From the NCBI GenBank assembly GCA_022447665.1, contig JAKVAQ010000001.1, positions 1 to 64,000 on the forward strand: DNA of 64,000 bases, given 5' to 3'. The notes beneath the pieces were generated by a model. That model made no database searches and had not been told where the DNA came from. It was given only the letters and a program-made list of their open reading frames with translations. This document shows, one piece after another, positions 1 to 64,000 of the stretch (its first letter is position 1; each line of letters opens with the position of its first letter). Origin of the DNA: Crocinitomicaceae bacterium. Its GTDB lineage: Bacteria > Bacteroidota > Bacteroidia > Flavobacteriales_D > Crocinitomicaceae. The position numbers and the translations under genes are program-made.

Positions 1-1557
1 GATGAAATTACAGAGTCGGCAGGTGGAGATTCAGGATCACTCAAGTGGGCAGCTATTGAAGATGCAGCGGGATCAGAAGATAGGGTCAATAAAATTGCGG
101 CAGATGTCTTGAGCCATTTTAAGAATAGAACAGCAACCTTACCTGGTAAAGCCATGGTCGTGTGTATGTCTCGGCGTAATTGTGTCAAGATGTATGACGC
201 CTTAACCGCTCTGGAAGGATGTCCAGAAGTAGCTGTGATCATGACAGGAAATATCTCAAAAGATCCAACAGAATGGAATCCACACATCCGCACCAAAGAT
301 GCTATGGAGAGTATTAAGCAGCGCTTTAGAAAACCAGAAGACCCATTAGAGATAGTCATAGTAAGAGACATGTGGTTAACTGGATTTGATGCCCCTTGTA
401 TTCATACCATGTATGTAGATAAGGTGATGAAAGGCCACAATTTAATGCAAGCCATTACCCGCACCAATAGGGTGTTTAAGGATAAAAATTCAGGTTTAAT
501 TGTCGATTATATTGGGATAGGCGATCAGTTAAAAGATGCCACGAATAAATACACAGGTAGCGGAGGTGCAGGTAAACCAACCATAGATATTGAGCAAGCT
601 TTAGAGATGTTCTACAATCAGGTAGATACATGTAAAGCCTATCTATCTGAGGATATCGATTATTCTAATTGGCGGGCTTTGGGAGATGGCGATAAGATGT
701 TGTTGGTCAAAGCGGCATCCAATCATATTCTGAAGGATGACAAAGCATCAACATCCTTCTTAACTGAAGAAAAGAAGATGAGCGGATTGGTGGCAATCGT
801 CAAAAACCAACCAGAAAACATATCAGATCAAGTGGTGGATGTCTTATACATTCAACACATTGCCAAGGCGATTAGAAAGATCAAGTCTGTCAAATCGGAG
901 CGCAACCAACAAAGGGATCAAATCAAGGATATCATCTCTCGCAGTATTGAGTCAGATGAAATTGTGGATGTCTTTGCCATGGCAGGAATTGAGAAACCAG
1001 ATATCTCCATACTGAATGATGAATTTCTATTGGGCGCCAAAGAAGACAAAACAGGTCTAGCCATCAAAGTAGAGATGTTACGAAACATTCTCAAAGATGA
1101 AATCAAACTGAGGTTAAGAAAGAACATCAAATTCTACACCTCTTTAAAAGAAGAAATAGAAAAAGTGATTGACAGATACCACAGCAATGCAATAGATTCT
1201 TACACAACTATTTTAGAGCTAGTAGAACGCGCCAAAGACATGCAAACAGCAGATGTCCGAACCAAAGAACTTGGTTTGTCAGATGAAGAACTAGCATTCT
1301 ACGACATCTTATTTGCCAAGCAAGACATCATCAATGAAAAAGGAAAAATCCAAGACATTGTACATGGCGTGGTTAAAGCTGTAAAATCCAACCTCCAGTT
1401 AGATTGGACGAAAAAAGAAAACGCTAAAGCAGCAATTCGCTTAGCGGTCAAAAAAGAACTTAGAGGAAAAGTCACAATATCAGAACTAAATAAAATCCTT
1501 GCAGAAATCATGGACCAAGCTGAGGGTCAATACTCAGAATGGCCAGCTGCGGGGTAG
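1..1557 (+). CDS. hsdR: Type I restriction enzyme R subunit, C-terminal part (5' end outside window)
   Basis: The frame is open from base 1, so the gene begins before the window; about 518 residues are visible. HsdR is the ATP-dependent translocase and endonuclease subunit of a type I restriction complex and works with HsdM and HsdS. The visible part starts in the second RecA-like helicase domain: the stretch around residues 120-135 contains DMWLTGFDAP (motif V region) and is followed by the MYVDK..KGHNLMQAITRTNR segment (motif VI region), which is highly typical of HsdR. The remaining 300 residues are the helical C-terminal region (DUF3387-like) that contacts the methylase core. The nuclease domain and helicase motifs I-III must lie upstream. 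HsdM and HsdS are not in this window. The C-terminus looks complete. Confidence 0.93.
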   Translation, partial: DEITESAGGDSGSLKWAAIEDAAGSEDRVNKIAADVLSHFKNRTATLPGKAMVVCMSRRNCVKMYDALTALEGCPEVAVIMTGNISKDPTEWNPHIRTKDAMESIKQRFRKPEDPLEIVIVRDMWLTGFDAPCIHTMYVDKVMKGHNLMQAITRTNRVFKDKNSGLIVDYIGIGDQLKDATNKYTGSGGAGKPTIDIEQALEMFYNQVDTCKAYLSEDIDYSNWRALGDGDKMLLVKAASNHILKDDKASTSFLTEEKKMSGLVAIVKNQPENISDQVVDVLYIQHIAKAIRKIKSVKSERNQQRDQIKDIISRSIESDEIVDVFAMAGIEKPDISILNDEFLLGAKEDKTGLAIKVEMLRNILKDEIKLRLRKNIKFYTSLKEEIEKVIDRYHSNAIDSYTTILELVERAKDMQTADVRTKELGLSDEELAFYDILFAKQDIINEKGKIQDIVHGVVKAVKSNLQLDWTKKENAKAAIRLAVKKELRGKVTISELNKILAEIMDQAEGQYSEWPAAG

Positions 1558-1564
1558 AAACATT

Positions 1565-1666
1565 ATGGGATATTTCTTGGACAGAGACGAACTTATTAAA
1601 GAATTGTACAAAGTTCTTGGTGAAGCAAAGCGTGAACTATTTATAGTTTCACCAGCTGCGCAGTAG
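1565..1666 (+). pseudogene. Remnant of a PLD-like domain gene (33 codons)
   Basis: Seven bases after hsdR an ATG opens 33 codons ending RELFIVSPAAQ-stop. The segment LIKELYKVLGEAKRELFIVSP resembles the first strand and helix of phospholipase-D-like nuclease domains that often accompany restriction systems, where the IVSP strand is followed by a long domain. Here it stops inside a short inverted repeat, and the following 200 bases show no continuation in any frame. I infer a gene cut short by a rearrangement at about 1655-1670. It could also be an unrelated small ORF. Confidence 0.4.
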
Positions 1667-1680
1667 CTGAGCTGCTGCGC
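1658..1680. repeat. Short perfect-stem inverted repeat
   Basis: GCGCAGTAGC and GCTGCTGCGC form a 10-bp stem (one G-T pair) around a TGA loop. It overlaps the stop of the truncated PLD-like ORF and marks the point where coding sequence ends. There is no T-run, so it is a poor intrinsic terminator. It may be a repeat end or a rearrangement junction. The 200 bases from here to the next gene are GC-richer than the surroundings and hold nothing I can name. Confidence 0.5.
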
Positions 1681-1878
1681 CATTAATCAATCCAAAGAAG
1701 CTTAACATTAGCAAAATTTCCCACTCCTCACAAAGGCGGTATCGTGCTTTGAAAGCGCCAAGCTAGAAAAACGCAAAGCAAACGTGGCGCGCCAGCAAAC
1801 GCTTTGGTGCAGTATTTTTTCTTTGGCGGTGAAAAGTACATTTAGCCGGCGGGAGGACTAGGTGGCCAAAAAACAAAC

Positions 1879-2898
1879 CTACACCCCCTGCAAAACCCTT
1901 CGATAACTTCCATGCCGTATCCCCAATTGGTTTTTGAGCAATTGAAAATTCCGGATGAAATCGGGGTGTGAAATGGTAAGGTATTCTTTTAATCTTTTGT
2001 CCTGAGTGTAGTCCCAGCGATGGTCGCGGCCAATAAGTGAGTCGGCCAAGTGCATGTATAATTCTGTGGTATAACCATCGGCATTGGAATTCATATTAGG
2101 CAGGGTTTTTAATATCCACTCCATGGCTTTCCAAGAAGGTTGGCCAAACCAATGTCCTGTGGCATTGCGCGGGGTGTACCCACTACCATGGGTATATACA
2201 GACTTATTATAGGCATGGAGCCTTTTAGGCTTTAAAGAAGAAAGCAATAAATTACCCGTACTCGGATGGCTCACTGCTGTACCTATTTTATTTGCCCCAA
2301 CAGCCACGAGCGGCCCAATTCCTTTTTTACCTTTTCCGTAAGGATAATAGGGAGGCCTAGGTACTTGTTCTTCGGTAACCCAGCGCAAAGGCGAACGCAC
2401 GGGTATTTTTGCCGGCTTCGCCATTTCGTTTACAATACCTAAAAATGAAGGGCTCCAAAAGTGAATGTTTTGGTGCGAAGAAATGGCATCTATTTTATGG
2501 GCATCGCCTAAATAGTTCACCAAGGACTGGAATTGCGCTAAAAGCTCGGCTCGCATTATGGGCATTGAAGTAGCGGCGTGCTTATAGAGGTTTAATCCCT
2601 TGTAGGTGTAATAAGCAACGGCAGGGTCGTGAGGGTGAATGCCATAAGTATGCTTAAAACTCGCTGGCATTTGCAACATGGCCGGCCCCCACGTGGTATT
2701 GAGGTGTAAACCTATTCCGCAATTATTTCCACTGGCGTTTATTACCTGGCGCAAGGCATCGAGCTCTTGCCGTGAAACTAAGTTCATCATCACATGCACG
2801 GAAGTGATGATTCCGGCCTTAACACCGTTGCGTATGGCGTTATTGCAACTTGGGTTTAAGCCGTAATCGTCGGCAGTTATTATGAGACCTGGGTTCAT
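1879..2898 (-). CDS. ChbG/YdjC-family carbohydrate deacetylase
   Basis: A 339-residue protein of the ChbG/YdjC family (PF04794-like), metal-dependent deacetylases that remove one acetyl group from N-acetylated oligosaccharides. Near the N-terminus IITADDYGLN carries the paired metal-site aspartates (D10, D11); GIGLHLN (H65) and ISSHQNIH (H142, H146) match the family's histidine motifs, although the usual DgHqHvH is altered to SSHQNIH. The segment from about residue 190 to 260 is not typical and may reflect a divergent substrate. No signal peptide, so probably cytoplasmic. Base composition is higher in GC than most genes in the window, which may indicate transfer. Single gene with repeats on its upstream side. 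Confidence 0.75.
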   Translation of the reverse strand: MNPGLIITADDYGLNPSCNNAIRNGVKAGIITSVHVMMNLVSRQELDALRQVINASGNNCGIGLHLNTTWGPAMLQMPASFKHTYGIHPHDPAVAYYTYKGLNLYKHAATSMPIMRAELLAQFQSLVNYLGDAHKIDAISSHQNIHFWSPSFLGIVNEMAKPAKIPVRSPLRWVTEEQVPRPPYYPYGKGKKGIGPLVAVGANKIGTAVSHPSTGNLLLSSLKPKRLHAYNKSVYTHGSGYTPRNATGHWFGQPSWKAMEWILKTLPNMNSNADGYTTELYMHLADSLIGRDHRWDYTQDKRLKEYLTISHPDFIRNFQLLKNQLGIRHGSYRRVLQGV

Positions 2899-2946
2899 CT
2901 CTTAAATATAGCAAAACGCTAATTTTTAGTCGTTCATCCCAAATCT

Positions 2947-3082
2947 AGGTTTGTTCGAGTGATTATGCGAGACCGTCGTCGAGTATAATTGTATCGAGAA
3001 CACTCCGGGCGGTGAGCATTACTCCTAATTCGGCATGTTCTCGATACAACCCCTCGTCCCTCGGGCCCACTCGAACAAACCT
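2947..3082. repeat. Palindromic repeat, full copy A (nested inverted repeat)
   Basis: The outer arms AGGTTTGTTCGAGTG (2947-2961) and CACTCGAACAAACCT (3068-3082) are exact reverse complements. Inside lie TTGTATCGAGAACA (2989-3002) and TGTTCTCGATACAA (3036-3049), also exact complements. The transcript would fold into a long two-tier hairpin. A second full copy lies at 8486-8616 and right-half copies at 7108-7154 and 7656-7702. It carries no ORF. It is probably a non-autonomous palindromic element or REP/BIME-like repeat. Confidence 0.85.
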
Positions 3083-3275
3083 TGAGTCTAGTCAAGATTT
3101 AAAGACCTCCCCTTCACAAGGCGACGTGTTGAGCTTGTCGAAGTAGGAGGTACCCAGAGGGTGGAGGGGTACCAGAATACTCGGTGCCCAGAGGGCGGAG
3201 GGGTTTTAACCACAGCTACCCGAGGATCGAAGGCATTATCCTTAGAAAGATTATCCTTAAATGCCGGCACTTTAA
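3083..3275. repeat. Right flank of palindrome A shared with other repeat copies
   Basis: After the palindrome the sequence continues with a block related to the flank of copies C and D: a TCTAGT.AAGATTTAAA segment, CTCCCCT, a GGCG.CGTG.TGAGC..GTCGAAGTAGGAGGT segment and a GAGGGGT run, then a block with AAGGCATTATCCTTAG and GCCGGCAC that recurs near 7297-7325 and 12345-12385. The repeat unit is therefore a mosaic several hundred bases long. A 60-codon antisense ORF here is an artefact of the repeat. Confidence 0.65.
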
Positions 3276-3321
3276 CCGTAGTGTGTCTATCTTAAAAGAC
3301 TTAATAAGAAACACTACTTAA

Positions 3322-3500
3322 TATTATGAATATTTCAGAAGATGTAAGGCATATAATCTTGGCTTACCCTTCGATTCTATTTTTGGAAATAAACATGATT
3401 TTTTGGAGGCAAATGGAAAAATGATAACTTTAAAGATAGGCCTCCTTTAAGAAAAAAAGTTAGTGAAAGTATTGAACACATTTTAAAAAATTATGATTAA
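3322..3500 (+). pseudogene. Possible degraded gene remnant, frameshifted
   Basis: From 3322 one frame reads YYEYFRRCKAYNLGLPFDS followed by IFGNKHDFLEANGK, then ends at 3450; a second frame continues the same protein-like character from about 3405 to a stop at 3498-3500 with KNDNFKDRPPLRKKVSESIE and so on. No start codon is evident. The two halves read smoothly if one frameshift near the A-run at 3416-3422 is assumed. I do not recognise the family. The last bases overlap the start of the next gene. Confidence 0.3.
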
Positions 3501-3909
3501 AAATCTTCTTTTAGCTCTAATATTATGGGGCAACTTGAGCCAAGTTTATGCCCAAGATAATTTTTCTTTTGAAGTACTTGAGGCTAGCGATACTATTATA
3601 GATAATACCAAAAATATAAAGGTGAAAATCACATTTTCAACAGTAGATGGCGCTATTCATTACCCAGAAATTTTGGTGTATAATAAAAAGAAAGAAAAAC
3701 AAGTATATACCACTGGTCTAATGAGTTATGTCCATGTTTTGGATATGTCTTATTCCTTTTTTATCCCAAAAAGACTCTTTAAACTCAAGAAATATAGGGT
3801 AAAGCTAAAATGCGCGCTTAATACTAGTTCATCTAAAAGAATACAGGCCACCTATGAATTTGAGTTTAAACAATTGCATAAGTCTATCAAGTCTCTTTTA
3901 AAGGGATAA
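3493..3909 (+). CDS. Secreted protein of unknown function (138 aa)
   Basis: A 138-residue protein with a clear signal peptide (charged MIK, hydrophobic LLLALILWG, cleavage after VYA). The mature part is rich in alternating polar and hydrophobic residues (IKVKITFSTVDG, PEILVYNKKK, YRVKLKCAL), which suggests an all-beta, perhaps immunoglobulin-like, fold. It has one cysteine and no recognisable motif. It lies 245 bases upstream of the candidate RiPP precursor on the same strand; that gap holds no gene I can support. Whether it belongs to the same transcription unit is uncertain. It is not recognised as a known family. Confidence 0.65.
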   Translation: MIKNLLLALILWGNLSQVYAQDNFSFEVLEASDTIIDNTKNIKVKITFSTVDGAIHYPEILVYNKKKEKQVYTTGLMSYVHVLDMSYSFFIPKRLFKLKKYRVKLKCALNTSSSKRIQATYEFEFKQLHKSIKSLLKG

Positions 3910-4154
3910 TTGCGCAGAGCAAGAATTATCTCGAAGGCTTTGTTCTTAGATATAATGAGCTAAATACGGGCACTTCAAGACAGCAATCCGCGACAATCTC
4001 CGATCTCCTTCTAACAATATACAAAGCTGCCTTAGAAGAAAAAGCGTATTTTTCACAATTTTAGATTGGTACCAAAAATGTATGTAACTTATTAAGCCTA
4101 TATCGTTACTTCTATGGCATGATAATTGTAATTTGCTATTTAAACTATAATTCT

Positions 4155-4445
4155 ATGAAATTCAAAAAATCTTTCATCTTTGGTACAAGCTTTCTTTTGA
4201 GCTCAGCAGCAGTGGCTAATTCTAATAATTTATTTGAAACTACCGAACTTGGTAACTCAGAAACAATTAAGGAATCTATTGTGGCTTCTAACAATTTAAA
4301 TTCTTCTTGTGATTTAACAGTTTTAGCACCATTAGAATTATGTTGCGCTTACGGAAATCCTAGAGACTTCAAGAAACAAAGTAGAAAATGGAAACGCGCT
4401 GCTAGAAAACAGAAAAGAATAGATAGAAGAAACGCTAGAAAATAG
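4155..4445 (+). CDS. Candidate MNIO-modified RiPP precursor, secreted, C...CC core and basic tail
   Basis: A 96-residue protein. The ATG at 4155 is preferred to an ATG at 4119 because it gives a proper signal peptide (MKFKKSFIFGTSFLLSSAAVA, cleavage after A21). The mature region has an acidic/polar linker (22-50), then three cysteines, C52, C63 and C64, in the stretch SCDLTVLAPLELCCAYGNP, and then a very basic tail (73-96, 14 of 24 residues Lys or Arg). Three bases separate its stop from the MNIO gene. Known MNIO precursors (bufferin type) are also small, carry Sec-type signal peptides used as leader, and are modified on cysteines; that is family knowledge. I infer that C52/C63/C64 are the modified residues. 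The basic tail could bind nucleic acid, membranes or a partner. I do not recognise a named precursor family, so the role is inferred from operon position. Confidence 0.65.
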   Translation: MKFKKSFIFGTSFLLSSAAVANSNNLFETTELGNSETIKESIVASNNLNSSCDLTVLAPLELCCAYGNPRDFKKQSRKWKRAARKQKRIDRRNARK

Positions 4446-4448
4446 TCT

Positions 4449-5252
4449 ATGGGAATATCTGTTGGATTAGGACTTCGGCGTGAAATAACAGAAGCACTTC
4501 TCCATCTCGAAAATCAAAAGCCTGCATTTTTAGAAGTTGCTCCAGAAAACTGGATGGAAATTGGTGGGTATTGGGGTAATCTATTCCATCAAATTTCTGA
4601 AAAATTTGAACTTACAGCGCATGGGTTATCTTTATCCATTGGTGCTAAGGATGAATTAAATATTCCCTTTTTAAAACGTCTAAAATCATTCTTAGACGAA
4701 TATTCAATCTCATTGTATAGTGAGCACCTGGCGTTTTCTACAATGAATAACGCCCATTTGTATGAATCTTTACCTGTAGCTTTCACTGATGAATCGGTAA
4801 AACACATTTCTACGCGTGTTAAGCAGGTTCAAGAAATTCTTGAAAGAAAAGTTATCCTTGAAAATGTAGTTTATTATACGCTTATAGATCAAGAACTATC
4901 TGAGTTAGATTTTTATAACGCAGTAGCTTCCGAAGCGGATTGTGAAATTCTGCTGGACTTCAACAATGTATTCGTAAATGGCAAAAACTTTAATTACGAT
5001 CCTTACGAATTCATCTCAAAAATAGATACTTCCAAAGTTTCTTACCTACATGTGGGGGGGCACCAAGAACAAAATGACGGGCTATTACTTGATGCTCATA
5101 ATAACCCAATAAAACAGGAGGTGCTTGATTTGATTAGAAAAACAAAACACAATTTCAACGCTGATAAGCTACTATTTGAAAGAGATGCGAATCTGGATGA
5201 TTTGAATGAACTTTTAGCAGAAATTAAACGCATAGAAAAATCACTTGAGTAG
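4449..5252 (+). CDS. DUF692-family multinuclear non-heme iron oxidase (MNIO, BufB/MbnB/TglH-like)
   Basis: A 267-residue TIM-barrel protein of the DUF692 family. Family members bind two or three iron ions and oxidise cysteines in ribosomal peptides (MbnB in methanobactin, TglH, BufB, ChrH). Diagnostic segments in order: GLGLR (6-10), FLEVAPENWM (27-36), TAHGLSLSIG (56-65, H58), YSEHLAFS (90-97, E92/H93), ILENVVYY (136-143, E138), LLDFNNVFVN (168-177, D170), YLHVGGH (199-205, H201/H205), DAH (215-217) and LLFERD (241-246, E244). These histidines, acids and asparagines lie where the family's iron ligands occur. The length is close to the usual 270-290. It sits between the candidate precursor (3-bp gap) and the partner protein (8-bp overlap), the normal arrangement for a precursor-MNIO-partner trio. 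Confidence 0.88.
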   Translation: MGISVGLGLRREITEALLHLENQKPAFLEVAPENWMEIGGYWGNLFHQISEKFELTAHGLSLSIGAKDELNIPFLKRLKSFLDEYSISLYSEHLAFSTMNNAHLYESLPVAFTDESVKHISTRVKQVQEILERKVILENVVYYTLIDQELSELDFYNAVASEADCEILLDFNNVFVNGKNFNYDPYEFISKIDTSKVSYLHVGGHQEQNDGLLLDAHNNPIKQEVLDLIRKTKHNFNADKLLFERDANLDDLNELLAEIKRIEKSLE

Positions 5253-5976
5253 TCGCAATAAACATATTGATAAATCTGAAGCGCTTGCCTTATTTAGTCA
5301 GGGAGATGAAAGTGTACTCGAAAACTTAAAAGACCTCCATAATATTGATGTTTATCGTGAAATGGTGCAAAGAAATTTCCATTTACATCTATCAAAATCC
5401 TTTGGTCTAAGTAAAGCTGCAATTCAAGGAACGAAATGGGAAAGCCTCGTCAATGACTTTATTCAACATGGCCAGCCTAAGTCAAAATTATTTTGGCAAA
5501 TGCCGGGGGAGTTTCTTGAATTCGCATCAGCTAAAATAGAACATTGGCAAGCCGATTTAATGAAATTTGAATGGAGCCAAGTACAACTGTATTTCGCACC
5601 TGATTATAACAGAAAAGGAACCAAACCTTTTTCTTATCACCCGAGCCACATTGCTGAATTACATGATGAATGGTCTATCCTTAATTTTGAATATCCAGTG
5701 TATAAAATTAAATGGGAAGACTTAGAGCAACATAAAGGAAATTATTTCTTACTCCAATTTAGAAATCAAAATACGTTCGAAATTGAAAATATTGAGTTGA
5801 ATATATTCTTGAAAGAACTCATGTTAAATTTATCTACTCAACAATTCAACCTTGCACAAACCTTGACGGAGACATTGACAAAGTTTAATACGTCAATTAG
5901 TCCTCAGATTAATGAGCAATACCAAAATTTCATTCACCTCTTAACACAAAAAAACATCATAGTAGGTTTGCTATAG
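5245..5976 (+). CDS. MNIO partner protein, DUF2063-like (BufC/ChrI type)
   Basis: A 243-residue protein. Its N-terminal half has the hallmark of DUF2063-type MNIO partners: YREMVQRNFHLHLSKSFGLS, then WESLVNDFIQ, a P/S-rich turn, LFWQMPGEFLEFA, and then the FEWSQVQLYFAP segment. In characterised systems such proteins bind the leader peptide and deliver the precursor to the iron oxidase. The start is a TTG at 5245 that overlaps the MNIO stop by 8 bases; the next in-frame ATG is 38 codons on and would remove the family motif, so TTG with translational coupling is preferred. It is predicted cytoplasmic. The C-terminal half (about 130-243) is less conserved and probably beta-rich. Confidence 0.75.
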   Translation: MSSRNKHIDKSEALALFSQGDESVLENLKDLHNIDVYREMVQRNFHLHLSKSFGLSKAAIQGTKWESLVNDFIQHGQPKSKLFWQMPGEFLEFASAKIEHWQADLMKFEWSQVQLYFAPDYNRKGTKPFSYHPSHIAELHDEWSILNFEYPVYKIKWEDLEQHKGNYFLLQFRNQNTFEIENIELNIFLKELMLNLSTQQFNLAQTLTETLTKFNTSISPQINEQYQNFIHLLTQKNIIVGLL

Positions 5977-5991
5977 CCTAATCCTCTTCGT

Positions 5992-6837
5992 ATGAAAACA
6001 TCCTTATTTTTATTCAGTCTTTTATGCTTTGGCTCTCAAATATTTGCTCAACAAAAATGGATTTCTGACGTCCAAATAGAGCAGAATGGAAAAATAATTT
6101 CTGCTAAAAAAGGCGTTGTGAATATTAATCAAACTCCTTTTAGTTTTATCCTCAATACGCGTTTAAATAATCAAGGCGTTTATTTAGGAATTTTATCGTT
6201 TACCGAAGATGACACAATTCCAGAAGAAAAATACACTAACGCAAGTATTGGCGGTGCTTTCAGCTATGGCTCAAAAGATAATATTCTATATGTATGGAAA
6301 GAAAAAAGAATAACATATCTTCCTTATGAAAATGATTCCATGCACTGTTTTGATAGTACATCTTACAAAGGGAAATGGCTAACTGGATATTACCATGTTG
6401 ATGAGATTTCTACACAAAACGAATATTCAAAAATTGAAGATTATAAAGACAGCATACTCTTTTGTTACATCGCCGCATTGATTCCGAATAAATCAGGAGG
6501 CCATCATGTGTTGGATGAATTTGTCTTAGAAATTCATATGCACCCACAATCCATAGCGCCAAACCAAGTTAAGGGCAAAACTTTTAGTGAGCCTTCAGGT
6601 GAATTTGAAGAAGGATGCGAAGGATGCGGTAATGGCGCATATTTTCAGTTTTCAAAAGACGGAAACACATTAGAATATCTCTTATCTGGTTCTGACATAA
6701 TATCTTTTGGTTACTATAAACAAGAAGGTAACCAGGTATATATTCTTGAAACCGAATATTCGTTCACTATCTCCGAAGACGGCACCATCCTATCAGATAA
6801 TTTGTATGAAAATATCACCTACAGGATAGAGGAATAA
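5992..6837 (+). CDS. Secreted protein of unknown function with a CxxC motif, last gene of the MNIO operon
   Basis: A 281-residue protein with a signal peptide (MKTSLFLFSLLCFGSQIFA). It starts 15 bases after the partner gene, so it is probably co-transcribed. The mature protein looks beta-rich. Around residues 199-210 it holds GEFEEGCEGCGNGAYF, a CxxC within a Glu/Gly context, and an isolated cysteine occurs near residue 119. The CxxC could bind metal, form a disulfide, or be an additional MNIO target, since Glu-Gly-Cys contexts are typical of some MNIO substrates. All of that is inference; I recognise no family. It could also be a periplasmic acceptor or effector that works with the modified peptide. 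Confidence 0.6.
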   Translation: MKTSLFLFSLLCFGSQIFAQQKWISDVQIEQNGKIISAKKGVVNINQTPFSFILNTRLNNQGVYLGILSFTEDDTIPEEKYTNASIGGAFSYGSKDNILYVWKEKRITYLPYENDSMHCFDSTSYKGKWLTGYYHVDEISTQNEYSKIEDYKDSILFCYIAALIPNKSGGHHVLDEFVLEIHMHPQSIAPNQVKGKTFSEPSGEFEEGCEGCGNGAYFQFSKDGNTLEYLLSGSDIISFGYYKQEGNQVYILETEYSFTISEDGTILSDNLYENITYRIEE

Positions 6838-6935
6838 GATTACTGTTGTTTATGGAGAAGTATTGTGCACAATGCCACTCAATCCCGGCACTGGCGCCAC
6901 CGCTATAGCTTCATGCGCACACGGTCGAGACACCA

Positions 6936-6987
6936 CTCAGTTTCGCTTACTCCAACTTTATCAGATGGTGCTCGATCTCTCAGTGTT
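6936..6987. repeat. Partial copy of stem-loop repeat family
   Basis: Starts CTCAGTTTCGCTTACTCCAAC, continues TTTATCAGATGGTGCTCGAT and ends CTCTCAGTGTTC. It matches the ends of the copies at 7331-7405 and 20134-20208 but lacks their central hairpin segment (CAATCCTTCACG.GCAGTGC.CG), so it looks like an internally deleted copy. Confidence 0.65.
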
Positions 6988-7104
6988 CTTCATTCTGCAA
7001 AAAAAACATAAGTTTTTTCTTTAAGTAACCGTACCAACTTTAAAAAAATTAAAGGTCACTGAGCCTGTCGAAGTGCCGACTAATCAGCAATTTTTCTAAT
7101 TACT

Positions 7105-7227
7105 GAATGTTCTCGATACACCACCTCGTTCTTCGATGCCACTCGAACAAACCTCAATTCTAGTTAAGATTTAAACTCCTCCCCTGATTTAGGCGCCGTG
7201 CTGAGCGAAGTCGAAGTAGGAGGTCCC
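7105..7227. repeat. 123-bp direct repeat, copy C (right half of palindrome plus flank)
   Basis: Begins GAATGTTCTCGATACACCAC and ends GAAGTAGGAGGTCCC. It matches 7653-7775 with one difference seen by eye (CTCGTTCTTC here, CTCATTCTTC there). It contains the right arms of palindrome copies A and B (TGTTCTCGATACA, CACTCGAACAAACCT) but not the left arms. Confidence 0.85.
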
Positions 7228-7330
7228 TGAAAGGGAGAGGGGTAATCAACCACAAGATGGTGCCTGAGGGATTCGAGGAACGAGAATTGTCTCGAAGGCA
7301 TTATCCTTAGTAAGCCGGCACTTCGAGACA

Positions 7331-7405
7331 CTCAGTTTCGCTCTATCCATCTTTATCAGACGGCGCTCAATCCTTCACGAGCAGTGCTCGTTCTCTCAGC
7401 GACCT
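7331..7405. repeat. Stem-loop repeat family, full copy
   Basis: A 75-bp unit from CTCAGTTTCGCT to CTCTCAGCGACCT. Its centre is a 7-bp perfect stem, ACGAGCA-G-TGCTCGT (7377-7391). The copy at 20134-20208 has the same layout, and its stem is ACGGGCA-G-TGCCCGT, that is, an A-T pair replaced by G-C on both arms. Confidence 0.8.
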
Positions 7406-7652
7406 ACACTTTTACACTTTCTTTGCATACTTCTAAACCGGCACTTCGACAGGCTCAGCGACCTAACATTTTTGTCATAATTATCATTTGTAGCACGTAG
7501 CGCTTCCCTCTTTGGAGAGAAGAGAAAGCACTGCTTTCGAAGACCAAACGTTTAGAGCCGGGAGAGGGAGAGGACCCTAATTCTTACATAAATCAACACC
7601 TCCCCCTTGAATCCCCCTCCAAAGGGAGAAAACAAATCATCCTAAAAACCAG

Positions 7653-7775
7653 GAATGTTCTCGATACACCACCTCATTCTTCGATGCCACTCGAACAAAC
7701 CTCAATTCTAGTTAAGATTTAAACTCCTCCCCTGATTTAGGCGCCGTGCTGAGCGAAGTCGAAGTAGGAGGTCCC
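7653..7775. repeat. 123-bp direct repeat, copy D
   Basis: Nearly identical to 7105-7227, at a fixed offset of 548 bases. It ends about 36 bases before the start of the SDR gene, so the repeat probably forms part of that gene's upstream region. A 548-bp tandem unit or two independent insertions would both explain the arrangement; the sequence between the copies is not duplicated elsewhere in the window. Confidence 0.85.
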
Positions 7776-7810
7776 GAAGGGGGTGGGGTAAAAACCCTTA
7801 CCTTTACACC

Positions 7811-8476
7811 ATGTCAAAAACAGCCATAGTTTTAGGAGGTACTGGACTCACAGGTTCGCACTTAATCACCAAATTATTAGAAGACGATAATTATTCAAAA
7901 GTCAAAGTATTTGGGCGTTCAAGTATTGGCATTGAACACCCGAAACTAGAAGAGAAAATCATGGACCTCCTGAACATGGAAGAACATAAAGCCAAGTTCA
8001 ACGGCGATGTTCTATTCTGCTGTATTGGCACCACAAAAAAGAAAACTCCCAACCAAGAGCATTATCATAAAATTGACTTTGGAATTCCAGTTAACGCAGC
8101 GAAATACAGCAAAGAAAATGGGATCAATTCCTTTGCTGTAATGTCATCCATGGGAGCGAATCATAAAAGCTCTATTTTCTACAGCCGTACAAAAGGTGAA
8201 ATGGAAAATGCAGTACTTGGAATGGGTATTCCCCATACTTATATTCTTCGTCCAGCACTTATTACAGGAAATCGAAATGAGAAGCGTGGAGGTGAAAAAT
8301 TCTTTGCCGGTATAATGCGCTTTTTTGACCTCTTCATGTTTGGAGGTTTAAAGAAATACCGCTCTATTAAATCAGAACGAATTGCGGAATGTATGATTCG
8401 TTTAGCGGCCTCAAACACCCATCAAAGAATCATTGATTCGGGACAAATTCAGCAAATTGCAGATAATGTAAAATAG
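7811..8476 (+). CDS. NAD(P)-binding atypical short-chain dehydrogenase (TIP30/HTATIP2-like)
   Basis: A 221-residue Rossmann-fold protein. The N-terminus AIVLGGTGLTGSHL contains the GxxGxxG dinucleotide-binding loop. VFGRSS follows the second strand, LFCCIGTT is at the position of the fourth strand, and FAVMSSMGAN with Y..TKGEME corresponds to the Ser and YxxxK region of the SDR family. Length and motifs fit the small NAD(P)H-binding, atypical-SDR group that includes human TIP30. Bacterial members are mostly uncharacterised oxidoreductases. Cytoplasmic, single gene, with repeats on both sides, so likely monocistronic. Confidence 0.8.
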   Translation: MSKTAIVLGGTGLTGSHLITKLLEDDNYSKVKVFGRSSIGIEHPKLEEKIMDLLNMEEHKAKFNGDVLFCCIGTTKKKTPNQEHYHKIDFGIPVNAAKYSKENGINSFAVMSSMGANHKSSIFYSRTKGEMENAVLGMGIPHTYILRPALITGNRNEKRGGEKFFAGIMRFFDLFMFGGLKKYRSIKSERIAECMIRLAASNTHQRIIDSGQIQQIADNVK

Positions 8477-8485
8477 CTAGAATTT

Positions 8486-8616
8486 AGGTTTGTTCGAGTG
8501 ATCCCGAAGAATGAGGGATTGTATCGAGAATACACCGGCTTTTAAGAAAGACTTTTGATTCGGTATGTTCTCGATACAAATTGATTCCTTCGTCATCAAC
8601 CCACTCGAACAAACCT
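8486..8616. repeat. Palindromic repeat, full copy B
   Basis: Outer arms AGGTTTGTTCGAGTG (8486-8500) and CACTCGAACAAACCT (8602-8616) are perfect complements and identical to those of copy A. Inner arms TTGTATCGAGAATA (8519-8532) and TGTTCTCGATACAA (8566-8579) pair with one mismatch. The interior is unrelated to copy A apart from the arms. It lies nine bases after the SDR stop codon and lacks the long right flank seen in A, C and D. It could act as a 3' stabilising hairpin for the SDR transcript. Confidence 0.85.
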
Positions 8617-8638
8617 AAAATCTGTTATTAAGGAATAG

Positions 8639-9027
8639 TCACTCCGCGATCAACGCATACTCCGAAGGTGTATAATACTGCCCTTGAAAGTAAATAAGAA
8701 CAGTAGTATTGGATAATCCACGGTCTAAATAATCTTGCAACGCCTCATCTGCAGCCTCTTGACTTTTGAAGTGTGGTGAATAGAATTCACCTTGCCCATG
8801 TTCTTTTGCAATACAACTTGCTCCTTCAATGTTTCCAATAATAGCGACTTCCTTATAAGAATCATCTCCCCAAAAACACCAAGAAAAACACAATATTCAG
8901 CCGATGTAGCTTTAACGGGCTTATCATTAGGATTTTCTCTATCTGTATTTATTTCTGAAAAACTACTAAAAGAAAGTACTGCTAGGATCAGCAAAGAACT
9001 GATCGATAATTTACGTAATGATCTCAT
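8639..9027 (-). pseudogene. Exported SPOR-like small protein, broken by one frameshift
   Basis: Reading from the ATG at 9027 the protein starts with a signal peptide (MRSLRKLSISSLLILAVLSF) and reaches YCVFLGVFG; from there the sense continues in another frame as DDSYKEVAIIGNIEGA to YYTPSEYALIAE, ending at 8639. Joined, it gives about 129 residues. The order (YCVFLGVFG, F.SQEAADEALQDYL, TTVLIYFQGQYY) resembles SPOR domains, which bind denuded peptidoglycan, but this is a weak match. The break lies in the run CCCCAAAAA at 8868-8876, where one missing base restores the frame. A homopolymer sequencing error is as likely as true decay. Confidence 0.6.
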
Positions 9028-9165
9028 AATTTGGTTATTGTGTTTTTATGTATGCACGCATTTAGAAGAAAGTTTCAAATCAAGTCTTAAGGTCGTTCTT
9101 TCCTTTTCAAATCTTTTCCCAATTACACTATAGAACAATGCCTTCATTATTCACAATCTCTTAAT

Positions 9166-9867
9166 ATGTTTATTGCTGAAAATCCCTATCTTAAAACTCC
9201 TAAAAATCAATCTAATATGGACCAACTTCTTCAAGATTACAAAGCCTATTACAAGGCAAGAATGGAGCGATGGGAAGGAAACCCTCTCTACCCAAATTCT
9301 TATCAAAGCGAAAAAGCATTGTTTGAAGCCATGGACTCTTGCAATGAACTTATTGAATTCAAGGATAAAATTGGCGACTTAAATGTTAAAAATGCCATTG
9401 CATTGGTAAAGGACAAAGAAACCGCCCGCTTAAAACATTATCAAGAGCTACAAGAAAACGTTCGTGCTAAAGGTCCTGAATTTGTAATGGGAAGGATTGG
9501 TTCCGCGACCTCAGACATGAATTTAGTGGAAATTGCTACGAAAGCTGATCATGAAGCTATGATTCTAATTGCTGTGGATGAAATGACCGATCATTTTTAT
9601 GGAGACATCATCCCTCGATTAGAGACCCTTGATATGCTTCGTAATATTGAAGGAGCTGAAAATTATAAAAGTGATATTGAATACAGCATTCAAGAAGAAT
9701 TGAAGAAAATAAAAGAGGGCGTTCAAGACCTTGAAGATAATGCCCAAAGTTGGCAAGAAGGATGGCGATTTAACCCTGATTTAATTTGGGAACATCGCCA
9801 CCGAAAGCGCATTCCATTACCCGATAATGTGCTTCAAAAAAGATTAACCGAATACAAAAACCTTTAA
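9166..9867 (+). CDS. Uncharacterised cytoplasmic helical protein, first gene of a two-gene operon
   Basis: A 233-residue protein. An in-frame ATG at 9217 (MDQLLQDYKAYYKARM) is an alternative start and may be the real one, because the first 17 residues are poorly protein-like. It is highly charged and predicted mostly helical, without signal peptide or membrane segment. Tryptophan-containing segments (ARMERWEGNPLYPN, WQEGWRFNPDLIWEHRHRKR) are likely conserved landmarks. I recognise no domain. Its stop is three bases before the next start, so the two products probably act together in the cytoplasm. Confidence 0.65.
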   Translation: MFIAENPYLKTPKNQSNMDQLLQDYKAYYKARMERWEGNPLYPNSYQSEKALFEAMDSCNELIEFKDKIGDLNVKNAIALVKDKETARLKHYQELQENVRAKGPEFVMGRIGSATSDMNLVEIATKADHEAMILIAVDEMTDHFYGDIIPRLETLDMLRNIEGAENYKSDIEYSIQEELKKIKEGVQDLEDNAQSWQEGWRFNPDLIWEHRHRKRIPLPDNVLQKRLTEYKNL

Positions 9868-9870
9868 GCC

Positions 9871-11160
9871 ATGCCTATAGATCCAATGATACTAAATCCC
9901 ATGTTAGACACATTTCGTAACATGGCGAAAGAAATAAACGATAAGGGACTCACTGGCGATGCCGTTGATAGAATGAACTCTGCCCTGCAACGTATGGAGC
10001 AAATGGGCCAAGAAGAAAGTGACATCATGGCCTTTACCGGTAAAATGACATCAGAAGGTTTACAATTAGAATTCTCAAATGCCTATGGTTTGGCACTTTC
10101 AGAAGAAGCTAAAACAGCTCAAGGGAGTGCTGAGGATTATGACGATGCCGGCTTATTAAAACAATCCGTAGATGCTTTACGCAGTGCAATTACCGAATTA
10201 AAGCGGGCCAAAGAAGAACAATTAGCCGAAGCAGCCAAAAAAGCAAAAGATAAAACTGCTTTAGAAGTAGCTCAAAATGAAATTGAAGTGCTCAATAATA
10301 ATGATATCATTATCAAGGCCATTGAAGACCTCATTGAATTTGGAGAATCAGGGGTGAATTTGCCAACCTTCTTGCGTGTGCAAATGGAAAAAGGACTAGA
10401 CAAAGCAATGGAAGGTTCCGCTGTTGTAAGAGAAGGGCTTGTTTACTCTAAGGGATGGGCCGATGCTTCTCGCATTAACCCATACAACATGGAAAAAGCA
10501 GCGCAACATTTAGCTCTATTCGATGAGCTTTCGAGTGCAGCAAAATTTGGTGTTCCGGATGGGCTTCAAGTGACTTTAGCGCATGATAAAATTGACCATC
10601 AACATCTTCCAGCGATCGCTAAATGGGATGGAATAACTAATGCATGGGAACGTATTATTAGCTTAATTGAAACATGGGCCTACGCGCACATGAGTTTCGC
10701 TGATCAAGTTTTCCCGTGGAATACAATGACTAATCCATGGCCAGCTATTGAACGCGTAAAGGCCACCAACCCTGGTGAAGTATGGGGTAGACTGCGTATT
10801 TTTCAAGAAAATTTTGGTATGTCTTTTCACGATATCTTCTCGCACGAAACTTTTGAATGGAAAGTAAAAAACTACCAGCTTGGGGGATCACAATTATGGA
10901 TGGAAACGATTATTCATAAAATCTATCCGCAATGTAAACCTGGTCAGCTTTTAGACCAAGAAACAATTACAGAAGTAGAGCGCCAATACAAAGAAAACTT
11001 AATGGTCAACCCAGAAAATCATAAAGATACTGATCGTTTTATCGGATTCTTTGACTCTGTTTTTGGTGAAGGCGCTTTTGAGAAGAAAACCGGTCAGCGC
11101 TATAATTATGGAAATCGTCCTGCACAGCCATGGGATTTAAACACCTTTAGAAAGGGTTAA
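9871..11160 (+). CDS. Uncharacterised cytoplasmic protein, second gene of the operon
   Basis: A 429-residue protein without signal peptide or membrane segment. Residues 1-170 are helical and coiled-coil-like (LKRAKEEQLAEAAKKAKDK), with FTGKMTSEGLQLEFSNAYGLAL near residue 60. The C-terminal half is globular and rich in Trp and aromatic residues (AKWDGITNAWERIISLIETW, FPWNTMTNPWPAIERV, SFHDIFSHETFEWK). I know no family with this pattern. It is co-transcribed with the preceding gene (3-bp gap). A lipoprotein gene follows after 65 bases and may or may not belong to the unit. No function is assigned. Confidence 0.65.
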   Translation: MPIDPMILNPMLDTFRNMAKEINDKGLTGDAVDRMNSALQRMEQMGQEESDIMAFTGKMTSEGLQLEFSNAYGLALSEEAKTAQGSAEDYDDAGLLKQSVDALRSAITELKRAKEEQLAEAAKKAKDKTALEVAQNEIEVLNNNDIIIKAIEDLIEFGESGVNLPTFLRVQMEKGLDKAMEGSAVVREGLVYSKGWADASRINPYNMEKAAQHLALFDELSSAAKFGVPDGLQVTLAHDKIDHQHLPAIAKWDGITNAWERIISLIETWAYAHMSFADQVFPWNTMTNPWPAIERVKATNPGEVWGRLRIFQENFGMSFHDIFSHETFEWKVKNYQLGGSQLWMETIIHKIYPQCKPGQLLDQETITEVERQYKENLMVNPENHKDTDRFIGFFDSVFGEGAFEKKTGQRYNYGNRPAQPWDLNTFRKG

Positions 11161-11225
11161 CCTTAAATTAGTATTGGTGTATTGATATTTAATATTACCT
11201 TAGGAACTCAAAATTTAAAACCAAA

Positions 11226-12143
11226 ATGAAAAAGAAAAACCTATTGTGGGCACTTCCTGCTGCCTTAATTTTCACTGCATGTGGCGGTGGAGAAGAATCA
11301 ACTGAAACAGAAACAACTACTGATGCGGAAATGGTAGAAGAAACCATTGCTTATGGTCCGTTTTTAAGTACTGAAGAAGTAACTGAAACAGAACGTATTG
11401 GTAGTATCGAAGATTACAATGCAATTGAAGATAAAACTACTGTAATTCGTTACGTGTCTTCGGCTGCGAAAGCCCCTTTCCCATCTGAATTATTAGATGC
11501 CTATAACTTACAAGTATTGGCTATTAATGTAGATGGAGAATTACCTGAAGAATTAGGACAATACCAGAACTTAACTACCCTTTGTTTAGGGGGTAACTTC
11601 ACAACTATTCCAGAGTCTATTGGAGAATTAGAAAACTTAAAAGCAGTTTCTTTCGAGTACTGTAAAGACTTGGATTTAAATCAAGCGATAGGAGTTTTAG
11701 CGAACTGCCCTAACCTACAATATTTAAATTTAGCATACATGGGATTAAGCGAATTACCAGCGAATATTGGTGATCTTACCAACCTTAAAAACATTCGTTT
11801 AGGCTCTAATCCTTTAGCTACTTTACCTGATTCATTTTACACACTTTCTAACCTTACTCACGTGCGTTTAGGAAGCAATGAAGGAATGGATTATGAAGGT
11901 GTAATTACTGCAATGGCGGCAATGCCTGCAGTTGAGAATCTTTGGTTACAATATTGTGGATTCGAAACTTTACCTGAAGTAATTGGTGAGTTTCCTTCTT
12001 TAACTACAGTAAACTGGAGAGAAGAATGGGCAGATATTGATGGAGACGGTATTCAAGCAGTTTGTGCGAAAGAAGGTGATCGTTTTGAAAACGTTGATGT
12101 TTCTTGGAACTCAATGTCAGGAATGTTCTACGATATTTACTAG
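11226..12143 (+). CDS. Leucine-rich-repeat lipoprotein
   Basis: A 305-residue protein with a lipoprotein signal (KKKNLLWALPAALIFTAC, lipobox FTAC, followed by GGGEES). A Thr/Glu-rich linker runs to about residue 50. From about residue 95 there are six or so leucine-rich repeats of the type LTTLCLGGNFTTIPESIGEL, including LQYLNLAYMGLSELPANIGDL and LKNIRLGSNPLATLPDS, the SDS22/bacterial LRR pattern used for protein binding. It is probably anchored in the outer membrane. It starts 65 bases after a cytoplasmic gene pair and is followed by a strong terminator at 12167-12197. Confidence 0.8.
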   Translation: MKKKNLLWALPAALIFTACGGGEESTETETTTDAEMVEETIAYGPFLSTEEVTETERIGSIEDYNAIEDKTTVIRYVSSAAKAPFPSELLDAYNLQVLAINVDGELPEELGQYQNLTTLCLGGNFTTIPESIGELENLKAVSFEYCKDLDLNQAIGVLANCPNLQYLNLAYMGLSELPANIGDLTNLKNIRLGSNPLATLPDSFYTLSNLTHVRLGSNEGMDYEGVITAMAAMPAVENLWLQYCGFETLPEVIGEFPSLTTVNWREEWADIDGDGIQAVCAKEGDRFENVDVSWNSMSGMFYDIY

Positions 12144-12166
12144 GACATCAATTATATAAGATTCCG

Positions 12167-12197
12167 AGCCCTGGTAGAAATGCTAGGGCTTTTTTTA
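12167..12197 (+). terminator. Intrinsic terminator of the LRR lipoprotein gene
   Basis: AGCCCTGG and CTAGGGCT form a 7-8 bp stem (one mismatch) around TAGAAATG, followed by a run of seven T. It starts 24 bases after the lipoprotein stop. Confidence 0.85.
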
Positions 12198-12228
12198 TGG
12201 CTTGAATTTTTATTGACTTGGGGCTTAC

Positions 12229-12440
12229 AAGATGGTGGCTGCATCGCCTTCAGGCGAGCTTTAGGCGGCCGAAGGACCTGCGCTGTGGTGAGTGCCATAC
12301 TGAGCTTGTCGAATTATCGAAGACTGGTGGCTGAGTCTGTCGAAGCCATTATCTTTAGAAAAATCATCCATTATTGCCGGCACTTCGAGACATTGCTTCG
12401 CAACCCTCAGTATCCTCCATCCCAAAAACAAAGGTTTTTC
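12229..12440. repeat. Cluster of dispersed repeat fragments
   Basis: The 330-base gap 12144-12473 holds the terminator and then fragments of the window's repeat families: ACTGAGCTTGTCGAA (about 12299), GGCTGAGTCTGTCGAAGCC (about 12331-12349), ATTATCTTTAGAAAAATCATCC (related to the block after palindrome A), and GCCGGCACTTCGAGACA (about 12377). An 88-codon plus-strand ORF and a 62-codon minus-strand ORF across it are artefacts of the repeat and were not annotated. Confidence 0.6.
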
Positions 12441-12473
12441 CTTTAACAATATTCTGACCTACGCTAGTATGAA

Positions 12474-12887
12474 CTAACCGCCCTGCTCCTGATGATACTT
12501 GGCCTTAAAATCAAGGAGTTTGGCAATAAACTTTTTGTTCTGATTTTTCTTCAAGTTAAGCTTTAGGAATTGCCCTTCAGCATGAATACTCAACACCTCT
12601 GTTTTATAAATGGAGAGACGATAATAGGGAATTGCCCAACAAATGTTATTGTGGCTTTTAGAAACCGTTAATAGTATTCCTTTTGAACGCAGTCCTATAC
12701 TGGCAAAAGTATCGTACTGATTGTTTTCTACTAAAGGTTTAAAAGCTGGGGAGTACTCTTCGATCTTCATTCTACTAGACCCTACTGCACCAATTTTGAG
12801 TAACTCCCGCAGCTTGTAAGGACCTCCAATGACTCTATTGATTTCGTCAAATACGTCTTTATCGTGATATGTCGTGTAGTAAATCAT
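12474..12887 (-). CDS. Uncharacterised protein, possible PH-like fold
   Basis: A 137-residue cytoplasmic protein. The C-terminal half alternates short strands (SKGILLTVSKSHNNICWAIP, LSIYKTEVLSIHAEGQFLKL) and ends in a helix (KKFIAKLLDFKAKYHQ), an arrangement resembling bacterial PH-like domains. The N-terminal segment FDEINRVIGGPYKLRELLKI may be a separate helix. No known family is recognised. It lies seven bases after the CIA30-like gene and is probably co-transcribed with it. Confidence 0.6.
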   Translation of the reverse strand: MIYYTTYHDKDVFDEINRVIGGPYKLRELLKIGAVGSSRMKIEEYSPAFKPLVENNQYDTFASIGLRSKGILLTVSKSHNNICWAIPYYRLSIYKTEVLSIHAEGQFLKLNLKKNQNKKFIAKLLDFKAKYHQEQGG

Positions 12888-12894
12888 TGTAATA

Positions 12895-13419
12895 CTATTC
12901 TAACCAGATTTTTTTGATCATTAATTTGAACTTCTCGTTCTTTTTATTGGCAATTAGAAATCCTATTTGATTAATTGTTGTTGCTGAAAAGTTTGGAACG
13001 TTTGGTCGCATTCCTCTCCATGATGGCGTCATTTCCTTTAACGAAATTTCAATGGTTTCCCATTTCCCCGAAGTTTCGAATTCATGCTTAAATTGAAATC
13101 TTCCTTCTGCTTCTTCCTTCGTTCTAAACTGATAATTCTTCTTATCTCCTTTTAATTCAATTTTTACTACTGATTTCCCCTCAATATTCTTCGTGTCAAA
13201 ATCGTAGCGAACAGAGGTAAATCCTCCATTGTTCTTCAGTGAAACGTCCCCCTGAAAAACTGCATAACCATCTTTATCAGTAAAGAACTCCCCTTCCGAC
13301 TTTCCGCCCATTACACCATCATTTACAATGTACCAGTCATTCGTATTTTTTGCTGTTGAAAAGTCTGAAAGTACCATAGGTGAGCTAATTGCTAAAAGTA
13401 TATTGAGAAGAAAAATCAT
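12895..13419 (-). CDS. CIA30-family secreted protein (NDUFAF1-like)
   Basis: About 174 residues from the ATG at 13419; an upstream ATG at 13443 would put nine extra residues before the signal peptide (MIFLLNILLAISSPMVLS). The motifs WYIVNDGVMGGKSEGEF, FQGDVSLKNNGGFTSVRYDF and the C-terminal INQIGFLIANKK match the CIA30 family (complex I intermediate-associated protein 30, a carbohydrate-binding-like beta sandwich). Bacterial members are common but functionally obscure. Here the signal peptide points to the periplasm. It heads a two-gene unit with the PH-like gene. Confidence 0.8.
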   Translation of the reverse strand: MIFLLNILLAISSPMVLSDFSTAKNTNDWYIVNDGVMGGKSEGEFFTDKDGYAVFQGDVSLKNNGGFTSVRYDFDTKNIEGKSVVKIELKGDKKNYQFRTKEEAEGRFQFKHEFETSGKWETIEISLKEMTPSWRGMRPNVPNFSATTINQIGFLIANKKNEKFKLMIKKIWLE

Positions 13420-13564
13420 ATGTTGTCTTTGTACTAATAACAACCTGTTTAAAGAATTGGTTTCGGGAATGAGATTAGAATTTGGATGTTGGTAAAACTT
13501 AAAGGAAGCATAACAATTTGATTACTAAAGACTGCTTATGAATGAAATATCTTTGGCTGATCCT

Positions 13565-14395
13565 ATGAAAACGATTAGAATCATCTTTATTTTTTTGCTC
13601 ATAGCACTTGCTTTAACCGCATGCAAACAAAGAGATTTTACACCAGAATTTTCGAGCACAATAGTCGAAGTAAAGTCCTATGAAGCCACAATAAAAGGAA
13701 TCTTTAAAAATGCCTCGAATGCTGAAAAGCAAGGCCTGATTTATAGTACCAAAACAATTATTGAATATGAAGAAGTTCCACTTCACGAAGAAATCGTAAT
13801 TCATGATTCATTGGTTTCCTTAGCCAAAGCCTATACACTTGAAGATTTGGACCAACAAACCAAGTATTATTACAGGCTTTTTGCCATTGTTGATGATACT
13901 GCATTTTTGAGTGAAGAGTCTACATTTTTCACTCCATGTCATGGCTTAGGTTGTAGCCCTGCTGGAGGAACCATAGTTTGGGAAGATGGTCTTGGAGGAG
14001 GAATTGAAGTAGCCAATAATTTTATTACCGCCCATGGTGAATGGGGATGTGAAGGTACTGATGTAATTACAGATACCATAATTGGTCCTGGTGCGGCAAA
14101 TACCAGTGCAATACTAAACGATTGTGGCGCAAATTCTTTAGCCTATAAATGTGCAACCTACTCCCAAAATGGATTTAATGATTATTATATGCCATCAATC
14201 AACGAACTAAGAATGATATTCTCCACCCTAATGGTTGAATCTGAAAATCCCTTCGATTATCCAACCCAATCCATTTTATCATCGAGTCAGTTGGATGCAA
14301 ATACATGCTATGCTATGTTTTTTAATTCGGGTCAATACGCATATCACTCCAAGTCAACGGACTACTACAGCACGATCCCTATAAGAAGTTTTTAG
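13565..14395 (+). CDS. Lipoprotein with DUF1566/Lcl-type C-terminal domain
   Basis: The ATG at 13565 is chosen because it gives a lipoprotein signal (MKTIRIIFIFLLIALALTAC); an ATG at 13538 adds nine residues in front of it. Residues 30-115 look like a fibronectin-type beta sandwich (YEATIKGIFKNASNAEKQGL, YYYRLFAIVDD). The rest carries the marks of the DUF1566/Lcl domain: GAANTSAILNDCGANS, AYKCATYSQNGFNDYYMPSINELRMIF and IPIRSF at the C-terminus. Such domains occur in surface lipoproteins and adhesins. It converges with the T9SS cargo gene (five bases apart). Confidence 0.75.
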   Translation: MKTIRIIFIFLLIALALTACKQRDFTPEFSSTIVEVKSYEATIKGIFKNASNAEKQGLIYSTKTIIEYEEVPLHEEIVIHDSLVSLAKAYTLEDLDQQTKYYYRLFAIVDDTAFLSEESTFFTPCHGLGCSPAGGTIVWEDGLGGGIEVANNFITAHGEWGCEGTDVITDTIIGPGAANTSAILNDCGANSLAYKCATYSQNGFNDYYMPSINELRMIFSTLMVESENPFDYPTQSILSSSQLDANTCYAMFFNSGQYAYHSKSTDYYSTIPIRSF

Positions 14396-14400
14396 CGGGC

Positions 14401-17400
14401 TTACTCAATCGCTATTTTGTAGACCAACTTCTTCTCTTCTACTCCATCTAGCGTTAAATAGTAGATTCCAGGAGCAACATCAATGGAGAAGTTAATCGTT
14501 GATTGGTCGGAATATTCATTGGCATACACCAATTTACCCGATAAATCAAAGACTTGAACCAATGCTTCATTCACAACGCTAGCAAATACAATATTAAATT
14601 CTCCATCCGAAGGGTTGGGATAAATAATCACATCATTGCTTTCGTTTGGTTCCAAACTACTCAAAGCAACAATATCATAACAATCAGAGGTGTCAATACA
14701 AGCTCCATCATTCACAATAACAGCATAAGAACCATTATCCATAGGAGTAAATGTTTGATCAGTTGCACCGGCAATCGCTGACCAACCGTCGTTACAATCT
14801 AACCATTGATAGGTAGCCGATGATTCATTCGCTTGAAGATCGAAATCATTTACAATAACCAAAGCATCTACTAGTAAATGACTCAAGGTCAATGAAACCG
14901 TTGAATCGCAACCATAAACTGAAGTAAACCCTTCCGTATACACTCCGGGACTTGTTAATGTTTGAGTTCCAAAATTAAATACTTCGTAGCTACAAATAGC
15001 CGTGTCTTTATTCTCATTGTAATTAGGATGAACTGTAAAAACAGAGGACCAGGTATTCCCTATAGAAAATATCCCATCAAACCCTACAATATTTACAGAG
15101 TATTCACCAGGCTCACTTAATAATACAGAACCTGACATTGCGGTTGAAGTATATTCATCGATTCCATTTGAGAAAGTCCAAGAAATATTTTCTAGAGGAG
15201 TTCCGGTATACATGTAATGAATTGCTTCGCCTACACATAAATCAGTTTCATCAACCTCAAAATCTAGGTCAATTATAGGCTTTATGAAAAGCGTATAGTC
15301 TTCAACCTCTCCATCAAATCCGGTTTCACATGGTGTTGGATCTGAATTGTATTTTGCCGAAACGCGCATTGTTGTTTTTCCCAAATGAGCATCGCCTGGA
15401 ACCGTAATTGAAAGAGGTGATAAAGTACTTGGTCCATCAGGCGTGTCAAAGGCAGTACCAAGATCATACTCTTCTCCAACATCAGTAAAATCGCCATTTC
15501 TATTCCAATCAATCCAAGCCTTACTATGAACAGTATAGCCACCATCGGTATCCATATTTACAGTTAAATCATAACTCTGCGTTCGGTAAACAAATGCCGT
15601 ATCCTCATCCACATAACTAGTATATGGCGCTAACTTACCGGTTGGGTTATTGAGGTCTTGAAAATCAACCAAAGTTACTGCCGTGGAATAACCCATGCTG
15701 CCATACGACTCGCAGTATTCAATGTTTTGAACAGTATACATAAACTTATAAGTCTCGGTTAAATCACTTGAAGAACCTTCTGCAAACACTTTAAAATAAA
15801 CCTTAGTACCTGGTGGAAAATCTGGAAGCGGCTCCACACTTACCCACGTACTATCTGCTGTATTTTCCATGGCGATGGTATTGTCGAAAATTGGTTCATC
15901 AATTGACCATTGTACATAAGCTTCGGAAATAACATCGTCATAAGATATCAATGAAGTAACATACTGTTCACTCCCTTCAACTGGTGTCGTGAAGGTAGGT
16001 TGATCAGTAATCCAAGTTCTCATAATCGAAGGGTAAGAATTACGATCTTTCAATGTGTATTCCCAAACACCTCTCCCCCAAGTTGCTGCTCTAATAGAAT
16101 TTGATCCGTACATCACCTCCAACTCATTAATAGAGCAATTCGGCAAGTCATCATTGTAAAGCTCCCAAGTTGTGGCATCCATGGCTTTATAAAAAACGCC
16201 TATTTCTGCAGCCACGTAGATATATGAAGAACTTGAATGGTCAATCACCGCGCCACGAATAGGCATATCGTTCAAATTGGCAGTAATGTTGGTCCAGGTA
16301 TTTCCTAAATCATGGGTAATGTATATCTTTTGTCCATCATCTTGCCACCTATTGTAGGTCACAACAAAAGTACTGTCTCTTAAAGGGTCGAAAGCTATAT
16401 CTGTGATACGATAATTAGGCAGGGTTCCTTGAATGTCTTCCCATGTCACTCCTCCATCCATTGATCGTTCAATGTTTTCTTGTCGCGTTGCAATTATGAT
16501 ATTCGAATTATTTTCGGCAATGGCTGCTTCCAAAATCTGTCCAGTAAAACTTGGTGTTCCAACCACTTCCCATGTTGTTGTAAAGTCGGTAGTTTTATGA
16601 ACATTCTCTCCAAAATGGTAGATGGTATGATGATCATTAGGATCATAGGCCATTGGGGCTACCCAGTTTGATGAATGCCCAGGAGGTGAAGCCCCAGATA
16701 AAGATAGTCCCCCGTCAAAAGTTTTTGTTCTACTTCCATATTGGTAGCTACTTATCATCCAGTCATCATTTAAGGGATGAATAATACCTTCCATTCCATC
16801 TCCACCGGTGTACTCCAACCAAGTTGTTTGATGTTTAATACTCGTACCATTATCCTGTGATCCAACTATTGTTCTAAAGTGATTGGATTGACTTGCTCCT
16901 AGGGTATAATTCTCACGAATTCCAATATCAGTTGTTAGGTGTTCCCAAGTCAAACCATTATCAAAGCTTCTTCCAAAATGGCCATCAGTGGCTACATAAA
17001 ACACCCCGTTTATGCATTCTGCCTCTCTATTGTCAGCATGTACATAATGCTCAGAGTTTTGATATCGTTCCTGATAGCCTCCCGGCCCATGATCAGCACT
17101 AAATAGGCCCCACCATGTCACTTGAGAAAAGGTTAAACCACCGTCAGCCGAGGCGTAGGTGTCAACATATCCATAAGTCATTTTAGAAGAGTCTAAATCA
17201 CTCACAGCAAATCCTTGACTTCCTGTACCCGGGGCACTTACAAAATTGAAGGTCAATCCTTTATCAAACGATTTCCAAATTCCATTTCCTGAGGCGAAAT
17301 AAATGCAATCTTCGCATTCTGGACTTACATCCAGTTGAACAGAGGTATTACCATCGTTTCCAATGATTTCTGCCGAGCCAGTAAAGGTTAAGCCCTGATC

Positions 17401-18318
17401 TAAAGAATACAAAACTTTGTTCTTATTGGTTCCCCAATAGTAATAGTCATAGATGTATACGATATCGTCATCAATCGGGTGAAATTCAATATCAGAAATA
17501 CTACCTGTTGTTACTTTAAGCCAAGTATCAAGATTATCATCTGACCTGTAAAGTCCATCAGAAGCACAAACAAAAATTAAGTCTGGAACACGAGGATGAT
17601 AAACCACTCTGTTGATAGAAAAGTTGCTTCCTAATCCTCCTTTATCTAATTCAACTGGATTAAAATTGGTTTCTGTCCAAGTATCTCCGCCATCTATTGA
17701 GCGGTAAATGCCATGGGTAACCCCATTAGCCGAATTTCTAACATTAATTAAAATTGAATCGGGATTGGTGGGTGAAACAGTAATAGAATTTACACCTGAG
17801 GCCGGTAAAAAATCGGTAGTTCCTCCCGTCCAGCTTGTTCCGCCATCTATCGACTTCCAAAAACCACCACTTCGTGAACCCACATACATTACGTTAGGGT
17901 CCGAAGGATTCACATAAAATGTTTCTAAACGCCCAAGTCCCGCAGCATAATGGCCTGTAATACTATCAATTGAAGCTGGCCCTAATTCAACCCAGCCAGC
18001 AGAATACATGGTTCTAGTATCTGATTCAGATTCTAAGACTAACCTATTATATGATTCAATAACCATATATGGGTCAACCGATGATCGATCACCCGAAGGA
18101 TAAAACTTTGATTCATTCTCTACCCTCCAGCGTTGATAGCCTTTCCAGCCTGAACCTTTCGCGTCCTTATCAACAGTTTCAAAATAAGCGTCGGCTGCTG
18201 CGCATACTTCGTAAAAGTTAACGGAGTTGTCGAGCATTAATTCCTTATAGGATCTCTGAGCAAATGATGCAGAATAAATCCCAAAGAAAAATGCGATTAA
18301 TAATAGTTTCAGTTTCAT
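14401..18318 (-). CDS. T9SS-secreted giant protein: BNR/Asp-box beta-propellers, GEVED, PKD-like and type A sorting domains
   Basis: About 1305 residues from the ATG at 18318 (an upstream ATG at 18357 precedes the signal peptide MKLKLLLIAFFFGIYSASFA). Residues 100-770 hold many Asp-box repeats (SIDGGTSWTGG, SIDGGDTWTETN, SFDNGLTWEHL, SMDGGVTWEDI), forming one or two VPS10/sialidase-like propellers, each blade starting with a YVGSRSGGFW-type strand. About residues 930-1020 are a GEVED domain (WIDWNRNGDFTDVGEEYDLG). A PKD-like module follows (CVGEAIHYMYTGTPLENISW). The last 75 residues are the T9SS type A sorting domain (IIYPNPSDGEFNI, VQVFDLSGKLVY, PGIYYLTL). It is exported to the cell surface or medium. 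Similar proteins are exo-acting glycosidases or adhesins; catalytic residues were not identified. Confidence 0.9.
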   Translation of the reverse strand: MKLKLLLIAFFFGIYSASFAQRSYKELMLDNSVNFYEVCAAADAYFETVDKDAKGSGWKGYQRWRVENESKFYPSGDRSSVDPYMVIESYNRLVLESESDTRTMYSAGWVELGPASIDSITGHYAAGLGRLETFYVNPSDPNVMYVGSRSGGFWKSIDGGTSWTGGTTDFLPASGVNSITVSPTNPDSILINVRNSANGVTHGIYRSIDGGDTWTETNFNPVELDKGGLGSNFSINRVVYHPRVPDLIFVCASDGLYRSDDNLDTWLKVTTGSISDIEFHPIDDDIVYIYDYYYWGTNKNKVLYSLDQGLTFTGSAEIIGNDGNTSVQLDVSPECEDCIYFASGNGIWKSFDKGLTFNFVSAPGTGSQGFAVSDLDSSKMTYGYVDTYASADGGLTFSQVTWWGLFSADHGPGGYQERYQNSEHYVHADNREAECINGVFYVATDGHFGRSFDNGLTWEHLTTDIGIRENYTLGASQSNHFRTIVGSQDNGTSIKHQTTWLEYTGGDGMEGIIHPLNDDWMISSYQYGSRTKTFDGGLSLSGASPPGHSSNWVAPMAYDPNDHHTIYHFGENVHKTTDFTTTWEVVGTPSFTGQILEAAIAENNSNIIIATRQENIERSMDGGVTWEDIQGTLPNYRITDIAFDPLRDSTFVVTYNRWQDDGQKIYITHDLGNTWTNITANLNDMPIRGAVIDHSSSSYIYVAAEIGVFYKAMDATTWELYNDDLPNCSINELEVMYGSNSIRAATWGRGVWEYTLKDRNSYPSIMRTWITDQPTFTTPVEGSEQYVTSLISYDDVISEAYVQWSIDEPIFDNTIAMENTADSTWVSVEPLPDFPPGTKVYFKVFAEGSSSDLTETYKFMYTVQNIEYCESYGSMGYSTAVTLVDFQDLNNPTGKLAPYTSYVDEDTAFVYRTQSYDLTVNMDTDGGYTVHSKAWIDWNRNGDFTDVGEEYDLGTAFDTPDGPSTLSPLSITVPGDAHLGKTTMRVSAKYNSDPTPCETGFDGEVEDYTLFIKPIIDLDFEVDETDLCVGEAIHYMYTGTPLENISWTFSNGIDEYTSTAMSGSVLLSEPGEYSVNIVGFDGIFSIGNTWSSVFTVHPNYNENKDTAICSYEVFNFGTQTLTSPGVYTEGFTSVYGCDSTVSLTLSHLLVDALVIVNDFDLQANESSATYQWLDCNDGWSAIAGATDQTFTPMDNGSYAVIVNDGACIDTSDCYDIVALSSLEPNESNDVIIYPNPSDGEFNIVFASVVNEALVQVFDLSGKLVYANEYSDQSTINFSIDVAPGIYYLTLDGVEEKKLVYKIAIE

Positions 18319-18514
18319 GAGTGTTAGATAGCCACTCTTAAATTTAAGCATTATCAAATTAACTTCTGCGCCAATCTAATACGATTAAGCAATAGATTTT
18401 TTGAAAAACCTTACCTTAGGAAAACAAGATTTAAAATGTTTACTTCTGGCTTTACTAATTCATTTTTTTAGGTTTTAATCCTTTTTTACGCAGAAAACGG
18501 CGAATAAAAATGAG

Positions 18515-18545
18515 TGAGAGCAGCACTCGTTCTCTCAGTGACCTA
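18515..18545. repeat. Stem-loop repeat family, 3' fragment
   Basis: GAGAGCAGCACTCGTTCTCTC followed by AGTGACCT matches the second half of the copies at 7331-7405 and 20134-20208, with a less perfect stem (GAGCAGCACTC). The 294-base gap 18358-18651 otherwise holds only A/T-rich sequence and the presumed promoters of the two divergent genes. Confidence 0.6.
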
Positions 18546-18651
18546 AAATTTAAACCGATTTAATCCTCTCAAAATCATATCCTCGTCGAATGAAGAGTGC
18601 GGTATAAGGATTTGATTAAATTTTCAATTATCTTACAGAACGAACCCTCCA

Positions 18652-20040
18652 ATGAAACTCTGGGATAACATATCCAACCTAGGTGTTAAACCTTTTATGG
18701 AAGACGCCGATATTCGAAGAGCAAAGCTTACGAATAGGCTAATCGTAATTGCGTTTTTAATGGGTTTCACTTATATCCCACTATTTATTAATGAAGGGTC
18801 AACACCTCTTCTTATTCAAATTGGAGTTTTGCTTATCTCCATTGCTTCACTATTTTTTGCAGTTCGTAAATCAAAGCACGAGGTAGCAGCCGTACTTCTG
18901 AGCTTTTTATTAATCACTCATTTGCTCATTGCGGGGATTCTTATTGAAGGAGGAACTGGTAAGTACTTCTTATTTCTATTTTCCATTCTGGGATTCGCTA
19001 TGGTAAAACCCATAAAATGGGGAGTATTCATTTTTACCTATGCCATATTTGCTTTTTTCACGGCAGAAATAACGCACCCTTATATTGAACCCTTAATAGT
19101 TAGAACACCAGAGCAAACACAAGTAGTTTATGTGATAAATATGCTACTTATTTTTATGGGGTCTTTCTTCCTCATCTTTCACTACAAAAGTGGAAACCTC
19201 CGATATGAGAAAAACATTCTATCGCAAAAAAGACAAATCGAAAGTCAACACAGTAAATTGGTTGAATCTCACGATGAAATTCAGGATTCAATTCGCTATG
19301 CCAAAAGAATTCAATCGGCCATTTTACCTCCTGATTCACTTGTTTCAGAGACTTTAACTGATGCTTTTGTACTCTATAAACCAAAAGATGTAGTTGCGGG
19401 AGATTTTTACTGGTTAGAACCCGTTCCAGGAACTCATAAAAGTGTAATGTTTGCAGCAGCAGATTGCACTGGACATGGTGTGCCGGGCGCAATGGTTAGT
19501 GTGATTTGTAATAATTCACTGAACAGGGCAGTCCGCGAGTTTAAACTTACAGATCCTGGCCAAATTTTAGATAAATCACGGGAAATCGTAATCAAAGAAT
19601 TTGAAAAATCAGAAGAAGAGGTAAAAGATGGAATGGACATTGCCCTTTGCTTTTTAGAAACTGATTCCTCCGATGGATCTATTCGGTTAAAGTACGCTGG
19701 AGCGCACAATCCACTTTGGTTAATCAGAAATCATGAATTAATTGAGTACAAAGCCGATAAGCAACCCATTGGTAGGTTCGACAATATTCAACCTTTTAAA
19801 ACCCATTCCATAGATCTTAAAAAAGGAGATTGTATTTATGTGTTCTCAGATGGATTCGCTGATCAGTTTGGGGGTGAAAAAGGGAAAAAATTCAAGACGC
19901 CGAACCTTAAAAAACTATTATTGGAAATACATGGTAAACCCATGAAGGAACAGAAGTTTGTATTGGAAAGAACCTTTGAAGAATGGCGAGGAGAAATAGA
20001 GCAGCTTGACGATATTTGCTTCATTGGGGTTAGAATTTAA
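18652..20040 (+). CDS. Membrane-anchored SpoIIE-family serine phosphatase
   Basis: A 462-residue protein. The N-terminal 180 residues hold about six hydrophobic helices (LIVIAFLMGFTYIPLF, PLLIQIGVLLISIASLFFAV, VLLSFLLITHLLIAGILI and others). A coiled-coil linker (QIESQHSKLVESHDEIQDSI) leads into a PP2C/SpoIIE (RsbU-type) domain: YKPKDVVAGDFYW (metal Asp), AADCTGHGVPGAMVS, KDGMDIALC, YAGAHNPLW, FSDGFADQFGG and the terminal LDDICFIG. The metal-binding aspartates are all present. These phosphatases dephosphorylate STAS-domain anti-anti-sigma factors. It is one of three paralogues in the window (also 29926-31872 and 39674-44779); the others carry periplasmic TPR modules, this one senses through its membrane domain. 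Confidence 0.9.
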   Translation: MKLWDNISNLGVKPFMEDADIRRAKLTNRLIVIAFLMGFTYIPLFINEGSTPLLIQIGVLLISIASLFFAVRKSKHEVAAVLLSFLLITHLLIAGILIEGGTGKYFLFLFSILGFAMVKPIKWGVFIFTYAIFAFFTAEITHPYIEPLIVRTPEQTQVVYVINMLLIFMGSFFLIFHYKSGNLRYEKNILSQKRQIESQHSKLVESHDEIQDSIRYAKRIQSAILPPDSLVSETLTDAFVLYKPKDVVAGDFYWLEPVPGTHKSVMFAAADCTGHGVPGAMVSVICNNSLNRAVREFKLTDPGQILDKSREIVIKEFEKSEEEVKDGMDIALCFLETDSSDGSIRLKYAGAHNPLWLIRNHELIEYKADKQPIGRFDNIQPFKTHSIDLKKGDCIYVFSDGFADQFGGEKGKKFKTPNLKKLLLEIHGKPMKEQKFVLERTFEEWRGEIEQLDDICFIGVRI

Positions 20041-20133
20041 GTTTAGTCAGATAGAATCTATCGGAAAATGGTGGCTGAGCCTGCCAAAGCCCTCATCTTT
20101 TAGTCAAATCTTTTTTAATAAGCCGGCGCTTCG

Positions 20134-20208
20134 CTCAGTTTCGCTTATTCCATCTTTTTCAGATGGCGCTCAATCCTTCACGGGCAGTGCCCGTTCTCTC
20201 AGTGTCCT
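20134..20208. repeat. Stem-loop repeat family, full copy
   Basis: CTCAGTTTCGCTTATTCCATC through CTCTCAGTGTCCT. The central stem is ACGGGCA-G-TGCCCGT (20180-20194). Compared with the copy at 7331 the A-T pair in the stem is changed to G-C on both arms. A short related element, GGCTGAGCCTGCCAAAGCC, lies just upstream at about 20072-20090. Confidence 0.8.
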
Positions 20209-20301
20209 AATATCTTAATTTCTAATCTCTTTTTAATTCCATATTATCAACTCTTTAATACCCTTTATGGTTATTTGTATGTGTACGAGAACAACATAGC
20301 C

Positions 20302-20430
20302 ATGAGAAAAAGAAGTTTAATCCTTTTTACCTTAATATTCATTTTTGGTATAGCAATGGTTGCTATAAAGGAACAGAAGAAGCACAATAGTGATAGGGAG
20401 CAAATAGAACTTAATGTTAATCAACGCTAA
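20302..20430 (+). CDS. Small single-span membrane protein (42 aa)
   Basis: ATG at 20302, 42 codons. The product has a charged N-terminus (MRKRS), one hydrophobic helix (LILFTLIFIFGIAMVAI) and a charged, hydrophilic tail ending NVNQR. Its stop overlaps the last four bases of the converging TspO-like gene. The clean membrane-protein layout supports a real gene, but no homologue is recognised. Confidence 0.5.
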   Translation: MRKRSLILFTLIFIFGIAMVAIKEQKKHNSDREQIELNVNQR

Positions 20431-21221
20431 TCAACTTTCTTAGGAAAGATTAAAGTGTTCTCCTTTAAATTCATAACCCCATGAATTAATGTAAGCAAGG
20501 CAATAACCGCTGAGCTTATAACCGCTGTATAATAAATTGATTCTATTTCACTTCTTGCAGCAATAGCCATTAGCGCCCAAATTCCGACCAAGCAAAATTC
20601 ACGCATGTTTCGTGCATAAAGCATGAAAAGGTTTAGCACCGCTGCTACTATAATCATAATGATGGTGTATATCACCTCATTTACGCCATCTGCCCATCCG
20701 ATTTGTGATAAATAAGCCGCAACGTTGGCAATCAACGCTACTGAAATCCACCCCAAATAAATCGTATTAGGCCACCATCCAAGAATTATAACAGCACGCT
20801 TTGGTCCATGATTTTCTAATCGTAAATCAATGGCTACTTTAATTAAGCATAACAAAAGAACGATCATAATTAGAACCGAAACTCCGATGTACTCATTCAA
20901 CCAAAACCATATCCAAACCCCGTTGGCAAGATTAGCAAGAATAAGCCATGGGCCCGTTAAAACGTTCTTCTTGTCTTCTTCATTCGAACCAAAAGCAACG
21001 GCCACTTGGTAAATTCCATTGGCAATTAAACCTAGAAATATAATCCCCCAAATAGCAAAGGCATAGCCTGCTGGAGTGAATAGATTGTAGAGGTCATAAC
21101 TGACATTGCCCACAGTTTTTCCTCCAATTATTCCTGAGTTGGAAAGGCCGTTCCATGCAATGACAAGAATCACTACAATTAGGTTTAATACGGCATAGGT
21201 TTTTTGCTTTTTCATAGACAA
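20427..21221 (-). CDS. TspO/MBR-like tryptophan-rich membrane protein
   Basis: A 264-residue integral membrane protein with about eight hydrophobic segments. FTPAGYAFAIWGIIFLGLI (about 51-69) is the signature of the TspO/MBR family, and WFWLNEYIG and GWWPNTIYLGW are typical aromatic clusters. Classical TspO has five helices and about 160 residues and binds porphyrins; the longer 250-residue type seen here is common in Bacteroidota and of unknown ligand. A second ATG two codons in (MKKQKTY) is an equally good start. It starts three bases after the mutS2 stop and is probably co-transcribed with it. Confidence 0.75.
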   Translation of the reverse strand: MSMKKQKTYAVLNLIVVILVIAWNGLSNSGIIGGKTVGNVSYDLYNLFTPAGYAFAIWGIIFLGLIANGIYQVAVAFGSNEEDKKNVLTGPWLILANLANGVWIWFWLNEYIGVSVLIMIVLLLCLIKVAIDLRLENHGPKRAVIILGWWPNTIYLGWISVALIANVAAYLSQIGWADGVNEVIYTIIMIIVAAVLNLFMLYARNMREFCLVGIWALMAIAARSEIESIYYTAVISSAVIALLTLIHGVMNLKENTLIFPKKVD

Positions 21222-21224
21222 AGT

Positions 21225-23402
21225 TTATTCAAGCTCATTGACTTTTGTGGTTATTCTAAAATTCCCCACTTCAATAATTATCTTCTTCCCTGAAATCTCT
21301 ACAATCTTCCCTTTTTTCTTACTTGTTTTCAACTGAACTATATCGCCCACTGTCAACGCTTTTGTCGGAGCTGGTGCTAATTTCTTTTCAGCTTTTCTCT
21401 CATCACCTTTTTGAGATTTTGGCAACTTTGGCGCTTCCAACTCCTTATCCATCAGTAAGGCTTCATTCACCTTAGCTGCCTTTTGTAATTTATTCTTTTT
21501 GGCCGCTTCTTTTTGCGCCTTTTTTAGTTCTAGAATCTTCTGTTTTTCTTTCGAAACATAACGCTTTACAGCTTCATTCAAGGCCTTATTGGTTTCGTTG
21601 CGCTCGTATTTCTTAATAAAGTCAAAGATTTTTTTGCCGGCATTCACATACTTATGCTGTTGCTCCAAATAAGCTGTTTGTTTCTCTGCCTTTTCGTTCA
21701 AGGTTCTTAGCTTGTCCTCATAACGCTGTTTACTCTTACTTGCCTCTAAATTTCCAATTCTATTGGACTCGTTGAGTTTCTTGAGTGCAGCTTTTTCCTT
21801 TTGCAATTCGGCAGTTAGCTCATCAACCTCCAACTTAGCTTTACTTACTTTTTCTTTCGCACGGTTAATAAGATCATCACTAATACCATTCAACTTGGCC
21901 ACTTCAAAGGTGAAAGAAGATCCCGGTTGACCAATGCTCAACTTGTAAAGTGGGGTCAAACGTTCACTATCAAACAGCATACAGGCGTTCATAGCTTCTT
22001 CCATTGCCGCTGACTTTATTTTAATATTAGCGTAGTGCGTGGTAATTACCGCAAAGGCCTTTTTATTGTATAACTCTTCGTAAAAGACCTCAGCTAACGC
22101 GCCACCTAATTCAGGATCTGAGCCACTTCCAAATTCATCAAGTAGTAAAAGCGAATTTTCATTGGCGTGATGCAAAAAGAACTCCATTCTGTTTAAGCGA
22201 TAGCTATACGTACTCAATTGATCTTGAATGGATTGATTGTCCCCAATATCGCTCAGAATATCATCGAACCAACAACAGGTTGAGCCTTCTTTCAGCGGAA
22301 CAAGTAGACCGCATTGGAACATCATTTGAATTAACCCAACAGTCTTTAAAGTTATAGACTTACCTCCAGCGTTGGGACCAGAGATTACAAGGAAACGCTG
22401 TTTTTCATTCAGCTCTATTTGCTGCCCTATTGTATCTACACCAAGTGCATTATTTGTCAACAGCAATAATGGATGTTTTGCATCTTGCCACTCAAAGAGT
22501 TTTTGATCATTAATCTTTGGTAAAATCCCAACATAAGAATTTCCAAAAAGCACTTTTGCATTGTAAATATCAAATCGCACTAGTAGGCGCTGAAATGCTT
22601 CAAGATCTCGTTTTCTTCCTCTGAGTTTATCTGTTAACGCCGAAAGTATTTTAAAAATCTCAGCGCGCTCCTCCATTCTTAACTGGGCTTGGTGCTGATT
22701 AAGCCTAAGGTTTGTACCAGGCTCCATGTAGGTCACATTCCCTTTAGCACTTACCCCAACGGGCTTTCCTTCTACTCGACCTTTATATGAGGAATCTACC
22801 GCCAACACTCGCTTTTCATCCAAGAATGACTCAATAGTATCGGCTAAAATTCCATCCTTTTTATATTTCTTCAGGGCCTTATCAAAGTTCTTGTTGATCT
22901 CTCTATGGTTTGAAGCGTATTGCTTTCGAATACTGGCCAATTGCGGGCTGGCATCGTCGCGGATTTCATTCTTTTCATTGACCACTTCTTTAATGAGGTC
23001 TAGAATACTATCTACTTCGTTGATGTGTGCGGTGGCCTCATAAATAAGCGGGTAATTATGTTTGTTTTTTCGTGCAAACTCAACCACCTTTTTAGTACCT
23101 AAACAAAGCGTATAAACTCGTAGCAATTCATCCAAAGTCAGGACTCCATTGCGCACATGGAGTAACTTCAAAGCTCCATCAATTGAATCAGATGCCGGGT
23201 GAGGCATGCTTAAATCTTCGGCCGCATGAATTTCTCTAACTTCCTTGAGAATTGAGAGTTCGTTTTGAATCTCTTCTAGAGAATTTAGTCCACGAATTTT
23301 TAAGGCCTTTTCTTTGGCTTTTTTTGATTTACAATACTTAGAGAGTCTTTCTCTAATTTCATCAAACTCAAGATCTTTTATGGATTGGGCATCAAAGTCC
23401 AT
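21225..23402 (-). CDS. mutS2: MutS2-family ATPase lacking the Smr nuclease domain
   Basis: 725 residues. Residues 1-300 are the MutS core/lever region. FLVISGPNAGGKSITLKT (about 340-355) is the Walker A, LLLLDEFGSGSDPELGG (about 415-432) the Walker B, and ITTHYANIK the His-loop. A long, very charged coiled coil (500-660) follows, then a KOW-like beta domain (LTVGDIVQLKTSKKKGKIVE, GNFRITTKVNELE), where the protein ends. Typical MutS2 proteins are 770-800 residues with a C-terminal Smr endonuclease domain, which is absent here. MutS2 acts on recombination intermediates or on collided ribosomes. The missing domain suggests a non-nucleolytic role or a separate Smr protein. Confidence 0.88.
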   Translation of the reverse strand: MDFDAQSIKDLEFDEIRERLSKYCKSKKAKEKALKIRGLNSLEEIQNELSILKEVREIHAAEDLSMPHPASDSIDGALKLLHVRNGVLTLDELLRVYTLCLGTKKVVEFARKNKHNYPLIYEATAHINEVDSILDLIKEVVNEKNEIRDDASPQLASIRKQYASNHREINKNFDKALKKYKKDGILADTIESFLDEKRVLAVDSSYKGRVEGKPVGVSAKGNVTYMEPGTNLRLNQHQAQLRMEERAEIFKILSALTDKLRGRKRDLEAFQRLLVRFDIYNAKVLFGNSYVGILPKINDQKLFEWQDAKHPLLLLTNNALGVDTIGQQIELNEKQRFLVISGPNAGGKSITLKTVGLIQMMFQCGLLVPLKEGSTCCWFDDILSDIGDNQSIQDQLSTYSYRLNRMEFFLHHANENSLLLLDEFGSGSDPELGGALAEVFYEELYNKKAFAVITTHYANIKIKSAAMEEAMNACMLFDSERLTPLYKLSIGQPGSSFTFEVAKLNGISDDLINRAKEKVSKAKLEVDELTAELQKEKAALKKLNESNRIGNLEASKSKQRYEDKLRTLNEKAEKQTAYLEQQHKYVNAGKKIFDFIKKYERNETNKALNEAVKRYVSKEKQKILELKKAQKEAAKKNKLQKAAKVNEALLMDKELEAPKLPKSQKGDERKAEKKLAPAPTKALTVGDIVQLKTSKKKGKIVEISGKKIIIEVGNFRITTKVNELE

Positions 23403-23472
23403 GTGTGCGCTAATTTACAACATAAAATGAGCTGGAAAAGTTCGGATCAAGGAGTATTCTGAAAGGATAATA

Positions 23473-23733
23473 TTAAAAAGGCACCTGGTATTTATACGAT
23501 ACTTTTTTCTTTTTATACACTTCACCTGTTTTAGCGCCAACAATATAAATTATGCTGGTGTCTTTTACATAATTTCGTGGTCAGCTTTTAGACTTTTTTG
23601 AGGGTTACAAGGATGCAAACCATAGTAAACTTAACTGGTAACTGCTGATATTTGAATGTTAGTTCTAGATCTTCTTCAAGTCAATCTATGAAGCGTTTTT
23701 GGTTATATGAAACTGGGCCTACACGGAATCTTC
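23473..23733 (-). pseudogene. Possible remnant of a degraded gene
   Basis: The 396-base gap 23403-23798 carries protein-like fragments on the minus strand in more than one frame. One reads RNYVKDTSIIYIVGAKTGEV followed by YKKKKVSYKYQVPF-stop at 23473; further upstream another frame reads FRVGPVSYNQKRFID, a stop, then LEEDLELTFKYQQLPVKFTM. There is no intact start and at least one nonsense codon and one frameshift. The family is not recognised. It may be the decayed 3' part of a beta-rich protein. Confidence 0.3.
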
Positions 23734-23798
23734 CTATGATAAGAATAAAAATCCTGAAGCGCATGCTTTAATTTACACTTCTTAAATGTATTGGTTCA

Positions 23799-24431
23799 TT
23801 AATATTCGCAATCGCCTTGGCGCGTTTCAATTAAATGAAGATTAGTTGACGTAACCATGAATTGATCTGGGTCGTGCTCATTGTTAAAGTACATATGATA
23901 TACCCAATAACCAGCTTCAGTAACTTCTAAAAAGCGTTCCGTATTCTCATCATCTCCCTCTAAACTAAAGGATATGCCTTTTTCAATCTTCTGAAAATAA
24001 TCCATACTCCAGCCAAAAGAGTCCACATACGAAAAGAAAAACGATGGTTGGTCTTCTTCCATTACGCCCGTTGTCTCATTACTCCCTTTCGTTAGAAATC
24101 TCGCGAAACCAGAATTATCTTCACACGGATCATAATAAAAAGAACCATCTTCATCGCGCTGAATGTAGTGTAGCTTTGTATTTGGATCGTTTTGATCATT
24201 ACTTATGAAAGCCATTGATTTAAGAACATCTTTCATGTCTTCTCTATCATCAATAATCACCTCATATTTATCGAGAAAAGCAATGCTTTCGGCAATAGGT
24301 TCTTCTTCGACGATAGGCTCCTCTACTACATTTTCCGGTTCTTCGACCACCTCTTCTTTAGCTTCTTCAGCCCCGCATGAAACTATAAATAATGAAACAA
24401 CAGCTACGGGAATTATCCTTTTTAACTTCAT
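23799..24431 (-). CDS. Lipoprotein of unknown function
   Basis: A 210-residue protein with a lipoprotein signal peptide (MKLKRIIPVAVVSLFIVSC, lipobox IVSC), a Glu/Val-rich low-complexity stretch (EEVVEEPENVVEEPIVEEEP) and a globular remainder (LDKYEVIIDDREDMKDVLKS, YYDPCEDNSGFARFLTKG, VYHMYFNNEHDPDQFMVTS). Three cysteines remain in the mature protein (about 118, 207 and the lipid-anchored one). No known family recognised. Periplasmic face of the outer or inner membrane. Confidence 0.65.
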   Translation of the reverse strand: MKLKRIIPVAVVSLFIVSCGAEEAKEEVVEEPENVVEEPIVEEEPIAESIAFLDKYEVIIDDREDMKDVLKSMAFISNDQNDPNTKLHYIQRDEDGSFYYDPCEDNSGFARFLTKGSNETTGVMEEDQPSFFFSYVDSFGWSMDYFQKIEKGISFSLEGDDENTERFLEVTEAGYWVYHMYFNNEHDPDQFMVTSTNLHLIETRQGDCEY

Positions 24432-24501
24432 AATATGGGTTTAGATTTCCCTTAAGTTATGAAATTAAAACAATAGAGTCAAGGATAAGGTTTTTCTTGG
24501 T

Positions 24502-25503
24502 TTAATATTCAATCACTTCCATAATCATTCGAAAGCCTCTTGTGGATGATGATGAATTTCGTCCCGTATAACTTTGTTTAACAGCGTTTTTTAAATAATA
24601 ACCAGGATCTTTCCAACTTCCTCCTTTGGTGATTCCTTCTTCTAAGACCATTTCTGAAACATTACCCGCCATATTGTACAGGCCGTACCCATTTGGATTA
24701 TAAGAATGTCCTGGAGCAGTGATGTCTGCCGCATCATTCAGCGATCCAGCAACACCCATATAATAGCCACCTCTGTGAGCCCGATAAATGTAAACCTCTT
24801 CATATTCTCCTTCCTCGTTCTTCTTGTATAAAGTATCACGACTTATTCCTTCATTTCCAAACAATAAGCAATTTGCAAGTGGCTGACCCACTGCGTTTTT
24901 TATGTAGGGTCCACCCCAAGGATACTCCGCATATTCTAATCCACCTTGAGCAGCATACATCCATTCTAACTCCGTGGGCAATCTAAAATTTACTTTCTTA
25001 AAAATATTGAATGGACCATTATTAAATATGTCCGTAATCCATTCGCAATAAGCGATTGCCTGTTCATAGGAAACGCCTACAACTGGATAATTTTGATAGG
25101 CTGGATGACGAAAATAATGTTGAACATAAGGCTCGTTATAGGATAGGTCAGAAATCCAGACATTAGTATCTGGAAGCATTTTTTCATATTCCGGTGAGCC
25201 CGCATTTTTTAAACTGTAGAGGAACTCCAAGTAATTGAAATTGGTAAGCTCTTGGTTGTACATGTAAAACTCATTTACATTCTCTACTTTTTTCTTTTCT
25301 TTTCCGCTTTCCCCTTCCCCAAAATAACCGACACTACCTTTGGGGATAAAGACATAATAATCGAATTCTTTGAGAAAAGCTTTCCGCTTCTTGTTTATGA
25401 TTTTTAAAGAATCTTTATTTACTTTTTCTCCTTCACTGGCCTTGAGTGTTTGAGTGGCTAAAACGAATATTCCTGTCAAAATAAGGGTATAGGCTATTTT
25501 CAT
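24502..25503 (-). CDS. SUMF1/FGE-sulfatase-fold exported protein, GldK/GldJ-like
   Basis: A 333-residue protein with a signal peptide (MKIAYTLILTGIFVLATQTL). The fold is that of formylglycine-generating-enzyme-like proteins: FIPKGSVGYFGEG, YPVVGVSYEQAIAYCEWITD, FRLPTELEWMYAAQGG, PNGYGLYNMAGNVSEMV, TKGGSWKDP and the terminal STRGFRMIMEV. In Bacteroidota such exported proteins include GldJ and GldK of the gliding/T9SS apparatus, but this gene has no T9SS neighbours and no lipobox cysteine is obvious. The catalytic cysteine pair of true FGEs is not seen, so a structural role is more likely. Confidence 0.8.
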   Translation of the reverse strand: MKIAYTLILTGIFVLATQTLKASEGEKVNKDSLKIINKKRKAFLKEFDYYVFIPKGSVGYFGEGESGKEKKKVENVNEFYMYNQELTNFNYLEFLYSLKNAGSPEYEKMLPDTNVWISDLSYNEPYVQHYFRHPAYQNYPVVGVSYEQAIAYCEWITDIFNNGPFNIFKKVNFRLPTELEWMYAAQGGLEYAEYPWGGPYIKNAVGQPLANCLLFGNEGISRDTLYKKNEEGEYEEVYIYRAHRGGYYMGVAGSLNDAADITAPGHSYNPNGYGLYNMAGNVSEMVLEEGITKGGSWKDPGYYLKNAVKQSYTGRNSSSSTRGFRMIMEVIEY

Positions 25504-25571
25504 AATTTGAGATTTTGCATATATAATTAGAAATTGATTCTAGGTTACATTTAATCTTTATTTTAGGCTCC

Positions 25572-25685
25572 GTGAAGAATTTTACCGAGCACAAATATTT
25601 TAGCGTTTTCGCTGCCGCAGCTGTCACGTTTGTTGGTGTTATACTTTTTCACTGGCAAGTTTATCAGATATTCTTCTTCCCGTAG
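25572..25685 (+). CDS. Possible small membrane protein (37 aa, GTG start)
   Basis: GTG at 25572 opens 37 codons: a polar N-terminus (KNFTEHKYFSVF), a hydrophobic helix (AAAAVTFVGVILFHW) and an aromatic end (QVYQIFFFP). It runs in the same direction as the next, frameshifted membrane-protein gene. No homologue is recognised. It is included because the translation is strongly membrane-protein-like, but the non-ATG start lowers confidence. Confidence 0.3.
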   Translation: MKNFTEHKYFSVFAAAAVTFVGVILFHWQVYQIFFFP

Positions 25686-25733
25686 TTACAGTATTTGATT
25701 AAAATTCCGAGCATCTTCATATTTCATAATAAA

Positions 25734-26143
25734 ATGAAAAATGTACCTGGTGGAAGGGGTGGATTTGCCATTGTTTTTTTGGTGGATTCATAGTTTACAC
25801 GCTCAGTTTTATGGCGTTGATTTATAAATCTGGTGACTTCTTTTACTTTGATTTTTACCAGCCGTTTTTCTATGAGTTTTATGAATTGTTCGGAAGTTAT
25901 GGGATTGGAGTTATTGGAATTATAATTGTGCAAATATTAAATCATCGCGCGATTGATAAAAAAATTAAATGGGAAGATCAGATTGGAGATAATTTCGCCT
26001 TTCGTCACCTCTTTTACATGGGTGCTTCTGGCCTATTCTGTTTTTTACTAACAATGTTGTACACTAATTCCTATTTAATGTACTACCAGAGTTCTACCTT
26101 GGTTTATCTTTTGGTTTTTATCGTAGCCGGATTTGAACTTTAG
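25734..26143 (+). pseudogene. Small multi-span membrane protein with a frameshift in its first helix
   Basis: ATG at 25734 begins MKNVPGGRGGFAIVF, but the frame meets a stop at 25791. The continuation FGGFIVYTLSFMALIYKSGD lies in another frame and runs open to 26143, giving a protein of about 136 residues with three or four helices (SYGIGVIGIIIVQIL, LFYMGASGLFCFLLTMLYT, LVYLLVFIVAGFEL). The switch point is the seven-T run at about 25773-25780. An in-frame ATG at 25811 could give a 110-residue product missing helix 1. Either a homopolymer error or a broken gene. Function not recognised. Confidence 0.5.
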
Positions 26144-26186
26144 TGGACAGAAAAGCGTCCAATTTATCATTCAAGTAAGTAGACCC

Positions 26187-26867
26187 TTATTGACGAATCA
26201 CCCTTCCGTCCAATAATTCAATAATACGATGCGTACGGTTAGCAAAATCAGTATCGTGCGTAACTACAAGTAAAGATTGTTTATACTCTTCTGCCAATTC
26301 TTTGAAGATTTCAAATACAATTTCTGAGTTCTTATGATCTAAATTTCCCGTTGGCTCATCGGCCATAATTATGGATGGATCATTAATTAAAGCTCTAGCA
26401 ATAGCCACCCTTTGTTTTTGTCCTCCAGAAATTTGATTGGCTTTCTTCAAGGCTTCATCTTGAATACCCAATACCTTCAGCTTTTCGTAAGCGTTATGTT
26501 CAATTTCCGCAGCAGTTAATTCTCCAAGTTTTAATCCTGGCATCATCACATTCTGCAACACATTAAATTCGTTCAATAAATAGTGAAATTGAAATACGAA
26601 GCCTATTTTAGCATTGCGTACATGGGCTAAATGTGCCTCTGTTTTATCACCCAAAAACTCCCCATCAATGTACAATTCACCTTCATAATCGGTGTCCATT
26701 GTACTTAAAATATAAAGTAGAGTTGACTTTCCACATCCAGATTTACCAATAATTGAAGTGAATTCACCAGCTTTCAAATCAAAGGTGACATCCGTTAAAA
26801 CCTGAACCGTTTTGGGATCATGAAAAAACTTACTAATCGCTTTTGCTTCCAATACATTTTTCTCCAT
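26187..26867 (-). CDS. ABC transporter ATPase, LolD/MacB-type
   Basis: A 226-residue ATPase. Walker A GKSGCGKST (41-49), Q-loop FVFQFHYLL, signature ISGGQKQR (first residue Ile instead of Leu), Walker B SIIMADEPTGNL and the switch VTHDTDFANR are all intact. It belongs to the LolD/MacB/FtsE group, which works with FtsX-type permeases and, in MacAB-like systems, a membrane fusion protein. Those two partners are directly upstream and are both broken (26870-28174), so this ATPase is probably an orphan on its way to loss, or it serves another permease. Confidence 0.88.
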   Translation of the reverse strand: MEKNVLEAKAISKFFHDPKTVQVLTDVTFDLKAGEFTSIIGKSGCGKSTLLYILSTMDTDYEGELYIDGEFLGDKTEAHLAHVRNAKIGFVFQFHYLLNEFNVLQNVMMPGLKLGELTAAEIEHNAYEKLKVLGIQDEALKKANQISGGQKQRVAIARALINDPSIIMADEPTGNLDHKNSEIVFEIFKELAEEYKQSLLVVTHDTDFANRTHRIIELLDGRVIRQ

Positions 26868-26869
26868 CC

Positions 26870-27217
26870 TTATTTCCCCCTAATTATTTCTACAGGATCA
26901 ATTTTACTAGCTTTTCTATACGGGAAATAACCGGCAAAATAGGTTGCAGCGATTGAAAAAATTACAGCAATTACATAATACCTTAAATCGTAATTTATCG
27001 GATAGGTTGTAATGGTGGGCAAGGCGTCGGTATCAAACGGAACCATATCAATCAAATTACACAAACCAAAACCAAACACGAGTCCTAATGCCCCTCCAAA
27101 TACGCCAATAACCAAGGCTATGGTAATGAATATTAAGCTCACATCCATTCCTGAAAAACCTGTTGCCTTAAGAATTGCTATGGAGTCCACTTTTTCATTT
27201 ATCCAAAACATAATTCT
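26870..27217 (-). pseudogene. C-terminal fragment of an FtsX/MacB-type permease
   Basis: Only about the last 110 residues of an expected 400-residue permease remain: EKVDSIAILKATGFSGMDV, two hydrophobic helices (LIFITIALVIGVFGGALGLV and YYVIAVIFSIAATYFAGYF) and the terminal YRKASKIDPVEIIRGK, a very typical FtsX C-terminus. The N-terminal helix and the periplasmic domain are missing. The upstream edge, near 27200, abuts the truncated 3' end of the membrane fusion gene in a different frame, so a single deletion appears to have joined the two. The stop is two bases before the ATPase start. Confidence 0.85.
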
Positions 27218-28174
27218 CATTCACCAAATACATTCTCGGAATGACCAGCGCACTATCTTTAGAATTTAAAACAATGTTCGCCTCAAAATTCATATTAGGA
27301 TAAAGCACCGTCGGTTGATTTACGAATTCTGCCTCCAATAAAAATGTCTTACTTCGAGTATCCATTATCGGGTTAATCTTCGTTATACGCGCTTCGAAAA
27401 CAGAATCTTCATAGCTATCTAGCGTAACAATAACCTCTTGCCCTACTTGTATTTGAAGACTGTCCCTTTCATCTACTTGCATTTCTAAAATAAACTTGTC
27501 GGCATCACCGATTATAGCCAGTTCAGACTGAATATTCACCATCTCCCCTTTTAACTTATTCATGCTATACACTTTCCCTTCTATTTCACTGTACACCATA
27601 AAATCTTTCTGCGCAGATCCAGAAATTTCGAGGTTCTTTTTTGCTTGGGAAGAATTGAACTTAAGTTGTCGGTAATAATCGTTGTATTGCGTTATGGCTG
27701 AAGCATAATTCGTTTTGGAAGTCTCATAAGCCAGTTCGCTTTGCTCGTATTGCGAATCCGATACTCCTCCTTCTTTTTTAAGCACGGTATTCCGCGCAAA
27801 TTGAGTAGAATCAGTAACCATTTTCTTTTGTGCTATGTCAATCTTATTCTTAAGATCATTTAATAGGTTGACATTATTGTGAAAGCTCTAAAAATCAGCC
27901 GTTAGCTGAGCGTTTTCATTATTTAAACGCTGTGTTTCATTGTAAATAGAAATGATAGGCGAACCAACAATTACATAATCACCCGATTCTACAAAAACCT
28001 CATCTACGATGCCATTTACTTTAGGGTGAACAGCATACTGATTATCACTTTTAATAATCCCTGCAGCGTAAATAGATTCTGTAATAGAAGAGAAGGTAGG
28101 TGTAATACTTTCTTTTTTCTCTCCACAGCTTACCACTCCGAATAGTATAACAAGGCTAAAAACTAATTTTTCAT
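27200..28174 (-). pseudogene. HlyD/MacA-type membrane fusion protein, broken by nonsense, frameshift and deletion
   Basis: The probable start is the ATG at 28174. With one base added to the A-run behind it, a lipoprotein signal MKKLVFSLVILFGVVSC appears; without it the frame closes. The biotinyl-lipoyl-like part (VHPKVNGIVDEVFVESGDYV) then runs to an in-frame TAG at 27888-27890, after which the same frame continues (SFHNNVNLLNDLKNKI) through the coiled-coil hairpin and the second lipoyl half (MVYSEIEGKVYSMNKLKGE) to LVIPRMYLVNENYVL. There it is cut off and followed by the permease fragment. The expected C-terminal 50-100 residues are gone. The gene cannot give a working adaptor. Confidence 0.85.
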
Positions 28175-28330
28175 ATTGGTGCGAATGAATTGATCCAAAT
28201 TTGAGTATTTCAAACCATCTAAAAAACCAATCTCCACACTAATTTCCCATTCTTTATGAGGAACATATTTGAAGATGATTTAAATCAGAAAACTCTGCCA
28301 TTGAGATCACGAACTTCACGAATAAATCGC

Positions 28331-28828
28331 ATGAAAAAGGCACTCAAAATACTTGGTATTCTTCTGGTAGGTTTTATTGGCTTTCTCTTTTGGTATGACT
28401 ATACCTATTCTATAGATGTGATTGAAAGCGAAAGTTATAATGAGGAAAGTAGAGCTAAAAGTTTATTGATTGCCTCTCAAGGCAGTGCGTACAAAAATGC
28501 CATTGTTAACAATATTGTGGATGAATTCAAGCCTTTGGGTATTCGAATAAGCGTAGTGGATGTAACCAAGACTGAAGACATTGATCCCGACGAATGGGAC
28601 GCTCTCGCTATAATACATACTATTGAAATGTGGGCTCCTCAAGAAGATGCCGAGGCCTTTCTTACCGAACATTATGATCCCAACAAGATGCTTGTCTTTG
28701 CTACATCTGGTGATGGAACGATGCACATGGAAGGCATTGATGGAATGACGGGCGCTTCAATTATGGAAGATGTAAATTCTAAATCTTCGAAGCTAATTGC
28801 GGAAATTAACAGCATCTTTGAGCTATAA
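28331..28828 (+). CDS. Membrane-anchored flavodoxin-fold protein
   Basis: About 165 residues from the ATG at 28331 (an ORF start at 28256 would add 25 unlikely residues before the anchor). One N-terminal helix (ALKILGILLVGFIGFLFWY) is followed by an alpha/beta domain that resembles flavodoxin: AKSLLIASQGSAYKNAIVNN at the FMN phosphate loop, ISVVDVTKTEDIDPDEWDAL, IIHTIEMWAPQEDAEAFL, and KMLVFATSGDGT. The phosphate-loop consensus (T/S-x-T-G-x-T) is altered, so FMN binding is uncertain. It is divergent from the broken efflux operon and 42 bases upstream of the STAS-like gene. Confidence 0.6.
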   Translation: MKKALKILGILLVGFIGFLFWYDYTYSIDVIESESYNEESRAKSLLIASQGSAYKNAIVNNIVDEFKPLGIRISVVDVTKTEDIDPDEWDALAIIHTIEMWAPQEDAEAFLTEHYDPNKMLVFATSGDGTMHMEGIDGMTGASIMEDVNSKSSKLIAEINSIFEL

Positions 28829-28869
28829 TCACGATTTTTATTTAATTTAATTCTCAAATCACAAGGGAT

Positions 28870-29241
28870 ATGAAGGTTATTGAAAACGAAAATTCCAAAG
28901 TCACTTTAACTAACGATAAATTATTCATTGCAGAGTATAAGGATAATGTGTGTTTGGAGGTAAACGATATTCAAGTAGTGATTGATAATTACGATGATAA
29001 TACTGATGGTGAAATGTGGAAAGTGCTGCATGTTTTTCCTAAAGGCACTACCGTATCATCTTCAGCACGCGATCATGCTGAAAACAGAGAAAAACCAGCC
29101 AAAGCAGAAGCTTTTGTTATTGAAGGAATCGGAAACCGCATTTTGTTTCGTTTTTACCAGAAATTCCGTTCCATAAAATATCCGATTAAAGAATTCTCCA
29201 ATCGTGAAAAAGCAATGGAGTGGTTGGATAAGATAGATTGA
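28870..29241 (+). CDS. STAS/SpoIIAA-fold protein (DUF7793-like)
   Basis: A 123-residue cytoplasmic protein. The pattern KLFIAEYKDNVCLEVNDIQ, VLHVFPKGTTVSSSARDH, KAEAFVIEGIGNRILFRFYQ and the terminal PIKEFSNREKAMEWLDK matches small STAS-like proteins of Bacteroidota, in which ARDF/ARDH and A.EWL are landmarks. STAS proteins are anti-anti-sigma factors or similar switches. A SpoIIE-type phosphatase follows 685 bases downstream, which makes a partner-switch role plausible. The Ser cluster TVSSSARD is where a phosphorylatable residue would be expected. The family assignment is from memory of the pattern only. Confidence 0.55.
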   Translation: MKVIENENSKVTLTNDKLFIAEYKDNVCLEVNDIQVVIDNYDDNTDGEMWKVLHVFPKGTTVSSSARDHAENREKPAKAEAFVIEGIGNRILFRFYQKFRSIKYPIKEFSNREKAMEWLDKID

Positions 29242-29320
29242 TCTCATGTTTTGCGCAAAACCTCATTTGAAGTTCGAAATTCAATTATTAAACTCCTATG
29301 AACGCGTATAAATTTGTTTC

Positions 29321-29835
29321 ATGGAAAAGCCTAGAATTAGACGTTTGCTATACCTTCTGACCGTGATTGTTTTGCTTTCATCCTGTGGAATGCGCAGCGG
29401 GAACTTTAACAAACAAAAATTTACTAAGCTCAAGCAAGTAGAGCATGATTATGCTGAAGCAGAAGAAGTGGCTGAATTCAATGAAAGCGAGAATCAGTTA
29501 CCATTTATCGAAGAAAACAACATTGGCTTTGAAATTAAAGCGACAGAACAAAATGAAATTCTGTACACCGATGAAATTTCAAAAACGGATCAAAACCAAA
29601 ATCCAATTGTATTCTGGGCCTGATTCTTCTCACTCCCATGGGGATTTTTCTTATCGCTGCATTTATTATGGCCTGGAATCTAATAAGAAGAAGTAAGAAA
29701 TTTCCCAAGGAACTTAATGAAGAATCCGTAAACCATTATAGGACAAAACTTACACTGGCGAAGCTTGTCGCATACGGTGGTGTTGTAATTATTTTCGGGT
29801 TTTTCTTATTAATCGTTGCTGGACAATTGTTCTAG
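29321..29835 (+). pseudogene. Lipoprotein with C-terminal membrane helices, frameshifted; paralogue of 34339-35112
   Basis: From 29321 the protein has a lipoprotein signal (RRLLYLLTVIVLLSSC), the segment GNFNKQKFTKLK, an acidic linker and stops at 29621-29623. The sense continues in another frame as ILGLILLTPMGIFLIAAFIM followed by a second helix (VVIIFGFFLLIVAG) up to 29835. One frameshift near 29595-29610 separates them. The intact gene at 34339 has the same order: SCG, RNFTKQKFTSLK, an acidic linker and C-terminal helices. A TAAATTTG (-7-like) motif lies directly before the start (29309-29316). A homopolymer error is possible here as well. Confidence 0.6.
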
Positions 29836-29925
29836 TTGTCTGATTTACAGATGTTATTCATAAGCTTACTATTTGATGATCTAATTTGACTTCAAGAATC
29901 ACTTCATAATTGGTAACTTTCGCTT

Positions 29926-31872
29926 GTGAAATACCTAATTATACTTATTTCATATTTAAGTCTCTATTCTGCTTTTGGCCAAATGTCAGAGGCAGATTCT
30001 CTTGAGCAAATCTTAGAATCTGAAATTGATGATAAGGAAAGATTGGACATCCTTATTTATTTGATTGAAAGAACCGGAGAGCCGGAAAAATTCGCCCAAT
30101 ACAAATCAGAGGCAGAGCCGTTGGCAAATCTACTCCAAGATCAAGAAGCAGCTATAAAAATCAAATATAACGAGGGCAAGATTTGGATGCAAAATCAAGA
30201 AAATGCACGCGGAATGGGTTTGATTCAAGAAGCTCTTTTAGAAGCTGAGGAGATTAAAGATTCCATTCTAATGTCGCAAATGCACTACACAATCGGGGCA
30301 TTTTATTTTTGGTCTGAAGAATTAGATAATGCTCACAAATCGATGTTAAGGTCTGTAGAAACATACCCTACTTATGGCGATTCTTTAAGATTGGCCACCA
30401 ATTACATGGCACTTGGTGTTGTTTCTCAAAATGTGATTACCAAGGAAGATGCTTTAAACTATCAACTCATTGCATTAGAAATTAAAGAACGGATTAATGC
30501 CGTTGATGCACTTCCAATATCCTATAATAATGCAGCGGAAACTTATTTCGAATTAGGAATGATCACTGAGGCGAATAACTTAGTTGAAAAGGCGATTCAT
30601 TTATCTGACAGCATTCAGCAATTGTCAAGTTTATACTATGCCATATTCCTAAAAGGAGAGTTTCTTTACAAACAAGAAAAATATCGATTAGCCATACCAC
30701 ATCTCGCTGAGGCAACGCAGTATTGGGAAGATAATGAATCAACTAAAGATCTTCCGAGAGTTTATAAACACTTGTACCAAGCATATAAAGAGGCGGAGGA
30801 TTTTGAAAATGCACTCCTTACACTTGAAAAAAGTAACGTCGTACGTGACACCCTTTTTAATATTGAGAAGATTTCAGCTGCTGCTGACATAGAGGCTAAA
30901 TATGAAGGTGTAAAGAAAGACATGGAAATCCTCCGAGAAAAAGAGGAAAAAGAGTGGGCCATAAAAGAGAACGAGTTAACGAAATCTCAGGAAAATCTAA
31001 GACTAACCATTTTCATTGTTATTTGCGTGGTGCTCTTGGTGAATATTCTCTACCTCTATCGTCGGTACAAGAGTCAGCGAAAAGACAAAGAACTTATTCA
31101 GTTGCAAAAGCAGCAAATTGAAATTCGGAGTGAAGAAATTCAGGATTCAATTAATTACGCTAAACGTATTCAATCGGCAATTTTACCTTCGAAGTCACTC
31201 ATAAGTGAAGAATTAGAAGAGGCATTTGTACTCTATCTTCCAAAAGATGTAGTTGCTGGTGACTTTTATTGGCTTCATCCCACGAAAAAAGGTGTGTTAT
31301 TTGCCGCAGCAGATTGCACCGGGCATGGAGTTCCTGGGGCCCTCGTTAGTGTTATTTGTAATAATGCACTTAATCGATCCGTGAGAGAGTTTAACCTGGA
31401 TAAACCTTCGGACATTCTTGATAAAACTAGGGAGCTTGTACTATCAGAATTTGATAAATCGGAAGATCAAGTGAAGGACGGTATGGATATCGCACTCTGC
31501 TCAATTGAAGAAAATAAACTGCATTATTCAGGTGCTCATAATCCTCTTTGGATTTTACGCGATGGTGAATTCATGGAGATCAAAGGAGATAAACAACCAA
31601 TAGGTAAATTTGAAATGGCAAAGCCTTTCACCAATCATTCCCTTGATCTTAAAAAAGGTGATCAAATATATGTATTCACAGATGGTTTTGTTGATCAATT
31701 TGGAGGAGAAAAAGGGAAAAAATTCAAAGCCAAATCATTACGAGAATTCTTGAAAACAATTGGCCATAAATCAATAGCTGATCAAAAAACTGAACTTATA
31801 AATATCTTCCATCAATGGAAAGGTGACTTAGAACAGGTTGATGATGTCTGTGTTATAGGAGTACGTGTTTAA
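29926..31872 (+). CDS. TPR-sensor SpoIIE-family serine phosphatase
   Basis: A 648-residue protein starting at GTG 29926; this start gives a signal peptide (KYLIILISYLSLYSAFG). Residues 20-330 are TPR helices in the periplasm (ALNYQLIALEIKERINAVDA, AAETYFELGMITEANNLV). A membrane helix lies at about 362-380 (LTIFIVICVVLLVNILYLY). A coiled coil (KELIQLQKQQIEIRSEEIQD) leads to the PP2C/SpoIIE domain, with DVVAGDFYWL, AADCTGHGVPGALVS, KDGMDIALC, FTDGFVDQFGG and the terminal VDDVCVIG. All metal aspartates are present. The catalytic domain is very close to the 18652-20040 paralogue. The STAS-like protein upstream is a candidate substrate. Confidence 0.92.
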   Translation: MKYLIILISYLSLYSAFGQMSEADSLEQILESEIDDKERLDILIYLIERTGEPEKFAQYKSEAEPLANLLQDQEAAIKIKYNEGKIWMQNQENARGMGLIQEALLEAEEIKDSILMSQMHYTIGAFYFWSEELDNAHKSMLRSVETYPTYGDSLRLATNYMALGVVSQNVITKEDALNYQLIALEIKERINAVDALPISYNNAAETYFELGMITEANNLVEKAIHLSDSIQQLSSLYYAIFLKGEFLYKQEKYRLAIPHLAEATQYWEDNESTKDLPRVYKHLYQAYKEAEDFENALLTLEKSNVVRDTLFNIEKISAAADIEAKYEGVKKDMEILREKEEKEWAIKENELTKSQENLRLTIFIVICVVLLVNILYLYRRYKSQRKDKELIQLQKQQIEIRSEEIQDSINYAKRIQSAILPSKSLISEELEEAFVLYLPKDVVAGDFYWLHPTKKGVLFAAADCTGHGVPGALVSVICNNALNRSVREFNLDKPSDILDKTRELVLSEFDKSEDQVKDGMDIALCSIEENKLHYSGAHNPLWILRDGEFMEIKGDKQPIGKFEMAKPFTNHSLDLKKGDQIYVFTDGFVDQFGGEKGKKFKAKSLREFLKTIGHKSIADQKTELINIFHQWKGDLEQVDDVCVIGVRV

Positions 31873-32540
31873 TTCTCCGAAAAGATTTTATCAATCACCG
31901 GTTGAATATTTTTTGCTTCGTTATACCCATTAGCAATCAAAAAGAACTCCTCACCCTTCTTTAAAACTAGGGAAGGGAATCCCTTAATTCCTAGATTAGC
32001 AGAAAGTTGAAAATCCTCTACCGTTGCTCGCTTCATATCATCTGAATTAAACTTGGCCTGAAATTCATCTACATCCAATCCTAACTTTGAGGCTACAGTA
32101 ATAAAGGTAACCAGTTCATTCGTATTTTTTCCTTGGGCATAAAAAGCTTTCTGAACTTCTTTAAAAAATTCAAACTCTATTTCCGGATTCATTTCACGTG
32201 CAACCACGCAAGCCCTGGCCGCAGGCTCCGTGTCATACACAAAAGCTGTGTTATCTAAAATAGCATAAGAGAAAGGCTGACCAGAACGTTTATTTACTTC
32301 TTGCCAATGATGACGTAAAAACTCACTCATTACTTGATTGCCAAATTCAGGAACAACATCACCATTTTTAGTGGTGCCATGAGGACGTAAGCCTCCATTT
32401 ACAACCTTCAATGGAATATCAGTATTTGCATTTGCTAAATCACTTAGCTCCTCAGCAAAACCATAGCACCATGAGCACATGGTATCGCCGAAATAAATTA
32501 AATAATTGTCTTTTGAATTAAGCCAGCTTGTATTTTCCAT
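31869..32540 (-). CDS. DsbA-family thiol oxidoreductase (FrnE/YwbO-like)
   Basis: About 223 residues from the ATG at 32540 (MENTSW), chosen because the upstream extension to 32609 is not protein-like. YFGDTMCSWCYGF carries the redox-active CxxC (C22, C25) followed by the helical insertion typical of DsbA, and NLGIKGFPSLVL contains the cis-proline. GGLRPHGTT is characteristic of the FrnE-like cytosolic branch. No signal peptide, so cytoplasmic. Thioredoxin-fold disulfide oxidoreductase or isomerase. It converges with the phosphatase gene, with a 4-base overlap. Confidence 0.82.
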   Translation of the reverse strand: MENTSWLNSKDNYLIYFGDTMCSWCYGFAEELSDLANANTDIPLKVVNGGLRPHGTTKNGDVVPEFGNQVMSEFLRHHWQEVNKRSGQPFSYAILDNTAFVYDTEPAARACVVAREMNPEIEFEFFKEVQKAFYAQGKNTNELVTFITVASKLGLDVDEFQAKFNSDDMKRATVEDFQLSANLGIKGFPSLVLKKGEEFFLIANGYNEAKNIQPVIDKIFSEN

Positions 32541-32646
32541 AATTCTTGGTCGCGTTTTGATTAATCGACTTACGGAAAACTTAACAAATAATTCGTTTGG
32601 TAGGTTCAATTATTTCTTAATTTCGGGTGACCAATAACTTACCGTA

Positions 32647-33090
32647 ATGAAAAAGTATTTCTATTTCCTGTTCGCTTTAGTTTTATTCTCATGTGCTGAA
32701 GAAGGTACTGAAGAACCCGAAATTGTAACTGGGACTTCGCATATGGATCAAGAAACCTACACCGAAACAGAAGAAGCTCTTGAAGGACTTCGTTTAAATG
32801 GCGGCAACAAATGGAAAGTTGAACAAAGTACACATGATGGTATGGAGGAAATCAAAAGTCTTGTAGTAAACTTTGAAGGCGAAGAATACAAAGAACTAGG
32901 TAAGGAGATTAAGGGTACTTTAAAAACTGTTATTGATGAATGTACAATGACTGGTGAGGATCATGATCAATTCCATATTGTGTTGAAGGCCATGATGAAA
33001 GAAAGTAAAGCCCTAAAAAAAGGCAAGAGCACAGACCTTGTTAAGATGAACCGCTACCTAGAAATGTACGATAAGCATTTTGAGCTCTAA
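32647..33090 (+). CDS. Small lipoprotein of unknown function
   Basis: 147 residues. Lipoprotein signal MKKYFYFLFALVLFSC, then an acidic linker (AEEGTEEPEIVTG) and an all-helical domain (ALEGLRLNGGNKWKVEQSTH, IKGTLKTVIDECTMTGEDHD, MNRYLEMYDKHFEL). The C-terminal region ECTMTGEDHDQFHIVL resembles small helical domains of periplasmic heme or metal-binding proteins, but the match is vague. A terminator-like hairpin follows at 33105-33125. Confidence 0.65.
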   Translation: MKKYFYFLFALVLFSCAEEGTEEPEIVTGTSHMDQETYTETEEALEGLRLNGGNKWKVEQSTHDGMEEIKSLVVNFEGEEYKELGKEIKGTLKTVIDECTMTGEDHDQFHIVLKAMMKESKALKKGKSTDLVKMNRYLEMYDKHFEL

Positions 33091-33092
33091 AA

Positions 33093-33221
33093 ATGGGTTT
33101 CGGGATGCTCTTGGTGAGCATTTTTCATATCTATTACATTATTTACCCTGGAGGTAAAAAAAGATGGGAGGCTCGAAAGAAATTAATCGAAGATTTCGAA
33201 CGTAAGAAAAAAGAGCTTTAA
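33093..33221 (+). CDS. Small membrane protein (42 aa)
   Basis: ATG at 33093, two bases after the lipoprotein stop, 42 codons. A hydrophobic helix (MLLVSIFHIYYIIYP) is followed by a strongly charged helix (GGKKRWEARKKLIEDFERKK). The translation is typical of small one-span membrane proteins. However, a terminator-like hairpin lies inside its first codons, so its expression is doubtful unless read-through occurs. Confidence 0.4.
   Translation: MGFGMLLVSIFHIYYIIYPGGKKRWEARKKLIEDFERKKKEL
33105..33125 (+). terminator. Terminator-like hairpin after the small lipoprotein gene
   Basis: ATGCTC and GAGCAT form a 6-bp stem with a TTGGT loop, followed by TTTTT. It is 14 bases beyond the lipoprotein stop. 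Only half of the stem pairs are G-C. It overlaps the start of a 42-codon ORF. Confidence 0.5.
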
Positions 33222-33223
33222 TG

Positions 33224-34156
33224 CTATTTCTTCCCAACAAACTTCTTTTTAATCGGTAAAAAACGTCCAACCTCTTTTTGGTAACGTTTGTATTCAGGAT
33301 ACTTTGGTGTTGAAATACTTTCTGAAAAATCCGAACTCCCTTTAAATAATAGTACTAGAAGTAGTGAGCCCGCAATGCTCCAGTTAATCCAGGTGCCCGT
33401 AGCAACCACCGAGAAGAAATAGAAGACTAACCAAATACCTTGCTCAGCCATATAATTTGGATGACGCATGTAGCCCCAAAGACCTGTATGGGTGAAGCCT
33501 AAATTGTATGGATATTCCAGTTCTTTACCCTCTTTCTTTAACGCGTGTTTCTTTTGCTGATAATCGTACTGCTGTTGATCAGCAAGAAACTCTATAATAA
33601 TTAAACCGACAATTATCGCCGCCAGAACATAATCCCAAATACCGAGTGGCACATCACTTCCAATAGCTTCAACAGCAGGTAAGGTCATCATTAAAATCAA
33701 GCCCATTTGATAGGCCGAAATAAATAATAGGTTAAATAAAATCCATTTCCAGTTCTGTTCAAATCCTGGACGCGCTCTTAAAATTGACCAACGGTAATCT
33801 TCCTCTCCAGTCCAAAACTTCCAAGAATAACCACCGCGTCGCCCGAAATTAAATGTTAAACGGGCTCCCCAAAGAGAAACAAGCACTGCCATTAAGGTAA
33901 CGCGTGGGCCAAAATCAGCATAATACGCAGTAATCCATGCATAAGGAATTGGAATAACACTCCATAGCTTATCTACTTGGCTGAAATTATCAGTAATAGT
34001 ACTTACTAAAAAACATATTCCGGCAGCAATTCCATACACCCAAAGAAGGGTTTTCATTGTTGCCCATTGTAAATCAGTTAAAGGCTCATCGTAATAATAG
34101 GTAGCCACCGGAACGGCCACTAGAGTGAATATTAAAAAAAGTGCTATTCTCCACAT
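33224..34156 (-). CDS. DUF1295 family membrane protein (steroid 5-alpha-reductase-like)
   Basis: 310 residues with about seven membrane helices. The C-terminal half contains the DUF1295 signature: FLADQQQYDYQQKK, then LGFTHTGLWGYMRHPNYMAE and KRYQKEVGRFLP. This superfamily contains steroid reductases and isoprenylcysteine methyltransferases; the H-x-NY-x-E motif binds NADPH or S-adenosylmethionine. The substrate is unknown. The N-terminal segment DNFSQVDKLWSVIPIPYAWI is typical for the family. Inner-membrane protein. Confidence 0.85.
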   Translation of the reverse strand: MWRIALFLIFTLVAVPVATYYYDEPLTDLQWATMKTLLWVYGIAAGICFLVSTITDNFSQVDKLWSVIPIPYAWITAYYADFGPRVTLMAVLVSLWGARLTFNFGRRGGYSWKFWTGEEDYRWSILRARPGFEQNWKWILFNLLFISAYQMGLILMMTLPAVEAIGSDVPLGIWDYVLAAIIVGLIIIEFLADQQQYDYQQKKHALKKEGKELEYPYNLGFTHTGLWGYMRHPNYMAEQGIWLVFYFFSVVATGTWINWSIAGSLLLVLLFKGSSDFSESISTPKYPEYKRYQKEVGRFLPIKKKFVGKK

Positions 34157-34338
34157 ATCAGTTCTGATTTAAAAGCAAAAATAAGGATTAGAACACCTTT
34201 TGTATCATTAATCCCATTAGAAGTTTCTTAGTTCATTTTTCTTTTTGCGATAATCGCAAATGCCATTTCTCCCGGTGCGATTCAATTATTACGTCAACGT
34301 CCTTAGATCTAATTTTGGATTAAGAAAAAAGCCTGATT

Positions 34339-35112
34339 ATGAAACGTTTACTTGTGTTATTCTCGATGATTGTTTTACTCGCTTCTTGCGGAAATTTGCA
34401 TCATAGAAACTTTACCAAACAAAAATTTACGAGCTTAAAGAAAATCAAAGTTTCTGACGAAGACAAAAGACCTACAAATGAAACTTATTTAGCTCCAGTG
34501 ATTGCTTCTGAGGATACGTTGAAAGGTGGATGTGACACACTATATTTTAAATCTGGAAAAACAGTAACATGTACAATTTTAAAGGAAACGGATGATGTTA
34601 TAACATTTGACAATTGCCCTCCAACAGGTGGGTTTTACCGCGTTCGAAAAGATAAATTGATTGGATACGACAAAGAAATTATCGAAGAAGAGGAATCGAT
34701 TGCAGAAGTTGAAGAAATAGAAACGGAAGAAGTGTTTGTTTTGGACACCTTAAGTCAAACAGATACAACAAAATCATCCGTGACTTATGAAGACTACAAA
34801 GAACTAACAGAAGATGACAATTATAAAATTGAGAGCTATAATCTTCTTTTTGGAATAGGTTTATCCTTATTTCTTATTGGAGTTTTTACACTTTGGGTGG
34901 TCCCAGCAGTTGGTGCAGTAGCCCTAGTTTTTTCGTGGATTATAGCTTTAATAATGATGGGGCTAGGCAGAAAAAATAAAGATATGCTCTCTAAAAATGT
35001 CAAGGCTTTTAAGCTAAAAAATACTCTTGCTTGGTTATGGGGGCTAGGACCGTTAATTGGATTGGTACTCGGTGTAGTAATTTTCTTATTTGTAATCTTA
35101 GCTTTCTTGTAA
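34339..35112 (+). CDS. Lipoprotein with C-terminal transmembrane helices, Bacteroidota type
   Basis: 257 residues: lipoprotein signal (KRLLVLFSMIVLLASC), the conserved RNFTKQKFTSLKKIK segment, then a short beta domain (CDTLYFKSGKTVTCTILKET, DVITFDNCPPTGGFYRVRKD), an acidic linker and four hydrophobic segments (LLFGIGLSLFLIGVFTLWVV and others). The middle domain resembles the small beta module seen in the 51411-52067 protein (LKNTNIIRGKI). Such architectures are common in Flavobacteriia and uncharacterised. A frameshifted relative is at 29321-29835. Convergent with the pseudouridine synthase gene, overlapping by 15 bases. Confidence 0.7.
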   Translation: MKRLLVLFSMIVLLASCGNLHHRNFTKQKFTSLKKIKVSDEDKRPTNETYLAPVIASEDTLKGGCDTLYFKSGKTVTCTILKETDDVITFDNCPPTGGFYRVRKDKLIGYDKEIIEEEESIAEVEEIETEEVFVLDTLSQTDTTKSSVTYEDYKELTEDDNYKIESYNLLFGIGLSLFLIGVFTLWVVPAVGAVALVFSWIIALIMMGLGRKNKDMLSKNVKAFKLKNTLAWLWGLGPLIGLVLGVVIFLFVILAFL

Positions 35113-35682
35113 ACTAGGATCCGAAATCTCTTTAGCTTCACCAGTTTTCAAATCCCCAAGTACATGATGACCAATGCGCATTCTCACCAATCTTAATGTT
35201 GGAAAACCCGCTGCAGCTGTCATACGACGCACCTGTCTATACATGCCTTGGTTAATGGTAACGGAGATCCAAGAACTCGGCCCATGCCTGTCATCTCGAA
35301 TACGTCTTGCACGTTCCCATAAATTTGGATTCTCGATTCGCTTTACTCTAGCAGGTAGAGTTTTAACATGCTCCTTTTTTATGTAGAGTTCCATGCCGTT
35401 TTCCATCATTTCAATGGCCTCGTCGGTAATTATTCCATCAACTTGAACGTAATATTCCTTTTCAAAATGTTGACTTGTAATGGCCGTGCTCACCTTCCCA
35501 TTTGTGGTCAAAAGTAAAAGCCCTTCCGAATGCGAATCTAACCTACCAATGCTCATCGTGCCCGGAACAAAATCATACAATTCACCAAGTAGTTTATGCT
35601 TACGATCATTATGTGCATTGGTAATTAGCTGACTTAAATACCCATAAGGCTTATTTAGCATATAGTGATGGTGATCGCTCAT
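35098..35682 (-). CDS. rluE: 23S rRNA pseudouridine synthase, RsuA/RluE family
   Basis: 194 residues without an N-terminal S4 domain, as in RluE. HYMLNKPYGYLSQ is the first motif, SIGRLDSHSEGLLLLTTNG carries the catalytic aspartate (D49), and MYRQVRRMTAAAGFPTLRLV with RMRIGHHVLGDL is motif III. RluE modifies U2457 of 23S rRNA in E. coli. Other RsuA-type members (RluF, RluB) have S4 domains, so RluE is the best assignment. Cytoplasmic. Confidence 0.85.
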   Translation of the reverse strand: MSDHHHYMLNKPYGYLSQLITNAHNDRKHKLLGELYDFVPGTMSIGRLDSHSEGLLLLTTNGKVSTAITSQHFEKEYYVQVDGIITDEAIEMMENGMELYIKKEHVKTLPARVKRIENPNLWERARRIRDDRHGPSSWISVTINQGMYRQVRRMTAAAGFPTLRLVRMRIGHHVLGDLKTGEAKEISDPSLQES

Positions 35683-35762
35683 TTTGGCAAAGATAAATTC
35701 TCTCTTGGCATTGAATTTGCAAATTGACTGAAAATGTTAATTTTAACTAGAATTTTATAATC

Positions 35763-36412
35763 ATGAAGAGAACTCTACTTTTTTTAGCAGCTGTCATTAC
35801 CCTAGGAGCGAATGCTCAAAACGTTGACGACGAAAAAGTCAATTTTAGATATACACAATTACCTACACATCCGATTGATGCACATATGACTTTGAGCTAT
35901 ACATGATGGATAACCGTGAAAATGTTTGGGCTTAAGTACAACAAGCAAATAGAAATGGAATTGCCGCTGCAGTAAATACTGAACTGAATGATAAGTGTGG
36001 TTTCCCTATCAAAACTAGAGCTACTGAACTTTACACGATTAAGAAGTTTAAAGAACATGATTATACAGATATTAGAAATGCTTACACCACAGCTTCTTAC
36101 GGATTCACATTAATGGGACAGTCACGTCAAAATACCGAAGCGAAGGCAAAGCTTACAGAAGCGATTAATATGTGGCTTGAAACCTTAAAAGAAAGTAATG
36201 TGGGTGATAAAAAATCACGCATAAACAAGAAGGTTACGGCATTATTTTATGCTTGTTTAGCTGAAACTTATTTATGGATTAATGAATTTGATAAGGCAAC
36301 GCATTATGCTAACCTGGCCATCAATGCCGATGTGATGAAATTCAAAAACCACGGGAAAAGATTAATCTCTTTGATTGCCAATCAAAAGTTACGTTACAAC
36401 GCGAACTATTAA
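35763..36412 (+). pseudogene. Exported TPR-like protein, broken by internal deletion and nonsense mutation
   Basis: From 35763 a signal peptide (MKRTLLFLAAVITLGANA) is followed by QNVDDEKVNFRYTQLPTHPI and reaches a stop at 35905. From about 35886 another frame reads FELYMMDNRENVWA, a TAA at 35933-35935, then VQQANRNGIAAAVNTELND and a long TPR-like C-terminus ending at 36412. I recall Flavobacteriales relatives of about 450 residues with this start and end, so roughly 200 residues seem to be missing at the frame switch; the stop replaces a likely glutamine codon (CAA to TAA). Two independent lesions make true decay more likely than error. Confidence 0.7.
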
Positions 36413-37337
36413 TCTAACTAATACAAAATATACGTTTCTATTAAAGCTGGTTTTCGGACTAGCTTTAATTTTTTTTATTGGGTGGAAAATTCAAACTTCT
36501 GAAGCCATTGATAAAATTTTCAGTCTCTCACCCACCGAAAACAGCATTTTATACTTTACCATTTTTATTCTTTTAATTCCCATGAATTGGGGCTTAGAAA
36601 CATTAAAATGGCGTATGCTCTTGAATGCTGAAAACGATATCTCATTCAGTAAAAGTTACAAACTTGTTTTGGCCGGAATCACCACGGGCATAATGACTCC
36701 TAATAGGTTGGGTAATTTTGTAGGAAGGGTCTACGACAAGGATATTAATGATCGTGAAAACGCAATTGTCGCTACTTTTCTCTCCAATATTTCCCAATTC
36801 ATGGCCACTATACTCATTGGATTGGTGGCTCTTTATTTATTGCCTCAACAATTAAATAATGAAGTAAATAAGACTGTGATTTTTTCGATTGCAGGGATTT
36901 TACAATTGCTGAGTTTTATTGTATTTATAGTACCCAACAATAAGGTAGTAAGTTTTTTTACAAGTAGATTTTTACCGAAATACCAGAAGAAGATTGACGA
37001 TTTAGCAGAACTTCCATTGAGTAAAAAGCTCTTGATTTTTTTCGTTGCTATTCTACGTTATAGCGTCATTGTTATTCAGTTCTATTTAGTTTTGCTTGTA
37101 TTTATTGAGGGATTAGAATTAGAGATTTGGGTGGGAATTGCCCTTACTTTTCTTTTAACTACCATTATACCTTCAGTTGCATTTGGAAAACTTTTTGTGC
37201 GTGAGGCGAGTGCCATATTAATCTTGAGTATCTTTCTTATTCCAATAGAAATTATTCTTTCTTGTACTTTTATTCTTTGGTGCTTTAACTTAGCAATACC
37301 CGCCCTACTCGGGATGCGATTCCTTTATAAGAAATGA
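36375..37337 (+). CDS. Lysylphosphatidylglycerol-synthase-type transmembrane protein (UPF0104)
   Basis: 320 residues, start at TTG 36375 inside the end of the preceding pseudogene; a later in-frame start is possible, but residues 15-25 would be lost. About eight membrane helices, among them LVFGLALIFFIGWKI, LYFTIFILLIPMNWGLETLKW, and TGIMTPNRLGNFVGRV, which is the family's conserved loop (TP.R.GE.../PNRLG). Family members (AglD, LPG synthase TM regions) act with lipid-linked sugar or phospholipid transfer. It overlaps the downstream GT2 gene by four bases (ATGA), so the two form one unit, perhaps for a glycolipid. Confidence 0.75.
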   Translation: MPIKSYVTTRTINLTNTKYTFLLKLVFGLALIFFIGWKIQTSEAIDKIFSLSPTENSILYFTIFILLIPMNWGLETLKWRMLLNAENDISFSKSYKLVLAGITTGIMTPNRLGNFVGRVYDKDINDRENAIVATFLSNISQFMATILIGLVALYLLPQQLNNEVNKTVIFSIAGILQLLSFIVFIVPNNKVVSFFTSRFLPKYQKKIDDLAELPLSKKLLIFFVAILRYSVIVIQFYLVLLVFIEGLELEIWVGIALTFLLTTIIPSVAFGKLFVREASAILILSIFLIPIEIILSCTFILWCFNLAIPALLGMRFLYKK

Positions 37338-38407
37338 TTGAAGCTTTAAGCAGTATATTTTCTTTTTTGGTTTTAATCCAGGTGATTTTTGCCATTCGTT
37401 TTTTGTTTCGGTATTTAAGCAGGATAGAGAAACTTGAGTTGGACGATACAGCAGAAAAAACGAGTATCATTATCCCGTTCAAAAATGAAGCGGAACGAAT
37501 TTTACCATTACTTGAAGCCTTCAATAATCAATCCATCAAAGATGAATTTTATGAAGTAATTTTTGTAAATGATAATTCAACGGATAGCACTTCTTCAATC
37601 ATTGAAAAGAACCTCAAAATACCTTATCAAATATTAGATAATTCAGGGAATGGCAAAAAATCAGCCATTGATCAGGGTATTCAAAATGCGCATCATGAAT
37701 ATATACTCACTTTAGATGCCGATGTAGAATTTTCACCCGCCTATTTAGCAACACTCTTATACCTCAAAAAATCTGATATTCTTGTACTTCCTGTATTAAT
37801 GACGGGTAAAAAATGGATACAGCTTTTAGGGAGGATTGAATTCGAATGGCTACAGCTATTTACCTATGCGAGTAGAAAGGTTCAGCTATGTAATGGGGCT
37901 AACTTATTGTTCAATAAGGATCTCTACTTAAGTGTTAAAAAGGTACGTAGTGATTTTGAGATCCCTTCCGGTGACGACATATTCTTATTAGAAGCAGCTA
38001 AGAAAATTGATGCAAATGTTCAGCGAATTAATCATCAAAACCTATTGGTAAAAACTCCCGCTCCAGAGAGTCTAAAGGCACTAGAGCAACAACGACAGCG
38101 TTGGATGAATAAAATGCGTAGCGTACAGGAAGACAAACTTTACGCCGAAAGCCTCTTATTACTTGCACTGCAGGTTATGGTTCTTCTTTCCATCATCTTC
38201 TTATTTCTTCTACCATCATCTTGGTTATTACTTATTCCTATTGGAATTAAGCTCTTTACAGAAATTGGAATTGCATTGGTTATAGAAGATAAGGGGTTTT
38301 CAGCCGGAAGAGTAATCGCAATAATCTTCCATCAAATCCTCTATCCATTTTTGTTATTGAAGCGAATGATAAAAATGTATTCAAAAAAGAAACCTATTTG
38401 GCGATAG
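37334..38407 (+). CDS. Family 2 glycosyltransferase, membrane-bound
   Basis: 357 residues. One N-terminal helix, then the GT-A domain: TSIIIPFKNEAERILPLLEA, VIFVNDNSTDST (D80), YILTLDADVEFSP (DxD at 128-130), SGDDIFLLEAA and QQRQRWMNKM (the Q..RW motif of processive GT2 enzymes). Two or three C-terminal helices (VMVLLSIIFLFLLPSSWLLL) anchor it. It probably transfers sugar to a lipid or polysaccharide acceptor at the inner membrane together with the preceding UPF0104 protein. Convergent with tatD, overlapping by 14 bases. Confidence 0.88.
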   Translation: MIEALSSIFSFLVLIQVIFAIRFLFRYLSRIEKLELDDTAEKTSIIIPFKNEAERILPLLEAFNNQSIKDEFYEVIFVNDNSTDSTSSIIEKNLKIPYQILDNSGNGKKSAIDQGIQNAHHEYILTLDADVEFSPAYLATLLYLKKSDILVLPVLMTGKKWIQLLGRIEFEWLQLFTYASRKVQLCNGANLLFNKDLYLSVKKVRSDFEIPSGDDIFLLEAAKKIDANVQRINHQNLLVKTPAPESLKALEQQRQRWMNKMRSVQEDKLYAESLLLLALQVMVLLSIIFLFLLPSSWLLLIPIGIKLFTEIGIALVIEDKGFSAGRVIAIIFHQILYPFLLLKRMIKMYSKKKPIWR

Positions 38408-39176
38408 GTAATCGGAATAAATCTATTGCATTCTTTGAGGTAATATTCGTAATTTCTTGAAGACTCACCTGCTTAACATCAGCCAATTTTTCTGCAATTA
38501 AAGGAATGTATTTAGACTCGTTTCGCTTACCGCGATGCGGAGTAGGTGCTAAATAAGGTGAATCGGTCTCCAGAATTAAATACTCTAAAGGAATATCAAC
38601 AACTGTTTTATCGACGCCTGAATTCTTAAAGGTCAATACACCTCCCATCCCCATATAAAAATCGCCATATTCCATTACCTTTTTAGCTTGGTCAATATTC
38701 CCGGTAAAACAATGAAAAACTCCTCTTAATCGGTCATCGTTCACCTCATCCATTACTTCGAAAATCTCATCAAACGCGTCTCGAACATGAATCACAATGG
38801 GTAAATCAAGCTCCTTGGCCCATTCAACTTGCTTTTTAAATGCTGCGATTTGATGGTTCAACGTTGTTTTATCCCAATATAAGTCTAACCCAAGTTCACC
38901 AACTGCTACATATTTTCTCTCTGAAAATAGCGGGTACATGTGGTTTAATACCTCTTCCCAATCTTCCTTTACACTGCAGGGATGCAACCCCATCATAGGA
39001 AAGCAACTTGCTGGATTAGAATTACATAAGGCATGTAAGTCTGGTATTGATTCTAGGTCTATGTTGGGTAATAATAATTGCTTTACTCCAGCATCAATAG
39101 CTTCTTTTACAGCTAAATCCCCTTCTTCAACACTTCGCTCAATAAATAGGTGTGTATGCGTATCGACAAAGTACAT
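38394..39176 (-). CDS. tatD: TatD-family metal-dependent hydrolase (DNase)
   Basis: 260 residues, TIM-barrel. Metal ligands in the expected order: DTHTH (H7, H9), VGELGLD (E94), VIHVR (H130), FHCFTG (H155) and LETDSPYL (D205). GLHPC is the usual second strand motif. Members are 3'-5' exonucleases/DNA repair enzymes or D-aminoacyl-tRNA-type hydrolases. Cytoplasmic. Standard length for the family. Confidence 0.9.
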   Translation of the reverse strand: MYFVDTHTHLFIERSVEEGDLAVKEAIDAGVKQLLLPNIDLESIPDLHALCNSNPASCFPMMGLHPCSVKEDWEEVLNHMYPLFSERKYVAVGELGLDLYWDKTTLNHQIAAFKKQVEWAKELDLPIVIHVRDAFDEIFEVMDEVNDDRLRGVFHCFTGNIDQAKKVMEYGDFYMGMGGVLTFKNSGVDKTVVDIPLEYLILETDSPYLAPTPHRGKRNESKYIPLIAEKLADVKQVSLQEITNITSKNAIDLFRLPIAK

Positions 39177-39290
39177 TTCAATAATTATTTCGGAACTTAT
39201 ATAGGGTTACCAATCATGATTAGCGACATAAAGGTATAGATTACAAGCCAACGGTGACTCAGTTTGCAACGTCTAATTAAATAGAAGCTT

Positions 39291-39677
39291 ATGAAATTTT
39301 TAAAAAACGAAATACCGAAAACTTTACCCTACGCCATTTTATTTGGTGTAATTGGAGGTGTGCTTCTAATTGTTGCTAATAATGTTTTTGATCCTTCTCC
39401 TTGGATTAATTTAGCTGTATACATGCTTACAGGTGTAACTGCTACTATATACGTATTAAAAAATCGCACAAAGAAAGAAATCCGAGGAAGTATTTGTTTG
39501 ACTACCGAACTCTTTGCTTTGATGACCTTTATTGCCTTCTTAGATTTTGCATTAAACGCCAATAAAAATTTCACGAATCCATTATTCGACAATGCACTAT
39601 TGTTGCCAATCGTCTTGATTTCTTTACTAGGCCTTGATGCGTTCTTAACTGTTTCGTTTAGAAGATTGGTGCGTTAA
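39291..39677 (+). CDS. Four-helix membrane protein of unknown function
   Basis: 128 residues with four hydrophobic segments (PYAILFGVIGGVLLIVA, LAVYMLTGVTATIYVL, ELFALMTFIAFLDFAL, LLLPIVLISLLGLDAFLTV). No conserved motif recognised. Its stop overlaps the last four bases of the large phosphatase gene on the other strand. Confidence 0.6.
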   Translation: MKFLKNEIPKTLPYAILFGVIGGVLLIVANNVFDPSPWINLAVYMLTGVTATIYVLKNRTKKEIRGSICLTTELFALMTFIAFLDFALNANKNFTNPLFDNALLLPIVLISLLGLDAFLTVSFRRLVR

Positions 39678-42600
39678 TTATCCGAGTCGAATTTAAAGGC
39701 TCCAAAAACTACATCATCAATTTGTTCGTGATTGCCTTGCCAAGCTTCAAACTCATTTACAAGACGTTCTTTTTGAGCTCTTAGATCATGAGTTTTTATC
39801 TCATCCAGAATACTAAATAATCTGCGTTTAGAGAACTTCTTACGTCGTTCTCCGCCAAATTGATCCGTAATCCCATCAGAATAGATATAATAGGTATTCG
39901 TAGGATTATGTTCTATTGTAACTTCGGTAAAGTCAAAATCATACTCATCCGCACTTTCTCCAATTGATTTCCATGTACCTTGAACCTCAAGAATTTCCTC
40001 TTTTGTTGCAATAACTAATGGACGACGAGCTCCACCAAAAACTAACTTACCAGTTTTCGTATTGTAACTGCAAATTCCTACATCCATGCCATCTTTTAGC
40101 TCATAATCAGCGTCACTTTTTAACGCTTTAATTACTGTCTTGTCAAGTTCTTTCAAAATGCGCTCGGGGTTGGTAATCCCTCTTCCTTTTACAATATTAT
40201 CCAAAGCATTGAGCCCAATAATGGTCATAAATGCACCAGGAACACCATGGCCTGTGCAATCGCCAATGGCTACAATATGATGCTCTTCGAATTTGCCCGT
40301 CCAATAGAAATCTCCACTTACAATATCCTTTGGTTTATAAAAAAGAAATTGATCGGAAATGGACCCCTTAATTTTTAAGTCATTTGGTAAATATGAATCC
40401 TGAATCATTTGCGCATAATCTATACTTGCCGTAACCTCTTTATTGTAATAATGAATACGTTCTTTTAATCGACTCTGATAAATGGCAAAGGCTAAACCTT
40501 TCGCTACCTCGTTTGTAATTAGGATAATTTGATCATTGTCTTGATTTTCATCTCCTCCAAAACCAATATTTAAACTTCCAATCAATTCATCACCATGATA
40601 GAGCGGTGACATAAGAATATACACTAAACCTTCTTCTATTAGAACACGATCGGTCTCCGTTTTTTCTTTTCTCTCTCGAACATCCTGAAAATAGTGGGAT
40701 TTTACCTCTCGTAGTTTAGGCAGGGAACCAAATTCTTTTAAGCGGTAAGTACGTCTATTGGTATCAGATACTGTCCCATCTGCCTTTACTGCAAAGGAAT
40801 CAAATGTATCTTCTTCAAAGTCAAATAATGCCAAGCTCGCACGCATAATCGGCATCTTGTCAATGGCTTGCTGCAGCGTATTGTAAATAATTGACTCTGT
40901 ACTTTCAGAGGTTAGAATCGTATTTTCGATGGAGTGAATAATCTCAAGTCTATCCGCTATCTCCGTTGTTTCAGCAGTTGAAATTGCCAATTCATCTTTT
41001 AATTGACTTTGATAAATGGCAAAAGCCATCCCTTTCGCAACTTCATTGGTAATTTTGATGTACTGTTTATTCTTTTCTTCATCAGGATCAGAAAAATAAA
41101 CATTTAACGAACCAATTAAATTTTCTCCGTGAAACAGTGGTGACATTAAGGTAAGACTTGCACCTTCTTTGATTAGAATTTTGTCCGAAGGCGTTTGATT
41201 CTCTTTTTTTCTGATGTCTTGAAAAGTATGCGTTTTTGTCTTCTGAAGGGTCTCTAACATAGAAAAATCTTCAATGCCAAATTTCCTTCCATCAGTAGCG
41301 CTTTTCTGCTTATCTTCCCTTAAAGCATAGGTATCAAAAGATTCGTCATCATAATCAAAAAGAGTTAAACTGGCTCTAAATATTGGGAGTGTATCAATAG
41401 CCGTTTGCAGCGTATTATAAATAATCTCTTCGGTGGTTTCTGAAGTTAAAATTGCATTCTCAATGGAATGAATAATTTCTAACTGCTCTGAGAATGTTTT
41501 AAGTTTTATGTCACGGTTTTTCTTTTCCGTTATATCCGTTGAAACTCCTGAAATCTTGACAACAATTCCATCCTCATCTACGATAGGGAATGCTCGTGAA
41601 TGAATCCAGCGTTCTCCTTTTTTAGGATGATTGATTCGATACTCTTCATTGAAGCCTCCATAATGTACTTTAGCCGCAAAGTTCTTGACTACTCTATCTT
41701 TATCGTCTGGATGAATAGGGTCACTCCAACTCGTCGGGTTTTCTATGAGGTGTTCACGTGGAGCTCCGAACATTTTCTCGTAGCCACGACTCACATAAAC
41801 AATTTTTCGCTCTACTATATCGTTAAGCCAGAACACTTCTTGTACTGAACGTAATAACTCCCGGAAATTCTCCTCACTTCTTGCAAGTGCACGTTCTTTT
41901 TCTACCAATGTTCTTTCAAAATAATGACGTTCTGTAAGGTCAGTACCATGAACAAAATAGCGTTCCATTTCTCCATTTTCATCAAACATTGGAATGATAT
42001 CTACCTCTGCCCAAACCGGCTCCCCATTGCGTTTGTGGTAAACCACCTCACCTTTAAACGACAATTTATTCTCCCAAACTCGCTTGTTAATTTCCGCAAC
42101 AACTACCGGATCAATCTTTAATAATTCTGAAGGCTTCAATCCTTGCGCATCATCGACATCAAAGTCAAATAGTTCCTTGAAAGCACTATTTACCCAATGA
42201 ATTCCGTCATCTGCACCGGCAATTATTACAAAGTTTGTGGTCATTGCTGAAACCAGAGATTGAACTTTGATTTGCTCTTCAATGAGTTTTTTCTCCGTAA
42301 CATCTTGAAGAATTCCAGAGTTACGTATCACCTCTCCAGCCTTATTAAAAATAGGATACGAACGTTCTCTTAACCAAAGGGTTTTATTGTCAATGATAAC
42401 CCTAAACTCTATATCATACTCAATACCGCTATTGATTTGTTTCTCGGCATTATAAACCTTCTCCCTATCCTCAGGATGTACAAAGGTAGCCGTATGCTTT
42501 TTTCCTGAATAGAAAAAGTCTTGGTCCGCTCCCATAACTTCCAAGCAACTAGGCGAAATATAGGCGTACTCGCCCTCTTCTATATTGTACAAATAGAACA

Positions 42601-44779
42601 CGTCCTTCACAGTTTCGTTAATTTGACGGAAATTACTTTCGTTCAATTCAACCTCAGCCTGAAGTTTTTGTAATGCAGTAATGTCTTGTCCTACACTGAG
42701 CACTAGGTCATTTTCTATTCTCCTATCTTTCCAATAAATCCACCTACTCTCCCCACTTTTGGTTTTATGCTCAACGATGTTCTTATTACTAGGCCCTATT
42801 TTACCTACGGCTAGGTCCATTAAATAGGACCTTAAAGCAAGTTGTTCTTTTTTGGAAAGACCTGCGATGGCAAAAAAGTCCTTTTCCAAAACTTCCTCTT
42901 GTGTAAAACCTAAAAGACGTTGAATCGAGTTACTCGCATAAACGTATTGAGCATTTGCATCAGAAACTAGTACTAATGCATCAACCGAATTCACTACTTG
43001 GTTGGTAAATTTTAACTGATTGTTGATATTGATATTGGTGATTTGCACCAAAACCCCTACTAGTAGCACCATTGACAATGATGTGTAAATCACCAATCCC
43101 TCTACCTGAGGTGTTGGCGATATTTCATACATAATAATGATCCCAATTAAGACCGTAGCGAGGTAAAAAATCGTTGACTTTGTTCTTCTAAACACTACCG
43201 TTATTGCGCCTTGAATGACAACAAAATCGATGAAATAAGCCAAATTGAAATCATTCGAGTACGTCAAATAAATCAAATGAGCCGAAACAACGTAAAACAA
43301 AAGACCGACCAGAAAAAATGCATTCCTTCGAATAAATTTCGAAAAATAAGTTCCTAAAAATGGAATAATAATCAGTAAGGAGATCAGAAACCTCTCATTA
43401 ATTGGGTCATAGATAGAATCAGGAGATTGAGCTCGGAGCACACCTACTATTGGATAGACACTTGCTGTTGCTACGAGTAGAATCCTTGTTAGAAAAAGAT
43501 CACGGATATTACCTTGATTTCCATCTGTTTTTGCGCCTCTCTTTCCCAAGAAAATCAGAACGAGTATAAGCACTCCAAAGAAAATGGCTAACTCTGTACC
43601 TCCTCTTTTCCATATTGATATTGGAGCATTAACCTTGCGCTCAAGCTTTTGAATTTCTTCTTCTTTCTCATATACTTTAATCGCGTTTTCTTGCTGTTTC
43701 GCCTCTATGATACGTTCATCGAAAACCAGTGAGTCCCTCAGCACATCATAGTTCATATAATACTCTAGTGCAAATTCGAAATTTCCTAGCGCAGAATAGG
43801 CTTCATAAAGTAAAAAATAAACATCTTTTTCTTGAACACGTGCTCCAAGTTCGAGAGCCAGCAAGAGCTGCTTCTCTCCAATGGCTATTCCTTCTTCGTA
43901 TTTTTCCTCTTTTATCCTGAGTTGCGCTAAGTATATGCTCGATTGGAGTATGCCATATTCGTCCTTCATTTGGTTTCTAATCGTAAGCGAAGAATCCAGA
44001 TAAGCATTGGCAATTTCAAAGTCCTCAAGGTTGGTGTGAACAACTCCTAAATTGGCATAAGTCATTCCTAAACCGTACTGATCGTTTGTTTTTTTCTTGA
44101 GTTGAAGAGACTCTTTGTAGCAATATTTCGCTGAATCTAAATCGCCAAGGTCACTATATACTAGACCCATATAATTCATGGTCATAGCAATACCATAATC
44201 GTCATTCAGCTCATGTTTCATTGCTATAGACCTGCGATAATAGGTTAATGCCTCATCAAGTTCTCCCAAGTCTTTGTGAACATTCCCGATATTGTTATAA
44301 GATACTGCTATAGAAGCCGAATCACGGAAGAATTTTCGCACCTTCAACGCCTTCGTATAATTAATCAAGGCTTCAGAGTAATATCCTTGCTCATAGGCAA
44401 TAACTCCCATGTTATTAATGGCATTTGCCGATCCTAAATTCTCACCGGCAAGATCAAAATAGCCTTTGGACTTAGCAAAGCAGAGTTTGCTTTCGTTAAG
44501 TTGACCACTGTAATAATGGAAAAGTCCCATTTGGTTGTAGGAACCAGCAGCCAATTTGTACATTTTCTTTTCTACGGCCAAATTGGCTGCGTCATTGACC
44601 AAAAGAAATGCAGAGACTTGATCGGTTTCGTAAAGTTCGTTTGCTAATGCTTGTTTTGTTTTTACGCGAATAGAATCATGACAATTCCCATCTAGAATGG
44701 CTTGCAAACTATCAACCTTATCAGATGTAAAGGCTTTTAGGGTTATGATAAGCAATAAAAAGCTTAGCGCTAATTTCAT
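39674..44779 (-). CDS. Giant multi-sensor SpoIIE phosphatase: TPR, membrane domain, four PAS, two GAF, PP2C
   Basis: 1701 residues with signal peptide (MKLALSFLLLIITLKAFT). Approximate order: TPRs 30-370, periplasmic (AINNMGVIAYEQGYYSEALI, AVSYNNIGNVHKDLGELDEA); helix 393-412; a block of about six helices 425-590; PAS 596-705, 713-840, 845-965 and 970-1085 with PAC segments (WIYWKDRRIENDLVLSVGQD, EVIRNSGILQDVTE); two GAF domains (1100-1265, 1278-1440) that are clear duplicates of each other; SpoIIE/PP2C 1450-1700 with DIVSGDFYW, IGDCTGHGVPGAFM, KDGMDVGIC, YSDGITDQFGG and IDDVVFG. The metal aspartates are intact. It integrates periplasmic, membrane and cytoplasmic signals and should dephosphorylate a STAS or similar regulator. 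Unusually long for the family. Confidence 0.92.
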   Translation of the reverse strand: MKLALSFLLLIITLKAFTSDKVDSLQAILDGNCHDSIRVKTKQALANELYETDQVSAFLLVNDAANLAVEKKMYKLAAGSYNQMGLFHYYSGQLNESKLCFAKSKGYFDLAGENLGSANAINNMGVIAYEQGYYSEALINYTKALKVRKFFRDSASIAVSYNNIGNVHKDLGELDEALTYYRRSIAMKHELNDDYGIAMTMNYMGLVYSDLGDLDSAKYCYKESLQLKKKTNDQYGLGMTYANLGVVHTNLEDFEIANAYLDSSLTIRNQMKDEYGILQSSIYLAQLRIKEEKYEEGIAIGEKQLLLALELGARVQEKDVYFLLYEAYSALGNFEFALEYYMNYDVLRDSLVFDERIIEAKQQENAIKVYEKEEEIQKLERKVNAPISIWKRGGTELAIFFGVLILVLIFLGKRGAKTDGNQGNIRDLFLTRILLVATASVYPIVGVLRAQSPDSIYDPINERFLISLLIIIPFLGTYFSKFIRRNAFFLVGLLFYVVSAHLIYLTYSNDFNLAYFIDFVVIQGAITVVFRRTKSTIFYLATVLIGIIIMYEISPTPQVEGLVIYTSLSMVLLVGVLVQITNININNQLKFTNQVVNSVDALVLVSDANAQYVYASNSIQRLLGFTQEEVLEKDFFAIAGLSKKEQLALRSYLMDLAVGKIGPSNKNIVEHKTKSGESRWIYWKDRRIENDLVLSVGQDITALQKLQAEVELNESNFRQINETVKDVFYLYNIEEGEYAYISPSCLEVMGADQDFFYSGKKHTATFVHPEDREKVYNAEKQINSGIEYDIEFRVIIDNKTLWLRERSYPIFNKAGEVIRNSGILQDVTEKKLIEEQIKVQSLVSAMTTNFVIIAGADDGIHWVNSAFKELFDFDVDDAQGLKPSELLKIDPVVVAEINKRVWENKLSFKGEVVYHKRNGEPVWAEVDIIPMFDENGEMERYFVHGTDLTERHYFERTLVEKERALARSEENFRELLRSVQEVFWLNDIVERKIVYVSRGYEKMFGAPREHLIENPTSWSDPIHPDDKDRVVKNFAAKVHYGGFNEEYRINHPKKGERWIHSRAFPIVDEDGIVVKISGVSTDITEKKNRDIKLKTFSEQLEIIHSIENAILTSETTEEIIYNTLQTAIDTLPIFRASLTLFDYDDESFDTYALREDKQKSATDGRKFGIEDFSMLETLQKTKTHTFQDIRKKENQTPSDKILIKEGASLTLMSPLFHGENLIGSLNVYFSDPDEEKNKQYIKITNEVAKGMAFAIYQSQLKDELAISTAETTEIADRLEIIHSIENTILTSESTESIIYNTLQQAIDKMPIMRASLALFDFEEDTFDSFAVKADGTVSDTNRRTYRLKEFGSLPKLREVKSHYFQDVRERKEKTETDRVLIEEGLVYILMSPLYHGDELIGSLNIGFGGDENQDNDQIILITNEVAKGLAFAIYQSRLKERIHYYNKEVTASIDYAQMIQDSYLPNDLKIKGSISDQFLFYKPKDIVSGDFYWTGKFEEHHIVAIGDCTGHGVPGAFMTIIGLNALDNIVKGRGITNPERILKELDKTVIKALKSDADYELKDGMDVGICSYNTKTGKLVFGGARRPLVIATKEEILEVQGTWKSIGESADEYDFDFTEVTIEHNPTNTYYIYSDGITDQFGGERRKKFSKRRLFSILDEIKTHDLRAQKERLVNEFEAWQGNHEQIDDVVFGAFKFDSDN

Positions 44780-44920
44780 GAAAATGGCTCTCTATCAAAT
44801 TTATCCTTTAATCTTATTTTAAGCAGATTAAATCTAACAAATTCGATTAACCTTGAAATTACAATGATAAAAGCGTCACAAGTCGTTTAATTTCTTGCAA
44901 TAGTGTTGAATAACTGAGAG

Positions 44921-45937
44921 TTATCCTTCCGTTACTTCTAAATCCTCTTCTTTGATAAACTCAACAACCTTATCTACCATTTCTGCTGAGCCAATAACCA
45001 ACGGAACACGCTGATGTAATTCTGCTGGGTCGATTTCCATAATACGCTTTCTTCCCGTTGTTGCAGTACCTCCAGCTTGCTCAACTATAAAGGCCATGGG
45101 GTTACACTCGTACAAGAGTCGAAGCTTTCCATTAGGAGCACTCGAAGTAGATGGGTAAAGATATACGCCACCTTTGATTAAGTTTCTGTGAAAGTCCGCT
45201 ACCAATGATCCGATGTAACGTCCAGAATACGGTCTGTTTGTATCAGGATCAACACTCTGCGCATATTTGATATAGTTCTGAATTCCTTTTGAACTTTTGC
45301 AGAAATTACCTTCGTTAATCGAGTAAATCTTCCCTGCTTTGGGAGTCGTCATGTTTGGATGAGACAAGATGAAAACTCCAATTCCTGGATCATACGTAAA
45401 TCCGTTTACACCATTTCCTGTTGTATAAACCAGCATTGTAGATGAACCATATATTACATATCCAGCGGCTAATTGTTCTGTCCCTTTCTGAAGAAAATCA
45501 GCCTCAGTTACTGAGGATCCAACTGGAGATACACGTCTATAAATGCTAAAAATGGTGCCTATAGAAACATTTACATCAATATTGGATGAGCCATCTAATG
45601 GATCCATGGCTATGATATATGTGCCTTCCGAGTTTATTGGAATAAAATCGTCATTTTCTTCTGAAGCGATACCACAAACAACTTTTCGTTTCGTAAGTGC
45701 CTTAATGAATTGATCATTGGCATATACATCTAATTTTTGTTGTTCTTCTCCTTGAATATTTTCTGATCCAACTGCCCCAACAATATTAGAAAGTAGACCT
45801 GCTTTATTCACTTGCTGGCTAACAATTTTAGAGGCCAAACGAATTGCACTAAGCAGACGAGAAAATTCTCCACTAGATCCTGGATGATCTTGCTGTCTTT
45901 CAATAATAAATTCTCCAAGTGTGGTAACGTTCTCCAT
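44921..45937 (-). CDS. fbp: Fructose-1,6-bisphosphatase, class I
   Basis: 338 residues, the normal class I length. EGEEQ-type N-terminal region, then ASEENDDF (metal Glu), [20 protein letters not shown] (catalytic and metal Asp at 112 and 115), [36 protein letters not shown] and EQAGG. It hydrolyses fructose-1,6-bisphosphate to fructose-6-phosphate in gluconeogenesis. Cytoplasmic. Divergent from the small QCAMCK gene; the intervening 84 bases hold a good -7 motif for the latter. Confidence 0.95.
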
Positions 45938-45968
45938 TTCTACAAAATTTGTACAAATTAAGCCAAAA

Positions 45969-46004
45969 TTTGCGAGTTCTTCAAGCCGTTTCTTCGTATC
46001 TTTG
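45969..46004 (+). promoter_or_regulatory. Bacteroidota-type promoter for the QCAMCK gene
   Basis: TTTG at 45969-45972 and TATCTTTG at 45997-46004 match the -33 (TTTG) and -7 (TAnnTTTG) elements of Bacteroidota sigma-ABfr promoters. The spacing of 24 bases between them is a little longer than usual (about 19-21). The -7 element ends 17 bases before the ATG at 46022. Confidence 0.5.
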
Positions 46005-46021
46005 TAGGAAACACAGCGAGT

Positions 46022-46264
46022 ATGAAACGTTTATCATTGATTTTGTTTTTTCTTGTGTGGTTTGTTCAAGATTTGAATGCACAATGTGCCATGTGTAAAG
46101 CAGTGGCGGAGGATAAAGCGGAAGAAGTTGGAGGATCTAATGTGAACACTGCGGTAGTGTACATCATGATAATTCCTTATATCATTATAATTTCAGTGGC
46201 ATTTTTCGCCTTTCGAAAGAAAATCATTCCTTTTTTAAAGGAAATGAAAAACGCAAAGGGATAA
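46022..46264 (+). CDS. Small exported membrane protein with CAMC motif
   Basis: 80 residues: signal peptide [20 protein letters not shown], then [17 protein letters not shown] (CxxC directly at the mature N-terminus) and one membrane helix ([20 protein letters not shown]) with a basic C-terminal tail. This layout is conserved in Flavobacteriia, where the protein is uncharacterised. The CxxC on the periplasmic side could bind heme, copper or form a disulfide. A bidirectional hairpin follows immediately. Confidence 0.75.
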
Positions 46265-46292
46265 AAAAAGCCCATCATTTCTGATGAGCTTT
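46265..46292 (-). terminator. Intrinsic terminator for the small minus-strand gene, possibly bidirectional
   Basis: AAAGC-CATCA and TGATG-GCTTT form an interrupted 10-bp stem around TTTC. Read on the minus strand it ends in GGCTTTTTTTAT, a good T-run, and lies about 21 bases past the stop of the 46314-46505 gene. On the plus strand it follows the 46264 stop directly but has only a short T-run. Confidence 0.75.
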
Positions 46293-46313
46293 AAATATTA
46301 TTGATTCAAGTTA

Positions 46314-46505
46314 TTACTTGATTTGATTCGGGTCGTTTTCAGCTTGTTTATTAAAGTCTGCTTGTCTCTTCATCCAGTATCCAAACATCACAAAACCAGC
46401 CAATAATACTGTCATCCAAAAATAGTCTCCAATTGGTTCTAAGGTGTTTTCAAATAACCAGTATAAACCGTCACCAATTCCGTAAAAAACATCTGCTGAA
46501 GTCAT
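46314..46505 (-). CDS. Small membrane protein, DUF6341-like
   Basis: 63 residues with one or two hydrophobic segments (YFWMTVLLAGFVMFGYWM) and a hydrophilic tail (KRQADFNKQAENDPNQIK). The ending GYWMKRQ plus short polar tail resembles the DUF6341 proteins of Flavobacteriia, which often sit beside DUF6427 genes; the divergent neighbour at 46658 looks like DUF6427, which supports the assignment. Function unknown. Confidence 0.6.
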   Translation of the reverse strand: MTSADVFYGIGDGLYWLFENTLEPIGDYFWMTVLLAGFVMFGYWMKRQADFNKQAENDPNQIK

Positions 46506-46657
46506 AATTCAATTCTTTAATGATTACAAATTTAAGAAATATTCGGAGTTAGCGCTACGCTCGAAGTAATTTAGAATGAAACTTTATTGGCAAAGGATTG
46601 GTTATAAAAAATCGGCTTATTAAAAATTTACGTTTGAATAAGGTCTAATTTTAGAGC

Positions 46658-47614
46658 GTGATTACAAATATTTTCAAAACACAAACCCCTGTTGCACTCT
46701 TTGCACTGCCTGTTTTTGCATTAATATTTGCCTTGTCCATTTTCTTTTTGCCCAACTCTAATTATGAAACCTCCTACGTTTGGATGACAGAGATGTTCAA
46801 TTGGTGTAATCAAAACAAAATCGTACTTTTCCTCATTACCGCTGCAGCCGGAACAGGTAATGCATTACTGCTCAACTTTTCCTTTAATCAAAGTGACTTT
46901 TTTGGTAAAAACACATATTTACCCGGCATTGTATACCTGTTCTCCTTATTCGCGTTTGATGAATTCGTCTTCAGTTCAAACCTTATCGCTCATTTTTTTG
47001 TCATAGTTGGCCTATATAAATTACTAAATCTTAGACGTCAAGAAGAGAGTAAAGACCTCATATTTAAAGCCTCTTTATCCTTTGGAATGGCAATTTTTTT
47101 TAAGCCGCTCTTACTTCCTTTATTGTTATTGCCATGGTTTGGTTTAGCCGTCTTCAGGCCTTTTGTTTGGCGAGAGTATTTCGTAGTATTCGCTGGTATA
47201 CTTGTTCCTTCACTAATGCATATTGCCCTTCATTTCGTAGCCACTGGAAATTGGTTCGTTGTCCCTGAAGATCTAATCTTACAAATTGTTCCAAGAGAGA
47301 AAAACTTATTTCACTACCTGAGCTACACTTTTTGCGCGAGTATTTTTCTTTATGCTATTTGGAAATACTTTGTGGTAAGTAGTACTGAAGTTGTACGTTT
47401 TAAAAAATTAAGCCGCCTAATTTTTCACACGACATGGCTTACTTCTTTACATTTTGGACTTGAGTTTTACCTCTACCAGCACATAAGTCTTGCGCTCTTT
47501 ATTCCATTAGGAATGGTGGCGAGTGTTTCCATATTACACACGAAGTCTACTTTATTGCTGAATCTATTGTTCATATGTTGGTTCATAAGTAGTGGATTAA
47601 AACTCTTTCTTTAA
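46658..47614 (+). CDS. DUF6427-like integral membrane protein
   Basis: 318 residues, GTG start at 46658 (MITNIFKTQTPVALFALPVF). About nine membrane helices. NALLLNFSFNQSDFFGKNTY followed by LPGIVYLFSLFAFDEFVFSS, and RPFVWREYFVVFAGILVPSL are landmarks I associate with DUF6427 of Flavobacteriia. It often neighbours purine/pyrimidine genes; here purQ follows after 60 bases. No function is known. It lies divergent to the DUF6341-like gene. Confidence 0.65.
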   Translation: MITNIFKTQTPVALFALPVFALIFALSIFFLPNSNYETSYVWMTEMFNWCNQNKIVLFLITAAAGTGNALLLNFSFNQSDFFGKNTYLPGIVYLFSLFAFDEFVFSSNLIAHFFVIVGLYKLLNLRRQEESKDLIFKASLSFGMAIFFKPLLLPLLLLPWFGLAVFRPFVWREYFVVFAGILVPSLMHIALHFVATGNWFVVPEDLILQIVPREKNLFHYLSYTFCASIFLYAIWKYFVVSSTEVVRFKKLSRLIFHTTWLTSLHFGLEFYLYQHISLALFIPLGMVASVSILHTKSTLLLNLLFICWFISSGLKLFL

Positions 47615-47638
47615 TTCAACCACCCCTAAATTATTACT

Positions 47639-47646
47639 TACTTTTG
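47639..47646 (+). promoter_or_regulatory. Possible -7 element upstream of purQ
   Basis: TACTTTTG fits TAnnTTTG, 28 bases before the purQ ATG. No convincing -33 TTTG is found at the right distance, so this is a partial match only. Confidence 0.35.
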
Positions 47647-47674
47647 TACCGATTTTCAACCTAAAAACGGATAT

Positions 47675-48361
47675 ATGAAATTTGGCGTCGTTACGTTTCC
47701 TGGATCAAATTGTAATCAGGATATGATTGACACTTTGAAAGATGAATTAAACCAAGAAGTTGTTGAGCTTTGGCATAAAGACAGTGACTTGCAAGGTGTT
47801 GATTTTGTAATGTTACCGGGTGGATTCTCTTATGGAGACTACCTTAGATCAGGTGCGATTGCTCGTTTTTCTCCGATTATGAACGAAGTTGTTGCTCACG
47901 CAGAGCGTGGAGGATATGTTATGGGAGTTTGTAATGGTTTTCAGATTCTATGTGAATCAGGTCTTCTAGAAGGAGCTCTTTTGCACAATAACAGCCAGAA
48001 ATTCATTTGCAAAAATGTTTACCTAAAACCTGAGTCAAGCTCCGCTGCAATTTCAAAAGGTTTAGATGCGAATAAATCATATAAAATTCCTATCGCACAT
48101 GGTGAAGGTAGATTCTTCGCTCCTGACGATATGTTAAAATCGATCAAAGACAATGATCAAGTGTTGTTCAGATATTGCAGTGAAGGGGCTGAAGTAAATG
48201 ATGAGTTTAATCCAAATGGTTCACTGGAAAATATCGCAGGAATCACAAATAAAGGAAAGAACGTTTTTGGAATGATGCCTCACCCTGAGCGAGCTGCAGA
48301 TCCTAACTTGAGTAATACTGACGGAAAACTTCTCTTTGAATCTATCTTAAATAATATTTAA
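47675..48361 (+). CDS. purQ: Phosphoribosylformylglycinamidine synthase subunit PurQ (glutaminase)
   Basis: 228 residues, class I glutamine amidotransferase. FPGSNCNQD is the PurQ N-terminal signature, MLPGGFSYGDYLRSGA the oxyanion strand, GVCNGFQIL carries the nucleophile C86, and MMPHPERA holds H203 and E205 of the triad. PurQ supplies ammonia to PurL for the fourth step of purine synthesis. The separate small-PurL/PurS architecture implied by a free-standing PurQ is notable for a Bacteroidota genome, where a single long PurL is also common. No other pur gene lies in the window. Confidence 0.95.
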   Translation: MKFGVVTFPGSNCNQDMIDTLKDELNQEVVELWHKDSDLQGVDFVMLPGGFSYGDYLRSGAIARFSPIMNEVVAHAERGGYVMGVCNGFQILCESGLLEGALLHNNSQKFICKNVYLKPESSSAAISKGLDANKSYKIPIAHGEGRFFAPDDMLKSIKDNDQVLFRYCSEGAEVNDEFNPNGSLENIAGITNKGKNVFGMMPHPERAADPNLSNTDGKLLFESILNNI

Positions 48362-48436
48362 GAATTTCCTTTTCGAGTATTGTATTTTCATGATTGGACG
48401 GAAATTTGATATATTCGTTCAGTTAGCGCATGCATT

Positions 48437-49630
48437 ATGAAATTTTTCAAAACTCTTTTTGCCCTTTTCTTTTTAACCAACGTATTTGCCGCGAATAAAA
48501 CTTGGCAAATCATTGATGAATCCGGTAACGTAAAAACCACTGTTGAGGCGAAATACGCCTATGCTTTTAGTGATGGTCTTGCGCGTATCAAAACGCAAGA
48601 ATATAAGAACAACGAATGGGTAACGGGTGAAGGCTACATTGATGCTTCTGGAAAAATAGTAATCCCATGCATTTATGATAAAACAGCAAATTTTGTAGAC
48701 GGCAGAGCATGGGTAAGAAAAAAAGGAGAAAAGAAATATACCTTAATTGATAAATCGGGTAATGAAATTCCTACGAAAGGATATACTAAGGTAGGTTATA
48801 TCATGGAAGGTTATTCAGACAGAATCGCAGTTTACGAAAACGGAGCTATGGGGTGGATCAATAGAGATGGAGAAGAAATAATTCCATGCAAATACCTAGG
48901 AAGCTCAACCTTTGATCAAGAATTTGGATTGGCTTGCGTAATGCCTTATGATGCTCAAACAGAAAAATACGGTTTTATTAATAAAGAAGGTGCCTTGGTC
49001 ATCCCTTATCAATACAAACAAGCAGGAACATCTTCTTTCCATAATGGCGTTTGTCGCGCAGCAGTGAATGGAAAAACTGTAATGATTAATGATAAAGGCG
49101 AGGTTGTTTTTTCCTCAAAACACGGATCTCTGCAACGATTGAATGCTGGACTTATGGCTGTACCAACCAAACCAAATAGACTGGGTTGGGGATTTGTTAA
49201 TATGAAAGATGAAATGGTTATTCCAGCCGAATATGATTATGTTAGTTCATTTAATATTGACAGTTTGGCCGTAGTTGAAAAAGGAGGACTAAAAGGTCTA
49301 ATCAACACCAAGGGAGAGCTGTTAATTGAAATGAAATACGAAACTATTTATTGTGATTATTCCGAGGATGGCTACATATGTGGTGTATTGCCAACCGAAG
49401 AACCAATGTCATTATTAAAAACACCAAAAGACTATTACAACAGAGATTTCCAGATTATAGATATGAACGGGTACACTTTGAGTGCTGCTGATGGTGAAAA
49501 TCTAATTCCTTTCATGACTAGCGATGCAAAGCGCGGATTTATGAATAGAAATTTCGAAGTTGTAATCCCAGCCAAATACGTTAAGTCAACCAATTTTAAT
49601 GGAGGTTACGCCATTGTTCGAGAAAACTAA
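48437..49630 (+). CDS. WG-repeat exported protein
   Basis: 397 residues, signal peptide MKFFKTLFALFFLTNVFA. About eight WG-type repeats of the form GYIDASGKIVIPCIYDKTAN, GWINRDGEEIIPCKYL, GFINKEGALVIPYQYKQ, GFVNMKDEMVIPAEYDYVS and GLINTKGELLIEMKYE, with the final GFMNRNFEVVIPAKYV. WG repeats form beta-solenoid or propeller-like folds of unknown binding partner. Periplasmic or surface. Convergent with the anti-sigma gene, overlapping by four bases. Confidence 0.88.
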   Translation: MKFFKTLFALFFLTNVFAANKTWQIIDESGNVKTTVEAKYAYAFSDGLARIKTQEYKNNEWVTGEGYIDASGKIVIPCIYDKTANFVDGRAWVRKKGEKKYTLIDKSGNEIPTKGYTKVGYIMEGYSDRIAVYENGAMGWINRDGEEIIPCKYLGSSTFDQEFGLACVMPYDAQTEKYGFINKEGALVIPYQYKQAGTSSFHNGVCRAAVNGKTVMINDKGEVVFSSKHGSLQRLNAGLMAVPTKPNRLGWGFVNMKDEMVIPAEYDYVSSFNIDSLAVVEKGGLKGLINTKGELLIEMKYETIYCDYSEDGYICGVLPTEEPMSLLKTPKDYYNRDFQIIDMNGYTLSAADGENLIPFMTSDAKRGFMNRNFEVVIPAKYVKSTNFNGGYAIVREN

Positions 49631-50838
49631 AATCTATACGCCAGGTCTAGGCCTAACCATAGCGGTTTATTGCTCCCGGTTGCATTTGCGAGATTATTTG
49701 AATTAAAATAGTATCGAATTTCAGGTGAGAGACTAATACACCGTTTTTCATCTAACATATATTTAACCCCTATCTTTCCAGCTATCCCCGGTGTTAAATT
49801 GAATGAAGAAGTCCCAGTACTTTCGGAGAATAAAGTACTTGTAGGAATCAACGATTTCGTTCTTGTGAAAACAGGAGCCTCAATAACTGCGCCCGCATCT
49901 GTAAAGAATTGAAAGGGTTTTTTTATTCCATAATTTACCCTGAATGAAAGTGGAATAGCTAAAGATAACTGATGAGTGCGACTTGCCAGTATCCCGTCGT
50001 TCTTTTTACTCAAAAGAAAATAGTTCAACCCAAGTCCTGATCTTAATTCAAAACGCTTTCCAAGTTCTACTCCAAGATGGTAATTAACTCCTATGGGTTT
50101 TATTCTATTTTCCACCGTGATAACTGGATCTGGAGAACTCACAGCAACTGAACTACTATCCAACATATCGGCCAACTCGTTTTCCTCCACTAACGAAAAA
50201 CCTAGCCCGCTTTTATCGCTGTTATTCCATCCGTTCATTGAAATCTCATGAAACCAACGTGTACTATTCTTAGGCTTATCAATCGATACACTCGGATTGA
50301 TATTAGCGTAATTTATATCCAATCTACCCTCTTCTAAGGCAGGTAATTTGGAAAGATTATCCATAAACATAGGTTCCTGATCTATTATTTGCTTTTCTTC
50401 TAACTCGGCAAACTCAAATTCAGTGCCTGTAATATTTTCATAAAATCTTCTGCTTTCTTCAGATTCAGTAATTTCAATAATACGGTGCCCATAATCTCGT
50501 GCGTCCTCACCTTTATTACCAATGGATTCCTTGTAAACCTCCTTTAATTCCTCTTTCTTATACTCATCCCTTAAACCTAGAAGAACTATTTTATCCCAAT
50601 CGTTATTTCCACGAGCTCTTACTTCGTTTTGAACCCTTTGAACGGAATTATGGCTTAAATTCAATGCTGAAAATAAAATTGCGATACCAGCGGCCGCACT
50701 TGTGAACCACCATATTATTGCACGTCTTTTTTTCTCTTCTTTATCCAATGTCGCTTCAATTCCAGACCACACACCATCCGCTGGAGCAACACCATAACCT
50801 GTAAACTTTTCCCCTAAAAACCCTTCTTTACTCTCCAT
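49627..50838 (-). CDS. Putative anti-sigma factor fused to a C-terminal outer-membrane-type beta-barrel
   Basis: 403 residues. Residues 1-37 are soluble and cytoplasmic (GVAPADGVWSGIEATLDKEE), a membrane helix lies at about 43-62 (WWFTSAAAGIAILFSALNL), 65-220 is a polar periplasmic segment, and 225-403 consists of alternating amphipathic strands ending in LGLDLAYRF, a typical barrel C-terminus with terminal Phe. It starts inside the ECF sigma gene (11-base overlap), the position of anti-sigma factors. If the barrel sits in the outer membrane, one chain spans the envelope. Proteins of this type are common in Bacteroidota but not characterised. Sensing role inferred. Confidence 0.7.
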   Translation of the reverse strand: MESKEGFLGEKFTGYGVAPADGVWSGIEATLDKEEKKRRAIIWWFTSAAAGIAILFSALNLSHNSVQRVQNEVRARGNNDWDKIVLLGLRDEYKKEELKEVYKESIGNKGEDARDYGHRIIEITESEESRRFYENITGTEFEFAELEEKQIIDQEPMFMDNLSKLPALEEGRLDINYANINPSVSIDKPKNSTRWFHEISMNGWNNSDKSGLGFSLVEENELADMLDSSSVAVSSPDPVITVENRIKPIGVNYHLGVELGKRFELRSGLGLNYFLLSKKNDGILASRTHQLSLAIPLSFRVNYGIKKPFQFFTDAGAVIEAPVFTRTKSLIPTSTLFSESTGTSSFNLTPGIAGKIGVKYMLDEKRCISLSPEIRYYFNSNNLANATGSNKPLWLGLDLAYRF

Positions 50839-51361
50839 ATCTTAGCATTTTTTGAGTTCGAACTGAATCTTCCAAAATCATTTTCTTTAAAATCACACGA
50901 GCTCTACTGTACTGCGATTTTGATGTTCCCGTTGATATATTCAGCATTTCAGCAATCTCGGCATGGTTGTATCCTTCAATGGCATATAAATTAAATACGG
51001 TTTTGAAGCCCATAGGCAATTTTTGAATCTTATTCATCAAAACCTCAACATCCATTTCATGAAAAATCTCATCCTCATCTATATAGGTTTCATCACCATC
51101 CTCATAAACTAAATCCAAGGTACGTACAGCATGTTTTTTTCTATAATTCTCCAGAGATGTATTAACAGCTATTCTTCTCATCCACGCGCCTAATGGACCA
51201 TCACCTGAGAATTTTTCTAGATTCTTAAACACCTTAATAAAAGATTCCTGTAAAAGATCTTTCGCCTCATCTTCATCCGAACTGTAGCGCAAACAAATCC
51301 CATTCATCATATAAGAAAATCGATGGTACAATTCAGCCTGTGCACGTCGCTTATGCTTCAC
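50828..51361 (-). CDS. ECF-family RNA polymerase sigma factor
   Basis: 177 residues from GTG 51361. Region 2 is SSDEDEAKDLLQESFIKVFK with GPLGAWMRRIAVNTSLENYR, region 4 is KLPMGFKTVFNLYAIEGYNH followed by AEIAEMLNISTGTSKSQYSR. The open frame extends about 60 bases further upstream (SKHSESELIKAC before VKHKRRAQAELY), and ELIKAC is a normal part of ECF region 2.1, but no ATG, GTG or TTG exists there. The true start may therefore be a rare codon (ATT or ATA) near 51403 or 51376. It regulates its own operon in typical systems. It overlaps the putative anti-sigma gene. Confidence 0.88.
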   Translation of the reverse strand: MKHKRRAQAELYHRFSYMMNGICLRYSSDEDEAKDLLQESFIKVFKNLEKFSGDGPLGAWMRRIAVNTSLENYRKKHAVRTLDLVYEDGDETYIDEDEIFHEMDVEVLMNKIQKLPMGFKTVFNLYAIEGYNHAEIAEMLNISTGTSKSQYSRARVILKKMILEDSVRTQKMLRYGE

Positions 51362-51410
51362 ACAGGCCTTTATTAATTCAGATTCGCTATGTTTTGAATA
51401 GTCCTTAATT

Positions 51411-52067
51411 CTATTTAATGTTTAACCCAAACTTTATTTCAACGCGGTTAATATTATTCCTAATTATGCTTCCACTCCACCATTCAGTGCGGGTAAGATA
51501 AGCATATCTATACCCCACTTGAGTCGTAATTCCAACGTGGTTATTAATGCAATGTTGTATGCCAATTCCTACTCCAGTGGTGAAGCCACCCTTAGATCTT
51601 TCCCAATCAGAATACGGCATTTCATAACCTCCCATTCCAGTGAGAAAGACGTTATCTCTAGCGGCAGGGTTTACATAAAACCTCCCTTCTAAAAATAATG
51701 GAATATATGCATCCCATAAATTATCAAGCCCAACTCCGAATCCTAAATCAAACCGCTTATTGAACTGATAACCATTAACTAGATGAAAAGATAAGGATGT
51801 GTTTTCTCCAGCGGCAATACTGAATGAAGGACGAAAAAAGTATCCCTTGGTGTTCATATTAGGCGAGTAGTTTTCTATGTGATCTACTTCATCTTTTCGA
51901 TAGACGTATTCGCTGCCATCTTTAGTGCGTATGCGATAGGCCTCCTCGGTAGTTGAAATAATTTTACCCCGAATAATATTTGTATTCTTAAGCACCAAGA
52001 CTTCATTGTACTGTGAAAAAGCGAAGCTTGAAAAAAGAATGAATATAGTAATTAACAATGCTTTCAT
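51411..52067 (-). CDS. Outer-membrane beta-barrel protein with small N-terminal beta module
   Basis: 218 residues with signal peptide MKALLITIFILFSSFAFS. Residues 20-70 form a small beta module (VLVLKNTNIIRGKIISTTEE, YRIRTKDGSEYVYRKDEVD), related to the middle part of the 34339-35112 protein. The remainder is a predicted eight-stranded barrel (GYFFRPSFSIAAG, KRFDLGFGVGLD, GFTTGVGIGIQHCINNHVGI, NRVEIKFGLNIK). It lies six bases after the LVIVD lipoprotein gene and 49 bases before the sigma factor gene, in the same operon. Confidence 0.75.
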   Translation of the reverse strand: MKALLITIFILFSSFAFSQYNEVLVLKNTNIIRGKIISTTEEAYRIRTKDGSEYVYRKDEVDHIENYSPNMNTKGYFFRPSFSIAAGENTSLSFHLVNGYQFNKRFDLGFGVGLDNLWDAYIPLFLEGRFYVNPAARDNVFLTGMGGYEMPYSDWERSKGGFTTGVGIGIQHCINNHVGITTQVGYRYAYLTRTEWWSGSIIRNNINRVEIKFGLNIK

Positions 52068-52073
52068 CTTCCA

Positions 52074-53345
52074 TTAAATTTTAATTTCACTTAATAATTG
52101 AATATCTTCCACATCCGTATAATCGTATTGAAAAAGTCCATTTTCGCCAATGATTATTGCATGCCCGTCGTACGGAATAATATCAATGGCTTCAATATTT
52201 TTAAACCTCTTTAAAAGCTTATCCCCAGATTCATTCGGCACACTAGCATCAAATAGTTTTAATCCTGCATCCCCATCGCAAATGAAGAGATTGTTCCCAT
52301 CAACACCCAAACCATGAGGATTATTCATTTCGAATGATCGCTCTAAATACGGAAAATTTACGTCTGAAATATTAATAATATCTAACTGGTTCACTTGTCC
52401 ACCGCAAAAGCTATTTGAGCGGATAGTGACGTAAGCATAATCGTCCTGAACAACCACCGGATCGCATGCCTGAACATGATTTACTGCGCTTAAATAGGTG
52501 GGCATAGATGGATTTTGAACATCATAAATCAGCATACCAGTAGTCGTTCCCATAAACAAATAATGATCGTGGGGAAATAGGGTTTCAACTTCTCTCCATA
52601 TTTCAGTACCTAGTTGAGGCGATGGAGCTGTTGGGTCGACCAAAGAAAATGGCGTAAGTACATGTGCATCATAAACAAACAAATGATCGTTTACTAAGGC
52701 AAACTTTGTAATAGAACCAGACACGCCTCCAATATTGCCGCTAGTTGGAACAGAATTCGAAGCATCAAAAGTCGCTATTTCCATCGTTTGCATTGTCGAA
52801 AACTCACACGTTAAACACCCACCCCAAGAAGTATGAGAATCTATCTCTTCTTTCGACTCGACTTCATTAAAAGCAGTCACTACACCTTTACTTTTGTCAA
52901 TATCTCCAACAGCATAATTTGCCTCTCTCACTGGCAGTGCCAAAGGAAAAACATCCTCAATTCTATTTACCTCCATTGGGGTATTCAATGCTGCAATATC
53001 TATGGTAACCAAATCAATGTAGCTATTGCAATACATGAGGTTATTTCGAATCTCGATTCCAGTGACACCTGGAACATTTAAAAACCCAGTTTGAATAGGA
53101 TTTGATGGGTTCGAATTGTCTACAAAATGAATTCCTTTATCTGTATCAATTAAGAACAAATAATTCTGATACAAATACAACCCACCTAAGCGTTCAATAC
53201 TTTGTGCAGGTAAAAATGCAATCGATGATCTAAATTCATCATAACTCGTGTATACCGGTTCATATACCGTTGAATACCTATATGTTTTGTCTTCACAAGC
53301 GATTAAACTGACGGCGACTATTAGAATTGAAAGTATTTTTTTCAT
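52074..53345 (-). CDS. LVIVD-repeat lipoprotein, first gene of the sigma operon
   Basis: 423 residues. Lipoprotein signal MKKILSILIVAVSLIAC. From residue 60 on it consists of seven or so repeats of the LVIVD type (YLYQNYLFLIDTDKGIHFVD, VPGVTGIEIRNNLMYCNSYI, DLVTIDIAALNTPMEVNRIE, DYAYVTIRSNSFCGGQVNQL, NLFICDGDAGLKLFDAS), a beta-propeller fold. CLTCEF in the middle is a CxxC. It is a surface or periplasmic lipoprotein, possibly the input partner for the ECF sigma system encoded in the same operon (6-base gap to the next gene). Confidence 0.82.
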   Translation of the reverse strand: MKKILSILIVAVSLIACEDKTYRYSTVYEPVYTSYDEFRSSIAFLPAQSIERLGGLYLYQNYLFLIDTDKGIHFVDNSNPSNPIQTGFLNVPGVTGIEIRNNLMYCNSYIDLVTIDIAALNTPMEVNRIEDVFPLALPVREANYAVGDIDKSKGVVTAFNEVESKEEIDSHTSWGGCLTCEFSTMQTMEIATFDASNSVPTSGNIGGVSGSITKFALVNDHLFVYDAHVLTPFSLVDPTAPSPQLGTEIWREVETLFPHDHYLFMGTTTGMLIYDVQNPSMPTYLSAVNHVQACDPVVVQDDYAYVTIRSNSFCGGQVNQLDIINISDVNFPYLERSFEMNNPHGLGVDGNNLFICDGDAGLKLFDASVPNESGDKLLKRFKNIEAIDIIPYDGHAIIIGENGLFQYDYTDVEDIQLLSEIKI

Positions 53346-53439
53346 GTTTTATTTTTTGCGTTCAACCTACTGATGCAGGTTTTTTAATTCGGGTTGCATT
53401 GGAGTGAATTTTTCTTACAATTCATTGTAATTTTAGGGT

Positions 53440-53952
53440 ATGGGAGATTCAAAATATGCAAAAGAAAGTCTTACAATAACCACTAAAGTTGTATTACCAC
53501 ATGAGACCAATACATTGGGAAAACTGTTTGGTGGTGCGCTTTTAGCTTGGATGGATGAAATTGCTGCAGTATCAGCCCACCGCCATTCAAAACAAGTTGT
53601 GGTAACCGTTTCTGTAAACCATGTGAGTTTTTATGTTCCTATTGATTTGGGTGAAATTGTAACATTGGAAGCGAAAGTTTCTCGAGCGTTTGGTTCAAGT
53701 ATGGAGGTGATTATTGACGTTTCCATTGAGGATCGAAAAACAGGAGAAAAGAAGGAAAGTAATCAAGCGATTTACACTTTCGTGGCAGTTGATAAATCAG
53801 GATCAACGGTTAAAGTTCCGGCAATTATTCCTGAAACAGAAGAAGAAAAATCAAGGTACGATGCTGCGCTTAGACGTAGACAATTAAGCCTTATTCTTGG
53901 TGGAAAAATAAAACCTTCGGAAGCTACTGAATTAAAAGCTCTTTTTGAGTAA
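53440..53952 (+). CDS. Hotdog-fold acyl-CoA thioesterase
   Basis: 170 residues. VLPHETNTLGKLFGGALLAW MDEIAA is the hotdog thioesterase signature (the N/H-x-x-G-x-FGG..L..MD pattern of the YciA/BFIT group, with the catalytic Asp in WMDE), followed by VSVNHVSFYVPIDLGEIVTL and SSMEVIIDVSIED. The C-terminal RYDAALRRRQLSLIL helix is usual. Cleaves acyl-CoA to free acid and CoA. Cytoplasmic. Its stop is immediately adjacent to the dxs stop on the other strand. Confidence 0.88.
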   Translation: MGDSKYAKESLTITTKVVLPHETNTLGKLFGGALLAWMDEIAAVSAHRHSKQVVVTVSVNHVSFYVPIDLGEIVTLEAKVSRAFGSSMEVIIDVSIEDRKTGEKKESNQAIYTFVAVDKSGSTVKVPAIIPETEEEKSRYDAALRRRQLSLILGGKIKPSEATELKALFE

Positions 53953-55899
53953 CTACCCAACATTTGATTGAGAGGAAGATGCTTTTCTTCCTACCATTTC
54001 AATAGCCGTTTGAATCTGTGATTTTTCATCATAACCACACTCTTGATAAAGCTCTTGCTGTGTTCCGTGATGAACAAATTTATCTGGAATTCCTAGTCGC
54101 GTAATTTGCGCTGAGTACTTATGATCAGCCATAAACTCTAAAATTGCACTACCCATTCCACCTACTGTACATCCATCTTCAACGGTAATCACCTTATCAA
54201 ATTTAGAGAATACTTCGTGGAGAATAGTTTCATCGATTGGCTTAGCAAATCGCATATCATAATGCGCAGCGGAAACTCCTTCTTCCCGTAATTGATCCAC
54301 TGCCTTTTTTGTCAAATTACCTATTGGACCTATTGTTAAGAAAGCAATATCGGCACCATTTTGCAGCTTACGTCCTGTGCCAACTTTTACCTCTTTAAAT
54401 GGTGTTTTCCATTTTGGCATAACCCCTTTTCCTCTCGGATAACGAATTACGAATGGACCTTGATTATCAAGCTGAGCAGTGTACATTAAATTTCTCAATT
54501 CCGATTCGTCCATCGGAGAACTAACTACAATGTTTGGTATGCTTCGCATGTAGGCAATATCATACGCGCCATGATGTGTAGCACCATCAGCACCAACAAC
54601 TCCTGCCCTATCCAAACACATTACCACATTTAAATTCTGCAAAGCTACATCGTGCACAACTTGATCATAAGCACGTTGCATAAATGTTGAATAAATATTA
54701 CAGAATGGTATCATGCCCTGCGTAGCTAATCCTGCTGAAAAAGTAACGGCATGTTGTTCTGCTATTCCAACATCAAAAGCCCTATCTGGCATTGCCTCCA
54801 TCATAATGTTTAATGACGATCCTGTAGGCATTGCAGGGGTAATCCCCATAATTTTTTTATTCTTCTCAGCTAACTCAACAATTGAGTGTCCAAATACATC
54901 TTGGAACTTAGGCGGTTGAGGAGAGTCAGGAATTACTTTCACTATTTCACCCGTGTCTTTATTAAACACTCCAGGTGCATGCCATTTCGTCGGATTCCCC
55001 TTTTCAGAGTGCTCATACCCATAACCTTTAACGGTTACGCAATGAAGAATCTTTGGTCCTGGTATATCTTTTAAATCCTTCAAAACATTCACCAAACCTT
55101 GAACATCGTGCCCGTCAACAGGTCCAAAATATCTGAAGTTTAATGATTCAAAATAATTGCTCTGCTTTAAAAGGGAGCCCTTAAGCGCGTTCGAAATTTT
55201 CGAAGCAATTGATTGTGCATTTGGACCAAATCTCGAAACCTTACCGAGCAGAGACCAAACCTCATCCTTAATATTATTGTACGTTCGCGACGTAGTAATA
55301 TCGGTTAAATATTCTTTTAATGCCCCTACGTTAGGGTCGATTGACATGCAGTTATCATTCAAGATTACGAGAAGATCTGTATCATCTAAACTACCAGCAT
55401 GATTTAGACCTTCAAAAGCTAAACCTCCAGTTAAAGCTCCATCACCAATTACTGCAATATGATGTCTTTTATCATTTTTAAATTGATTGGCTACAGCCAT
55501 TCCTAAAGCGCCAGAGATGGAAGTGGAAGAATGTCCAACGCCAAAAGTATCGTATTCACTTTCGCTTCTTTTTGGAAATCCTGAGATTCCTCCCTTCAAA
55601 CGATTCGTATGGAATTTCTCTCTTCTTCCAGTTAAAATTTTATGGCCGTATGCCTGATGCCCTACATCCCAAACCAATTGATCAATTGGTGTATTATACA
55701 CATAATGGATGGCCACTGTCAATTCAATAACACCGAGGCTTGCTCCAAAGTGCGAATTCCCTATTTCAGAGATAACATCCACAATATAGCGTCGTAACTC
55801 ATCTGCTACTTGGGGAAGTTCATCAGCATTAAATTTCTTCCTAAGATCTTCAGGAATTTCAATCTGACTTAAAAGCGGGCCGGCAACATATTTTGACAT
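53953..55899 (-). CDS. dxs: 1-deoxy-D-xylulose-5-phosphate synthase
   Basis: 648 residues, standard Dxs length. VWDVGHQAYGHKILTGRR, TFGVGHSSTSISGALGMAVA, IGDGALTGGLAFEGLNHAG (TPP/Mg site, about 150-167), LNDNCMSIDPNVG, DVGIAEQHAVTFSAGLA (catalytic Glu, about 379) and DRAGVVGADGATHHGAYD are all present. It condenses pyruvate and glyceraldehyde-3-phosphate to DXP in the MEP isoprenoid pathway. Cytoplasmic, apparently single gene. Confidence 0.97.
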   Translation of the reverse strand: MSKYVAGPLLSQIEIPEDLRKKFNADELPQVADELRRYIVDVISEIGNSHFGASLGVIELTVAIHYVYNTPIDQLVWDVGHQAYGHKILTGRREKFHTNRLKGGISGFPKRSESEYDTFGVGHSSTSISGALGMAVANQFKNDKRHHIAVIGDGALTGGLAFEGLNHAGSLDDTDLLVILNDNCMSIDPNVGALKEYLTDITTSRTYNNIKDEVWSLLGKVSRFGPNAQSIASKISNALKGSLLKQSNYFESLNFRYFGPVDGHDVQGLVNVLKDLKDIPGPKILHCVTVKGYGYEHSEKGNPTKWHAPGVFNKDTGEIVKVIPDSPQPPKFQDVFGHSIVELAEKNKKIMGITPAMPTGSSLNIMMEAMPDRAFDVGIAEQHAVTFSAGLATQGMIPFCNIYSTFMQRAYDQVVHDVALQNLNVVMCLDRAGVVGADGATHHGAYDIAYMRSIPNIVVSSPMDESELRNLMYTAQLDNQGPFVIRYPRGKGVMPKWKTPFKEVKVGTGRKLQNGADIAFLTIGPIGNLTKKAVDQLREEGVSAAHYDMRFAKPIDETILHEVFSKFDKVITVEDGCTVGGMGSAILEFMADHKYSAQITRLGIPDKFVHHGTQQELYQECGYDEKSQIQTAIEMVGRKASSSQSNVG

Positions 55900-56056
55900 A
55901 ATCTATCTTGTTCCAAAACAAAGATATGAAACATCACTTTAACCTACTAACGTTTACTAGAATGTTTGGTTTCTGTTTTCAGAATCAATTTAGTATTTTC
56001 AGCATAGACAAATTCTATGCCTCGTTATCATCTTTCCTTTTAAATTTGATGAAGAT

Positions 56057-56608
56057 ATGAGTGCTACCAATACTAATTTCTATCAAACCTTATTTGATAA
56101 AACTTGTGAAGGACTTGTAGTTGTGGGCGACAGGGGGTAAGATTGAATTAGTTAATCCAAGGCTATTAGAACTATTCAAGTACACTAAGAATGAAGACTT
56201 AGTTGGAAAGAGTATTGAAGCTTTAATTCTTCAGAAATATCACAAAAAACATGTTGTTCAGCGCAGTGACTATTTAGAAGACCCGGAGAGTAGACCTATG
56301 GGAATTGGCAAAGTTTTAAATGGGCTTAAGTCTAATGGATCAGAATTTCCAGTGGAAGTTAGTCTCAGCCCTTTTACGATGTCGAAGGAAATAAAAAAGT
56401 AATTGGTTTTGTTTCGGATATTACTGAGCGTGTAAAGATTTATAATGAGTTAAAGGAGCTCAATGAAGAGCTGGAAACCATTGTTGAAAAGCGATCTGCC
56501 GAACTGAAATTAAGCAACCAACCTTACGAATCCATTGCAAAGAACTTGCCCAATGGTTGTATTTACATTTTTGATCGGGACTTCAATTGTTTATTTGCTG
56601 AAGGGTAA
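56057..56608 (+). pseudogene. PAS sensor (probable histidine kinase) remnant, frameshifted and 3'-truncated
   Basis: ATG 56057 reads MSATNTNFYQTLFDKTCEGL before a frame switch near 56125-56132 (GACAGGGGGTAAG). The next frame carries a PAS domain (KIELVNPRLLELFKYTKNED, EFPVEVSLSPF) to a second switch near 56375, after which VIGFVSDITERVKIYNELKE leads to a coiled coil (LNEELETIVEKRSAELKLSN) and the start of another PAS (YESIAKNLPNGCIYIFDRDF) that stops at 56608. The kinase core is gone. The 3' edge abuts, and overlaps by 46 bases, the converging copper ATPase gene. Confidence 0.75.
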
Positions 56609-58992
56609 GGCTTTTCACGTTTGTTACTAGCCTTTTTATTCAACTTTCTATACGCATATAAGTTGGTAGAAATGGTGGTAAAGAACACCACCGAAATTGA
56701 ACTTAGTGGCATTAATATTGCCGCAAATAAGGGTGTAAGCAAACCTAATACAGCAAAACAAATTCCGGTAAGATTATAGGCTAAAGAAAAAGCATAGCTT
56801 CGTTTTACTGTGGCATAAGAAAATCTACCAAAAGCCAATAGTTCACTTAGGTTTACCAGCTCATTTCCATTCAATATTGCATCCGATGATGGCGAAAATG
56901 AAAATGAATCCTCTACCACAGAAATTCCGAAATCACTTTGCTTAAGCGCTCCCGCATCATTTAACCCATCTCCAAGCATAAGCACCTTACAGCCCTCATC
57001 TTGCAAAGATTTTACATAGTCTAACTTATCTTGAGGCTTTGCATTAAATACAATTTCGTTCTTCTCACCAAATAACTTCAATAACCTATCCTGTTCCGCA
57101 TCATTATCGCCAGAAATGACATGTAATCTATAGCGTCCTCCTAGAGATATGATCAATGATTCAATCCTCGCTCTGTACTTATTTCCAATAATAAAAACAC
57201 CTCTGTACTCGCCATCAACCGCTACATTTACGCGAGTTCTTCTATCGGTACTCGACATACCCACGAAACTATCGTTCCCTATTTTGTAGGTTTTCCCATT
57301 TACGGTTGCTTGAATACCAGAAGAGACAACTTCTTCATAATCTTCGATATTAAGGGAAGAATAGTGTTCCAAAGAAGTCGAAATTAAACAACTTAAGGGG
57401 TGTGAAGAATTCTTAACGATAGAATAAATGATCCGCTCTTCTTCATTGCTTAGTTTCTCACCTTCCCACGTCAACTCGCCGCGGTCTAACTCAGTAAGCG
57501 TTCCAGTTTTATCAAAAACGATATCTGTGATTCTAGGAAGTATTGATATAATTCCTGAATTTCTCAGATAAAAATCGCGTTTTGAAAAGAGGCGCTGCGC
57601 ATTGGAATAGGTAAAAGGTTCAGACAATGCAATTGCGCAAGGACAAGCTACAATGAACACGGAAGTAACAATAAATACCCATTGACTCGGATCTAGAAAA
57701 AACCAGACCAATCCACTTATGGTACCAATTAAAAGTATCGCAACGGTGAAATATTTACTAACAGAATCTGCAAAAGAGAAACCTTTTCGCTCTTTATTAA
57801 ATATCGGGGTTTTCCAAAGGTTGGTGAGGTATGAATTATTCACCTCTTCCGTTACCTTAACAATTATATTTTTCCCTTTATTCTTGCCTCCAGCATAAAG
57901 CTTTTCACCCTTGTTTTTTCTAATGGATTTTGACTCTCCCGTCACGAAGCTGTAATCAATTTGAGTAGTACCATCCATCAAAACAGCATCTGCAGGAATT
58001 AACTCGTTATTTCGAATGCAAATACGGTCACCCACTTGAACCGACTTCAACGGTACAGTTACTAAATCATTTCCCTCTTCTTTTGAAACAGCTATGGGAA
58101 AATAGGAAGAATAATCACGTTCAAAATTAAGTTGATTATAGGTCCTTGTCTGGAACCATTTACCAATTAATAGAAAGAAAATAAGCCCTGCGAATGAATC
58201 AAAATACCCTGGTCCGGTTTGCGAAAAAATCTCATAAGCCGATCTCCCAAATAAGGCTACAATACCAATAGAAATCGGAACGTCGAGTAAAAAGTTACCC
58301 GTGCGCAATGACTTATACGCACCCACCAAATAATCTCTTGCACCGTAAATTAAAACAGGTAAGGCTAGAACAAAGTTAAGACCATTGAACAAGGTTTGAA
58401 ATTGTTTATCGGTATTCTCCAATCCTAAATACTCAGGAAAACTTAAGAGCATTATATTCCCGAAACAAAAGCCGACAACACCAATCTTAATGATTAAAGA
58501 ATAGTCCTTTTTAGGAGTCTCTTCTTTTTCATAGTCTTTAAGCTTAATGTCTGGCGCATAACCAATCTTCGCTAAAAGCTCTGCAACCTCTCTCAGAGTA
58601 ATCTCTTCCTCATTATAAGTAATGATGGCCTTTTTAGAAGTAAAATCTACATGGCACTGCTTAATCCCTGTATTGATTTGATGAATTCTTTCAAGTACAT
58701 AAAGACATGAACTACAATGAATTTGAGGAAGACTTAATTGAGTTTTTACAATTCCTTCTTCTTGAAAAGAAATAAGTTTCGCCTTAATCTCCTCGAGTTC
58801 CAGGAAGTCGTATTCGTAGTTCTGTACCTTATTTGGTCTAAATCCAGCGTCTTCATTCAACTCGTAGAATTCAGCTAAATCCCCATGATCCAGTATCTGA
58901 TATACAGTTTTACAACCCTCACAACAAAAGGACTTATCGTCAAAGGTTGTTTCTTCTATAATTTCATCCCCGCAATGATAACAGTACTTCAA
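56563..58992 (-). CDS. ccoI: CcoI/FixI-type copper-translocating P1B-ATPase
   Basis: 809 residues. N-terminal metal-binding domain with CYHCGDE (C4, C7) and CCEGC (C23-C27), then an HMA domain with HCSSC (C93, C96), six to eight membrane helices, CPC at about 450 (FIVACPCAIALSEP), the phosphorylation motif FDKTGTLT (about 492), SSHPLS and GDGLNDA (about 674). This is the FixI/CcoI class needed for copper delivery to cbb3 oxidase. No ccoNOPQ or ccoS gene is nearby in the window. The last 14 residues (YPSANKQLKSRSKM) are encoded by the antisense of the PAS remnant, which suggests that the natural C-terminus was replaced by a deletion. Confidence 0.92.
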   Translation of the reverse strand: MKYCYHCGDEIIEETTFDDKSFCCEGCKTVYQILDHGDLAEFYELNEDAGFRPNKVQNYEYDFLELEEIKAKLISFQEEGIVKTQLSLPQIHCSSCLYVLERIHQINTGIKQCHVDFTSKKAIITYNEEEITLREVAELLAKIGYAPDIKLKDYEKEETPKKDYSLIIKIGVVGFCFGNIMLLSFPEYLGLENTDKQFQTLFNGLNFVLALPVLIYGARDYLVGAYKSLRTGNFLLDVPISIGIVALFGRSAYEIFSQTGPGYFDSFAGLIFFLLIGKWFQTRTYNQLNFERDYSSYFPIAVSKEEGNDLVTVPLKSVQVGDRICIRNNELIPADAVLMDGTTQIDYSFVTGESKSIRKNKGEKLYAGGKNKGKNIIVKVTEEVNNSYLTNLWKTPIFNKERKGFSFADSVSKYFTVAILLIGTISGLVWFFLDPSQWVFIVTSVFIVACPCAIALSEPFTYSNAQRLFSKRDFYLRNSGIISILPRITDIVFDKTGTLTELDRGELTWEGEKLSNEEERIIYSIVKNSSHPLSCLISTSLEHYSSLNIEDYEEVVSSGIQATVNGKTYKIGNDSFVGMSSTDRRTRVNVAVDGEYRGVFIIGNKYRARIESLIISLGGRYRLHVISGDNDAEQDRLLKLFGEKNEIVFNAKPQDKLDYVKSLQDEGCKVLMLGDGLNDAGALKQSDFGISVVEDSFSFSPSSDAILNGNELVNLSELLAFGRFSYATVKRSYAFSLAYNLTGICFAVLGLLTPLFAAILMPLSSISVVFFTTISTNLYAYRKLNKKASNKREKPYPSANKQLKSRSKM

Positions 58993-59054
58993 CCCAAATA
59001 ATTTTCACCAAAACTCAGAAATAAGTAGTGAAAAGAATATGATCCATGTCAGGA

Positions 59055-60569
59055 TTAGCTTTGAGATTCATCCGACCCCAGAAGTGCTAGCTGAGTAGAA
59101 TAATATGACTTTTGTACGTTTTTAGATTTGAGCCATGCATAATATCCCATGGCTTGAAGATCTTCTTCACGAAAAGCTCTCCATTCAAAAGAGTTTTCAA
59201 TTTTCTCAATAAAAGCCTCTGAACCAATCAAATCTGGTTTTTGAATAATTTGCTTTATCAACTTTAAAAAGGTACCAACACGAGCGTATTTCTCTGTTTT
59301 TAAAAGGGACTTGAATATGCGCTCAATTGAAACAATTCTATCATAAGCGATATCAAAGTTTTCTAGTTCATATTGAAAGAAAACTTCCACCATGTTTTTT
59401 TTCAATCGCCATTCTATCCCCATTATTTTCTCATACCACATGTCGGTATGATCTAGGCCTAAGAGTGTTTGATTAGCTTCTTTAAATTCACCTTTTTGAA
59501 AATAATATATGGCCAGATTCAAGGTTGAATTAATCTCGGATGTATTGTCGAGCCATTTAGACTTTTTTAATTCTACCAATGCATTGATGGCCTCATCCAA
59601 TTCCCCAGTGTAATTCATGCACGCCGATTTTAACATTATGAATTTCGAGTAAAATTGCTGAAATGCTCCTTTTCGTTTTTCATCAAATAAGGCTTCCATC
59701 CTGGCTAAATATTTCAATGACTCGGTAAATTTCTTGTTCCGGTAGAGCGTATGCGCAGCCATATAATAAATGCTTAGTCCATGATAAGGTTTAGCCGCAA
59801 GATAACCAGCATCTTCCATAATTCTGAGATGCGCCATCACAAAGGGTTCAAACTCAAAATACCTTTTTTGAGATAGGGTTGCATCACGCATTAGTTCAAC
59901 AAAAATGTACTGTAGTCTATGGTGCTCAAGCACCCGTTCGCTGAGATCAAATCGCTTTAATAAACGCTCCGTTAACTTCATTAAATCCGCATCTTTCCCA
60001 GATCGAATTATTTGCTTTAATTCTTGACGTACTACGCTGGCAATTATCTTTAAATTCTCTTCATCAGCAACATATACAGCAGCACTTTTCCTCAGCACTA
60101 AAAACTCATCAAGCGTTTTATGTGCTAAGTCAGAATCATAATTCTCCAGTGCCAAACTATAGAGCTTTTTTAAAGAATGGTAGTTCTCCTCACGATTAGC
60201 TTGAATCTCCATCTTTCTGAGCTCTTTCCACGCTAAATTTTTAAGTTGATGTTTGAAATAATGATGAAGTAAGGTTAATGACTTATTTTGATTAGCCTGA
60301 AGTGAATTATCAATTTCCTTTAAGTATAAGAAGTCATGTAAATTTTTGAAAAGACGTTTTCTCAAACTATGGTAAGGGTTCTTATCAGTAGTGTCCGGAT
60401 AGAGTGCCTCAAAAAGCTCATTTTTACTTCGCTCCTTCTCTTCAGTGCAAAGAAGAAAAAGATCCAAATCTTTCCTGTTTTTAGGCATTCGTTTACGCAG
60501 TAAATACTGGCGAAAACTACGTTTGTCTTCATTATTAAAAGTACGTATCAAACTCCTTAAATCATCCAT
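59055..60569 (-). CDS. Helical TPR-like cytoplasmic protein, Bacteroidota type
   Basis: 504 residues, nearly all helical, no signal peptide. The N-terminus LRSLIRTFNNEDKRSFRQYL resembles proteins in Bacteroidota that start with a short helical module and continue in TPR-like hairpins (LKYLARMEALFDEKRKGAFQ, MNYTGELDEAINALVELKKS, LAIYYFQKGEFKEANQTLLG). Function unknown. Separate transcription unit between ccoI and the divergent DUF2339 gene. Confidence 0.65.
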   Translation of the reverse strand: MDDLRSLIRTFNNEDKRSFRQYLLRKRMPKNRKDLDLFLLCTEEKERSKNELFEALYPDTTDKNPYHSLRKRLFKNLHDFLYLKEIDNSLQANQNKSLTLLHHYFKHQLKNLAWKELRKMEIQANREENYHSLKKLYSLALENYDSDLAHKTLDEFLVLRKSAAVYVADEENLKIIASVVRQELKQIIRSGKDADLMKLTERLLKRFDLSERVLEHHRLQYIFVELMRDATLSQKRYFEFEPFVMAHLRIMEDAGYLAAKPYHGLSIYYMAAHTLYRNKKFTESLKYLARMEALFDEKRKGAFQQFYSKFIMLKSACMNYTGELDEAINALVELKKSKWLDNTSEINSTLNLAIYYFQKGEFKEANQTLLGLDHTDMWYEKIMGIEWRLKKNMVEVFFQYELENFDIAYDRIVSIERIFKSLLKTEKYARVGTFLKLIKQIIQKPDLIGSEAFIEKIENSFEWRAFREEDLQAMGYYAWLKSKNVQKSYYSTQLALLGSDESQS

Positions 60570-60709
60570 TAATTAGCACGTTATTTTATGCATTAGAACA
60601 ATAAATATAGGATATTTTTAGCTTAAACTAAGCATATGTAAAGTACGTTTTATTTGTATTTAGCCAAGATTTCAGTCTGCATTCGTCATAGGTTTGTTCA
60701 ACTAACCTG

Positions 60710-60725
60710 GGAAAGGAAACTTTCC
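60710..60725 (+). promoter_or_regulatory. Small GNRA-loop hairpin in the 5' leader of the DUF2339 gene
   Basis: GGAAAG-GAAA-CTTTCC is a perfect 6-bp stem with a GAAA tetraloop, ending 14 bases before the ATG at 60740. A second small inverted repeat (AGGTT...AACCT, about 60690-60707) precedes it. It could influence translation; no known riboswitch is recognised. Confidence 0.35.
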
Positions 60726-60739
60726 AAAAATTCATAACT

Positions 60740-63160
60740 ATGGAAATACTAGGTGTTTTAACAATAACAGGACTTGGAATTCTTATAGGAATGCTGTCAA
60801 AATTCCGTCAAGTAACTACTCAGAACTTCAAAGTCATAAACAAAAGAATTCTTGAGTTAAAGTCTGAACTCACGAATGTAAAATCGATTGGTACTGTTCC
60901 AAAAACGATCGCGGAAGAGAAAAAACTCAAGGTTGATGGTCAAAAATTGGTTACGAGTATTAGTCCTATTCAAAAGCCGGTTGAAAAGAAAATTGAACCG
61001 AAAATTCAAACTGAGATTCCTATTGATAAGAAGGAAGAAAAACTAGAGAAGGCTATTTCAGAAGAAAAAGCTACTTCACTTATTAAACCTTTGGTGAAAG
61101 AGAAGAATGAGAGCGAACCCCTTTCACGAAAGTTTCAGGAGTCACAGGAAAAAAACCTGGAGAAAGTAATTGGCGAAAACTGGTTAAATAAAATTGGAAT
61201 AGGTATTCTAGTTCTAGGGCTTGGTTTTTTTGTAAAGTACGCCATTGATCAAAACTGGATTGGTGAATTGGGTAGAGTACTCATTGGATTAGCATCTGGT
61301 GGAGTGCTAATTAGCATTGCGCATTTTTTACGTAAGAAATACTCAGCCTTCAGTTCAGTGCTAATCGGAGGTGGTTTAAGTACATTCTACTATACCATTA
61401 CTATAGCCTACCAGTACTATCACATGTTCTCTCAAGGCGTAGGTTTTGCTGCTGTTACAGGTATTACCCTCTTAGGTGTCATGTTATCAATTATCTATAA
61501 TAAAAAAGAGCTCGCTATAATTTCTTTAGTAGGTGCATTTACCGCTCCTTTTATGGTGCCTGGAAATAATCCTAACATGGCGGTGTTCTTCACTTATATT
61601 GCTATTGTAAATACTGGTTTAATGATTCTTTCTTTCGTTAAAAATTGGAGAATTCTATCTCATTTATCGTTTGGATTTACCTTAATCTATTTTGGTAGCT
61701 GGACGATTATTACGGCAATGTTTAATCATAATGATGCTGAAGAATTGAGAGTATTGGGGATAATTTTCGGTAGTATTTATTTCATTCAATTTTTAGGGAT
61801 GATTTTGACGTTTAACTTGGTGAAGAAAATTCCTTTTAAAGCTTTTCAAATGATTCAGCTGTTAACTGTTTCTGGCTTCTATTTCGGGGTAATGATGATG
61901 GCTTTAAACACTTTGAATGATCCAGATATTCAAGGACTATTCTCAGCTGGGCTTGGTGTATTTTATTTTGGTTTGGTGATGCTCCTAAAAAACAGGGCTG
62001 ATGATCAACTTAAATACACCTTAATTGGTAAAGGAATCTTATTTGCCACCCTAGCAATTGTTTTGATTTTCAGCACTAAATACACAACAATTTTCTGGAG
62101 TTTAGAGGCCTTATTGTTGATCTGGTTAGGGCGTCAAACCTCATACAGAATTTACCGTGTAGCCGGAGGACTAATACATATTCTTGCTGCTATTAGCCTA
62201 GCGTTTGGCTGGTCTATATCTTTCTTTGATGAAGTAATTTACATTGGAGTTTTAAGCGCGAACTTTTACTCTGGAATTGTATTAGCAATTTCTTTATTGA
62301 CAAGTAAGTATATCCTTGAAAAAGATGAGAAACTCATTAAACTGCCTATTGTAGCACAAATGGGAATGGTATATTCTGTTGCAGCTACTGTTTTAGTGTA
62401 CTGTGTTGGTTTATTTGAAATCAATATTTACGCTGATAATTCTGCACTAACAACACAAGCGCATTACATGATTTTATGGGGTTACCATGGTGTAGTAGTA
62501 CTGGCACTAGCAATTTGGAAAGGTCTTTCGAAACACAGCATTATGACCGAGCTTAGTTTCTTTATTGGAATTGTTTACCTATTTGTATTCGCTTGGTTAG
62601 GAGGAAACTTCATTGATGATGTTAGAGAATCAGCCTTATTAGATGGTTATCGCGGACTGTTTAATTCGCACTATTTAATCGTAGGTATAGTGATTACTTT
62701 AATTGTTTTCATCAGAAAATTGAGCTTCAGCATATTTGAAGAAGAAAAAAGTCGCCTTGTATTCATGTGTGTTTTAAGTCTGCTCGGCTTAGCTGTTTTT
62801 TGTAGAGAGCTTGATCAATTTTTAGCGGGCACTATGGTAAGCGATATTGTTGCTTCAGAAGTAATGTTGCGCCATATTCACGTTGCTGGTTATACGGTTA
62901 CTTGGGGCATATTTGCCTTCGATCTAATGATTTTTGGCCTAAAAAAAGACATCCGAACCATACGTGTTTTTGCATTGATTGCTTTTGCAGGAACGCTATT
63001 TAAACTATTCACTTATGATATTCTAAACATATCTACAGGTGGTAAAATAGTTGCTTTTATTTCATTGGGAATTCTATTGCTCATAGTTTCCTTCCTTTAT
63101 CAGAAATTAAAGCAGCTTATCGTAGACGGCGCTTCGACAGACTCAGCGACCGGAGGTTAG
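60740..63160 (+). CDS. DUF2339 large integral membrane protein
   Basis: 806 residues. One N-terminal helix, a long charged segment (30-140, Lys/Glu-rich), then ENWLNKIGIGILVLGLGFFV, the start of the DUF2339 region, with some 18-20 membrane helices up to the end. KYAIDQNWIGELGRVLIGLA and LVGAFTAPFMVPG are typical of the family. Role unknown; related to large multi-span proteins of the cell envelope. The final residues DGASTDSATGG come from a GGCGCTTCGACAGACTCAGC repeat (63125-63160), so the C-terminus is repeat-derived. Confidence 0.85.
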   Translation: MEILGVLTITGLGILIGMLSKFRQVTTQNFKVINKRILELKSELTNVKSIGTVPKTIAEEKKLKVDGQKLVTSISPIQKPVEKKIEPKIQTEIPIDKKEEKLEKAISEEKATSLIKPLVKEKNESEPLSRKFQESQEKNLEKVIGENWLNKIGIGILVLGLGFFVKYAIDQNWIGELGRVLIGLASGGVLISIAHFLRKKYSAFSSVLIGGGLSTFYYTITIAYQYYHMFSQGVGFAAVTGITLLGVMLSIIYNKKELAIISLVGAFTAPFMVPGNNPNMAVFFTYIAIVNTGLMILSFVKNWRILSHLSFGFTLIYFGSWTIITAMFNHNDAEELRVLGIIFGSIYFIQFLGMILTFNLVKKIPFKAFQMIQLLTVSGFYFGVMMMALNTLNDPDIQGLFSAGLGVFYFGLVMLLKNRADDQLKYTLIGKGILFATLAIVLIFSTKYTTIFWSLEALLLIWLGRQTSYRIYRVAGGLIHILAAISLAFGWSISFFDEVIYIGVLSANFYSGIVLAISLLTSKYILEKDEKLIKLPIVAQMGMVYSVAATVLVYCVGLFEINIYADNSALTTQAHYMILWGYHGVVVLALAIWKGLSKHSIMTELSFFIGIVYLFVFAWLGGNFIDDVRESALLDGYRGLFNSHYLIVGIVITLIVFIRKLSFSIFEEEKSRLVFMCVLSLLGLAVFCRELDQFLAGTMVSDIVASEVMLRHIHVAGYTVTWGIFAFDLMIFGLKKDIRTIRVFALIAFAGTLFKLFTYDILNISTGGKIVAFISLGILLLIVSFLYQKLKQLIVDGASTDSATGG
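63128..63153. repeat. Dispersed short repeat inside the 3' end of a gene
   Basis: GGCGCTTCGACAGACTCAGC followed by GACCGG matches the short repeat seen at 7439-7466 (CCGGCACTTCGACAGGCTC) and, reversed, at 7056-7080. It supplies the last ten or so codons and is next to the stop codon of the DUF2339 gene. Confidence 0.7.
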
Positions 63161-63165
63161 TTAGC

Positions 63166-63202
63166 AATCACCCGGGTTCTTTTGAGCTCGGGTGATTTTT
63201 TT
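63166..63202 (+). terminator. Intrinsic terminator of the DUF2339 gene
   Basis: AATCACCCG (63166-63174) and CGGGTGATT (63189-63197) form a perfect 9-bp stem, followed by seven T. It is five bases past the stop codon, behind the repeat-derived 3' end. Confidence 0.9.
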
Positions 63203-63205
63203 AAC

Positions 63206-63240
63206 CTTCCCCCTTCCGAGGGGGATTGAGGGGGAGGACT
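63206..63240. repeat. CCTCCCCCTCAATCCCCCTC-type repeat
   Basis: CCTTCCCCCTTCCGAGGGGG followed by ATTGAGGGGGAGG; the reverse complement resembles the block at about 7602-7628. It sits in the 110-base gap before the next gene. Such blocks are dispersed in many Bacteroidota genomes. Confidence 0.6.
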
Positions 63241-63271
63241 ACTTGATTTTAAACCTATTAAATACCATATC

Positions 63272-63574
63272 ATGAAAAAATTGCTCATTGCAAATGCAGT
63301 ATTATTTGGAATCACATTGATCCTAATCGTAACTATTCCTTTAGCTGGGATATTAGGTATGGCGGCTATCGGAATTATACACGTAACTCTTGCGCTGCTC
63401 TTTTGGGGAGACTCAAAACTAATTCGAAAACGAACCAGAAAAAACCTAATAAATTATTCCATCATGGTTCCAGTTTGGTTAGTGATTTTCTTTCAATTCG
63501 CGGATAAAATGTCAATTATTTATTTTGGCCATTTCAATTATTCATATTGGATTTCAATGTCTATTGGTGGCTAA
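63272..63574 (+). CDS. Small multi-span membrane protein
   Basis: 100 residues with three or four hydrophobic segments (LLIANAVLFGITLILIVTIP, GILGMAAIGIIHVTLALLFW, YSIMVPVWLVIFFQFA) and one basic loop (KLIRKRTRKN). No family recognised. It is the first of at least three small genes in the same direction (63272, 63624, 63930). Confidence 0.6.
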   Translation: MKKLLIANAVLFGITLILIVTIPLAGILGMAAIGIIHVTLALLFWGDSKLIRKRTRKNLINYSIMVPVWLVIFFQFADKMSIIYFGHFNYSYWISMSIGG

Positions 63575-63623
63575 TTTTTATACATTCTTCATTGCATGAC
63601 AAAGAATGAAAAAATGATTTGAG

Positions 63624-63917
63624 ATGTACCCTTTTTCAAAAAATATGCTAGTCGCATTCGGGATTATTAATTTTGGACTTTCGCTGATCAAAGTAATTCA
63701 ATTCGGTCTGATCCTGGGAGGTTCTGTTAGTCCAATATCCAAGGGATGGATAGAGTATTTTCTTGTGTTATCTTTTATTCCCCTCCTTATTAGTGCTGTC
63801 AACTTGATCTTTAGTCTGACCTTATTTGAGAAAAAGAATCCGATGGTACTTGTGACCGCCAACTTTGTGATTCTTGCTATAAATATCTTTTGGATTGTAA
63901 TTAGTCGAAATGTATAA
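63624..63917 (+). CDS. Small multi-span membrane protein
   Basis: 97 residues with three hydrophobic segments (MLVAFGIINFGLSLI, YFLVLSFIPLLISAVNLIFS, LVTANFVILAINIFWIVIS). No family recognised. It follows the similar-sized membrane protein gene by 49 bases and precedes the partial gene at 63930 by 12 bases. Confidence 0.6.
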   Translation: MYPFSKNMLVAFGIINFGLSLIKVIQFGLILGGSVSPISKGWIEYFLVLSFIPLLISAVNLIFSLTLFEKKNPMVLVTANFVILAINIFWIVISRNV

Positions 63918-63929
63918 AACTCAAAACCA

Positions 63930-64000
63930 TGAGAAACTACTCAGATTTAAATAAGAAAATTTCCCTTGTACTTTTTCCGGGACTTTCAGCTTGCTTAATA
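63930..64000 (+). CDS. Start of a further gene, cut off by the window end
   Basis: ATG at 63930, 23 codons visible: MRNYSDLNKKISLVLFPGLS, a hydrophobic N-terminus without a signal cleavage site in view. The 12-base distance from the previous stop suggests the same operon. Product unknown. Confidence 0.45.

What the first reader, a model, noticed from the sequence alone, without database searches (positions are those of the whole stretch)
4155..5976. Candidate new MNIO RiPP pathway: exported C...CC peptide with a poly-basic tail
A small exported protein, a DUF692 iron oxidase and a DUF2063-like partner are packed with a 3-base gap and an 8-base overlap. This is the arrangement of precursor-MNIO-partner trios (bufferin, TglHI, chryseobasin pathways). 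The precursor, however, has an unusual make-up: signal peptide, C52, C63/C64 in SCDLTVLAPLELCCAYGNP, and a 24-residue tail with 14 Lys/Arg. It is unlike the DUF2282-type bufferin precursors I know. A modified CC pair beside a cationic tail could make a metal-binding or a nucleic-acid/membrane-binding peptide. That the peptide is the substrate is inference.
Basis: partly seen in the sequence, partly recalled or inferred. Interest (0 to 1): 0.82.

Follow-up and report, generated by a model that had tools for sequence, protein, structure and literature searches.

The report
Single-site oxazolin-like peptide pathway
Three adjacent genes look set to make a small exported peptide on which an iron enzyme probably modifies one cysteine, a stripped-down and positively charged relative of the copper-binding oxazolins, seen so far in four genomes of one bacterial family.

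Summary
In detail: a 96-aa exported protein, a DUF692/MNIO enzyme and a DUF2063-type partner are packed with a 3-base gap and an 8-base overlap. The small protein has true relatives in three other genomes (4 of 240 searched in the family, window included), each directly upstream of an MNIO and its partner. The four MNIOs form one clade (100/98). Of the three cysteines only C64 is invariant, inside EL[C/N]CAY; C52 and the CC pair are not. The basic tail is kept and, in the one comparable pair, under purifying selection; none of 52 repeat-bearing precursors has a tail as cationic. The leader matches oxazolin-type precursors better than any of 300 shuffles, so ELxCA may be a single degenerate EGKCG unit; the core alone does not show this. 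The MNIO keeps the iron ligands, but a substrate-contacting Phe, present in 105 of 109 other MNIOs aligned, is Ala/Val/Ser here. All four enzymes miss NCBIfam's HvfB cut-off, which two of two oxazolin relatives tested pass. Verdict: a new variant of the captophorin/oxazolin pathway, one site plus cationic tail. Product and function are inferred.

The parts
4155..4445 (+). Precursor peptide gene, 96 aa, Sec-type signal peptide by inspection, homologous in 4 genomes of the family (window included)
4155..4217 (+). Signal peptide region (aa 1-21, ...SSAAVA), by inspection; no signal-peptide program was available
   Evidence: alignment
4218..4274 (+). Leader region (aa 22-40), holds NLFETTELGNSETIK, aligned with LF....LGSGxELRxEL of oxazolin-type precursors
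4335..4352 (+). Core E61-L-C-C64-A-Y66; C64 at 4344-4346 is the only invariant Cys of the family
4359..4442 (+). Poly-basic tail (aa 69-96, 15 Lys/Arg), kept in all four homologues
4449..5252 (+). MNIO (DUF692, PF05114), nearest to the HvfB model, 267 aa; iron-ligand positions intact, Ala247 in place of the usual Phe
4476..4481 (+). Arg10-Arg11, by alignment and motif the equivalent of FonB Arg15/Arg16, said to flank the substrate Glu
   Evidence: PMC12668002 passages
5184..5189 (+). Asp246 (by motif the proposed catalytic base, FonB Asp249) and Ala247 (by motif FonB Phe250)
   Evidence: PMC12668002 passages
5245..5976 (+). Partner protein, 243 aa, DUF2063/NGO1945-type (PME1), predicted fold matches PDB 3DEE

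Best explanation
A single-site, oxazolin-derived RiPP pathway of the captophorin kind. The 96-aa precursor is bound in the cytoplasm through its signal peptide and leader by the DUF2063/RRE partner. The diiron MNIO then oxidises one cysteine, C64 in E-L-C-C-A, most likely to a 5-thiooxazole (loss of 4 H). The peptide is exported by Sec and its signal peptide is removed, leaving an extracytoplasmic peptide with one thiol heterocycle and a strongly basic C-terminal tail. The likely role is to bind Cu(I) or another soft metal, with the tail holding the peptide at anionic cell-envelope material. Shown here: the trio, the homologous family, the single invariant Cys, tail conservation, conserved iron-ligand positions, one clade of enzymes. 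Inferred: that C64 is modified, the 5-thiooxazole, metal binding, the tail's role. My estimates: trio with this peptide as substrate 0.9; C64 as the site 0.8; 5-thiooxazole 0.65; metal handling 0.45.
For: Adjacency: the family profile matches 5 of 240 family genomes at E 0.01, the four members (E 2.4e-44 or better, all immediately upstream of MNIO and partner) and G320, an oxazolin-type precursor before an MNIO (E 0.008); no copy elsewhere. The genes next to the trio are not shared among the four loci. Cys: C64 in 4 of 4, C63 in 2 of 4, C52 in 1 of 4. Selection in the pair G387/G389, dN/dS: signal-leader-core 0.020/0.432, linker 67-79 0.541/0.339, tail 77-96 0.065/0.868. Tail: net charge of the last 24 residues +10 to +13 in the four, below +10 in 52 of 52 CG-repeat precursors. 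Leader homology: profile alignment score 24.5, P 2e-5; 0 of 300 column shuffles reach it (best 15.3), reversed control 10.3; after its own members the family profile's best hits among the open frames of 137 loci are oxazolin-type precursors, E 1.4e-5 and up. Enzyme: H58, H93, E138, N173, H201, D215, H217, E244 in 4 of 4; N173/D215/H217 correspond by motif to HvfB N175/D242/H244, needed for activity (PMC13419390 section 23). Substrate rules: in double variants FonBC accepts Ala but none of the other tested replacements after Cys, and rejects charged residues there; all four homologues have Cys-Ala, while C52 is followed by Asp and C63 by Cys (PMC12668002 sections 11-12; one Cys-Tyr motif was accepted once). 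The Phe said to contact substrate positions 3 and 5 is lost where position 3 is no longer Lys: F in 0 of 4 here, 105 of 109 others aligned. Partner: confident model (pLDDT 90.8), best PDB match 3DEE/NGO1945 E 5.9e-8, then TglHI chains.
Against: The core segment alone does not align significantly to oxazolin cores (P 0.058), so 'degenerate EGKCG unit' rests on position and on the E/C/small pattern. The oxazolin-leader profile ranks the window precursor first of 930 window frames, but only at E 0.036. The 31 oxazolin-type precursors compared were picked by a leader pattern. FonBC did not modify a peptide with one repeat, only with two. G387/G389 have Glu at the proposed catalytic base. A single thiol is a weak metal site unless the peptide dimerises. 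No copper, DoxX or RskA gene was found among 4 window neighbours and 10 neighbours of the other loci scanned, although G387 has a sigma-70 gene about 6 kb away. L033, an oxazolin-type precursor, also ends in a Lys-rich stretch (11 of 24, net +8). Four sequences, two of them 85% alike, are few, and the Phe loss is one clade, not four independent events.
Confidence: 0.6

Rival explanations
1. MNIO substrate, but with different chemistry: the altered enzyme pocket (Phe to Ala/Val/Ser; Asp to Glu in two members) makes another product on C64 or the CC/NC pair, such as a cross-link, thioamide or Cys excision.
For: Long branches of the clade; Phe equivalent lost in 4 of 4, proposed catalytic Asp replaced by Glu in 2 of 4, His205 by Tyr in 2 of 4; all four enzymes below the HvfB cut-off of 360 bits: 324.9, 340.7, 277.4, 273.7.
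Against: The HvfB model is still the best NCBIfam match for all four; iron-ligand positions and the PME1-type partner are kept; the authors of PMC12668002 state that all characterised MNIO-PME1 cases install 5-thiooxazole (passage).
Confidence: 0.2
2. The cationic peptide is an antimicrobial or nucleic-acid/membrane-active RiPP, and the modified Cys serves stability or activity rather than metal handling.
For: Poly-basic tail kept in all four and constrained between G387 and G389, with a net charge reached by none of 52 CG-repeat precursors; Sec export by inspection.
Against: No immunity, transporter or protease gene in the trio itself; genes next to it differ among the four loci, though G387 has an efflux-type gene set (outer membrane efflux protein) upstream; no activity evidence.
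Confidence: 0.12
3. A degenerating oxazolin pathway: repeats lost, trio under weak selection, tail a leftover of Lys-rich spacers.
For: Rare (4 of 240 family genomes), long branches, oxazolin spacers and at least one tail (L033) can be Lys-rich.
Against: dN/dS about 0.05 for the signal-leader-core, 0.07 for tail and MNIO, 0.13 for partner in the one pair tested; core plus proximal tail is the best-conserved part between window and G400, 19 of 25; iron-ligand positions intact.
Confidence: 0.05
4. The small protein is not the substrate; the MNIO acts on another peptide and the exported basic protein is an accessory.
For: No product measured; peptides encoded elsewhere in these genomes were not searched for.
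Against: No room for another gene inside the trios: gaps of 2 to 17 bases before the MNIO and overlaps after it; leader related to oxazolin precursors.
Confidence: 0.03

Closest known systems
Oxazolin (HvfABC) and EGKCG-type precursors (Buf_EGKCG/oxazolin)
   Same: Gene order precursor-MNIO-partner, signal peptide, related leader (LF....LGSGxELR in Bacteroidota), HvfB as best NCBIfam model for the MNIO and HvfC for the partner, Glu at position 1 and Cys at position 4 of the unit
   Different: No EGKCG repeats; one conserved Cys followed by Ala; Cys/Asn instead of Lys before it; conserved strongly basic tail; MNIO below the NCBIfam HvfB cut-off; Phe equivalent lost; no RskA anti-sigma gene among neighbours scanned, whereas 3 of 3 family oxazolin loci scanned have one
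Captophorins (MNIO-PME1 5-thiooxazole peptides; fontiphorin FonABC)
   Same: MNIO plus DUF2063/RRE partner plus Cys peptide; minimal three-gene cluster like fon; Arg pair and iron-ligand positions kept
   Different: No Lys-Cys or Cys-Lys pair and no DUF2282, the three precursor groups named in PMC12668002; single site; product unknown
Bufferins (BufABC, DUF2282 / 6-12 Cys)
   Same: Signal-bearing precursor, MNIO, DUF2063 partner
   Different: No DUF2282 match; MNIO 232.7 bits against a BufB cut-off of 310; one conserved Cys
Chryseobasin / ChrH
   Same: Bacteroidota MNIO, signal-bearing precursor
   Different: No CPxCGxG motif; MNIO 52 bits against a ChrH cut-off of 600; has a PME1-type partner
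TglHI (pearlin)
   Same: MNIO with a partner whose fold the model matches (8HI7, E 4.5e-5)
   Different: Cys is internal, not C-terminal; precursor carries a signal peptide (that pearlin precursors lack one is recalled)

Membership tests
Captophorin (MNIO-PME1) | MNIO with intact iron ligands | tested here: met
   PF05114 284 bits; ligand-type positions conserved in 4 of 4; which residues are ligands rests on PMC13419390 for three and on recall and motif for the rest
Captophorin (MNIO-PME1) | PME1 partner: DUF2063 plus NGO1945-type C-terminal domain | tested here: met
   DUF2063 39.8 bits (cut-off 27.2); NGO1945_C 23.1, below its 27, in the window; both above cut-off in G400 and G389; Foldseek 3DEE E 5.9e-8
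Captophorin (MNIO-PME1) | Cys-containing precursor encoded next to the MNIO | tested here: met
   4 of 4 loci
Captophorin (MNIO-PME1) | 5-thiooxazole in the product and copper binding | not testable with these tools
   needs mass spectrometry, NMR and metal titration
Oxazolin (HvfABC) | EGKCG repeats in the precursor | tested here: not met
   single EL[C/N]CA, no repeat
Oxazolin (HvfABC) | MNIO above the NCBIfam HvfB equivalog cut-off (360 bits) | tested here: not met
   324.9; the other three 340.7, 277.4, 273.7; oxazolin relatives L005 380.2 and L064 388.4
Oxazolin (HvfABC) | Partner above the NCBIfam HvfC cut-off (142 bits) | tested here: not met
   86.5; but the partner of oxazolin relative L064 also falls short at 133.9, so weakly diagnostic
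Oxazolin (HvfABC) | Leader related to oxazolin-type precursors | tested here: met
   hhalign P 2e-5, 0 of 300 shuffles; weak by single-profile search, E 0.036
Oxazolin (HvfABC) | DoxX-like gene (HvfX) nearby | tested here: not met
   no DoxX match in the 4 window neighbours or 10 genes near the other three trios; other genes of the loci were not scanned
Bufferin | DUF2282 precursor | tested here: not met
   no Pfam family for the precursor at E 0.1
Bufferin | MNIO above BufB cut-off (310) | tested here: not met
   232.7
Chryseobasin | CPxCGxG motif and ChrH cut-off (600) | tested here: not met
   motif absent; 52 bits; motif from PMC12636315 passages
Methanobactin | MbnB cut-off (325) | tested here: not met
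   60 bits

The most novel reading that the evidence does not exclude
A distinct functional class of MNIO product: a targeted, polycationic, single-heterocycle peptide in which a conserved basic tail delivers one thiol heterocycle to a defined anionic target (outer membrane, extracellular DNA or a competitor's envelope), made by an MNIO clade whose substrate pocket changed together with the core (Lys to Cys/Asn in the substrate; Phe to Ala/Val/Ser and partly Asp to Glu in the enzyme).
Probability: 0.2. Interest if true: 0.75.

Novelty: new variant of a known kind. Interest (0 to 1): 0.5.

Why it matters
The CG-repeat precursors counted here carry 4 to 17 cysteines (52 of 125 loci examined), and FonBC failed on a one-repeat peptide. 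A natural substrate with one conserved site and its own enzyme clade would be a minimal system for asking how 5-thiooxazole MNIOs choose their cysteine, whether the Phe/Lys contact sets specificity, and whether one site is enough for metal binding. I know of no described peptide of this class with a conserved cationic tail; that is from memory and from the searches named in Tried and rejected, and the supplementary tables were not open to me.

Tried and rejected
Rejected: DUF2282 bufferin, chryseobasin, methanobactin and strict oxazolin membership. Rejected: 'the CC pair is the modified motif'. A single-sequence search with the precursor found only itself in 59 genomes, so relatives were found through the MNIO. 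An earlier MNIO tree of 15 rows grouped window, G387 and G389 only weakly (83/95) and warned of long branches meeting; the partner tree of 12 rows gave 94/96 with the same warning. The tree of 40 rows that includes G400 gave 100/98 without that warning; its rows were chosen by me out of the 113 aligned. The core-only comparison with oxazolins was not significant. The order sample gave no member outside the family, the phylum sample no further member (0 of 394 others). Upstream sequences were printed but no shared promoter motif was worked out. Supplementary tables of PMC12452194, whose text mentions hundreds of small Cys ORFs before MNIOs, were not open to me (no look-ups allowed), so the family may be listed there. 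Literature searches: MNIO + Crocinitomicaceae 0 papers; captophorin + Bacteroidota 0 papers; broader MNIO/oxazolin/captophorin/bufferin searches.

Counts to read with care; 125 loci gave an MNIO; 13 scoring 200 bits or less were dropped before alignment, leaving 112 plus the window (4 + 54 + 55 = 113 rows); duplicate loci of the same genes were skipped; the 55 'other/none' rows have no CG-repeat ORF within the distance searched and were not otherwise classified; the 31 oxazolin-type precursors were picked by at least two xCG and a leader pattern (LG[STN][GA]..[LIVQ]R and near forms); gammaproteobacterial precursors with another leader were left out, and a few of the 31 are not Bacteroidota (L063, L065, L068, L122). 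One search searched six-frame pieces of 30-400 residues from 137 loci, several of them repeats of the same genes; 52 of 125 loci had a CG-repeat ORF by my pattern; the tail comparison uses these 52; one pair of sequences, small counts; linker and tail ranges overlap by three codons.

Changed on re-checking: I had written that neighbours lack anti-sigma, copper or DoxX genes from ORF starts alone and have now scanned ten more of them; the tail claim now has a control; 'marine' was dropped because no call shows the habitat.
Full report
What is there. At 4155-5976 lie three genes in one direction: a 96-aa exported protein, an MNIO (DUF692, PF05114, 284 bits) and a DUF2063-type partner (39.8 bits, cut-off 27.2), with a 3-base gap and an 8-base overlap. 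A search of the own genome with PF05114 gives one match.

Relatives. A single-sequence search with the small protein found only itself in 59 genomes. Going through the MNIO instead, 17 of 399 genomes of the order had a match at E 1e-15; reading the ORFs upstream showed true precursor homologues in two of them, G387 and G389. A search of their genus (4 of 34 genomes with a match) added G400. G400's contig has the length and the precursor of L061, 'Crocinitomicaceae bacterium isolate DT_24', which names the family by inference. With a 4-row profile, the family search (240 genomes) gave 5 matches: the four members at E of 2.4e-44 or better, and one borderline (G320, E 0.008) that is itself an oxazolin-type precursor upstream of an MNIO. 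The order sample repeated this without G400 (4 of 399), and the phylum sample gave only the window (1 of 395). So the four homologues sit directly before an MNIO and partner, and none was seen away from one in these searches. The genes immediately flanking the trio are not shared among the four loci; G387 and G389 share two genes several kilobases away, and two matches link the window's wider surroundings to genes beside the G389 trio.

Conserved and not conserved. The alignment keeps a signal peptide, LG in the leader, P-x-E-L-x-C-A-Y, and K-x-Q-x-R-K with a basic tail. C64 is present in 4 of 4, C63 in 2 of 4 (Asn in G387/G389), C52 in the window alone; G400 has a different extra Cys at 24. 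Window and G400 agree in 19 of 25 positions over core and proximal tail, against 2 of 15 in the distal tail and 41 of 94 overall. In the pair G387/G389, dN/dS is 0.020/0.432 for residues 1-66, 0.541/0.339 for the linker 67-79 and 0.065/0.868 for residues 77-96. The counts are small, but the tail behaves as a constrained part behind a free linker. As a control, the last 24 residues of 52 CG-repeat precursors hold a median of 6 and at most 11 Lys/Arg (L033, net +8), and none reaches net +10; the four family members hold 14, 11, 13 and 13, net +10 to +13. Those 52 precursors have 4 to 17 Cys.

Link to oxazolins. Many of the MNIOs fetched from the order and class follow precursors with a leader LF....LGSGxELRxEL and CGE/EGKCG repeats. 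The family profile, run on six-frame pieces of 137 loci, ranks such precursors next after its own members (E 1.4e-5, 2e-5, 4.5e-4). A profile-profile comparison without signal peptides, against 31 such precursors picked by leader pattern, gave score 24.5, P 2e-5; 300 column shuffles reached 15.3 at most and the reversed profile 10.3. The leader part alone gave 19.6, the core part alone 8.7, not significant. The oxazolin-leader profile puts the window precursor first of 930 window frames but only at E 0.036. I read ELxCA as one degenerate EGKCG unit: Glu at position 1, Cys at 4, a small residue at 5. That reading of the core is inference.

The enzyme. A tree of 40 MNIOs puts the four in one clade (100/98; 100% of 200 bootstrap trees) on long branches; smaller trees without G400 grouped three of them weakly. 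Residues at the ligand-type positions are conserved in 4 of 4; N173, D215 and H217 match by motif the HvfB residues N175, D242 and H244 whose replacement abolished activity (PMC13419390, abstract and sections 4 and 23 read). In PMC12668002 (sections 11 and 12 and passages read), FonBC accepts Ala but no other tested replacement of the Gly after Cys in the double variants, rejects charged residues there in the motifs tested and accepts one Cys-Tyr motif once; a model places substrate Glu1 between Arg15 and Arg16 and Lys3/Gly5 against Phe250, next to the catalytic base Asp249. The same paper says that FonB Ala variants at Arg15, Arg16 and Phe250 still yielded modified product on co-expression (passage cut off in what I saw), so that Phe is a specificity mark rather than essential. 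In the four enzymes both Arg are kept, while the Phe is Ala, Val, Ser and Ser; it is Phe in 105 of 109 other MNIOs aligned. The exceptions are L122, L092, L042 and L043. G387 and G389 also have Glu at the base position and Tyr at His205. All four fall below NCBIfam's HvfB cut-off of 360 bits (324.9, 340.7, 277.4, 273.7), while two of two oxazolin-type relatives tested pass (380.2, 388.4).

The partner. AlphaFold2 gives a confident model (mean pLDDT 90.8). The best PDB match is 3DEE/NGO1945 (E 5.9e-8), followed by TglHI chains. PMC12668002 names 3DEE as a PME1 protein (figure legend). The MNIO model is also confident (mean 88.3) apart from residues 97-107.

Mechanism. By the class logic, the partner holds the signal-leader part, the MNIO oxidises C64, and Sec exports the product. 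HvfBC modified a version without the signal sequence poorly (PMC13419390 passage). That C64 rather than C63 or C52 is the site follows from conservation and from what stands after each Cys (Ala, Cys, Asp). The product, metal binding and the role of the tail are not shown. Against: FonBC did not turn over a one-repeat peptide, and no copper, DoxX or RskA gene was found among the 4 window neighbours and 10 genes near the other trios that were scanned. In three of three oxazolin loci of the same family that were scanned an RskA anti-sigma gene stands upstream. G387 has a sigma-70 gene about 6 kb from its trio and an outer membrane efflux gene next to it.

Novelty. PMC12452194 (abstract and sections 13, 15 and 17 read) says that hundreds of unclassified small ORFs with 1-18 Cys and signal peptides precede MNIOs of the large cluster; this family may be among them, in a table I could not open. 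No paper in the library holds both MNIO and Crocinitomicaceae or captophorin and Bacteroidota. I therefore rate it a new variant of a known kind, not a new kind of pathway.

Noticed in passing
window 3040-3160, 7060-7450, 7650-7790, 8520-8620: Interspersed intergenic repeats (e.g. CCACTCGAACAAACC at 3067, 7139, 7687, 8601; GTCGAAGTAGGAGGT at 3137, 7210, 7758) stand on both sides of a stretch of lower GC (0.33-0.35 in windows from 3501 to 6500, against 0.44-0.46 at 1501-3500 and 0.41-0.44 at 6501-8500, though 0.36-0.37 again at 8501-10000) that holds the trio and one exported gene on each side. A mobile or inserted block is possible.
   Followed up: partly
window 3493-3909 and 5992-6837: Two exported-looking proteins without a Pfam match above cut-off flank the trio; the second carries GCEGCG. 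No homologue was found in the stretches around the other three trios.
   Followed up: partly
L013/L014 MNIO (G387, G389): Glu in place of the proposed catalytic Asp and Tyr in place of a His that is invariant in the 109 other MNIOs aligned: an odd active-site variant.
   Followed up: partly
L016 and several of L042-L051: A second MNIO type in the same class follows long Cys-rich proteins (HACMGLNACKGHD...GGCG and the like), a different substrate family.
   Followed up: no
L122 3695-3995: A precursor from a record titled Verrucomicrobia with an oxazolin-like leader, a charged Lys-rich stretch and two Cys near the C-terminus; its MNIO also has Ser in place of the Phe.
   Followed up: no
L053 16562-17131, 10629-12089: In G387 an ECF-like sigma-70 gene lies about 6 kb from the trio, and an outer membrane efflux gene next to it; not seen at the other three loci.
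   Followed up: partly
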